Below are positions 1 through 30,258 of a DNA stretch of 30,258 nt, one piece after another. The stretch comes from a virus, in the IMG/VR virus record IMGVR_UViG_3300034120_001510, positions 1 to 30,258 of that record. One strand, written 5' to 3'. The notes under the pieces were generated by a model. It made no database searches, had not been told where the DNA came from, and was given only the letters and a program-made list of their open reading frames with translations. Within the stretch, counting starts at the first letter, position 1; each line of letters starts with the position of its first letter. The position numbers and the translations under genes were made by a program.

Positions 1-330
1 ATCTTGTAATTGCGTTTCAAATAAAAATGCTCTGTCATAATTTGTAATATGGCAGAACTCGCAGCCGTATATTGGATTTTCTAATTGTTCTTCAACTGTT
101 CTATTTCCATGAGCCACCATAGATCGAAATCTTTCAATTGGATTTCTAACAATAACACATTTTTGACCATTGTCTTGGCTAATTGGATAAAAATAAGCAG
201 GATGATATGAATCTGTTATTTCTATATCTGGATAAAAGGACTGTAACATAGCCATTGCTATTGAGTGCGATCCACTGCGAGGAATTAGAATTATACTATT
301 TCCATTCGGGCTTGTTAATATGCTTGGCAT
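1..330 (-). CDS. Sulfotransferase-like protein (3' part beyond window)
   Basis: The first 110 residues are visible and the frame stays open to the left edge, so the C-terminus is missing. Residues 13-23 (IILIPRSGSHS) look like the 5'-phosphosulfate-binding loop of PAPS-dependent sulfotransferases, and residues 62-70 (RNPIERFRS) look like the 3'-phosphate-binding motif, at about the usual separation. Members of this family transfer sulfate from PAPS to sugars, proteins or small molecules. The start ATG lies two bases after the stop of the upstream tail-type gene, so it is probably translationally coupled. The acceptor cannot be guessed; virion or host surface glycans are possible given the glycosyltransferases elsewhere. 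The call rests on motifs only, and another P-loop kinase-like family is the main alternative. Confidence 0.65.
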   Translation of the reverse strand, partial: MPSILTSPNGNSIILIPRSGSHSIAMAMLQSFYPDIEITDSYHPAYFYPISQDNGQKCVIVRNPIERFRSMVAHGNRTVEEQLENPIYGCEFCHITNYDRAFLFETQLQD

Positions 331-332
331 GA

Positions 333-1163
333 TTATGTAAAGTAAAGTATTACTGCTCCAGTTTCTCTAGTTTCTACTGTGCCGAATCCATTACCGCCGC
401 CTATACCGCCAGAGGCAAAACTTCCATACTTATCAAATTTAGTACCAGCACCAAATACATTTGGATTAGTCATATCATAATTATAATTAACGTATGTAGT
501 TGGATCTATTCCTAATAGATTTAATACGGCAAATAGGCCGTCTATATCTGTTGCTTTAAATACTGGCCTACCCACACCCTGTGGAGTATTTCCACCAACT
601 GCTCCGTTAGCGTATTCTCCACCACCTTGATATCCTCCACCCCCACCGTTAGCGCCACCGTCACCACCATTGAATCCAAATCCACTAATTAACCTACCTC
701 CACCACAGCCGGTAATGGTTGTGTTATCATATGTTATTGTTGTATTATTACCAAATGAGCCATAATTAGCATTATTAACAGCAGCACCAACTGTATAAGC
801 TACAGAAGAGCCGCCATTAACATTCCAAGTTTTATATGCTGTTCCACCAGCCCCCTTTTCGTAGTTTCCACCACTTCCAATAGCCCATGCTTTCATAGTG
901 GTGGCACCAGTTGGTACTGTATATGAAGAACCAGTTGTTAGCATAACTGCCATTGGTGAAAATGGTGCCGCAGTGGTAGTAGTAGTTGAGGTTGTTGTGG
1001 TGGTTGGTGCCGCAGTGGTTGTGGTTGTGGTTGTTGGAGCAGCAGTGGTTGTTGTAGTGGTGGTTGATTGTGTTGGAATTAATAATGAGCCACCATATAT
1101 TTTTTGCACTTCTTGAGAGCTAAAGTATATTTTTTTTATTTCATTAGAGCCGATATTAAGCAT
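333..1163 (-). CDS. Glycine-rich tail/adhesin-type protein with Thr-Ala-Pro linker
   Basis: This 276-aa protein has three parts. Residues 1-30 resemble a short N-terminal module common in phage virion proteins (GSNEIKKIYFSSQEVQKIYGG). Residues 31-67 are a low-complexity linker of threonine runs broken by AAP. The rest is a glycine-rich domain opening with SSYTVPTGATTMKAWAIGSGG, which matches the glycine-rich receptor-binding/adhesin domain seen in tail fibre proteins. It probably decorates the virion and contacts the host surface. The linker DNA is a degenerate trinucleotide repeat prone to length change. The Shine-Dalgarno site is weak (GTGGAA). Fibre, head decoration or tip protein cannot be told apart here. 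Confidence 0.7.
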   Translation of the reverse strand: MLNIGSNEIKKIYFSSQEVQKIYGGSLLIPTQSTTTTTTTAAPTTTTTTTAAPTTTTTSTTTTTAAPFSPMAVMLTTGSSYTVPTGATTMKAWAIGSGGNYEKGAGGTAYKTWNVNGGSSVAYTVGAAVNNANYGSFGNNTTITYDNTTITGCGGGRLISGFGFNGGDGGANGGGGGYQGGGEYANGAVGGNTPQGVGRPVFKATDIDGLFAVLNLLGIDPTTYVNYNYDMTNPNVFGAGTKFDKYGSFASGGIGGGNGFGTVETRETGAVILYFT

Positions 1164-1184
1164 TATATATATTCCACGTATATA

Positions 1185-1634
1185 TTATTTTTTCTTTGGA
1201 TGTCCACTTGGTAATAAATCATTATCCTGTTTATAGTTTGGATTAGACGGTCTACCATTTCTTAAGAGATAAAGAAAGGCTTTTATTCTTGCTATAGCCC
1301 ATCCATGTCTACTCATCTTTGGATGATGGCTTGTACTAAACGCTCCTGCTCCTCTTCTATATACTGTTTTTAACATACCAAGGGTGGCTTTGCTACCTTT
1401 ATTCTTTTTATTATGCTCTGCTACCATACTTTTAAGTTGATCTTCAACATCCTTACTAAAATCTATCTTGGTATTTGGTTTATCAGCACTCTTTGGTGGA
1501 TTTTTTTTGGAACCCCTTTTTTGATCCTTCTTAGGTGCTGGTGTTTTTCTTGGATCTTTTGGGCCGGGTTTCCCATATTGTAAAGCATCAGACTTGTTAT
1601 ATTCTGACATTAGTTGAATAAACTTGTTAATCAT
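1185..1634 (-). CDS. Conserved phage protein with basic linker
   Basis: The ATG at 1634 (MINKFIQLMSEYNKSD) gives 149 aa and avoids overlap with the upstream gene; an alternative start at 1688 would overlap it by 28 bp. Residues about 20-55 are a Lys/Pro-rich, probably disordered stretch. The C-terminal half contains RRGAGAFSTSHHP followed by WAIARIKAFLYLLRNGRPSN, a block I associate with uncharacterised proteins and protein tails of large phages, often near structural genes. No enzymatic motif is visible. Its position among virion-type genes suggests a structural or maturation role, but that is inference. Confidence 0.6.
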   Translation of the reverse strand: MINKFIQLMSEYNKSDALQYGKPGPKDPRKTPAPKKDQKRGSKKNPPKSADKPNTKIDFSKDVEDQLKSMVAEHNKKNKGSKATLGMLKTVYRRGAGAFSTSHHPKMSRHGWAIARIKAFLYLLRNGRPSNPNYKQDNDLLPSGHPKKK

Positions 1635-1660
1635 TTTTATATTTATTTCTATAATTAATA

Positions 1661-2080
1661 CTAGGTTATTGGACCACCAGTAATCCAAGCATCACAAGTT
1701 CTATCACCAGCACATTTAAAATCAAATAGTTCACAGTATCCAAGATTAGCTTTATCTGTTATTTCCTCTGCTATCTTTAGTTCTTGCTCTTCTTCGGATA
1801 GTTCAGCTATTCCTTTATGTATACAGTTTAACATTTTTTCTGTTTTTATAAAAGCTGCACAATTTGCACATCTCATTGTTTTTGCATTTTCAATGGATGT
1901 TTTAAATAATAAAGCCTTTTTTTGCCAAAACTGTTCATCATTTAATGATGGATTTGCTGGACCATAATTAGCCTTATCCACACATATTTGTCTATTTTGT
2001 AGATTGATGCTAATATCTTGTGTAGATTTTGGACAAACTATTTGATTTTCTACTGCTTTAAGTATATTTCTTTTTTTCAT
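1661..2080 (-). CDS. Cysteine-rich conserved phage protein
   Basis: This 139-aa protein has a metal-binding cysteine pattern: RCANCAAF at about residue 70, then a Cys near CIHKG, then GYCELFDFKC and RTCDAW near the C-terminus. Similar small proteins with a CxxC, Cys, Cys arrangement recur beside capsid and protease genes of tailed phages and resemble high-potential iron-sulfur or zinc-binding folds. It starts four bases after the stop of the 2084-2998 gene, with GGTG as a weak ribosome site. The metal and the role are not determined by the sequence. Confidence 0.6.
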   Translation of the reverse strand: MKKRNILKAVENQIVCPKSTQDISINLQNRQICVDKANYGPANPSLNDEQFWQKKALLFKTSIENAKTMRCANCAAFIKTEKMLNCIHKGIAELSEEEQELKIAEEITDKANLGYCELFDFKCAGDRTCDAWITGGPIT

Positions 2081-2083
2081 ATG

Positions 2084-2998
2084 TCACCACATTTTGCATG
2101 ACCAATATCTTGCTTTCCACTTTGGACCCGGATTAGTATCGCATTGATGTCTTGCTCTAAAGCTTTTACGCCTAGCTGGAATATCTCTTTTAATTTCCAT
2201 ATTTGGGTCACCAAAATTTACTTTGACTACATTACCTTTATCATTTTTGACATAAACACTAAACTTTTTTGGACCTTTTGGTGTTCTAAATGGTTTATTT
2301 AATGTGACTTTTCTTCCTTGATACTCAGAGGCATATGCACTGTCATCTTCCATATCCTCATCCTCATCCTCAAGCTCTGAAGGCTCTTCCACATATTCAT
2401 CTTCATATTTACCCGGCTCATAATATGAAACAAAATCATAAACATTTTGTACATATATTTCTGCCTTAGATATCATATCTTTGGTCCAATCTTGAAATTT
2501 AATATCCATCATTTTTATTTTTGATACTATGCCCATCAATTGGTCATGCATTTTTTGCAATTGCTCTATAGCCATTGCATCTCCGCTGTCAGACTTTGCT
2601 TGCTTCCAAGCTTGTTTAGTTGGTCTATCTTTATCTCCGGGTTGTGCTGGCTTATAGTTTTTTCCTTCTCTTTCCTTTTTCTTACGTATATTTTCCCATA
2701 AACTTGCATTTTCTTTAGAAATATCCCATTCTTGTGTTTGTTCGCCTAAATCAACATATTCGCACTCTAGTGGGGTATAAAAATTATCTTCATTTAAGTC
2801 TTCAGTAAAGCCAAATGTTTCATAATTATATGCAAAATCTACTGTATCCATAGACTTTGCATTAAATCCAGCATTACTCATGCAAACTGCCACTCTTTGG
2901 TCTTGATTTGGGAAATCTTTTTGTACTGTTTCATCACTCATGCATCTTGACATGAATTGTTCCCTTGTTTCTTTTTCCCCTCTTTTTGGTAGTGGCAT
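2084..2998 (-). CDS. Virion/head-associated phage protein, two conserved ends
   Basis: This 304-aa protein has two conserved ends joined by a variable acidic middle. The N-terminus (MPLPKRGEKETREQFMSRCM...QRVAVCMSNAGF) is a module often found at the start of phage head or protease-type proteins. The last 70 residues (from RKVTLNKPFRTPKGPKKFSV to ARYWSCKMW) are a very recognisable conserved phage block seen on scaffolding or virion proteins of T4-like and other large phages. Residues 200-225 are strongly acidic. A clear Shine-Dalgarno site (GGAGAAA) precedes the ATG. I see no protease catalytic motif, so I call it virion-associated rather than protease. Confidence 0.7.
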   Translation of the reverse strand: MPLPKRGEKETREQFMSRCMSDETVQKDFPNQDQRVAVCMSNAGFNAKSMDTVDFAYNYETFGFTEDLNEDNFYTPLECEYVDLGEQTQEWDISKENASLWENIRKKKEREGKNYKPAQPGDKDRPTKQAWKQAKSDSGDAMAIEQLQKMHDQLMGIVSKIKMMDIKFQDWTKDMISKAEIYVQNVYDFVSYYEPGKYEDEYVEEPSELEDEDEDMEDDSAYASEYQGRKVTLNKPFRTPKGPKKFSVYVKNDKGNVVKVNFGDPNMEIKRDIPARRKSFRARHQCDTNPGPKWKARYWSCKMW

Positions 2999-3007
2999 GA
3001 TTTTCTC

Positions 3008-3400
3008 CTATTTATTTTTGTGTGTATATGATACACAGTCACGTATCAGACTTACCTCATCTGTGTAGCATTTATTTTTACACATTTTTTCTATTACAGA
3101 CTTCGCATCTCTAACCCTATATCCCAATTTTACTAATGCCTGCCTAGTATTTGTAAGTAATTCAGCAGAAGTTTCTAGTTGTTTTTCATTATTAAGTCTT
3201 ACAGTTTTGTTGATCTTAGCTGGTTTTTCAACATATATCGTCTTATAGACTGTATTTGAAGCATTACATGTCTGTCGAATATAATTTCTAGAATATAATT
3301 TATTAATTAATGGTGTAGCCAAACATAGGGTGGTTGGCAGCAATAATAAAATTAAATATATAATAGCACCACTAGAATTTGCAAAGCCAGCATTACTCAT
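3008..3400 (-). CDS. Single-span membrane protein with RuvA-C/UBA-like tail
   Basis: This 130-aa protein has a hydrophobic span at about residues 12-34 (IIYLILLLLPTTLCLATPLI) and then a soluble part. The segment at about 87-107 (QALVKLGYRVRDAKSVIEKM) resembles the three-helix RuvA domain III/UBA-like fold, where an LGY turn is typical. The likely topology is an N-terminal anchor with the small helical domain on one face. Its ATG overlaps the stop of the upstream basic protein (ATGA), so the two are coupled. Function is unknown, and the fold match is by eye only. Confidence 0.55.
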   Translation of the reverse strand: MSNAGFANSSGAIIYLILLLLPTTLCLATPLINKLYSRNYIRQTCNASNTVYKTIYVEKPAKINKTVRLNNEKQLETSAELLTNTRQALVKLGYRVRDAKSVIEKMCKNKCYTDEVSLIRDCVSYTHKNK

Positions 3401-3654
3401 TTTACGCCCTTAAATTTCTTTTTTCGTGTTTTTCTATATTCTTTAATATTGGTAATTTGTATCTTTTCTTTAGGCAACATAGAGAGTGCAATTCTTCTAT
3501 GTTCCTTTTCAGAACTTTCTTTTACAATATGTGTATTTTTATTTTGGATTTTTTCTATTTCTCTCTCTAGTTTATTAGTATCTTTTTCTGCTCTTTTCTT
3601 TAGTGCTAGTCTACGCCTTCTTTCATGTTTCGCTTGTCGATGATTCTTATTCAT
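3397..3654 (-). CDS. Small basic coiled-coil protein
   Basis: I chose the ATG at 3654 (MNKNHRQAKHERRRRLAL) for an 85-aa product; two in-frame ATGs up to 3672 are possible. More than a third of residues are Lys, Arg or Glu, and residues 20-55 look like a charged single helix or coiled coil. It overlaps the end of the preceding small gene and is coupled to the next by ATGA. Such proteins in phages may bind nucleic acid or act in head assembly. No family is recognised. Confidence 0.5.
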   Translation of the reverse strand: MNKNHRQAKHERRRRLALKKRAEKDTNKLEREIEKIQNKNTHIVKESSEKEHRRIALSMLPKEKIQITNIKEYRKTRKKKFKGVK

Positions 3655-3850
3655 AGTTATCATTATTTCCATTTTTTATTGCTTGAAGTCTTTTAAGTAA
3701 TTTTTTCTGATCTTTTTCTAGCTTCTTTTTTCTTTTCAGAATCTCTCTTTGATCAGAAGCACTAATTTGTGGTTGATATTGTCGTTCTGATAGAACCGAC
3801 ATTTGTTGATCTATAGCGTTTAATTTTGAAATTATACTATTAATGCTCAT
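3647..3850 (-). CDS. Small coiled-coil protein
   Basis: From the ATG at 3850 (MSINSIISKLNAIDQQ) the product is 67 aa. A TTG-initiated version would run into the upstream hairpin and is unlikely. The first 20 residues and a Lys-rich second half (LKRKKKLEKDQKKLLKRL) both look helical, so the protein is probably a helical hairpin or coiled coil. There is no Shine-Dalgarno site; instead a very stable RNA hairpin ends 12 bases before the start. No family is recognised. Confidence 0.5.
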   Translation of the reverse strand: MSINSIISKLNAIDQQMSVLSERQYQPQISASDQREILKRKKKLEKDQKKLLKRLQAIKNGNNDNYE

Positions 3851-3862
3851 ATTAATAATGAA

Positions 3863-3891
3863 GTTCGTGCCGCCCGAAGGCGGCAACGAAC
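3863..3891 (-). promoter_or_regulatory. cUUCGg-capped GC-rich RNA hairpin after ssb
   Basis: On the minus strand the sequence folds as GTTCGTTGCCGCC, loop TTCG, GGCGGCACGAAC. This is a 12-bp stem with one bulged base, closed by a C-G pair around a UUCG tetraloop, one of the most stable RNA loops known. It begins about ten bases after the ssb stop. No U-run follows, so it is more likely a 3'-end stabiliser, RNA-processing element or leaky terminator than a classic intrinsic terminator. Confidence 0.75.
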
Positions 3892-3901
3892 CTCAATGAA
3901 C

Positions 3902-4231
3902 TCACTTTGATAAACTTGGCTTTACAACTTTAGAGAAGGTACTTGGTAGAACGCTATATGATGTTCTGCTATTTCCTTCTTTGTCTTCCCAATCACGCTG
4001 TCTTAGGCGACCATCAATAATTACTCTATCGCCCTTAGATAGCTCCACATTTCTAGAATACTCTGCATGACTACCCCATCCATCTACATCAAGATAAACG
4101 GTTTCCTCTTTACCATTTCCAAGAGATTCATTAACAGCAATTCTAAATGTGACTAGTTCCTTATCGGAAACAGTCTTATATTCTGGATCTTTAGTCAAAT
4201 TTCCCTTCAGTATAATTCTATTGTTTAACAT
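3902..4231 (-). CDS. ssb: Single-stranded DNA-binding protein
   Basis: This 109-aa protein is a single OB fold of the bacterial SSB type: LNNRIILKGNLTKDPEYK at the start, FRIAVNESLGNGK, the DVDGWGSHAEYSRN strand, then KGDRVIIDGRLRQRDWEDKEG. It coats single-stranded DNA during replication and recombination. It is shorter than most bacterial SSBs and lacks the disordered linker and acidic DDIPF-type tail that recruits host repair proteins; it ends in VVKPSLSK. A near-perfect Shine-Dalgarno site (AGGAGGT) precedes the ATG, predicting strong translation. Confidence 0.92.
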   Translation of the reverse strand: MLNNRIILKGNLTKDPEYKTVSDKELVTFRIAVNESLGNGKEETVYLDVDGWGSHAEYSRNVELSKGDRVIIDGRLRQRDWEDKEGNSRTSYSVLPSTFSKVVKPSLSK

Positions 4232-4274
4232 AATACCTCCTAAAAATTAATCAAAACCCTAGACTTCTCTAAGT

Positions 4275-4757
4275 CTACTCTATTATAGCATCAGACTCTG
4301 ATTCAGTCAACATGTCTATTTTTTTTCTTTCTAATTCGTAGCTTAAAAGATAATTTAATGCCATTACTAAACCATTAACATCATCTCCTAATTTACCAAT
4401 TCCAGTGTTACACTTTTCACATATCCAACCACGAAATTCGTTAGATATATGGTCATGGTCCAAACACCATTTTATTGGCTGTTTACCACAACACGAACAC
4501 ACTTCTGGTTTTGGTGGCGCCGTCTTATGAAGATAGTTTCTTATTTTTCTTTGACTTTTAATACATGTATTACATCTCATGTCCAATTTATCCTTATACA
4601 TAATATGTTTAGGAAAATGAACAACAGTTTTTTCTATGCCACAATATATACATTTTTTAGTTTTCATTAGTACTTGATATATAGCAGAAAACAACATTCT
4701 TCCAAAGAAAATAATTTTAGTTAACGCGATCAGTGTTCTTGCTGATAGTAGTGCCAT
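4275..4757 (-). CDS. Recombination endonuclease VII-like
   Basis: The signature is LDHDH at residues 99-103, followed by FRGWICEKCNTGIGKLGDDVNGL. Together with zinc cysteines CxxC (36-39, 62-65, 87-90), this is the endonuclease VII fold of T4 gp49. That family resolves Holliday junctions and branched DNA before packaging; homologues also act as nicking HNH enzymes. A GGGGGT ribosome site supports the start at 4757. However, the first 30 residues are hydrophobic and unlike the family, so the ATG at 4667 (MKTKKCIYCG) could be the true start. It overlaps the previous gene by 41 bp if the long start is used. Confidence 0.82.
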   Translation of the reverse strand: MALLSARTLIALTKIIFFGRMLFSAIYQVLMKTKKCIYCGIEKTVVHFPKHIMYKDKLDMRCNTCIKSQRKIRNYLHKTAPPKPEVCSCCGKQPIKWCLDHDHISNEFRGWICEKCNTGIGKLGDDVNGLVMALNYLLSYELERKKIDMLTESESDAIIE

Positions 4758-4965
4758 TTTTAAACCCCCTACGATTAGTGAAACTATAGTTTAATATTTC
4801 TATCAATCTAGAGCCAATCTTAGGAAATAAAGATGGTATTATGCCATGTATGATCAATAATGCACCAGACACAATACACATTATACCATGCGACCAAGCA
4901 AACAATAAATGTTCACCATAATGCATGTTATTTTCTTTTAAATGTTTGATTGATTTTTTGATCAT
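4717..4965 (-). CDS. Small membrane protein
   Basis: This 82-aa protein starts MIKKSIKHLKENN and has hydrophobic spans at about residues 18-37 and 38-60 (HLLFAWSHGIMCIVSGALLI, HGIIPSLF...). One long or two short transmembrane segments are plausible. It begins 11 bases after the tmRNA 3' end with no clear ribosome site, so it may depend on read-through transcription from thyX and tmRNA. No family is recognised. Confidence 0.5.
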   Translation of the reverse strand: MIKKSIKHLKENNMHYGEHLLFAWSHGIMCIVSGALLIIHGIIPSLFPKIGSRLIEILNYSFTNRRGFKNGTTISKNTDRVN

Positions 4966-4976
4966 TATTATTTAAG

Positions 4977-5326
4977 TGGACCGGATGGGAGTCGAACCCA
5001 TGTCTTGTGATAGTGTTAATATAGCTTCTACAAGTTTAGTTGTTCATAAATTCTTAAGAAAGATTAAAGAACAATCAACATTCATCTTTCCGTACCAACA
5101 AATCTTAGCTAGAACCCGTTGGCTATTCTAGCAGCAGAAGGATTTAACGACAATCTTTTGGACGCTACCTTCATCGCTTCCTAAGATTGTTGCTACTTTC
5201 TCAAGCAGCAAGAGCTAACTGTGTTACGCCAGTTAAAGCGTTTAATCGACTTTTAAAGTGGCCTGTCGATCAACCACTACTTGCTAACCATAATAACTAC
5301 GATCCAATCGATACCTTTACCGGCCC
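4977..5326 (-). ncRNA. ssrA: Transfer-messenger RNA (tmRNA)
   Basis: Both ends form the tRNA-like domain. The 5' GGGCCGG pairs all seven bases with the 3' CCGGTCC (one G-U), followed by discriminator A with no encoded CCA. The T arm is ATGGG-TTCGACT-CCCAT. The 5' end continues with AGGTATCGATTGG, matching the conserved tmRNA segment after the acceptor stem. An internal frame ends GCT GCT TGA and encodes a tag finishing LALAA. Resuming at a GCT preceded by TAAAC would give ALTGVTQLALAA; the exact resume codon is inferred. A later hairpin (GCTAGAA...TTCTAGC) fits a pseudoknot. The RNA is about 350 nt, starts 3-4 bases after the thyX stop and has no promoter of its own, so RNase P processing from the thyX transcript is likely. 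Confidence 0.93.
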
Positions 5327-5329
5327 TTT

Positions 5330-5953
5330 CTATAGATTGAAACCTTCTAAACTATACTTAAATGGATTACCATCTATATTTTTTATTAATTCTAGCATTT
5401 CTTTTGCAATATTTTTGACTTCTAATTGAGCATTTTCTGTGTTACGTAGCCCAAGAAAATGAGCAAAACTTCTGAAGTTAAACATAACATCTGCTGAAAT
5501 TTGAGTATTATAGGTTCTAAAAAATCTTGCTGCCTCTTTAGCCCTTTTTCTACTAAAACCATGAGTATCCACTAAATCCTTGATGCACTCATGATACAAA
5601 TCTAACCCAGCCTTAGTATATGTTTCTAGTTTTTGTTGCCAAGTGTCTGGAAAATCAGAAGGTATATAAAAACAATCCTCTTTGATTTCTTTATATCTGG
5701 CTGATTCTGCATTAACAGAAATTCCAATGCGATGCTTTAATATATGTATGTGTGTTGCTATGTCTGTACATATCAAGAAATGTAGTGAAGACTTTTCAAA
5801 TGGCGTATGATGTCCCTCAGATGCTAGCATATAAAGCAACTTGTCTATTCTATTTCTTTTATCTTCTGTTAAATCTCTTGATGTGCTTGTCCATGCTGAT
5901 AATGCGTGTGTTTCATCGCCACCATAATATCCAATCAATTGTACTTTATTCAT
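5330..5953 (-). CDS. thyX: Flavin-dependent thymidylate synthase ThyX
   Basis: This 207-aa protein makes dTMP from dUMP using FAD and methylene-THF. Residues 43-60 (LASEGHHTPFEKSSLHF) and 73-87 (KHRIGISVNAESARY) are the nucleotide- and flavin-binding blocks. The second is a variant of the usual RHRx7SxRY: the first Arg is Lys and there is one extra residue before the SxRY. The rest (FYIPSDF, NFRSFAHFLGLRNTENAQLEV) fits the family. Its start overlaps the upstream gene by 8 bp and its stop nearly abuts the tmRNA. It works with the dCMP deaminase two genes upstream to supply dTTP. Confidence 0.93.
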   Translation of the reverse strand: MNKVQLIGYYGGDETHALSAWTSTSRDLTEDKRNRIDKLLYMLASEGHHTPFEKSSLHFLICTDIATHIHILKHRIGISVNAESARYKEIKEDCFYIPSDFPDTWQQKLETYTKAGLDLYHECIKDLVDTHGFSRKRAKEAARFFRTYNTQISADVMFNFRSFAHFLGLRNTENAQLEVKNIAKEMLELIKNIDGNPFKYSLEGFNL

Positions 5954-6251
5954 GTTTTTGAGTATCTATTGTTTGATGTAGTCTATCAAAAAAACATATG
6001 CTTAGTATAAAAATATACTGAGATAGTTCACTTGGCGTTAATTCTTTTCCACTTTCAGCCATAATATTTCTTAAAGAAAGTAATTCATTGTCTGTGTAGC
6101 AAATTATCTTCAGAAAATATTTAATTGTATGTAAGTCAGCACTTTGAATGTGTCGATTGAATCTATTATAAGCGGCCCAAGCGGCTTCTATGTCTATTGG
6201 ATAGTCGTATGCAAAATTCATTATTGCACATAACTCTTCTTTGTAGAACAT
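5946..6251 (-). CDS. Small protein with TPSE motif
   Basis: This 101-aa protein has a good ribosome site (GGAG) before the ATG. The second half, LLSLRNIMAESGKELTPSELSQYIFIL, resembles the C-terminal part of the 63-aa protein at 23871-24062 (LKLRREAAEAGFEMTPSEVYSYLNIL). The two probably share a small helical domain. It lies between dCMP deaminase and ThyX, overlapping thyX by 8 bp. No function is recognised. Confidence 0.6.
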   Translation of the reverse strand: MFYKEELCAIMNFAYDYPIDIEAAWAAYNRFNRHIQSADLHTIKYFLKIICYTDNELLSLRNIMAESGKELTPSELSQYIFILSICFFDRLHQTIDTQKHE

Positions 6252-6277
6252 ATTGATACTCCATGTGATATATGCAA

Positions 6278-6718
6278 TTATATATACACACCAAGTTCAA
6301 CTACATCAATATTTGCACGATTAAAAATATCTTTAGATTGCTCTAATCTTTCTTTCCATCTGTCATTTTGACATACTATAGATACTACTCTCTTTATTCC
6401 TGCTTGGATCGTCATAGATGCACAATTAGTACATGGAAGAAATGGATATGTGTATAATGTAAAATTATGTAAATTACATTTCGCAGCTAGTATAGCATTC
6501 ATTTCTGCATGTATAATGTACTTATATTTTTCTTCTCTATTATTGAGGATGTTTACATCGTCACGTACAGACATTGGTAAACCATTATATCCAATAGATA
6601 TTACTTTGATGCCATCTGTAATTACTGCTCCAACTTGCGTTGATGGATCTTTAGACCAAGTTGAAATCAACTTAGCTAGCTCAAGAAATCTAATATCCCA
6701 TTTTAATGTTCTATTCAT
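6278..6718 (-). CDS. dcd: Deoxycytidylate deaminase
   Basis: This 146-aa zinc enzyme converts dCMP to dUMP for thymidylate synthesis. Residues 70-72 (HAE in IIHAEMNAI) and 95-99 (PCTNC) supply the zinc ligands His70, Cys96 and Cys99 and the proton shuttle Glu72. The N-terminal SKDPSTQVGAVI block and YNGLP loop are typical of ComEB/T4 Cd-type dCMP deaminases. The start overlaps the upstream stop (ATGA). With ThyX downstream it forms a dTMP supply module. The gene symbol follows T4 usage (cd/dcd). Confidence 0.93.
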   Translation of the reverse strand: MNRTLKWDIRFLELAKLISTWSKDPSTQVGAVITDGIKVISIGYNGLPMSVRDDVNILNNREEKYKYIIHAEMNAILAAKCNLHNFTLYTYPFLPCTNCASMTIQAGIKRVVSIVCQNDRWKERLEQSKDIFNRANIDVVELGVYI

Positions 6719-7014
6719 GTTAGTATTTTATTATCTGTTTTATCTACGATATGCCATCCATCATAAAATACAAAAAATGATTTTGTAATAGAATATTTTG
6801 GATAAACTGAATTATCACAATATTTTTCTATCCAAACATTGATTCTAAAATGATTTTCCCATATCCGTATACAATCTATCTTGTGTAGATTTTTTATATA
6901 TCCTACAAAGTTTTCTAGTTCATTTTGTGGTATGGATGTAGATTTTAGATCGATAACTTCCATTTTGTCTGATCGTTTGTGGGTTTTTTGCTTAGTAGCA
7001 ATTCTTTTTTTCAT
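6715..7014 (-). CDS. Hypothetical protein, first gene of the dTMP operon
   Basis: This 99-aa protein has a basic N-terminus (MKKRIATKQKTHKRSDK) and then an alpha/beta-looking region with conserved-type aromatics (IRIWENHFRINVWIEKY, SFFVFYDGWHIVD). A Shine-Dalgarno site (GGAG) lies 8 bases upstream and a promoter about 30 bases further. Its stop is coupled to the dCMP deaminase start by ATGA. No family is recognised. Confidence 0.6.
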   Translation of the reverse strand: MKKRIATKQKTHKRSDKMEVIDLKSTSIPQNELENFVGYIKNLHKIDCIRIWENHFRINVWIEKYCDNSVYPKYSITKSFFVFYDGWHIVDKTDNKILT

Positions 7015-7045
7015 TGTTTATCTCCATAAGCTCTGTTATATCGTC

Positions 7046-7073
7046 ATTCTACACGATTTGGCTTGAGAGTCAA
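7046..7073 (-). promoter_or_regulatory. Promoter for the dCMP deaminase-thyX operon
   Basis: Reading leftward, the -35 is TTGACT (7068-7073), then a 16-bp spacer, then a -10 TAGAAT (7046-7051). GACGATATAAC follows immediately, related to the box found inside other promoters of this window. It sits between the end of the second DUF1501 gene and the 6715-7014 gene. Confidence 0.7.
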
Positions 7074-7088
7074 CCACATCCTTTATAT

Positions 7089-8333
7089 TTAGAATAGTTC
7101 TTTAATTACTCGTCCAGAATTAGCAATCTTCATTGGACGACCATTTTTAGAGGTAAATGTAGTTTCAAGTGAAATATCCAAACTTTTTAGTATAGTTGCC
7201 ATTAAATCTTCTGAAGAATAAGCTTCACTTATTACCTTTTTTCCATCATCATCAGTTTCACCAACAACTATGCCTTTGTTTAATTTTCCACCACCAACTA
7301 CAGCACTCCAGCTTCTAGCCCAGTGATCTCTACCAGCATTTTTATTTATATCTGGAGTTCTACCAAATTCCCCCATCCATATAATGGTGGTATTGTCATA
7401 CAATCCCCTACTTACTAGATCTTCAATTAATGCACTCATTCCAATATCCATTTGAGATAGTTTATCTGGTAGTGTTGTAAAAATATCCATATGATTATCC
7501 CATCCACCCATATCTACTTCTATGAATGGTACGCCAATTTCTACTAGTCTTCTTGCCATGAGACAACCTTTACCAAATGAAGTGTTGCCATATCTATCAC
7601 GAATGTTTTGTGGTTCTTTATTTATGTTTAAGACTTGAGTATGTGGACCAAACATTAAATCAACAGTTTTATTCAACATTTTAGCGTGATCGCTTGCTAA
7701 TTCTCCTCGTTTTTCTTGAATAAATTTGTTCTCTATTACTGATAGAACTTCTAATCTTCTTTGCACGGTTTGATAATCTACACTTGATTGTAAATTTCTA
7801 ATTGTTCCATTATAATCAACAACAAGTGGGGAATATGTAGCACCTAAAAACCCCGGACCAATACTGGCACCACCTATACTAATAAAAGGTGGTATTCCTA
7901 TCTGATTAGTAGTATTTTTTAACAATTCATGAGATATAACTGATCCATAACTTGGATATTCCACATTAGGATTAGGCACATATCCAGTATGCATATAGTA
8001 TCTACCTCTGCCATGATCAGCTTCCCTTGTACTCATACTGCGAACAATACTAAGATTATCCATGTTTTTAGATAATAATGGTAAATGCTCGCATATTTGT
8101 ATTCCATCGACATTAGTAGATATTGGTTTAAATGGTCCACCGCTTGGACTATTTGGTTTTAAATCCCAAATATCTATAGTACTAGGACCACCGCTCATCC
8201 ATAATAATATTGTACTTTTGTTTTGTTTTTTAAGTTTTTCAGCATTTGCTAAAATAGAATTCTGCAATAAAACTGTACTTGATGTAAGTGCAATTGTTCC
8301 ATTGAGATGCGATAAAAAATGTCTTCTGTTCAT
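7089..8333 (-). CDS. DUF1501 family protein, second of a tandem pair
   Basis: This 414-aa protein starts with a twin-arginine-like signal (MNRRHFLSHLNGTIALTSS), predicting Tat export. The mature part has the DUF1501 layout: WMSGGPSTIDIWDLKP at about residue 45, GGPFKPISTNVDGIQICEHL, a DHGRGRYYMHTGY block, GGWDNH, and near the C-terminus EFGRTPDINKNAGRDHW. DUF1501 proteins belong to the alkaline phosphatase/sulfatase-like fold and are abundant in planctomycetes and relatives; most have no proven substrate. The Asp/His residues in GGWDNH and GRDHW are candidate metal ligands. The start overlaps the stop of the first DUF1501 gene (ATGA). Identity to the partner is moderate, so the duplication is old or the two were acquired separately. 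Confidence 0.92.
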   Translation of the reverse strand: MNRRHFLSHLNGTIALTSSTVLLQNSILANAEKLKKQNKSTILLWMSGGPSTIDIWDLKPNSPSGGPFKPISTNVDGIQICEHLPLLSKNMDNLSIVRSMSTREADHGRGRYYMHTGYVPNPNVEYPSYGSVISHELLKNTTNQIGIPPFISIGGASIGPGFLGATYSPLVVDYNGTIRNLQSSVDYQTVQRRLEVLSVIENKFIQEKRGELASDHAKMLNKTVDLMFGPHTQVLNINKEPQNIRDRYGNTSFGKGCLMARRLVEIGVPFIEVDMGGWDNHMDIFTTLPDKLSQMDIGMSALIEDLVSRGLYDNTTIIWMGEFGRTPDINKNAGRDHWARSWSAVVGGGKLNKGIVVGETDDDGKKVISEAYSSEDLMATILKSLDISLETTFTSKNGRPMKIANSGRVIKELF

Positions 8334-9619
8334 ATCAATTCTTTCATATATGGATGGTCTACTAAGTATTGTGGTCTTCCTGTTGTATCAATAATAGTAG
8401 TTGAGGAAGTTTCTACACCAAGAGTGTTATATATTGTAGCTACCACTTCTTGAAAATCAACAGGTCTATCTACAGCATATTCACCAAGTTTATTCGTTGA
8501 TCCAATAACCTGTCCATGTTTCAATCCGCCACCAAATAATAAAGCGCTATTTACTTGAGGCCAATGATCTCTTCCTGCGTCCTTATTAATTTTTGGTGTT
8601 CGTCCAAACTCTCCCCAAACTATAACTAATGTATTATCAAGCATATCTGATGTCTGTAAGTCATCTATTAAAGCCGATAAGCATTGATCTAATTTAGATC
8701 CATGATCTTTAACTAAATCAAAATTAGCACCATGACTATCCCATCTACCATAACTCAAAGATACAACTCTAGCCCCTGCTTCAAGCAGTCTTTTTGCTAT
8801 TAATAATTGACTATTATCTGTGGGCGCTCCATCATATTGATATTTATAAGGCTTACCATCTCCATATTTTTCTAATATGTCTTTGTTTACCTTAGATATA
8901 TCTAGTGCTTGTAATAACTTATTATCTGTCAATATTTCAAATGACTTTTCAACATGTTTATCATAACTATTAAATCTTAGATTAAAATCAATATCTTGCT
9001 TAAGTTGATCTAATTGTAATAATAGATTTTTTCTATCATACAATCTTTTAGCATCAATATGAAGAGTCATATCTTTAATACTATCCCCACTTGGCTTAAA
9101 TGGATTATAAGTCTGGCCTAAAAATCCTCCAGTACCAGAATCACTCCAAGGCATGTGCTGCGTTGGTGCTGCTAGACCAATGTATGCTGGTATAGATGGA
9201 TCGTTTGAGCCATGTAGTCTAGATATAACAGAGCCTATAGATGGTCTACCACCAATATTTTTTAAATTATCTGGCTTCCATCCTGTCATGCATTGAAATG
9301 CAGCATGATCTCCATGAGAATTAATTATTGATCTTATGATAGAACATTTATCAATCCTTTTCGATAGTTTATCGAATACTTCACAAATTTGTATTCCATT
9401 TACATTGGTAGAAATTGGCTTAAATAATCCCCTTATTTCTGATGGAGCGTCTGGTTTTAAATCCCACAAATCGAGATGTGGTGGTCCTCCAGCCAAAAAT
9501 ATATTGATTAAATTCTTTTTTTTTCCATTGATTGTATCTGCTTTCAATATATCTGGCAAAGCAAGGGTATAGCTACTAAAACATAATGATCCTATTGATA
9601 AAAAATGTCTTCTATTCAT
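8330..9619 (-). CDS. DUF1501 family protein, first of a tandem pair
   Basis: The ATG at 9619 is preceded by GGAAT and opens a Tat-like signal (MNRRHFLSIGSLCFSSYTLA); a longer frame from 9667 would bury the signal. The 429-aa product has FLAGGPPHLDLWDLKPDAPS at residues 41-60, GLFKPISTNVNGIQIC, SHGDHAAFQCMTGWKP, RWDSHGANF and EFGRTPKINKDAGRDHW. All are diagnostic of DUF1501, a sulfatase/phosphatase-superfamily group typical of planctomycetes. It is translationally coupled to the second copy. In host genomes DUF1501 usually pairs with DUF1549/DUF1553 genes; no such partner is present here, which is odd. The role in a phage is unknown; envelope or glycan hydrolysis is a guess. Confidence 0.92.
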   Translation of the reverse strand: MNRRHFLSIGSLCFSSYTLALPDILKADTINGKKKNLINIFLAGGPPHLDLWDLKPDAPSEIRGLFKPISTNVNGIQICEVFDKLSKRIDKCSIIRSIINSHGDHAAFQCMTGWKPDNLKNIGGRPSIGSVISRLHGSNDPSIPAYIGLAAPTQHMPWSDSGTGGFLGQTYNPFKPSGDSIKDMTLHIDAKRLYDRKNLLLQLDQLKQDIDFNLRFNSYDKHVEKSFEILTDNKLLQALDISKVNKDILEKYGDGKPYKYQYDGAPTDNSQLLIAKRLLEAGARVVSLSYGRWDSHGANFDLVKDHGSKLDQCLSALIDDLQTSDMLDNTLVIVWGEFGRTPKINKDAGRDHWPQVNSALLFGGGLKHGQVIGSTNKLGEYAVDRPVDFQEVVATIYNTLGVETSSTTIIDTTGRPQYLVDHPYMKELI

Positions 9620-9679
9620 ATATAAATTCCTATTTTTTGTAGTAGAATCATATATAAATATACACAATTTATTAATGTG

Positions 9680-10213
9680 TCACTCTTTAGTGAAGAATAT
9701 CCATCTATCTAGTAGATCAATATTTATTGAATCATTAACTTCATGTAAATAATCTAGAATTTCGTACATTCTACTGAATATATGTTCATGTGGCAACATA
9801 AAAAATAACCAATTTGGGGCATTATGCTTGCCTTGTTCGCACCAAACCAATACTGGTTTTTTTTGCCTATTAGCTGTGACAATTTCTTCATATGAACCAC
9901 ACATATGAACACTCATATCTATTCTGGCTATAATAAAGTCAGATACGTCAACACATCTTAAGTCAGCATTTCTTATATGTCCATACTCTTGTTTAATCTT
10001 ATTAAATTGTCCAGTATTTTTATAGTGGTCTATAACAGATCTTGTAGTCTCATCTTCTTTTATGAGTTTAATAGGCTTATTACATGGATTAATTACATTT
10101 ATATTTAGATATTTTAATGGTGGAGTAATCATATCTCTCCAACCTTTGCCACCATCAGCCACTCTATCCATAGGACCGACAAGATAGGTTCTCATACCAT
10201 TTAGATTGTTCAT
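9680..10213 (-). CDS. Nucleoside 2-deoxyribosyltransferase-like protein
   Basis: The 177-aa product starts at the ATG at 10213, overlapping the previous stop (ATGA), with GGTGG as ribosome site. MRTYLVGPMDRVADGGKGW near the N-terminus, ADLRCVDVSDFIIARID in the middle and CGSYEEIVTANRQKKPVLVW fit the NDT-like Rossmann fold (DUF4406-type). There the GPM loop binds nucleotide and the Glu of GSYEE is the expected catalytic residue. Family members exchange bases on deoxynucleosides or hydrolyse nucleotide N-glycosidic bonds. It sits downstream of GMP reductase, which supports nucleotide metabolism. Substrate is not determinable. Confidence 0.7.
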   Translation of the reverse strand: MNNLNGMRTYLVGPMDRVADGGKGWRDMITPPLKYLNINVINPCNKPIKLIKEDETTRSVIDHYKNTGQFNKIKQEYGHIRNADLRCVDVSDFIIARIDMSVHMCGSYEEIVTANRQKKPVLVWCEQGKHNAPNWLFFMLPHEHIFSRMYEILDYLHEVNDSINIDLLDRWIFFTKE

Positions 10214-10377
10214 AATGTCCACCAGCCAATTTTATTTAATTCATACCAAAGTAATCCTAGATTAGCAAATGTATATCCAGACCACATTACTCCATGTGAA
10301 TAATCCTTTTGCACAAAACAAGAAATAGCCACACATAAATATAGTATTGTAGATATTGTTACACAAGTTGGTCCCAT
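10210..10377 (-). CDS. Small two-span membrane protein
   Basis: A 55-aa frame fills the gap between guaC and the NDT-like gene exactly. Its ATG overlaps the guaC stop by one base (TAATG), and its stop overlaps the next ATG (ATGA). It starts MGPTCVTISTILYLCVAI and ends in NKIGWWTL, with hydrophobic segments at about residues 5-22 and 30-46. Perfect coupling on both sides argues that it is real. No family is recognised. Confidence 0.7.
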   Translation of the reverse strand: MGPTCVTISTILYLCVAISCFVQKDYSHGVMWSGYTFANLGLLWYELNKIGWWTL

Positions 10378-11504
10378 TATATACTCTTATCAAAATGAGT
10401 TCTATTGACCATAATAAATTCTGCACACTTTGGTAAATCTTTAAGTGATGTTGCTCCTATATAAGCACAAGCACTTCTTATACCACCCATTATATCATTC
10501 ATAATCTCAGATGCACAACCCTTATATGGAATTTTAATTACTCTTCCTTCGCTGGCACGATAATTTTTTATTCCACCATATTTTTCTTGTGCCTTATGTG
10601 AACTCATTCCATAAAATAGTAATGATTTTTTTCTTTTTTCTGGTGGATTGTAACCCGGATCATTTTGTTGCCACCACTCATTAACAACATTTCTATCATT
10701 ATCTATGATAGCACAGCGATATTCATATTCCCATTCTCCCTCGCACTGATCAGTTCCAGCAAGCATACCACCAAGCATCACGAAGTCTGCGTTTGCCGCA
10801 AAAGCCTTTACAACGTCTGAGGGTGTTCTACATCCACCGTCTGCACAAATCAATCCTAGACGCCTGTCTTCGCTTTTTAAACCATGAGCAGCGTGTGAGC
10901 ATTCAGATATTGCAGATAACTGTGGAAAACCCACTCCAGTTTTTAATCTTGTAGTACAAGCAGAGCCGGGGCCAATACCAACTTTAACTATATCTACTCC
11001 ACCATGTAAAATAAGTTCCTGCACCATCTCTGGTGTACATACATTACCAGCCATAATAATTGGTTGAGTGCCAAAAGTATCCCTAACTTTTCTACAATAA
11101 TTTACAAAGTCATCAGTATATCCATTTGCAACATCTATACAAATATTTGGTATAAATCCAACATCATCTATGATATATCTTATCTTATCTAGATCTTCAT
11201 TTTTAATACCAACACTTAACCATTGAGAATGGACGTTACAAAAATGATTTTGATAATCTTGCTTAGTATAATGTTTATGTAGACATGTTATGGCTTTATA
11301 TTCTGATAATTTATCAGCCATTTCAAATGTACCAGTGGAATCCATATTTGCAGACATTATTGGTAAGCCTGTCCACTGCCTTGTAGAGTGATAGAATGAG
11401 AATGTTCTATCAATACTTACTTCTTTTCTTGATGCTGCCCTAGATCGTTGTGGAACTAGTAAAACATCATCAAAATCTAATTTAATATCTGTCTGTATTT
11501 TCAT
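10377..11504 (-). CDS. guaC: GMP reductase (IMPDH/GMPR family)
   Basis: This 375-aa TIM-barrel enzyme converts GMP to IMP with NADPH. Residues 173-190 (VKVGIGPGSACTTRLKTG) hold the catalytic Cys183 loop and phosphate site. ADGGCRTPSDVVKAFAA and FVMLGGMLAGTDQCEGE follow, then FYGMSSHKAQEKYGG and YRASEGR, which distinguish GMP reductase from IMP dehydrogenase. There are no CBS domains. It is slightly longer than bacterial GuaC (about 347 aa). It heads a run with a small membrane protein and an NDT-like protein. In a phage it may redirect host guanine nucleotides toward adenine nucleotides. Confidence 0.9.
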   Translation of the reverse strand: MKIQTDIKLDFDDVLLVPQRSRAASRKEVSIDRTFSFYHSTRQWTGLPIMSANMDSTGTFEMADKLSEYKAITCLHKHYTKQDYQNHFCNVHSQWLSVGIKNEDLDKIRYIIDDVGFIPNICIDVANGYTDDFVNYCRKVRDTFGTQPIIMAGNVCTPEMVQELILHGGVDIVKVGIGPGSACTTRLKTGVGFPQLSAISECSHAAHGLKSEDRRLGLICADGGCRTPSDVVKAFAANADFVMLGGMLAGTDQCEGEWEYEYRCAIIDNDRNVVNEWWQQNDPGYNPPEKRKKSLLFYGMSSHKAQEKYGGIKNYRASEGRVIKIPYKGCASEIMNDIMGGIRSACAYIGATSLKDLPKCAEFIMVNRTHFDKSI

Positions 11505-11555
11505 TGTTCATTCGTCCGAGTTTCCATAATCAATCCGCGTAGTATGGGTAAGACA

Positions 11556-11586
11556 AATCAATGGGGTCATTTAGACCCCACTGATT
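11556..11586 (-). terminator. Hairpin, likely terminator after rIIB
   Basis: TGGGGTC (11562-11568) and GACCCCA (11574-11580) pair perfectly around a 5-nt loop. After one mismatch the stem extends by AATCA/TGATT, giving about 12 bp. It lies ten bases after the rIIB stop. Leftward it is followed by a T-containing but interrupted tract (TTGATTTGTCTT), and rightward by GATTTTATCTTT, so termination in either direction is possible. Confidence 0.65.
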
Positions 11587-11595
11587 TTATCTTTA

Positions 11596-12471
11596 TCAAA
11601 TATAAACAACATCCCTGTTCTTTTGGATGACAGTATTTACCTTATTAATCTTTGCAGTAATTTCCTCAACCCATTCACGATTACGCTTCTTGGTATTCAT
11701 ATACTGAATATCTTCTGTCGTAAGATGAACAACCTTATCAAATACAGAAGTAAATTCTGCAACTACTTCATATCGACAGCAACGAAGTTTTTGAAACTTA
11801 GAATCAGATGGAACACTCACAACGTCACGCGGATTAACCTTACAAATCATAAGGCGATTTCCACCATCATTATCATCATCCTCATCATCAATCTTAATTC
11901 CACCATAACTCTTTGCATAATCAATCGCACCAACGTGTAGGCCATGACCACAACCATTATCACGATTGCTATCTACCTTATTACGAGGAACAGAACAAAC
12001 GCTACCAACACTATTATCAAACGTTCCAGAATACATGTCTCTATAGTCATTCTTAACAGCCTTATATGCTAGAAAACATCCATCAGACGTAATTGGCATA
12101 TTCTTATTCTTCATAAAGTCAAACAATTCAACAATGGCATGATCAGATGGATTCTGACTCATATTATCAAGGAAATTAAGCATTGGCTCAAACGGAAATC
12201 CCTGCTTAATCATATCAATGATAGTATCACCAAACATATTTGGCATCTTAATACCATCCCACATTAGATTATTACCGTCACAAGCAATATATCCTTCACA
12301 GAAATTATTAATATGAGAAACAACATCATAGTAAGCCTCAAACATCTCAATATTATTCTTCTTCAGACAATTTACAAGCTTATCATAGTTAGGATGAGAC
12401 TTACCAAAAAAGTAACTCTGATTACTAACAATCGCACTAACATTACCATCATTTGCTATAATATACTTCAT
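11596..12471 (-). CDS. rIIB: rIIB-like protein
   Basis: This 291-aa protein matches the rIIB-like phage family. GCFLAYKAVKNDYRDMYSGT (131-150) and FDNSVG lead into VPRNKVDSNRDNGCGHGLHVGAIDYAKSYGG (161-191). It follows rIIA by three bases, with an AAGGAG site inside the end of rIIA, as in T4. In T4, RIIA and RIIB form a membrane-associated pair involved in lysis timing and in resisting the lambda Rex exclusion system; the biochemical activity is still unclear. An acidic Asp-rich stretch lies at about 193-202. Confidence 0.9.
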   Translation of the reverse strand: MKYIIANDGNVSAIVSNQSYFFGKSHPNYDKLVNCLKKNNIEMFEAYYDVVSHINNFCEGYIACDGNNLMWDGIKMPNMFGDTIIDMIKQGFPFEPMLNFLDNMSQNPSDHAIVELFDFMKNKNMPITSDGCFLAYKAVKNDYRDMYSGTFDNSVGSVCSVPRNKVDSNRDNGCGHGLHVGAIDYAKSYGGIKIDDEDDDNDGGNRLMICKVNPRDVVSVPSDSKFQKLRCCRYEVVAEFTSVFDKVVHLTTEDIQYMNTKKRNREWVEEITAKINKVNTVIQKNRDVVYI

Positions 12472-12474
12472 TAC

Positions 12475-14601
12475 TCACTCCTTGTTAAGAACAGAAATTT
12501 GTTCAGTGCTATCAATATAGTCGGCAATAATTTGCCTGTCCTCATCAGAATAAGGCACATTGCGAATTACCTGCAAAATTTTATACTTAGACATTTCCTT
12601 ATCAAATCGTGGAGCAAAACGATCATCCATAAAATTACTATCTCTACCGGGAAATATAATCCTAAAAGAAATAGCCATTTGTCTTATAACTTCAACCTTC
12701 TCACAAATGTTGTCTAATCGAGACACGTATTCATTATACTCAGAAATTACGTTTTTTACAACAGATGGATTTTTAGTCATATTGATAATCTCTACCCATC
12801 TGTTTGAAAACTTACTGGAAAGACTCTGACGATTCATTATATCATGAATATCTTGATGATTATAAGCAATAATATCGGTCAAAATCTTTCTAATAAATTC
12901 ATATCCCAAATGCCAATTCGATCTCTCGTCTAGCTTCCTATTCTTTGCAACAGATGGCTTGACAATATAAAATGTCTTTCCTTCCACTTCATCATTGTGA
13001 TGATCATGCATGTAAGACAAGATCTTTTCAAGATAATAAATCTGTACAACACCATAAGATGAAGAAGAAATATGAACCTCGCCCTTTGACTCTGTAAAAT
13101 AATATGCATTTTCATATTTTACACTCATTGCACATTCTTCAAAGCAACCAGACTCTTCATTAAAAACTCGGGCTTGAATCATTGGCCCGCTATTTCCACC
13201 AGAAGAATTACGATTATACTCTACCTTTGGAAGATTAGATGTAAATACAACATCATCCTTTGTCGCTCCACCAAGTATATCATACAATCTACAGTTGTCA
13301 ATCGTTTCTCCATGTCCTAACTTATAAAAATAACAGGCTACGTTGTTATTAAATTCTTTGATATATTGCTTTGTACGACTAATTCCTCCGCGTGGAAGAT
13401 CATCGACAACAAACTTAACAGCATCTGTAAAATGTATACGGTTAGTGTCTATCTTCATATCAATCTTAGAACGATATGACGACTTCTCAAAAAGTTTAAC
13501 TGTCATATTTGGAATGTCAATACTTTCAGACACAATATTGTCAAACAGTTTTTGATCATTCCAAACTATTGACTTCATGAGAGATTCCATAGCAGTCTTT
13601 ATAGACATGCACTGATCAGAAATCTGCACATACTTACTTCGTGCCTTAAACAGAGTAGGCTGACTTTTAATTTCATGTTCAATCTGTGTTGCAATATCGT
13701 CCAATATCTTAGAGATAATATTATTGATATTGATCTTAGTCTGCTTGCTATAAGAAAGAGACTCACGACTTGGAGTGATATCAACATCTCCAATATTAAC
13801 AATGATCCTAAGACCACTAGAATATTCAACAAATCTACTGTTCTTCTTGGATGAATCAATTCCATCAACTATAATTTGATTATGGTCGATAGGATATGCA
13901 ATTTGCCCCATGATGATATAGTTCTTATCATCGTTATCATCAAAGTACCAATTATCACCACTAAGAGTCTTATTCTCAGCATCGTAATAAATTTCTTCGC
14001 CAATAAAATTTGGCCTAACATTAAAGAATTCATAAACCTTACGTGCCTCACGCACAAAACGGTCTATGTCATATTCATTAACACTAATTGAAACCTTAAT
14101 GCCATTTGCTTCATTGGTTTCGCTGGTATCCATCAAAGAAAATATGGGATTACCGTCCTCATTCTTATAAGCATTATAAAGACGGCGAGTACCATCAAGA
14201 TATGCTTCAACAGTAAAACTATCACCATATGCAAATGGTGCCTTACTGCCAAGACCCAAGCAACCAACAGCGTCATTACTATTATTACGTGTGCTACGAA
14301 AATAAGTAGTGTAAAGTTCCATGCAATGTTCATGACTCATGCTGGTGCCGTAGTCACGAATATAAAATATAGGATTAAGCCTAGTTGGAAGATGAACATC
14401 AAATTGAACATCTTTCTTGCCAGCATCTACATGAGAATCGTAAGCATTAGTAGAAAGCTCACGAACTACTGCAAGGATCTTATTAGAATAAAGACCATCA
14501 GAAAGAATAAAGAAAGCCTTGGCAGATGCCTCGATACTGAACTGGCTTTCCTCAAAATCACCAGACTTTTCAATCGTGTTAATACCAGCATGAAGTTTCA
14601 T
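12475..14601 (-). CDS. rIIA: rIIA-like protein with GHKL ATPase domain
   Basis: This 708-aa protein begins with a GHKL/HATPase domain: N-box VRELSTNAYD (46-55), G1 RDYGTSMS (82-89) and G2 VGCLGLGSKAPFAY (112-125). The remainder (about 200-700) is the long phage-specific part typical of rIIA-like proteins. GAGGA serves as ribosome site and a perfect consensus promoter lies directly upstream. It is a single transcription unit with rIIB. In T4 this pair affects lysis inhibition and exclusion of superinfecting or prophage-encoded systems. ATPase activity is predicted from the motifs, not known. Confidence 0.92.
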   Translation of the reverse strand: MKLHAGINTIEKSGDFEESQFSIEASAKAFFILSDGLYSNKILAVVRELSTNAYDSHVDAGKKDVQFDVHLPTRLNPIFYIRDYGTSMSHEHCMELYTTYFRSTRNNSNDAVGCLGLGSKAPFAYGDSFTVEAYLDGTRRLYNAYKNEDGNPIFSLMDTSETNEANGIKVSISVNEYDIDRFVREARKVYEFFNVRPNFIGEEIYYDAENKTLSGDNWYFDDNDDKNYIIMGQIAYPIDHNQIIVDGIDSSKKNSRFVEYSSGLRIIVNIGDVDITPSRESLSYSKQTKININNIISKILDDIATQIEHEIKSQPTLFKARSKYVQISDQCMSIKTAMESLMKSIVWNDQKLFDNIVSESIDIPNMTVKLFEKSSYRSKIDMKIDTNRIHFTDAVKFVVDDLPRGGISRTKQYIKEFNNNVACYFYKLGHGETIDNCRLYDILGGATKDDVVFTSNLPKVEYNRNSSGGNSGPMIQARVFNEESGCFEECAMSVKYENAYYFTESKGEVHISSSSYGVVQIYYLEKILSYMHDHHNDEVEGKTFYIVKPSVAKNRKLDERSNWHLGYEFIRKILTDIIAYNHQDIHDIMNRQSLSSKFSNRWVEIINMTKNPSVVKNVISEYNEYVSRLDNICEKVEVIRQMAISFRIIFPGRDSNFMDDRFAPRFDKEMSKYKILQVIRNVPYSDEDRQIIADYIDSTEQISVLNKE

Positions 14602-14642
14602 TATCGCGTCCTCAGAGAAAATTTATTTGTCGAACTTCCGTG

Positions 14643-14670
14643 ATTATAACATGGTTATCGTCCATGTCAA
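14643..14670 (-). promoter_or_regulatory. Perfect consensus promoter for rIIA-rIIB
   Basis: The -35 TTGACA (14665-14670) and -10 TATAAT (14643-14648) both match the sigma70 consensus in full, separated by 16 bp. The spacer contains GGACGATAACC, a box shared with three other promoters in this window. Confidence 0.9.
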
Positions 14671-14679
14671 GCAGATAGT

Positions 14680-15363
14680 TTAGTTTTTTGTTGCTTGTAT
14701 ATAATTCTTAATTCTATCAATCTTATTCATGCCACCCATAAAATGTATGATACCATTATTAAGCATAGTACCATTGAGTGATTTATCCCAAATATTAATA
14801 TGATGTTTTTTATTTGCACTAGATGCAAAATTAAAATAATCAATATTCATATATTTTGGCATAGATAATATATACGATTGTTCTCCTAGATGGATTTTTC
14901 TTAGATCATCAATAGATATTGACTGATTGAAGATACGTGTATGCTCTTTATCTAAAACAAAAATTCCAGAATTTCCTCCAACAAAATCTATTCCGGTTAT
15001 GGATTCCCATTGTGGTTTACATTTTTTGTAATGTTCATAGTTATTTCCAAAGTCATTGTAATAATAAACACAAACGCCAAAATGATTTCTTGGTGTAAAT
15101 TCAAATAAGTTAATACAGCCATCAGGAATATAACAGTCACAATCAATAAATGCAACTCTATCATATTCTTCTAGATATGTTTTTACTTGAAATTTTTCAA
15201 AAGTAGCATCATTCCAAGTGTCTCCAGTTGTTATTCTTGCGTCTGTAATTATATGAAAATCTGAATGACATTTATTGGCATATTTTTTTAGACTATCTTT
15301 AGTCATATCTAAAACTTCTAAAAACTTATCTCTAAGTGCCACAGTGACGATAGCCTGTTTCAT
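14680..15363 (-). CDS. Glycosyltransferase, GT-A fold (GT8-like)
   Basis: This 227-aa protein starts MKQAIVTVALRDKF and has the acidic metal/sugar-nucleotide site VAFIDCDCYIPD at about residues 70-81. Later come GGNSGIFVLDKEHTRIFN and, near the end, GIIHFMGG, a pattern shared with GT8 and GMA12-like transferases. It likely adds a hexose from a nucleotide sugar to DNA, protein or a surface glycan. The start is two bases after the stop of the upstream transferase-like gene. Acceptor and sugar are unknown. Confidence 0.75.
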   Translation of the reverse strand: MKQAIVTVALRDKFLEVLDMTKDSLKKYANKCHSDFHIITDARITTGDTWNDATFEKFQVKTYLEEYDRVAFIDCDCYIPDGCINLFEFTPRNHFGVCVYYYNDFGNNYEHYKKCKPQWESITGIDFVGGNSGIFVLDKEHTRIFNQSISIDDLRKIHLGEQSYILSMPKYMNIDYFNFASSANKKHHINIWDKSLNGTMLNNGIIHFMGGMNKIDRIKNYIQATKN

Positions 15364-15365
15364 GC

Positions 15366-16082
15366 TTATTTGATTCCAAGGTATAATTTTTTTAATAGAT
15401 ATTTGTCATTGAACATAAGGTCAAATGCATACTTTATATCTTTTGGTAGTAACTTCCATGAATCAAGCAGCTCATTTACAGCTTCTTTTGGATTATAGTT
15501 TGTTGATCTTGGATGCATAACTGTATGACCATAATCTCGTAATACATATCTTTTATTAAGATGGGATATTGCACATAAAGTACTATCCCAAGGCCAGCCA
15601 AGTTTATACTTGCCTAGATTGAGATTTCTTTCTTTATATAGATCAATAATATCTCTATGTATAAACCAACAGATACAATCAGTATTGACAACAATTTTGA
15701 CTTTCTTATCGTTTGTATATAAATCTTCTATATCTGATCTATCTGGAGTCCATCCAGTATAGTTAGCATTTGGTGCGTATATTCCACAATTGACATCATG
15801 AAAGTATTTTTCTGCATCTGTGTATAACCTTGACCATTCTTCATATGAAGCATCAGCTAAAATCTGGAAAAGAACATCTCCATCAAATAACTCTATAGCC
15901 TTTTCAAATTGTTTACCAAAATAACATTCATTACCAATGTTATACCACTCAGTTATGTGATTATATGTATCATCGCTATTTATGATGATTGGTTTTACAT
16001 CTATTTTTTTTAGTTGTTCAATTTTATATTTCGTATTTTGAATTTGATTGGGCCAATTAAATAAAAAAGTTTGTATATTCAT
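15366..16082 (-). CDS. Putative glycosyltransferase, GT-A-like
   Basis: This 238-aa protein opens IQTFLFNWPNQIQNTKYKIE, then VKPIIINSDDTYN and YFGKQFEKAIELFDGDVLFQILADASYEEW. The order (N-terminal beta-alpha unit, then an acidic loop near an ADASY segment) is like GT2-type phage glycosyltransferases I recall, and the gene is coupled to the GT8-like gene. There is no textbook DxD; the D/A-D positions at about 80-86 may replace it. Less sure than its neighbour. Confidence 0.6.
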   Translation of the reverse strand: MNIQTFLFNWPNQIQNTKYKIEQLKKIDVKPIIINSDDTYNHITEWYNIGNECYFGKQFEKAIELFDGDVLFQILADASYEEWSRLYTDAEKYFHDVNCGIYAPNANYTGWTPDRSDIEDLYTNDKKVKIVVNTDCICWFIHRDIIDLYKERNLNLGKYKLGWPWDSTLCAISHLNKRYVLRDYGHTVMHPRSTNYNPKEAVNELLDSWKLLPKDIKYAFDLMFNDKYLLKKLYLGIK

Positions 16083-16087
16083 ATCAT

Positions 16088-16255
16088 TTAAAGCTCATAA
16101 TAGCCATTTTCTATATTAAATATCATATTCAACATAATTCCAGCTTGTTCAATGATATAATATTTTCCAATTTTAATGCTATAATAACCTAAAAACAGAC
16201 CAGAAACACAGACAATTGTAAAATAAGTTATCTCAAATAAAACCATTTTTAGCAT
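16088..16255 (-). CDS. Small membrane protein
   Basis: A 55-aa frame fills the gap between two genes. It starts two bases after the previous stop with MLKMVLFEITYFTIVCVSGL and ends ENGYYEL one base before the next gene region. A hydrophobic span covers about residues 4-25. There is no clear ribosome site; the ATG three codons later is an alternative. No family is recognised. Confidence 0.55.
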   Translation of the reverse strand: MLKMVLFEITYFTIVCVSGLFLGYYSIKIGKYYIIEQAGIMLNMIFNIENGYYEL

Positions 16256-16257
16256 GT

Positions 16258-16530
16258 TCATATGCTGGTAATAGACTTTAAAACTCCAGACCTACCAATA
16301 GCAATTCTTAAACCAAGCTTCTTATTATAGTTATCATTACTACTACACGTAGCATCACCAACAAAATGTTCACCATTTGGAGAATCAATAACTACTTTTG
16401 TATATCCACCCTTTGGTTCTGGATCAGATAACTTAAATAGTAATTTTTGATAAGACAATTTTCCATCATATATACGACTATGTAGAACTCTTACTTTATA
16501 TCCAGCATTGCGTAAATCTTGTACTGTCAT
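16258..16530 (-). CDS. Conserved small phage protein
   Basis: The ATG at 16530 has a TTGGAG ribosome site, giving 90 aa; the longer frame upstream is unsupported. NAGYKVRVLHSR, PKGGYTKVVIDSPNGEHFVGDATCS and DNYNKKLGLRIAIGR form a layout common to uncharacterised small proteins of many tailed phages. A compact beta-rich domain with a C-terminal helix is likely. Function unknown. Confidence 0.65.
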   Translation of the reverse strand: MTVQDLRNAGYKVRVLHSRIYDGKLSYQKLLFKLSDPEPKGGYTKVVIDSPNGEHFVGDATCSSNDNYNKKLGLRIAIGRSGVLKSITSI

Positions 16531-16543
16531 TTCTTTTCTCCAA

Positions 16544-16768
16544 TTAAATAATATCAGCTTCCATAAAATCCATATCAAGATTGAGTTCGTCCCAATCCTC
16601 TTGCGTAACATTTCCAACTACCAAATAGTTGTCGTCTTTGGAATAATCTTGATGTTTGTCATACTTAATATAAAAACCCTCAGACTCATCAGACTTCATC
16701 TGATTAAGATCAATAACTAGGTCTTGTGCTTCTTTATGACCAATAACATTACTAAAACAATTAATCAT
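16544..16768 (-). CDS. Hypothetical acidic protein
   Basis: The start at 16768 is chosen for its AGAGGT ribosome site and gives 74 aa (MINCFSNVIGHKEAQDL...). The C-terminal third is very acidic (EDWDELNLDMDFMEADII). It lies four bases after the 16773-16967 stop in the same operon. No family is recognised. Confidence 0.6.
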   Translation of the reverse strand: MINCFSNVIGHKEAQDLVIDLNQMKSDESEGFYIKYDKHQDYSKDDNYLVVGNVTQEDWDELNLDMDFMEADII

Positions 16769-16772
16769 TATT

Positions 16773-16967
16773 TTACCTCTTTGTGCTTGTAGATAAATGA
16801 TCTTTTGCCTCTTCAATACTTTGAGTAACCTGTTCTATTAGACTTGATAAACGCTCTTCGTCTTCACAGTCCATATCTCCATGTTCCAATTCAAGAACAA
16901 GACCTTCTAAATATTCTTCTGACCAACATATTAAATCAGTAATAATTTTCTTGGTTTTTTGATTCAT
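16773..16967 (-). CDS. Small acidic helical protein
   Basis: The ATG at 16967 with GGAG seven bases upstream gives a 64-aa protein, MNQKTKKIITDLICWSEEY... It is Glu-rich and probably two helices. It is the first gene after a strong promoter. No family is recognised. Confidence 0.6.
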   Translation of the reverse strand: MNQKTKKIITDLICWSEEYLEGLVLELEHGDMDCEDEERLSSLIEQVTQSIEEAKDHLSTSTKR

Positions 16968-16995
16968 TTCATTACTCCAATGTGTCATACATGGT

Positions 16996-17024
16996 AGTAT
17001 ACAACGGTTATCGGTACTTGTCAA
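16996..17024 (-). promoter_or_regulatory. Promoter with GATAAC spacer box
   Basis: Reading leftward: TTGACA (17019-17024), a 17-bp spacer containing ACCGATAACC, then TATACT (16996-17001). It drives the 16967 gene and neighbours. The plus-strand HNH gene starts 70 bp away in the other direction, so this is a divergent control region. Confidence 0.8.
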
Positions 17025-17093
17025 TCAGATGCTTGAGATTTTTTTTGTCACTATGGTTCAAATTTTGTGTATAGTATTCTGGAGGTTCGAATT

Positions 17094-17678
17094 ATGAAAT
17101 TCAAAGACCAAATATTAGAATTAAGAAATTTAGGTTATTCATACAGGCAAATACAAGAAAAATTAAACTGCTCTAAAGGAACTATTGCTTATCACTGTGG
17201 TCAGGGACAAAAGGATAAAACTGCAAATAGAAGAATATCGAATAGATCTAAGCAGCATCCATTGGTTAGAAAAATAGAATACTTTAAGTATAAATACGAT
17301 AAACCATTATTGAAATTGTCTACAGAAAATAAGACACTTAATAGGATATTAAGATTAAAAATAGAATCATTTTCTATAATAGACAAAGGAGTATATAACA
17401 ATATGTCTTTTACGGTACAAGAATTCTTAAATAAAGTTGGAGATAATCCGATTTGCTCTTTAACTGGTAGACCTATAAATTTAATGAAGCCATCAACTTA
17501 TCAATTAGATCATATAGTTCCAAGATCTAAAGGGGGGTCAAATAATATAGATAACTGCCAACTACTTTGTAAAGAAGCTAATCAAGCTAAACATGATTTA
17601 ACTACGAAAGAATTTATACGACTTTGCAAAGAAATAGTAGATTACAATAAGCTCCGAGAACAAGATTCGAACTTGTAA
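17094..17678 (+). CDS. HNH homing-type endonuclease with N-terminal HTH
   Basis: One of only two convincing plus-strand genes. GGAGG eight bases upstream fixes the start at 17094 (194 aa). Residues 11-36 (RNLGYSYRQIQEKLNCSKGT) are a helix-turn-helix of the resolvase/homeodomain type. Residues 119-168 form an HNH nuclease: ICSLTGRP, then YQLDHIVPRSKGGSNNIDN and CKEANQAKHD, with Asp139/His140, Asn154 and His168 as likely catalytic and metal residues. Such free-standing HNH genes spread by cutting and homing. Its last 27 bases are antisense to tRNA-Asn, so the gene is wedged against the tRNA array. Opposite orientation to everything nearby suggests an insertion. Confidence 0.85.
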   Translation: MKFKDQILELRNLGYSYRQIQEKLNCSKGTIAYHCGQGQKDKTANRRISNRSKQHPLVRKIEYFKYKYDKPLLKLSTENKTLNRILRLKIESFSIIDKGVYNNMSFTVQEFLNKVGDNPICSLTGRPINLMKPSTYQLDHIVPRSKGGSNNIDNCQLLCKEANQAKHDLTTKEFIRLCKEIVDYNKLREQDSNL

Positions 17679-17723
17679 CCTAGCGGTTAACAGCCGCTTG
17701 CACTACCGTTGTGCTATCTCGGA
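17652..17723 (-). tRNA. tRNA-Asn (GTT)
   Basis: Acceptor TCCGAGA pairs with TCTCGGA. The anticodon arm is GCGGC-TGTTAAC-type with anticodon GTT, and the T arm is ACAAG-TTCGAAT-CTTGT. The discriminator is G and no CCA is encoded. It is the last gene of the four-tRNA array, and its 3' part overlaps the HNH gene on the other strand. Confidence 0.92.
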
Positions 17724-17727
17724 ATAA

Positions 17728-17798
17728 TTCGGGAACTAGGATTTGAACCTAGACAAAATGATCCAAAGTCATTTGTGCTACCGTTACACCATTCCCGA
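17728..17798 (-). tRNA. tRNA-Gln (TTG)
   Basis: Acceptor TCGGGAA pairs with TTCCCGA. The anticodon arm AATGA-CTTTGGA-TCATT gives TTG, and the T arm is CTAGG-TTCAAAT-CCTAG. Discriminator A; no encoded CCA. Only four bases separate it from tRNA-Asn. Confidence 0.92.
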
Positions 17799-17802
17799 TC
17801 AA

Positions 17803-17873
17803 AGCCCACAGAGGGAATCGAACCCCCTTCCGATGATTACAAATCAACTGTAATACCATTATACTATGCGGGC
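17803..17873 (-). tRNA. tRNA-Thr (TGT)
   Basis: Acceptor GCCCGCA pairs with TGTGGGC (one G-U). The anticodon loop TTTGTAA gives TGT. The anticodon stem GTTGA/TCATC has one mismatch. The T arm is GGGGG-TTCGATT-CCCTC. Discriminator T; no CCA encoded. Confidence 0.88.
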
Positions 17874-17878
17874 AATAA

Positions 17879-17951
17879 TAGGAGCGGTGGGATTCGAACC
17901 CACACTTTAAGGATTTTAAGTCCTTTGACTCTGCCGTTGGTCTACACTCCC
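17879..17951 (-). tRNA. tRNA-Leu (TAA) with short variable arm
   Basis: Acceptor GGGAGTG pairs with CGCTCCT, the anticodon arm is AAGGA-CTTAAAA-TCCTT (anticodon TAA, reading UUA), and the T arm is GTGGG-TTCGAAT-CCCAC. The variable region is only about 5 nt, whereas bacterial leucine tRNAs normally carry a long class II arm. Either the phage gene has a reduced form or its charging identity differs from the anticodon prediction. It is first in the array, about seven bases from the predicted transcript start. Confidence 0.85.
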
Positions 17952-17964
17952 AAACTACAGATTC

Positions 17965-17992
17965 ATTCTACCCTATCATCGTCTACTGTCAA
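17965..17992 (-). promoter_or_regulatory. Promoter of the tRNA array
   Basis: Reading leftward: TTGACA (17987-17992), a 16-bp spacer with AGACGATGATAGG, then TAGAAT (17965-17970), ending about 13 bp before tRNA-Leu. The -35 abuts the end of the GT25-like gene (stop at 17994). The spacer box resembles that of the rII promoter. Confidence 0.8.
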
Positions 17993-17993
17993 G

Positions 17994-18611
17994 TCACGAC
18001 TTTACACCATTGTCAAGTATCCATTTAGAATTAATTCTATTCATTAGATCGGCTATAGAAATTTCACTAGTTTTTAGACAATCACCCTTATTACATGGAA
18101 CTAATAATTTCCAAGGAGAATTTGGATAATATAACTCATTACCAGAATGAAAACGTATCTGATTATCTATATTACATACTATACCCTTTTTATCAATATT
18201 ATTCTTAATATTGATTGCCCCATTTAATGAAGTTACATAACCATCTCCTAATAATGCCAATCTGATTACGTCTATATCTGGTGTAAAAAGAGAAATACAA
18301 TCCTCTATATGTGAAACAAACTCATCATGTAATTCAAGATCGTCCTCTATGAAGCACATAAATGGAATATTGTTTTCTATTTGATGTTTAATGGCATTAT
18401 ATTTTGTTAGAAAGTTAGCTAGAGTACCATATGTCGGATAATGTAGTCTATGATATACAAGACCACTAGCCTTGAAAGCCCTCAATGTTTCATCAACATC
18501 GTATCCGTTAATAGATTTGATTACTTCAAAACATGGAAATTTTTGTATGTTGTTTTCTACAATATGTTTTCGATCTGCCCTAAGAAGCGATAATATGTAA
18601 TATTTAATCAT
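17994..18611 (-). CDS. Glycosyltransferase family 25-like
   Basis: This 205-aa protein starts IKYYILSLLRADRK, followed by FEVIKSINGYDVD. A GTLANFLTKYNAIKHQIE helix leads to the acidic catalytic-type motif CFIEDDLEL at residues 86-94. This order is characteristic of GT25 (LPS/procollagen-type) transferases, which add sugars to lipooligosaccharide cores or proteins. The start overlaps the stop of the zinc-ribbon gene (ATGA). It closes the cassette running from the DUF1559 gene. Confidence 0.8.
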   Translation of the reverse strand: MIKYYILSLLRADRKHIVENNIQKFPCFEVIKSINGYDVDETLRAFKASGLVYHRLHYPTYGTLANFLTKYNAIKHQIENNIPFMCFIEDDLELHDEFVSHIEDCISLFTPDIDVIRLALLGDGYVTSLNGAINIKNNIDKKGIVCNIDNQIRFHSGNELYYPNSPWKLLVPCNKGDCLKTSEISIADLMNRINSKWILDNGVKS

Positions 18612-18811
18612 TTTATTTTTTCCTTTAAATTTCTCAAAGTATTAGTAATAGTAAATAAAGTATCAGAAGAGAACTCAGTTTCTATTGGCACAAAAACCCA
18701 TTCGTCTTTTAAAATAAAATATCCGTATTCACATTTGTAAACTTTGTCGCTCAAAGCAAAAACATGGGGGCCATTACATTTATATGGACTAACACAATTA
18801 GGACAAACCAT
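18608..18811 (-). CDS. Small zinc-ribbon-like protein
   Basis: This 67-aa protein starts MVCPNCVSPYKCNGPH, with Cys3/Cys6 and Cys12 plus a later Cys27 as possible zinc ligands, then a beta-type region (GYFILKDEWVFVPIE). It overlaps the epimerase gene by 14 bp and is coupled to the GT25-like gene. No family is recognised. Confidence 0.5.
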   Translation of the reverse strand: MVCPNCVSPYKCNGPHVFALSDKVYKCEYGYFILKDEWVFVPIETEFSSDTLFTITNTLRNLKEKIK

Positions 18812-19691
18812 AAAATGATAATACCCATTCTTTTAGATCTTGTTTTGGTTGCCAGTTTAATTTAACTTTTGTTAATGAAATATCTGCTAATGTTATTTTA
18901 GGTTCTATTCTAGTTTCATTGTATTGTTTTTCAGCGTTAAGCCAATTAGCAATAGTGTTTATACTATAACTTTTTCCATTACCAATATTTAGAATACTAT
19001 TATTAGCATAATTATTAAGAGATAATATATTGGCATTAGCAACATCTTTTACATAAATAAAATCTCTTTCTTGATTACCATCATTACAAATATTTAGTGG
19101 TTGATTGTTCTTTAATGATCTATAAAAATGACTCAATACACTAACATAAGAGCCAGTAGAGGTCATTCTTTCGCCATAAACATTAAAGTATCTTAGTATC
19201 ACATAATTTATATTGTATAGTTTATTATACAGATAAATGTACTCTTCGCCTATGTATTTTTGTAGAGCATATGGACTAATTGGTTTAATATTTTCTTTTT
19301 CGTTGGTTGGAAAATGTTCGCAGTTTCCATATACTGATGATGAACTACTATAAATAATTTTAGTAACATTATTTTGTCTCATACACTCTAAAATTTTAAT
19401 AGTGGTATCAACATTACTGTTATTTGATTCATACGGATAGTCTATCGAAAATTGAACATTTGGTAAAGCAGCACAGTGAAATACAGCATTGACTTCTTTA
19501 AAGTATTGTGATAGATCTTTGATCGGAGTTAATGATAGATCAATATTAATAAAAGAACAAGACGCATTAATATTTTCTAATGATCCAGTTGATAGATTAT
19601 CTAGTACAATAACTTCGTGACCATTCTGTATTAATTGGTCAACTATATGACTTCCTATAAATCCGGCCCCACCAGTTACTAAATATTTCAT
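18798..19691 (-). CDS. NAD-dependent sugar epimerase/dehydratase
   Basis: The ATG at 19691 overlaps the metallophosphoesterase stop (ATGA) and starts directly at the Rossmann fold, MKYLVTGGAGFIGSH, giving 297 aa. The catalytic Ser is in SSSSSVYG (115-122), with Tyr141 and Lys145 in SPYALQKY. RYFNVYGERM and NDGNQERDFIYVKDVA fit extended short-chain dehydrogenases acting on UDP- or dTDP-sugars (GalE/RmlB type). It would provide a modified sugar nucleotide for the transferases nearby. Exact substrate unclear. Confidence 0.88.
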   Translation of the reverse strand: MKYLVTGGAGFIGSHIVDQLIQNGHEVIVLDNLSTGSLENINASCSFINIDLSLTPIKDLSQYFKEVNAVFHCAALPNVQFSIDYPYESNNSNVDTTIKILECMRQNNVTKIIYSSSSSVYGNCEHFPTNEKENIKPISPYALQKYIGEEYIYLYNKLYNINYVILRYFNVYGERMTSTGSYVSVLSHFYRSLKNNQPLNICNDGNQERDFIYVKDVANANILSLNNYANNSILNIGNGKSYSINTIANWLNAEKQYNETRIEPKITLADISLTKVKLNWQPKQDLKEWVLSFYGLS

Positions 19692-20353
19692 ATAAACTCT
19701 AACTCCACTTGACCATCTTTTAAAGTCAAATAAGAACAATCTTTTTCTGTCCAGCATCCACTATTAGTATACCACACAGAATGGCTTTTGTCAATGATCG
19801 GATGATGAGTATGCCCTAAACATACAACGTCAACGCCTTTTGATATAGCATATTTGCGAGAACTACTAATCATATTTTCTGTGCATCTTAAATAGATTTT
19901 GGATCGATTCTTTATAAGTTTAGGTAGGAATCTTTTATCGAATCTTTGGATTGTTCTATATAAATAATCTGCTACCTTTGTGGTTTTAGGATACTTATAT
20001 ATAAAATCATCAAATTTATCACCATGTAAACATAATACTATTTTATTTCCGCTAACAAAAGAGTATTCGTCTTTAAAATCTACTCCTATTAAGTGAGAAA
20101 TAATCTCCGCGTCACCATCATGATTTCCTCTTATCCAGACTATTTCCGTATGTTTGCTCAATGTTCTAAGCAAAGATAGTATATTCCAATGATTCTTTTT
20201 TAGTCTGCGAAAATCTAAATTATCAAACAGATCGCCATTGATAATCAATCTATTTGTTTTAGAATCTATCAACTCTAAAAAATCATATAGTTTTTTACTT
20301 TCACAAACATCACTACCCAAGTGAATATCGCTAATTATGATAGCATCATTCAT
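19688..20353 (-). CDS. Calcineurin-like metallophosphoesterase, LpxH-like
   Basis: This 221-aa protein has all the two-metal motifs: ISDIHLGS (7-14), INGDLFDN (38-45), IRGNHDGD (about 74-81), CLHGDKFD and CLGHTHHP near residue 180. The layout and length match UDP-2,3-diacylglucosamine hydrolase (LpxH)-type enzymes of lipid A synthesis, but related phosphoesterases share it. It overlaps the DUF1559 gene by 8 bp and is coupled to the epimerase, suggesting an envelope-modifying set. Confidence 0.8.
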   Translation of the reverse strand: MNDAIIISDIHLGSDVCESKKLYDFLELIDSKTNRLIINGDLFDNLDFRRLKKNHWNILSLLRTLSKHTEIVWIRGNHDGDAEIISHLIGVDFKDEYSFVSGNKIVLCLHGDKFDDFIYKYPKTTKVADYLYRTIQRFDKRFLPKLIKNRSKIYLRCTENMISSSRKYAISKGVDVVCLGHTHHPIIDKSHSVWYTNSGCWTEKDCSYLTLKDGQVELEFI

Positions 20354-21266
20354 ATTGAATAACGTCGTTATTATTCCTGCTTATAAAGGCAGCGAAAGTT
20401 GAGGCGGATACATTTTCATTAATAAATCTCGACGACCCATCTGCCATTACAACAACCATGCCACCAGCATGAAAACTATTTGGTTCACTATCATTATTAC
20501 AATTCATAATACAGGTACCGGTACTTCCGGTGGTATTTAAATTACCAGTAGTTTTATCTGATCCATCAAGAGAACCAGCACCACCATCTGGATCAATCCA
20601 ACCATAACCTTCTGGCCTTGGTAAAACTATGCCTCTACTTTTGCCAAGCACAAACCATTCTGGCCTTCCAGCACTTTCCATTGTTAGTATTGTTTTAGAC
20701 ATGCCATCAACCATTTCTGATTCTCTAGTTGGTCCCGTTCTATTTAAAGAACCCTCAATATCTGCACCGGGATCGGGCAATCCATTAGCAGTATAAAATG
20801 CTCGACGTATTCTATGCATAACAATATAATCAGAAGGCCCAAGTGATTTACCAATTATGTTTGCTGGTGCCGTGGCATCGGCCACTATTCGTGGATAACC
20901 TTTACTACTAGGACATATAAATAATGGTATGGTTTTTTGTCCATTGGTGATATTAACTAGTGAATCCCATCTTTGATTGATATCATATAATTCTGCTAAT
21001 GATCCTTCTTCAAAAAATGGTAGTAAAGAAATGCACCAACTTGTTGGACTATTTGTGCCGTCTAATGGTCTTGATCGCGGAAAAGATTTGCGAATAGACA
21101 TATGATTATGGAACGCTAATCCTTGTTGTCTAGCATTATTTAGACATGAACTTCGTCTGGCCGCTTCTCTGGCACTTTGTACCGCTGGTAAAAGTAATCC
21201 AATGAGAACAGCTATGATTGCAATAACAACCAATAATTCAATAAGTGTAAATCCTTTTTTCTTCAT
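20346..21266 (-). CDS. DUF1559 pseudopilin-like protein
   Basis: The start is the ATG at 21266 (MKKKGFTLIELLVV...), 306 aa. The N-terminus is a textbook type IV pilin/pseudopilin prepilin: basic residues, cleavage expected after Gly5, Phe at +1, Glu at +5 and a hydrophobic helix. PAVQSAREAARRSSCLNNARQQGLAFHNH follows, then LPFFEEG, FICPSS and, at the end, NSFHAGGMVVVMADGS. This is the DUF1559 domain, massively expanded in planctomycetes and scarcely known in phages. It would be inserted in the inner membrane and exposed at or outside the surface. The cargo is probably host-derived. A separate promoter with a palindrome at the start site lies upstream. Confidence 0.92.
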   Translation of the reverse strand: MKKKGFTLIELLVVIAIIAVLIGLLLPAVQSAREAARRSSCLNNARQQGLAFHNHMSIRKSFPRSRPLDGTNSPTSWCISLLPFFEEGSLAELYDINQRWDSLVNITNGQKTIPLFICPSSKGYPRIVADATAPANIIGKSLGPSDYIVMHRIRRAFYTANGLPDPGADIEGSLNRTGPTRESEMVDGMSKTILTMESAGRPEWFVLGKSRGIVLPRPEGYGWIDPDGGAGSLDGSDKTTGNLNTTGSTGTCIMNCNNDSEPNSFHAGGMVVVMADGSSRFINENVSASTFAAFISRNNNDVIQYE

Positions 21267-21300
21267 TATATTTCTCACATAGGAAGGATATATGGCGGGA

Positions 21301-21319
21301 TTGGTTTACAATAAACCAA
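21301..21319. promoter_or_regulatory. Palindrome at the DUF1559 transcript start
   Basis: TTGGTTTA and TAAACCAA are perfect inverted repeats around CAA. The palindrome touches the -10 of the promoter just upstream and covers the predicted start of transcription, the usual place for a repressor operator. No U-run follows, so a terminator is less likely. Confidence 0.5.
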
Positions 21320-21346
21320 CTATATGATAGTAGATTAAAAAATCAA
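21319..21346 (-). promoter_or_regulatory. Candidate promoter of the DUF1559 cassette
   Basis: Reading leftward: TTGATT (21341-21346), a 16-bp spacer, TATAGT (21319-21324). The -35 is weaker than in the other promoters listed, but position and spacing fit. Confidence 0.45.
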
Positions 21347-21386
21347 AATTATTATGTTAGAATTGTGTTAAAGATCTATATTAACT

Positions 21387-21530
21387 TCATACTCTATGAT
21401 CATACTTATACCATGCTCGTAATTGCTGACTAAACTCATATAAAAATGATTGAGTCTTTAATGACTTGCTCATTATCTCATATTCTCTTTGATCTTCTAT
21501 AAGATCGAATTCAAATATAGCCCTCATCAT
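21387..21530 (-). CDS. Small conserved phage protein
   Basis: A 47-aa frame, MMRAIFEFDLIEDQREYEIM..., with TTGGAG before the paired ATGs (21530 or 21527). EFDLIEDQREYE followed by a helix and QLRAWYKYDH is a pattern I recognise from short uncharacterised phage proteins. It fills most of the gap before the DUF1559 promoter. Confidence 0.7.
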   Translation of the reverse strand: MMRAIFEFDLIEDQREYEIMSKSLKTQSFLYEFSQQLRAWYKYDHRV

Positions 21531-21559
21531 TTGCTCCAAAATGTTTCAATATTACCTGT

Positions 21560-22027
21560 TTAGCCGGGAAATTCTGGAGGAGTCCACTTGTTGTCTTTAT
21601 TCCTACAACTATTACATAGTGTGGTTATCCATCCACCTTTATTTGGTTTTCCGCTATTACCACAAACTTCACAGATTTTATAACTCATTTCTTCTGCCAT
21701 GTCTATAATACCTTCAACATAATCGTCGCCGCCACTAAAGTATATTCTAAGTCCACCAAACTTTTCCTTTATCTGATCAAACTTAACAGGAACGTAGTCT
21801 AAGTCTGATTGATCATTTAGTGTGCCATATTTATTTCTTACCGCTATTCTTTCAGAAATATTTTGTTCATGCTGAAATATTCTCCAACAAACAGACGATA
21901 ATAGTTCATACCATCCATCGTTACATTCAATACCCCAACACATACATGATTCCATACAAGATTTGCTCGTATTGGAAAATAGTTGTGGATATTTTTCGAA
22001 TATGGTATTTTGTAATTCTTGATTCAT
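21560..22027 (-). CDS. Conserved phage protein with zinc-binding tail
   Basis: This 155-aa protein has the recognisable block FDQIKEKFGGLRIYFSGGDDYVEG and then ICEVCGNSGKPNKGGWITTLCNSC, a four-cysteine zinc site (two CxxC). Proteins of this layout are common and uncharacterised in tailed phages and some bacteria. It starts two bases after the stop of the 22030-22626 gene. A second pair of Cys at SCMESCMCWG may be structural. Function unknown. Confidence 0.7.
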   Translation of the reverse strand: MNQELQNTIFEKYPQLFSNTSKSCMESCMCWGIECNDGWYELLSSVCWRIFQHEQNISERIAVRNKYGTLNDQSDLDYVPVKFDQIKEKFGGLRIYFSGGDDYVEGIIDMAEEMSYKICEVCGNSGKPNKGGWITTLCNSCRNKDNKWTPPEFPG

Positions 22028-22029
22028 GA

Positions 22030-22626
22030 TTAAATCTTGTATATCTCTAACTCATTTAAACAAATAAATTTTGTCTTACCATATGTAGTTTTTTTACTTA
22101 CATGATAGTGTCCATGAATCCAAATATCTGGTTGATGAATATGAAGTAATTCATTCAACGCCCAGCCTGTCATATTTTGATATACTCTTTGATCTGGACG
22201 AAGCATTGTTGTGACCATACTACTAGGGCAATCATGTGTAATCACTATATTTGGTTTTATGTTCGCATACAATTCCATAGCTTTATTAAATTCATCAATA
22301 GAAAGCTGTTCATTCTGCCACCAATCAATACCAATGGTTCGTGTTTTGTGATCTATCGAGTAAGCACCACGATAGAAGAAAAACTCTACATCGCCAAGTT
22401 TAAATAAACCATAGTCACCAAGATAATGTGGAAAATTAATTATTTGGTCATAATTATCATGATTTCCAGCTACAATTTTATGACACTGTGGATCAACATC
22501 TTTTAGAATTTCATAATTGAATCCAAAGTCGCCTAATTGAACTGTATATGGATAACAATCCTTTTTTTGAATGATTTCATGATAATTTTTGTATTTACCA
22601 TGAACATCACCAATTATAGTAAGCAT
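22030..22626 (-). CDS. Calcineurin-like metallophosphoesterase
   Basis: This 198-aa protein carries TIIGDVHGKY (3-12), VQLGDFGFN (29-37), IVAGNHDNY (51-59), VITHDCPS and WIHGHYHVS, the full set for a two-metal phosphoesterase. Length and motif spacing resemble small phage and bacterial phosphatases (protein Ser/Thr, nucleotide or RNA-end phosphatases). It is distinct in sequence from the LpxH-like gene at 19688. Substrate cannot be assigned. Confidence 0.85.
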   Translation of the reverse strand: MLTIIGDVHGKYKNYHEIIQKKDCYPYTVQLGDFGFNYEILKDVDPQCHKIVAGNHDNYDQIINFPHYLGDYGLFKLGDVEFFFYRGAYSIDHKTRTIGIDWWQNEQLSIDEFNKAMELYANIKPNIVITHDCPSSMVTTMLRPDQRVYQNMTGWALNELLHIHQPDIWIHGHYHVSKKTTYGKTKFICLNELEIYKI

Positions 22627-22638
22627 ATGGTCTTCTTT

Positions 22639-22863
22639 TTATTCAGAAGTTTCATTAAAGATAGATTCGGAATTGATAACAAGTACTAATTGATCATCGC
22701 CCTCTGGATCATCTATTAGCCATGTATCACAATTATATTCATCACCACTTGCTGCATTGTGTACTATAACAGGACTACTCCATAGTTTTTGATCTAGATT
22801 ATGTATATCATTTGCTTTTTTATGCAATAAATTATATAGGTCTAGCCATGTCATATTATTCAT
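22639..22863 (-). CDS. Small conserved phage protein
   Basis: The ATG at 22863 with GGGAGAAA gives 74 aa (MNNMTWLDLYNLLHKKAN). The core, LWSSPVIVHNAASGDEYNCDTWLIDDPEGDDQLVLVI, is a short beta-rich module seen in many phage genomes beside small MTWK-type genes. It overlaps no other start and follows 22874-23095 closely. Function unknown. Confidence 0.6.
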   Translation of the reverse strand: MNNMTWLDLYNLLHKKANDIHNLDQKLWSSPVIVHNAASGDEYNCDTWLIDDPEGDDQLVLVINSESIFNETSE

Positions 22864-22873
22864 TAATTTCTCC

Positions 22874-23095
22874 CTAAAATTGAAACTCATCTATTTTATA
22901 ACTGGATTGATGATCTAGAAATTTATTATCAGTCATGTGATTAAATATTGATCTTATCAATGATGAAGTACTATCTGCGGATTGATGATCGCTACCCTTG
23001 TTCCAAAAATACACCCTTTGATTATTTTCATCTTGTGTCTTACTTACTTCGTAAGAATGCTTTTCAGCCCAAAGTTTTATTTCTTTCCAAGTCAT
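22874..23095 (-). CDS. Small conserved phage protein, leaderless start
   Basis: The 73-aa product starts MTWKEIKLWAEKHSYEVS and contains DSTSSLIRSIFNHMTDNKF, a pattern of short phage proteins of unknown role. The -10 element TATCAT ends just six bases before the ATG, so transcription would start at or next to the A of ATG. No Shine-Dalgarno site is possible on such an mRNA. Confidence 0.65.
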   Translation of the reverse strand: MTWKEIKLWAEKHSYEVSKTQDENNQRVYFWNKGSDHQSADSTSSLIRSIFNHMTDNKFLDHQSSYKIDEFQF

Positions 23096-23101
23096 ATTAC
23101 C

Positions 23102-23129
23102 ATGATACCACGCAAATCAAAAATGTCAA
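23102..23129 (-). promoter_or_regulatory. Promoter for a leaderless transcript
   Basis: Reading leftward: TTGACA (23124-23129), 16 bp, TATCAT (23102-23107). The terminator of the upstream gene lies immediately behind it. CGTGGTATCATGG around the -10 resembles CGTGGTATAATGG at the 29484-29511 promoter. Confidence 0.8.
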
Positions 23130-23144
23130 TCAAAAAATAAAAAA

Positions 23145-23177
23145 TGCGTCTTTTTCAGTATACAGAAAAATGACGCA
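23145..23177 (-). terminator. Intrinsic terminator
   Basis: TGCGTC-TTTTTC and GAAAAA-T-GACGCA form a 12-bp stem with one bulge around GTATAC. Leftward it is followed by TTTTTTATTTTTT. It ends the 23206-23430 transcript. Confidence 0.9.
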
Positions 23178-23205
23178 AAAACTCTATGGCTAATTAAACC
23201 AAATA

Positions 23206-23430
23206 TCAACCTCTACGCCTACGATTAGCAAAACCATATCTTGTTTCGCCGCTACGGCCAACTGTTCTTACAACATTAAATCCAGAACTATGAGCTAGTT
23301 CCTTGATGTCGCTAACAGTAGCACGTAGATTAGAAACACCAAACATACCAAACGCACTATCGGCCGATAGTGTTCTACCACTAGATAGATAATTAAAAAC
23401 CTTGTCCTGCTTACTTAGCATTGCTGACAT
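23206..23430 (-). CDS. Small winged-helix DNA-binding protein
   Basis: A strong GGAGG site fixes the start at 23430 (74 aa), although the frame extends upstream. SKQDKVFNYLSSGRTLSADS, then AFGMFGVSNLRATVSDIKEL and FNVVRTVGRSGETRYGF, read as helix, helix-turn-helix and wing, a layout found in small phage regulators. The C-terminus is basic (NRRRRG). It has its own terminator, so it is a single-gene unit. It is a candidate regulator of the promoter set in this window. Confidence 0.65.
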   Translation of the reverse strand: MSAMLSKQDKVFNYLSSGRTLSADSAFGMFGVSNLRATVSDIKELAHSSGFNVVRTVGRSGETRYGFANRRRRG

Positions 23431-23497
23431 TCTAACCTCCAAAATTGTGGCACTAAAATCAAGACATTCTGAGTTTGCCACTACTCAAAATATCATA

Positions 23498-23866
23498 CTA
23501 TTGTAATGGTGTATAATTTATATTATGTAGATTATTATCTTTATACGTCCAAAATATCATTTTTTGAGACTTGTCGTCCCAAGCACATTCTATTATGTCG
23601 CTTGCTGCCAGTTTTGACAACGCGGACTGATATATTTGTTCTGCAATTTCGTATAACATATTCGCATATATATCTTCATTAAGTATTTTTACACCAGATT
23701 CATCATGAGTTTTACATTTTCTATTAACTATTTCTTCGCATTGTCGAAGTGTTATAAATTCATCTATATTGGTTTTTTCTGATATGTTATCAGATAGCGA
23801 AAATACGGCTTCCTTTCTAAGGATTTCACAAAATCTAGACATATCTTTAATAAAGAAATGATCCAT
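23498..23866 (-). CDS. Hypothetical protein
   Basis: This 122-aa protein starts MDHFFIKDMSRFCEILRKEA and is largely helical in appearance, with a short C-terminal beta segment (DDKSQKMIFWTYKDN). It begins four bases after the previous stop. Four cysteines are scattered, with no CxxC. No family is recognised. Confidence 0.55.
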   Translation of the reverse strand: MDHFFIKDMSRFCEILRKEAVFSLSDNISEKTNIDEFITLRQCEEIVNRKCKTHDESGVKILNEDIYANMLYEIAEQIYQSALSKLAASDIIECAWDDKSQKMIFWTYKDNNLHNINYTPLQ

Positions 23867-23870
23867 ATAT

Positions 23871-24062
23871 TTATTTGTCCAGCACTATATCTCGTAAAAT
23901 ATTTAAATATGAGTATACTTCTGATGGAGTCATTTCAAAACCAGCCTCTGCCGCTTCTCTTCTTAATTTTAGTACTTGATGATTGTCAATATTTTTTAAT
24001 GCTATAGCATATTGAGATTTATTTTTTCTTATTTTATTCAACCATTGATCAATGTCATTCAT
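23871..24062 (-). CDS. Small TPSE-motif protein
   Basis: This 63-aa protein has AAGGAA as ribosome site. LKLRREAAEAGFEMTPSE followed by VYSYLNIL resembles the C-terminal part of the 5946-6251 protein, so both probably contain the same small helical domain. It starts two bases after the protease stop. Confidence 0.6.
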   Translation of the reverse strand: MNDIDQWLNKIRKNKSQYAIALKNIDNHQVLKLRREAAEAGFEMTPSEVYSYLNILRDIVLDK

Positions 24063-24064
24063 AA

Positions 24065-24853
24065 TTATTCCTTATTATCCATAGTAGTTTCAATAATTTT
24101 TGTCATCCTATCTATCCAATTCTTATGCGTACTTATTCTAGTATGTAGAGATCGATCATTATAATCAGAGTTTAGTTTTTTATCCTTATGTGAAGTATAA
24201 ATTGATGAATTGATTCCAGCTAACCTATTTGCTATAAACAAACCACCACCACTATCACCATTTGCTATTAAAAATTCTAATTCTGTATTTGGTCTATCTA
24301 GTAATGAGCATTCTAGCATACCATCTGTCACTGAGCTAATTCTATTAGATCCGGCTCTTTTCTTTCCATCTACACGAAAACATCCAATATCATGTGTTCC
24401 ACTATTTCCAAAGCCGCTAATACTGCATATTTTATTTAATTCATCTTGATTTTCATATAGTTCTGGATAGTATGATATTTCTATTGGTTTAGTCAAATGT
24501 CCTATTGCTATGTCATTTGGAGATATCTTGTTAGATTTTTCATCTTCATCAAAAGAAGATGGATATAGTGACAAATCAATTTCTATTTCTTCGTTTTCAT
24601 GAATGATAACTGACTTATTACTTTCAGATATTACATGTGCAGCAGTCAATATTATTGTTGGTTTAATTAATACACACGATGCGATATAGTGATACTTTAC
24701 CCCATCTTTTAACACATAACATTTAATTTTAAGTACGCATTCATGTTTTTCACCATAGTTAGTATACTTTGTATCATCGACTTTTGGTAAAATTGTGCCA
24801 CCAATTGCACATTGATTTAATAAAATTGCTACCATGAATATGATTATTTTCAT
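24065..24853 (-). CDS. Secreted trypsin-like serine protease
   Basis: This 262-aa protein begins with a signal peptide (MKIIIFMVAILLNQCAIGG) and continues as a chymotrypsin-fold S1 peptidase. The triad is visible as His73 in LTAAHV, Asp114 in NDIAIGHL and Ser201 in NGDSGGG. CVLIKPTIILTAAHV and SGFGNSG also fit. The signal predicts export to the periplasm or cell surface. Cys15 could be a lipobox cysteine, but NQC is a poor match. AAAGGAGT gives a strong start. Trypsin-like proteases are very unusual as phage cargo; degradation of host surface protein or protein receptor is possible. The start lies 80 bp inside the end of the HNH gene. Confidence 0.88.
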   Translation of the reverse strand: MKIIIFMVAILLNQCAIGGTILPKVDDTKYTNYGEKHECVLKIKCYVLKDGVKYHYIASCVLIKPTIILTAAHVISESNKSVIIHENEEIEIDLSLYPSSFDEDEKSNKISPNDIAIGHLTKPIEISYYPELYENQDELNKICSISGFGNSGTHDIGCFRVDGKKRAGSNRISSVTDGMLECSLLDRPNTELEFLIANGDSGGGLFIANRLAGINSSIYTSHKDKKLNSDYNDRSLHTRISTHKNWIDRMTKIIETTMDNKE

Positions 24854-25199
24854 TTTTATACTCCTTTGGTAGCTGCATATGTTTGAATTTTATTAAATGT
24901 GGACGATGGACCCTTTTATTATAGTATTCATTACAGTCATTAACAACATCAGTATTCCAACTCTTCCAATCGCCCAAATGTCCAAAAATAAAATGACAAT
25001 AATCATCACATAAAGTTATTAAATTACTAGTATCTAATTCCTTGGTGTTATCTACGTGATATGGTATAATATGATGAACTTCTAGTCTTGTTTTTCTTCC
25101 ACATGCAGCACATTGTTTGTTGTTTTTTAGAAATTCATCTCTGACCTTTTTCCAAGATGACGATCTTCCAAATAGATCTTTGTGAAAATTAAAAAACAT
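24774..25199 (-). CDS. HNH endonuclease
   Basis: The 141-aa product from the ATG at 25199 has SSSWKKVRDEFLKNNKQCAAC, then CGRKTRLEVHHIIPYH, ELDTSNLITLCDDYCHFIFGHLGDW: an HNH nuclease with the HH pair, Asn and final His, plus structural cysteines. This layout is common for phage HNH proteins near packaging or accessory genes. The C-terminal 26 codons overlap the protease signal peptide in another frame, unusually long for this genome. It may be a homing enzyme or a host-DNA nuclease. Confidence 0.82.
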   Translation of the reverse strand: MFFNFHKDLFGRSSSWKKVRDEFLKNNKQCAACGRKTRLEVHHIIPYHVDNTKELDTSNLITLCDDYCHFIFGHLGDWKSWNTDVVNDCNEYYNKRVHRPHLIKFKHMQLPKEYKNENNHIHGSNFIKSMCNWWHNFTKSR

Positions 25200-25235
25200 A
25201 TTAGTGTATTCCAAATTCCATACATAGTATACACA

Positions 25236-25643
25236 TTAAGTGATGGAAGGTTGATGCTTCTGTAATTTTATTAACTTATGTTTTGTTTTATATATTCCAG
25301 TATCATTATGATATGTATCTGGCCCCATATAAATATGACAAAAGCCACTATTTTTATCTACACCAAAAGCCCTAATACCATTTTCGTCTAAAGATTCAAC
25401 CATAAATGATCCTTTATGGCCCATAGATATTGATTCTTGTCCATTACTATAATATGGACCACCCTTAACTTTTATTCTATCGCCCTTTTCAAGTGACTTC
25501 CAATCTATTTTAATAAATCTCTTGTTTTTCTTAGTCTTTACACTATCCTTAAATGTGAAGTTTGAGCCACATTCAGCACAAACATATGCTCTAGCACCAC
25601 ACAAAGCACCACACTTTTTACAGGATTTCTTACCTTTTGGCAT
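25236..25643 (-). CDS. Zinc-ribbon protein
   Basis: This 135-aa protein starts MPKGKKSCKKCGALCGARAY, with CxxC at 8-11 and a second pair in YVCAECG, a zinc ribbon like those in many phage proteins. The remainder (KGDRIKVKGGPYYSNG, GHKGSFMVESLDENGIRAFGV) looks like a beta-barrel of the SH3 or KOW type. GAGGTAATA is the ribosome site. It could bind nucleic acid or a host polymerase subunit; no specific homologue is claimed. Confidence 0.65.
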   Translation of the reverse strand: MPKGKKSCKKCGALCGARAYVCAECGSNFTFKDSVKTKKNKRFIKIDWKSLEKGDRIKVKGGPYYSNGQESISMGHKGSFMVESLDENGIRAFGVDKNSGFCHIYMGPDTYHNDTGIYKTKHKLIKLQKHQPSIT

Positions 25644-25650
25644 TATTACC

Positions 25651-25995
25651 TCACTTATAGTTTCTGGAAAACTCGCCTTGAATATCGCTCACAAAATTTG
25701 GATCATCTTTATAATCTGGACCAGTAATAAACTCTTGAGGCACATTGACAGACTGCCCCATGTTCATTTTAGAAAACATACCACCCTTTTGTTCATTCCA
25801 ATCTAAGAAACCAAACTTACTCCAATACAAATATGAAAAACCATTGTAAGACTTAGTATCTCTTAGTAGTTTTTCCATCATTATGCAAAGTTTTTGCTTG
25901 CAAGATTGTGGAATATTGCTGGCTAGTAAATTATTAATTGTTGTTTTTGAGTAATCTAAAAAATCTAAAGAAACTTGTTTTCTTAATTTTGCCAT
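25651..25995 (-). CDS. Hypothetical protein
   Basis: The ATG at 25995 follows GGAGC, giving 114 aa starting MAKLRKQVSLDFLDYSKTT. A helical N-terminal half is followed by YNGFSYLYWSKFGFLDWNEQK. It is the first gene after a strong promoter. No family is recognised. Confidence 0.6.
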   Translation of the reverse strand: MAKLRKQVSLDFLDYSKTTINNLLASNIPQSCKQKLCIMMEKLLRDTKSYNGFSYLYWSKFGFLDWNEQKGGMFSKMNMGQSVNVPQEFITGPDYKDDPNFVSDIQGEFSRNYK

Positions 25996-26021
25996 GAATA
26001 CAGCTCCTATGGGTTCTTTAG

Positions 26022-26050
26022 AGTATACCATAGTTATCGTCATCTGTCAA
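26022..26050 (-). promoter_or_regulatory. Promoter with GACGATAAC box
   Basis: Reading leftward: TTGACA (26045-26050), a 17-bp spacer with GACGATAACTATGG, then TATACT (26022-26027). It is nearly the same as the promoter at 16996-17024. Confidence 0.85.
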
Positions 26051-26062
26051 GCAGAACTTTAG

Positions 26063-26230
26063 TTACTTTTGTTCTAGTTTGGGTATTGAAGCAGTATTAT
26101 CGTATGCAATATTAACAATTCTTATTTGAAGGAATGAATCTTTATCAGTGTCTGATTTTGAAATTAAATCTTGAATTTTTTGAATAAGTAAATTAGCATC
26201 TATCTTATCTGTTATTTTTATATGTATCAT
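26063..26230 (-). CDS. Small hypothetical protein
   Basis: A 55-aa frame, MIHIKITDKIDANLLIQKIQ... ending SIPKLEQK, fills the space between the 26022-26050 promoter and the upstream gene, which it overlaps by 26 bp. Its composition is coding-like (few rare residues, amphipathic helix). The ribosome site is weak. No family is recognised. Confidence 0.5.
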   Translation of the reverse strand: MIHIKITDKIDANLLIQKIQDLISKSDTDKDSFLQIRIVNIAYDNTASIPKLEQK

Positions 26231-26411
26231 TATTGATGATATTCATGTAAGTAATATATGTCATCATTCTATTAATCATATTTGACTGTACTTGTAATCT
26301 ATTAATATGGATGATATTCATTCCAAGAGATATGGCAAATAATCCACAAAATATTAGGTATATTGGTAGATGCTTAATCAAACAACGGCACGACATAGTT
26401 TTGGTTCTCAT
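26205..26411 (-). CDS. Small membrane protein
   Basis: This 68-aa protein has a hydrophobic span LPIYLIFCGLFAISLGMNI at about residues 14-32. The N-terminus is basic with two cysteines (CRC). It overlaps the upstream gene by 38 bp; an ATG at 26396 is an alternative start. No family is recognised. Confidence 0.5.
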   Translation of the reverse strand: MRTKTMSCRCLIKHLPIYLIFCGLFAISLGMNIIHINRLQVQSNMINRMMTYITYMNIINNDTYKNNR

Positions 26412-26598
26412 ATGGGTTAAAAGTTAATCTGAGGTCATATAATTGACCATCTTTTGCCCTTTTCGCATAAGCAACTGGGGCTTTATTCTTTAACTTATCC
26501 CAATGATCAGCCGCGTTTAGCACATCAAATTTTTCTATAGAGTGGCCGCTTTTTAGTCTATCTAGTATATATGTAATTGGATCACTAAGTCTATTCAT
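26374..26598 (-). CDS. Hypothetical protein
   Basis: The start at 26598 overlaps the previous stop as TGATG. The 74-aa product MNRLSDPITYILDRLKSGHS... ends LTFNPYENQNYVVPLFD. A helical N-terminus and beta C-terminus suggest a compact alpha/beta domain. No family is recognised. Confidence 0.55.
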   Translation of the reverse strand: MNRLSDPITYILDRLKSGHSIEKFDVLNAADHWDKLKNKAPVAYAKRAKDGQLYDLRLTFNPYENQNYVVPLFD

Positions 26599-26975
26599 CA
26601 AAGTACGTTCTTTCTAAAGACTATTCCACCTATAGAGTTTAACTTTATCGATTCATCAAATTTGTTTATATTGCATACAACCCAGCCATATTTATCTTTA
26701 TCATTTTTCCAACCGTAGTTTTTATCATCAATAGGCACCAAATGTCTATTAAAATCAGATTCAAAATCATATATGGTTTCATATTTAAAACTATGACTAA
26801 ATGTTATTGTACCAATTATACTGGATTTAAATTTTTCTTTTCTTCCGGGTGTCTCTATTAGTGCTAGTTCTATACCTATGTATTTTTTTGGAAGTGGATA
26901 TGATCTAGTTTCAACGCATTTTTCTTGATCAATCAATAATTTTGACCAAGGATATTGTATATTTATTCCATTCAT
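26598..26975 (-). CDS. ASCH/PUA-like domain protein
   Basis: This 125-aa protein opens INIQYPWSKLLIDQEKCVETRSYPLP, the ASCH signature of PWS, then the Lys/Glu-Thr-Arg stretch. A central IGTITFSHSF and the closing YGWKNDKDKYGWVVCNINKFD also fit. ASCH domains have a PUA-like fold and bind or hydrolyse RNA or modified nucleosides (for example the YqfB amidohydrolase). It is coupled to the deaminase-like gene upstream (ATGA), which hints at nucleobase chemistry. Confidence 0.65.
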   Translation of the reverse strand: MNGINIQYPWSKLLIDQEKCVETRSYPLPKKYIGIELALIETPGRKEKFKSSIIGTITFSHSFKYETIYDFESDFNRHLVPIDDKNYGWKNDKDKYGWVVCNINKFDESIKLNSIGGIVFRKNVL

Positions 26976-27406
26976 AAAGTATGAACAAGTCCCCCCATAT
27001 CATATGAACCAAATGTGTCTTTATCAATACTCCAATAAATATTGCTGATATTTACTGCTCTCAATATTTTTTCACAATTTATGCATGGCTTGCTTAATAG
27101 TAATCGTCCTTGCCTATTAATTCTAGTAACAACAATCGACCAATTAGGATCAATGGCATTATACATATCAAGCAATTTAGAAACAAGATGGCTTTCAGCA
27201 TGTATATATGGAAATTCTACATAGGTTTTTATGTTAAATCTTTGACCAATTTTGTAAGCTTTACAGTTTACTTTAATTGGATTATTTTCAGATATCAATA
27301 TTGGTCTGTTTCCATCGAAAGCAATAGCAAAATGATACCTACGTTGATAAGCATTTGGTCTAAATCTGTCATAACTTAACTTTATTGCCCTTTTGATTAT
27401 CTTCAT
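26972..27406 (-). CDS. Cytidine deaminase-superfamily protein
   Basis: This 144-aa protein carries zinc motifs HAE at 69-71 (PYIHAESHLV) and PCINC at 107-111 (SKPCINCEKIL), the hallmark of the CDA fold. It lacks the TGAVI and YNG blocks of the dCMP deaminase at 6278, so it is a different subfamily with an unknown base substrate. Candidates include free nucleoside, nucleotide, tRNA or DNA/RNA editing. It is coupled to the ASCH-like gene. Confidence 0.7.
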   Translation of the reverse strand: MKIIKRAIKLSYDRFRPNAYQRRYHFAIAFDGNRPILISENNPIKVNCKAYKIGQRFNIKTYVEFPYIHAESHLVSKLLDMYNAIDPNWSIVVTRINRQGRLLLSKPCINCEKILRAVNISNIYWSIDKDTFGSYDMGGLVHTL

Positions 27407-27515
27407 GGTTTTCTTTTTTATTCTCTTCTTGCTCGCTGTTTAGTGGTAAAAGACGCCTCAATGGTACTTTTTTTGCTGTAATATTACTCATTGATATTTT
27501 TTGAGGTTCTTTCAT
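27369..27515 (-). CDS. Small hydrophilic protein
   Basis: A 48-aa frame, MKEPQKISMSNITAKKV..., lies directly behind a promoter, with an acidic/basic C-terminus. It overlaps the deaminase-like gene by 38 bp. The -10 ends only 11 bases before the ATG, so its mRNA is leaderless or nearly so; the ATG eight codons later is an alternative. Confidence 0.45.
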   Translation of the reverse strand: MKEPQKISMSNITAKKVPLRRLLPLNSEQEENKKENHEDNQKGNKVKL

Positions 27516-27526
27516 GATGTATACCC

Positions 27527-27554
27527 ATTATAGCATGAATTACATGTAAGTCAA
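27527..27554 (-). promoter_or_regulatory. Promoter before the deaminase-ASCH genes
   Basis: Reading leftward: TTGACT (27549-27554), 16 bp, TATAAT (27527-27532). It lies between the zinc-ribbon gene and the 27369-27515 frame. Confidence 0.8.
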
Positions 27555-27559
27555 TTTCA

Positions 27560-27745
27560 TTACTTTTCGCCAATCTCTATATATCTTGAATCATATCTAG
27601 TGGATCTTATTATCCATAATTCATGACAATTGCTACATCTACTGATCTTGCCAGAATTGATTGACGAGGTATAATAGTTTGTAGTCTTCTTATTACAGTC
27701 TACACATTTTACTGATTTAATTTTTGGAGTTTGTTTTTTAGCCAT
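27560..27745 (-). CDS. Small zinc-ribbon protein
   Basis: This 61-aa protein has VKCVDCNKK and SRCSNCHEL, two CxxC knuckles about 17 residues apart, with basic flanks. It is probably a zinc ribbon that binds nucleic acid or a host protein. It starts one base after the stop of the small membrane protein. Confidence 0.7.
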   Translation of the reverse strand: MAKKQTPKIKSVKCVDCNKKTTNYYTSSINSGKISRCSNCHELWIIRSTRYDSRYIEIGEK

Positions 27746-27746
27746 G

Positions 27747-27848
27747 TTATTTTTTCTTATTCGCTAGTAAACAAATTAAATAAGCAATTGGTATAAGACC
27801 AAGAGTTAAATATATAGAAGAAAGTATGAGAATGTAATTTAAAATCAT
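27747..27848 (-). CDS. Tiny membrane protein
   Basis: A 33-aa frame, MILNYILILSSIYLTLGLIP..., ending in three lysines, is a single hydrophobic span with positive tail. GGGAGAAAAA sits directly before the ATG, and the same GGGAGAAAAAA occurs again 20 bases upstream. Stop and next start are one base apart, supporting expression. Confidence 0.6.
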   Translation of the reverse strand: MILNYILILSSIYLTLGLIPIAYLICLLANKKK

Positions 27849-28340
27849 TTTTTCTCCCAAAAGATATTTTTTTCTCCCTAACTAGACTGTACTAGATAGT
27901 AGGGATTGGAACGTACAAAAACACACATACATACATAATATATAGAAAATATACATATATAAACACTACATACAACATAAGGAAGAGAGAATGTCTATGT
28001 CTGGATTTTATGCTTACAACGTGCGCGGCTCACAATAAGTAACAAGAGGGCCACAAACCCACAATTTTGCCACATTTTTTGTGCAATTGGGATGTTAAAC
28101 CCACAATACCCAAATTTTTGTTTGTCAAAAACGCCATTTTTGCTTGATAATAAACTGCTTTAGCAGAGTTGATTGTAGTGTATGTTGTATGTTTTGTATG
28201 GCTTTTTTACTCATAGGACCGTTAATCTAGACAATTTTAGCAGAAAGAAGTAAAAGTGTTGGGATTTACTCTTGCCTAAATGATAAATGTGTATTCCTCT
28301 ATGGTGTAAAAGTGTATTAACTCTGGGAAAAACGTGACTT
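27849..28340. other. Non-coding region at the switch of gene direction
   Basis: About 490 bp with no convincing long gene, between leftward genes and a rightward one. It holds an alternating purine-pyrimidine tract (27927-27980, CACACATACATACATA type) that should melt easily. A 12-base inverted repeat (ACATACAACATA at 27968-27979, TATGTTGTATGT at 28181-28192) spans it. CCACAA words occur at 28051, 28059 and 28101, and GTAAAAGTGT is duplicated (28250, 28306). A 15-codon frame at 27991-28038 with GGAAGAGAGA before it could encode MSMSGFYAYNVRGSQ. It may be a control region or replication origin; neither is shown. Confidence 0.45.
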
Positions 28341-28664
28341 ATGAAAATTGACAAGAAACAGATATACGACGAGGTTGAGTCTAAGTTTAGTAACCCAAAT
28401 TACTCTACAGAGACTAGTCTGTTAGCATCTGAGTGTATGAAACACGCTGAAGAATGGCTACAACAAGCTGGCGACTTTCCATTCAAGAATAAGAGGGAAC
28501 TAAGAAAAGACCTTAAGAAATACATAATGGATCGAGTGGATTTACAGGATGCAAAAAGATCCTATTTTATACCATCATTTATATGGATATTTCTAGCCGG
28601 TCAGATTATATCCTACATTGTTAGACTGATCGTGGAAAGATATACCGAAGGCGCTCAAGACTAA
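28341..28664 (+). CDS. Tail-anchored membrane protein
   Basis: This plus-strand 107-aa protein starts MKIDKKQIYDEVESKFSN after a weak GGGAAAA site. The first 75 residues are hydrophilic and helical; one hydrophobic span FIPSFIWIFLAGQIISYIV lies at about 76-94, followed by a short tail. Its stop overlaps that of the convergent minus-strand gene by four bases. No family is recognised. Confidence 0.65.
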   Translation: MKIDKKQIYDEVESKFSNPNYSTETSLLASECMKHAEEWLQQAGDFPFKNKRELRKDLKKYIMDRVDLQDAKRSYFIPSFIWIFLAGQIISYIVRLIVERYTEGAQD

Positions 28665-28876
28665 ATCTCAGAGTTGTATTCGTCTATATGTAGCACTTGA
28701 CACATTGTATCAAATAGTCTCTCTCTATGTAGATCAAGCGTAGCAGATAATCCTTCTAGGGCTTTTGATGCTACTTCTATATCTCCATTATCTACGGCCA
28801 TCCTAATAAGACTAATTTGATCAACATAATTAGACAGGCTCATAATTTCTTGTTCAAGGTCAAATCTATCCTTCAT
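28661..28876 (-). CDS. Small helical protein
   Basis: The ATG at 28876 follows GGAG, giving 71 aa (MKDRFDLEQEIMSLSNYVDQ). It is nearly all helical, with ISLIRMAVDNGDIEVASKALEGL resembling a short helical-repeat or four-helix unit. A repeat copy and a promoter-like sequence lie just upstream. Confidence 0.65.
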   Translation of the reverse strand: MKDRFDLEQEIMSLSNYVDQISLIRMAVDNGDIEVASKALEGLSATLDLHRERLFDTMCQVLHIDEYNSEI

Positions 28877-28887
28877 TATATATCTCC

Positions 28888-28916
28888 TATATAGGGGCAA
28901 TCTAGCTGACTGTCAA
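28888..28916 (-). promoter_or_regulatory. Possible sigma70 promoter inside repeat 1
   Basis: Reading leftward: TTGACA (28911-28916), 17 bp, TATATA (28888-28893). If used, the start would fall within the GGAG ribosome site of the next gene, so the transcript would lose it. The alternative is that the repeat itself is the promoter. Confidence 0.45.
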
Positions 28917-28933
28917 CATGACCAGCAATCTTA
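28903..28933 (+). repeat. Bipartite repeat copy 1
   Basis: TAGCTGACT, 14 variable bases, CAATCTTA. Lies just upstream of the 28661-28876 gene. On the minus strand it ends a 17-codon frame (28902-28955) encoding MIVLLNLLRLLVMLTVS, whose ATG overlaps the stop of the 53-aa gene. Confidence 0.85.
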
Positions 28934-28951
28934 GTAGATTAAGTAAGACAA

Positions 28952-29113
28952 TCATGAGGCAAGCCGCATAGTTAATAAAGTAAATGTACTATGTGTGAGA
29001 TGTATACTAAGCTCCTCATCCACCCAAGCCCACGCGGCCTCTGAACTATCAAATGGACCATAGTAAAAATCATTACCATTGGCCCCGTCTATACGTCTTA
29101 TGATATACTTCAT
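28952..29113 (-). CDS. Small hypothetical protein
   Basis: A 53-aa frame, MKYIIRRIDGANGNDFYYGP..., with GPFDSSEAAWAWVDEEL in the middle, a segment typical of short phage or bacterial domains in which aromatic and Ala-Trp residues alternate. An in-frame ATG at 29122 is an alternative start. Ribosome site weak. It lies between repeat copies 2 and 1. Confidence 0.6.
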   Translation of the reverse strand: MKYIIRRIDGANGNDFYYGPFDSSEAAWAWVDEELSIHLTHSTFTLLTMRLAS

Positions 29114-29208
29114 CTTATGCATAAATTATATACCAAGAGGGTGTTATGATTTACATCTATCACATACTATATTATCGTCAAAAATACTACTAGTACATCA
29201 GTTAATTT

Positions 29209-29239
29209 TAGCTGACTACCACCACAAGAACCAATCTTA
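29209..29239 (+). repeat. Bipartite repeat copy 2
   Basis: TAGCTGACT, 14 variable bases, CAATCTTA. No start codon opens the matching minus-strand frame here, so this copy is not part of a small gene. Confidence 0.85.
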
Positions 29240-29259
29240 TATATTTAGCAAAGACAAAA

Positions 29260-29364
29260 CTAGCTGACTACCAGCACAGGGAGCAATCTTATATATTTTG
29301 GTTGGACAGTCCTGTTGAATGTCAAATTGGGCAATATACACAGTAGAAACAAAATGCCACACAT
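29260..29364 (-). CDS. Possible small hydrophobic peptide
   Basis: A 34-codon frame, MCGILFLLCILPNLTFNRTV..., ends in repeat copy 3 with IRLLPVLVVS. Ribosome site weak. The repeat conservation is better explained at the DNA or RNA level, so coding is doubtful. Confidence 0.25.
   Translation of the reverse strand: MCGILFLLCILPNLTFNRTVQPKYIRLLPVLVVS
29261..29291 (+). repeat. Bipartite repeat copy 3
   Basis: TAGCTGACT, 14 variable bases, CAATCTTA. Twenty-one bases from copy 2, with shared flanking ATATATTT on the right. Confidence 0.85.
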
Positions 29365-29371
29365 AGGCACT

Positions 29372-29458
29372 TTAGCTGACTGTGGGCATCTGGAGCAATC
29401 TTAAAAGATAAGATACGACATATGGCCCAGCCCATACCCCCCTACTCGGGTGGTGCAT
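29372..29458 (-). CDS. Possible small peptide behind a promoter
   Basis: A 28-codon frame, MHHPSRGVWAGPYVVSYLLR..., has TAGGAG 11 bases before the ATG and a strong promoter 30 bp upstream. It ends inside repeat copy 4 (RLLQMPTVS). It is better supported than the other repeat-ended frames but still uncertain. Confidence 0.35.
   Translation of the reverse strand: MHHPSRGVWAGPYVVSYLLRLLQMPTVS
29373..29403 (+). repeat. Bipartite repeat copy 4
   Basis: TAGCTGACT, 14 variable bases, CAATCTTA. The copy nearest to the 29484-29511 promoter, and transcribed from it as the reverse complement. Confidence 0.85.
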
Positions 29459-29483
29459 TAGAAATATTACTCCTATACCATCC

Positions 29484-29511
29484 ATTATACCACGTACTGA
29501 TGGGATGTCAA
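29484..29511 (-). promoter_or_regulatory. Consensus promoter reading into the repeat region
   Basis: Reading leftward: TTGACA (29506-29511), 16 bp, TATAAT (29484-29489), both perfect. It points into about 350 bp that hold three repeat copies and no long gene. Confidence 0.85.
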
Positions 29512-29565
29512 CCTAAGTCCTTTCGTGGCAATGACTTATAGAAACTGGGGCGGGCCGGGCCGCAC

Positions 29566-29592
29566 GTAAATCCTTTGCCAATAAGGACTTAC
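29566..29592. terminator. Hairpin after the 29609 gene
   Basis: GTAAATCCTT and AAGGACTTAC pair (9 of 10) around TGCCAAT. A related TAAGTCCTTT...GACTTA pair lies 50 bp to the left, with GGGCGGGCCGGGCCG between. No U-run, so termination is likely but not certain. Confidence 0.5.
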
Positions 29593-29608
29593 GGCGACCA
29601 CGGTTTCG

Positions 29609-29866
29609 CTACGCTTCCCAAGCCTTTTTCACTTCCTGCATCGCCTTTTGAATCTTGCGGTGTACAGGCGTATCCTTATTTACTTTCTCAACGTCTTCAA
29701 TGAGGGGTGGTTCATAATCACAAGTACGAAACCCAGCATTCTCCTCCAGAAAATCCATATCAACTTCGCCCAAAAGTTCATGAAGTTCGTCAGGGTCTTT
29801 TGCCTCTACTACAAACTCTGCGACTTTTGCTTCTACGTAGTTCATTGTTACTTTATACTTTGGCAT
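29609..29866 (-). CDS. Small acidic protein, GC-richer
   Basis: This 85-aa protein starts MPKYKVTMNYVEAKVAEFVV after TAGGAG. The pattern (beta strand, VEAKDPDELHELLGEV helix, then an acidic tail) is like small phage proteins of the YxVxxxxVxAxxxEEA type. Its codons end in G or C far more often than those of genes to the left. No family is assigned. Confidence 0.65.
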   Translation of the reverse strand: MPKYKVTMNYVEAKVAEFVVEAKDPDELHELLGEVDMDFLEENAGFRTCDYEPPLIEDVEKVNKDTPVHRKIQKAMQEVKKAWEA

Positions 29867-29892
29867 ATATACTCCTATGTAGTGTGTAGAGA

Positions 29893-29931
29893 GGGCTGGC
29901 GGGATAACTTATATATCATGCCCGCCAACCC
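29893..29931. terminator. Large inverted repeat between two GC-richer genes
   Basis: GGGCTGGCGGG (29893-29903) and CCCGCCAACCC (29921-29931) pair at 10 of 11 positions around a 17-nt AT-rich loop. It lies between the end of the rightmost gene and the start of the next, so it may end one transcript or fold in the leader of the other. Confidence 0.55.
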
Positions 29932-29947
29932 TTCCCTCCCACATATA

Positions 29948-30258
29948 TCAAGCCGTCAGGGCGAAAATCTTTTCGTAGTCCTTATCGTTGAACGTATCCG
30001 CACGACGCAGAAGCGTAGCCCAACGGTCTGCCGAAGTCATCATCAGCGAACCGCCAATCTCATCCATGCGAACCCAAGTCTTATTATCAAACTTCTGTCC
30101 TGCACGGGTGACGCCCGCGATGATTCCGAATAGGTTGGACTCATGCGTCTCATGCGTCACATACTGTTCCAGAAACTCCGTAGCCTCACGCTTCGACAGT
30201 TTATAATCCGACGACACTGCGGCGATGACACCCTTCGTGCTGCTCTTGCCAATCTGCA
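29948..30258 (-). CDS. Hypothetical protein, 5' end beyond window
   Basis: The frame is open to the right edge (no stop before 30258), so the N-terminus is missing; a GTG at 30217 is an internal possibility. The visible part, QIGKSSTKGVIAAVSSDYKL..., continues with SKREATEFLEQYVTHETHES and NKTWVRMDEIGGSLMMTSADRWATLLRRAD. It appears alpha/beta and has no clear motif. GC-rich codons contrast with the rest of the window. Confidence 0.5.
   Translation of the reverse strand, partial: QIGKSSTKGVIAAVSSDYKLSKREATEFLEQYVTHETHESNLFGIIAGVTRAGQKFDNKTWVRMDEIGGSLMMTSADRWATLLRRADTFNDKDYEKIFALTA

Follow-up and report, generated by a model that had tools for sequence, protein, structure and literature searches.

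Large phages carry DUF1501 genes of probable planctomycete origin

Results and discussion

Two DUF1501 genes in a phage fragment

The phage DUF1501 genes analyzed here are very probably host-derived genes residing in bona fide phage genomes, since they nest with planctomycete genes and are found together with phage genes. Two of them lie side by side in the window, by which we mean the whole stretch of 30,258 nucleotides that was analyzed (IMG/VR record IMGVR_UViG_3300034120_001510). The following features of the window are relevant here:

5330..5953, minus strand: ThyX thymidylate synthase, downstream of the pair (Pfam Thy1, 104.8 bits)
6278..6718, minus strand: dCMP deaminase, downstream of the pair (phrog_174, E 7.4e-39)
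7089..8333, minus strand: copy 1, DUF1501 protein of subfamily I, 414 aa (Pfam PF07394, cellular relatives, AF2 model)
8226..8333, minus strand: twin-arginine signal region of copy 1, MNRRHFL...ANA (sequence)
8330..8333, minus strand: ATGA, stop of copy 2 overlapping the start of copy 1 (sequence)
8330..9619, minus strand: copy 2, DUF1501 protein of subfamily II, 429 aa, upstream of copy 1 (Pfam PF07394, cellular relatives, AF2 model)
9524..9619, minus strand: twin-arginine signal region of copy 2, MNRRHFL... (sequence)
9680..10222, minus strand: 180-aa ORF between guaC and the DUF1501 pair (weak nucleoside deoxyribosyltransferase match, PF05014, 19.8 bits, below the cut-off of 28.8)
10377..11504, minus strand: guaC, GMP reductase (NCBIfam NF003470, 426.8 bits, cut-off 397)
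11596..12471, minus strand: RIIB-like protein (phrog_609, E 1.3e-64)
12475..14601, minus strand: RIIA-like protein (phrog_612, E 3.2e-123)
20346..21278, minus strand: DUF1559 pseudopilin with N_methyl and an H-X9-DG end (PF07596, 147.2 bits; PF07963; TIGR04294)

Both ORFs are full-length DUF1501 proteins, as had been claimed in a sequence-only reading of this DNA: copy 1 scores 342.1 bits against the Pfam profile PF07394 (positions 2–390 of 390) and copy 2 scores 278.1 bits (2–382 of 390), at a curated cut-off of 27. These scores, together with related stretches on viral contigs (n = 119 for copy 1, n = 27 for copy 2), exclude a chance match. The length of copy 2 is counted from its ATG; a TTG-started frame extends to 9667. 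The ATGA overlap points to translational coupling of the two genes.

By its RIIA, RIIB and ThyX genes and a tmRNA, which is also present, the window is a phage fragment. In addition, it encodes the DUF1559 pseudopilin, a protein type common in planctomycetes. That the window could be a cellular contig or an assembly chimera is extremely improbable. It is true that the DUF1501 family is mainly cellular and that no structural gene was identified among the window ORFs scanned, but RIIA and RIIB occur together, many relatives carry a terminase or RIIA, and six further contigs, taken from different assemblies, agree with the window at 99.2–100% over 9.8–16.3 kb, which rules out a chimera. The phage context proposed earlier is thereby confirmed. 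The view that guaC heads the operon is correct for the gene itself (426.8 bits) but is not supported for its position: RIIB and RIIA extend the series of minus-strand genes further upstream, and the 180-aa ORF separates guaC from the pair. Neighbors in relatives include DNA ligase, PhoH and UvsX.

Distribution of DUF1501 among large phages

Intact DUF1501 genes are carried by a group of large phages that have no close relatives in culture. The 26 long related contigs (65–238 kb) were selected for carrying DUF1501, so that its presence on 26/26 is no prevalence figure; they contain one to four DUF1501 genes each, numbers which represent lower bounds because the contigs may be fragments. RIIA was found on 16/26 of these contigs and a terminase match on 8/26, six of them above the cut-off. 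The RIIA profile also matches 3/14 control bacteria, and RIIA by itself is therefore no proof of a phage. The search for the Gp23 capsid family was uninformative, with no match on the 26 long contigs and none in the controls either. The terminase from contig G010, the sole one compared, shares less than 26% identity with phage records among the matches listed, and thus no named phage group can be assigned. Based on gene relationships, the carrier phages probably infect Planctomycetota, and DUF1501 genes mark such phages. No phage DUF1501 clusters were found in print within a limited literature collection.

The phage copies sort into six subfamilies, defined by clustering at 45% identity (a threshold of 40% likewise gives six, one of 50% gives seven); 6/101 phage loci include an untyped DUF1501 piece. 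It had been suggested that the two copies of the window might act as a heterodimer. An obligate pairing of subfamilies I and II is, however, unlikely, since subfamily I is the sole DUF1501 in 46/101 phage loci (many of them short), exactly one DUF1501 match is present on each of five contigs of 187–238 kb, and close same-strand pairs show nine ordered type combinations (near-identical phages counted separately). All six II–I pairs belong to the phage of the window itself. The phage loci also contain families of small ORFs encoding secreted or membrane proteins, with family f22 present in 17 loci and family f4 in 30.

Cellular relatives and exchange between hosts and phages

DUF1501 genes are very numerous in planctomycete genomes: matches to copy 2 amount to 24–112 per genome in 12/16 genomes searched and to 2–14 in the other four. 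The sequence-only reading had proposed to search phage and planctomycete genomes with both proteins and to build a DUF1501 tree. Neither copy matches any of 50,697 phage records or PHROGs. Against planctomycetes, subfamily I shares up to 66% identity over the full length with a paralogue among the matches listed (80 of 585 confirmed relatives; the order-level search, with six candidates scored per genome, yielded slightly nearer ones), and relatives at E ≤ 1e-170 are present in 104/296 genomes sampled from one planctomycete order. The best cellular relatives of subfamily II show 55–60% identity and those of subfamily III 52–63%; subfamily IV reaches a maximum of 42% to cellular proteins among 11 searched genomes.

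The matching planctomycete paralogue is a different one for each of subfamilies I, II and III. As they have their own cellular relatives, the phage copies are host-derived paralogues, and duplication of one gene within a phage is ruled out. Thus, the two divergent copies noted earlier are indeed two distinct genes, but they are not a diverged pair: they derive from different host paralogues, and a third DUF1501 copy is located on a near-identical contig, 1 kb outside the window edge.

In trees obtained by "quick" searches, a single phage clade was rejected for subfamily I (p-AU 4.8e-53, and 4.6e-5 with nearer cellular sequences added), showing that this subfamily was exchanged by hosts and phages on two or more occasions and providing a clear case of repeated phage-host gene exchange. 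A single origin was not rejected for subfamilies II (p-AU 0.64) and III (p-AU 0.097), whose independent phage origins are not demonstrable by AU tests.

Conserved residues, fold and export signal

Residues were compared across 60 phage representatives aligned with 143 cellular sequences, using copy 1 numbering. The positions of interest in copy 1 are:

8013..8015, minus strand: H107, ten residues before G117 (60/60 phage and 143/143 cellular rows)
7491..7499, minus strand: D279-x-H281 in GGWDNH (60/60 phage and 143/143 cellular rows at both positions)
7365..7370, minus strand: E322-F323, aligned with the Asp-His of solved sulfatases (profile comparison, E-values of only 0.08 to 1.2)
7323..7331, minus strand: R335-D336-H337 in GRDHW (60/60 phage rows for all three)

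All phage rows (60/60) keep the twin arginines, H107, D279, H281, D296, R325, R335, D336 and H337. Among the cellular rows, the twin arginines, H107, D279, H281, R325 and R335 are likewise invariant, and D336 and H337 are present in all but one. A comparison of the metal site, also proposed earlier, gave a mixed picture: the invariant acidic and histidine residues are intact, but Glu-Phe aligns with the sulfatase Asp-His (E322 in 58/60 and F323 in 60/60 phage rows). Glu-Phe is found there in nearly the whole DUF1501 family, by an alignment with E-values of only 0.08 to 1.2. The Asp-His pair, at the strand end before the EFGR segment, is a ligand pair of the canonical two-metal alkaline phosphatase superfamily. 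Formylglycine sulfatases (S1) carry a C-x-P-S-R-type active-site motif; such a motif was found in no ORF above 350 aa, DUF1501 included, of the loci examined.

The proposed alkaline phosphatase/sulfatase fold is supported for both copies by AF2 models, with a pLDDT of 78.6 and a best VIA Z of 18.9 (to PafA) for copy 1, and a pLDDT of 75.7 and a best Z of 17.8 (to SPAP) for copy 2. Foldseek gave a best E of 1.3e-7 for copy 1, with TM-scores up to 0.45. When copy 1 alone was compared with the PDB by phmmer, the matches were chance ones only; with the alignment, the top match was an unrelated protein, followed by sulfatases at E 0.08 to 1.2.

Both copies begin with MNRRHFL, in line with the RRHFL-type signals described earlier, and RR-x-[FILM] occurs within the first 60 residues of 129/134 distinct phage DUF1501 proteins. 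Of the five remaining proteins, four are cut by a contig end, and the fifth has an extended start that is probably mis-called. From these sequence signals, the phage proteins are putative Tat substrates.

The measured pairs are under purifying selection, consistent with the selected function postulated before: dN/dS was 0.06–0.14 in seven DUF1501 pairs, values which are rough because several dS exceed 1. Together with intact frames and core residues kept in 60/60 rows, this rules out that the copies are broken relatives. All 14 DUF1501 fragments below 350 aa run off a contig end.

DUF1549/DUF1553 partners in hosts and phages

Using a DUF1549/DUF1553 profile that we built from four Pfam-confirmed genes, the usual cellular pairing was recovered, with DUF1549/DUF1553 near DUF1501 in 67/80 cellular loci. 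At cellular subfamily I genes, it is the immediate upstream neighbor, in the same orientation, in 16/17 loci (L144–L160; L147 is cut there), while none was found at locus L161. At subfamily II genes, it lies directly downstream in 2/4 loci, with none at the other two, and at subfamily III genes two genes downstream in 5/5 loci. On the phage side, the absence noted for the window extends to the relatives: DUF1553 was found on 0/26 long phage contigs, compared to 27 matches in a planctomycete control. The exception is a different phage lineage, accounting for the DUF1549/DUF1553 match in 1/149 phage loci, in which a PSCyt1-DUF1549-DUF1553 gene adjoins a subfamily V DUF1501 on three contigs.

In other bacteria, DUF1501 is partnered with DUF1800 instead, according to the accessible part of PMC5122149. 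No function of DUF1501 is stated in the accessible parts of PMC5418858, PMC4452313, PMC4982196, PMC4960237, PMC5122149, PMC5587647, PMC5888151, PMC6329079 and PMC6653060, and DUF1501 is not mentioned in the accessible main text of PMC5615132. Likewise, the accessible parts of the literature examined state no function for DUF1549/DUF1553.

Possible role during infection

The presence of these genes in phages suggests that the poorly understood DUF1501 family matters during infection. Phages keep what pays, and the phage-selected subfamilies I, II and III are hence the copies to prioritize for assay. The reading we favor, quite possible if still short of probable, is that Tat-exported enzymes of phosphatase/sulfatase fold supplement host DUF1549/DUF1553 modules. 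The phage proteins would be exported folded via the host Tat machinery during infection and would work beyond the cytoplasm, using the family's common catalytic set. As the host paralogues are mostly part of DUF1501–DUF1549/DUF1553 modules, the phage would provide the DUF1501 half, at times several different ones, and the DUF1549/DUF1553 half would come from the host. In this way, the phage could maintain or redirect a step in which the host processes phosphate, sulfate or glycans in its periplasm, amounting to a take-over by gene dosage. The neighborhood, with guaC, ThyX, dCMP deaminase and RII in the window and DNA ligase, PhoH and UvsX in relatives, points to expression in the early or middle phase rather than to a role in lysis. 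More tentatively still, planctomycete phages may have repeatedly taken the DUF1501 halves of several host modules, plugging them into cytochrome-linked host partners, with the stacked IV-III-II-I order serving as interchangeable specificities; if true, this would be a viral take-over of a large planctomycete periplasmic system.

The main rival, which we regard as rather unlikely, is a remodeling of the host surface: an exported DUF1501 protein would remove or modify polysaccharide or groups that bear phosphate or sulfate, hide the receptor and exclude rival phages. The twin-arginine start, a fold common to sulfatases, LtaS-type synthases and phosphodiesterases, and the position of the window copies near RIIA/RIIB are compatible with this, and several divergent paralogues would fit varied surfaces. 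Furthermore, 17/101 phage loci contain a protein family of which the single member scanned is a PAP2 phosphatase, and the accessible part of PMC5122149 reports DUF1501 co-located with bacterial chitin synthase genes. However, the closest relatives in cells are paralogues of wide occurrence, located near DUF1549/DUF1553, and not surface-modifying genes with an established role, and Pfam revealed no second domain, including a glycan-binding one, in copies 1 and 2. The lack of DUF1553 on 26/26 long phage contigs could fit a dominant-negative protein that binds host DUF1549/DUF1553 and disables the module, e.g. sparing energy or blocking a stress response; in Rhodopirellula baltica, a protein with both domains is discussed in connection with the common stress response, with an up-regulated ECF sigma factor proposed as regulator (PMC2754498, accessible part). 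We consider this improbable, as a titrating protein need not keep core residues that are retained in 60/60 rows under purifying selection, and one phage lineage also carries a partner.

Comparably improbable is a role in the internal membranes of planctomycetes, with the enlarged periplasm or the invaginated membrane being reshaped by the phage proteins for replication or exit. The DUF1501 module is described as preferential in compartmentalized PVC species, as cited in the accessible parts of PMC4452313, PMC4960237 and PMC5122149, but this is a gene-content correlation. A further alternative is that the genes are neutral passengers without a role for the phage. A copy number ranging from one to four might be expected of passengers; this explanation is already disfavored and very improbable given intact frames, short fragments that all run off contig ends, dN/dS of 0.06–0.14 and the repeated exchange of subfamily I.

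Comparison with known systems

The phage genes resemble planctomycete chromosomal DUF1501 genes near DUF1549/DUF1553 in the twin-arginine start, the invariant residues and whole-length matches, but differ in the lack of DUF1553 (26/26), the stacking of paralogues and their replication and nucleotide gene neighbors. Proteobacterial DUF1501-DUF1800-chitin synthase clusters, as described in the accessible part of PMC5122149, likewise contain DUF1501 with a twin-arginine motif in linked genes, whereas their partners are DUF1800 and chitin synthase. Like phage auxiliary metabolic genes, the phage DUF1501 genes are host-derived, intact and near nucleotide-metabolism genes; unlike these genes in general, their products are predicted to be exported, and neither copy of the window matches PHROGs or the phage records searched.

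With sulfatases, NPP-type phosphodiesterases and PafA/SPAP, the phage proteins share the fold (Z up to 18.9, rmsd 3.1–4.3 over 227–274 residues among the matches listed), but identity is 10–17%, TM ≤ 0.45, the CxPSR-type motif is missing from the ORFs above 350 aa examined and Glu-Phe aligns with Asp-His. The best viral structural match is A0A6J5M742 (BFVD), a protein named DUF1501 that is assigned to an uncultured Caudovirales phage and a single database entry, with 14% identity over the structural alignment.

The DUF1501 pair and its phage context

The window (30,258 bases of a virus record) carries two DUF1501 genes, lying on their strand in the order copy 2 then copy 1 and sharing ATGA at their overlap.

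Features of the window
8330-9619, minus strand: copy 2, full-length DUF1501 (278.1 bits, cut-off 27)
7089-8333, minus strand: copy 1, full-length DUF1501 (342.1 bits, cut-off 27)
20346-21278, minus strand: DUF1559 pseudopilin with N_methyl and an H-X9-DG end (PF07596, 147 bits)

Both proteins start with MNRRHFL, and neither matches a second Pfam family at E <= 0.001. The full-length Pfam matches, the shared ATGA and these starts confirm the two adjacent full-length genes with RRHFL-type starts described in the sequence-only reading. RIIA, RIIB, guaC, dCMP deaminase, ThyX and tmRNA are same-strand neighbours of the pair; the phage tmRNA gene (4976-5326, minus strand) encodes the tag peptide GVTQLALAA. 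The pseudopilin is of a type common among planctomycetes. Weak glycosyltransferase matches lie at 14680-15363 and 17994-18611 (minus strand), and about 700 bases (17025-17724), adjoined by a tRNA cluster (17651-17952), do not align with an otherwise near-identical 105-kb contig.

The same pair was found on six further IMG/VR contigs from different assemblies (99.2-100% identity to the window over 9.8-16.3 kb). One of them, the 105-kb contig G008, has a third DUF1501 gene (subfamily III) starting approximately 1.0 kb beyond window position 1. Related stretches numbered 119 for copy 1, 27 for copy 2 and 503 for a mixed profile (80 of 503 kept). Among 26 long viral contigs, selected for carrying DUF1501, we found one to four DUF1501 matches per contig, RIIA in 16/26 (using a profile that also matches 3/14 control bacteria) and a terminase match in 8/26, over the cut-off in six; the tested terminase was <26% identical to phage records among the matches listed. 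The DUF1501 pair is real and phage-borne, and is no oddity confined to one contig. Neither copy had a match in 50,697 phage records or in PHROGs, and one virus entry in BFVD bears the DUF1501 name.

Predicted fold, conservation and selection

The phage copies are intact DUF1501 proteins under selection. AlphaFold2 models (pLDDT 78.6 for copy 1, 75.7 for copy 2) both match PafA, SPAP, NPP-type phosphodiesterases and sulfatases, with best Z values of 18.9 (rmsd 3.9, 270 residues) and 17.8 (rmsd 4.0, 264 residues), respectively, in line with the phosphatase/sulfatase fold proposed earlier. Foldseek returned the same fold for copy 1, at TM-scores of only <=0.45. H107, D279, H281, D296, R325, R335, D336 and H337 (copy 1 numbering) are present in 60/60 phage and >=142/143 cellular rows. 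E322-F323 align to the sulfatase Asp-His in a profile alignment with a weak E-value. Since Glu-Phe is kept here across cellular rows (137/143 and 138/143), the phage copies are ordinary rather than decayed family members. For seven pairs, dN/dS was 0.06-0.14, values that are rough because several dS exceed 1.

Subfamilies and tandem arrangement

Clustering of 133 distinct phage proteins at 45% identity gave subfamilies I (64, including copy 1), II (23, including copy 2), III (19), IV (21), V (1) and VI (5). Across 101 phage loci, leaving out six repeats of the same contigs, 56 had one DUF1501 gene, 26 two, 14 three and five four, counts that are lower bounds because many loci are short. Close pairs (same strand, gap <=300 bases; n=35) comprised IV-III (8), IV-II (7), II-I (6), III-I (6), IV-I (2), VI-I (2), single cases of III-II, V-II and II-III, and one untyped pair; near-identical phages are included, and all six II-I pairs come from the window's phage. 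None of the 34 pairs typed on both sides joined members of the same subfamily, and where several genes co-occur the recurrent order is IV-III-II-I. Phage duplication is not the source of this set. The two copies probably do not form an obligate heterodimer, because five contigs of 187-238 kb carry a single DUF1501 match each.

Partner genes and exchange with hosts

A DUF1549/DUF1553 gene, detected with a profile that we made from four genes confirmed by Pfam, is present in 67/80 cellular loci, which agrees with the pairing assumed as usual for hosts. In 16/17 cellular subfamily I loci (L144-L160; L147 is cut there) this gene immediately precedes DUF1501 on the same strand, whereas it immediately follows in 2/4 subfamily II loci and is found two genes downstream in 5/5 subfamily III loci; the more distant subfamily I locus L161 is without it. 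The absence noted for this locus extends, for DUF1553, to the long contigs (0/26, with 27 matches in one planctomycete control), but not to one phage lineage of three contigs (one of 152 kb), in which a PSCyt1-DUF1549-DUF1553 gene lies near a subfamily V DUF1501 gene.

Features of phage locus L294
6001-8385: PSCyt1-DUF1549-DUF1553 gene
8926-10242: subfamily V DUF1501, one 184-aa ORF lying between the two

In this lineage (L294, L089, L295), the subfamily V gene follows just after the PSCyt1-DUF1549-DUF1553 gene, and subfamily I lies upstream.

Copy 1 shares 56-64% identity with 14 planctomycete loci (genome scan, best 80 of 585 relatives) and has matches at E <= 1e-170, at <=66% identity, in 104/296 sampled genomes of one planctomycete order. 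Best cellular matches reach 55-60% for subfamily II (in seven of 16 genomes), 52-63% for III (ten of 11) and only 42% for IV (11 genomes searched). Subfamily I phage rows fall at two places in the planctomycete tree: the window's clade with one planctomycete set (SH-aLRT 99), and the L046-type clade with the Rhodopirellula MAGs NAT69 and SAT12 (SH-aLRT 91 in one tree, 89 in another). A single phage clade was rejected with 25 phage and 18 cellular rows (p-AU 4.8e-53) and again with 27 and 27 (p-AU 4.6e-5); it was not rejected for subfamilies II (p 0.64) and III (p 0.097). Subfamily I has been exchanged repeatedly between hosts and phages. Transfer from host to phage is the more parsimonious reading, as the cellular gene occurs widely within its order and in a conserved setting; single cases may have run from phage to host.

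Possible role

As the best, though tentative, explanation, somewhat short of an even chance, host-derived exported DUF1501 enzymes could raise or redirect the activity of the host DUF1549/DUF1553 module during infection. The phage proteins would be exported by the Tat pathway in a presumed planctomycete host and bind the host partner, with putative early or middle expression and a presumable benefit to the phage. PMC5615132 describes PSCyt genes, which have no known function, as often lying near sulfatase genes and suggests an action on small carbohydrates. PMC5122149 notes a twin-arginine motif in a bacterial DUF1501 protein and co-location of DUF1501 with chitin synthase and DUF1800 genes in bacteria. 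This co-location would also fit the leading alternative, in which the proteins remodel the host surface and exclude superinfecting phages, and which we regard as rather unlikely.

Other proteins also recur in phage DUF1501 loci. One family, found in locus L044 (6568-7236) and 16 further DUF1501-bearing phage loci, includes a member assigned by Pfam as a PAP2 phosphatase. Two small proteins without family matches (L095 1575-1997 and L060 9227-9529) recur in 17 and 30 DUF1501 loci, respectively, and by eye have signal- or membrane-like starts.
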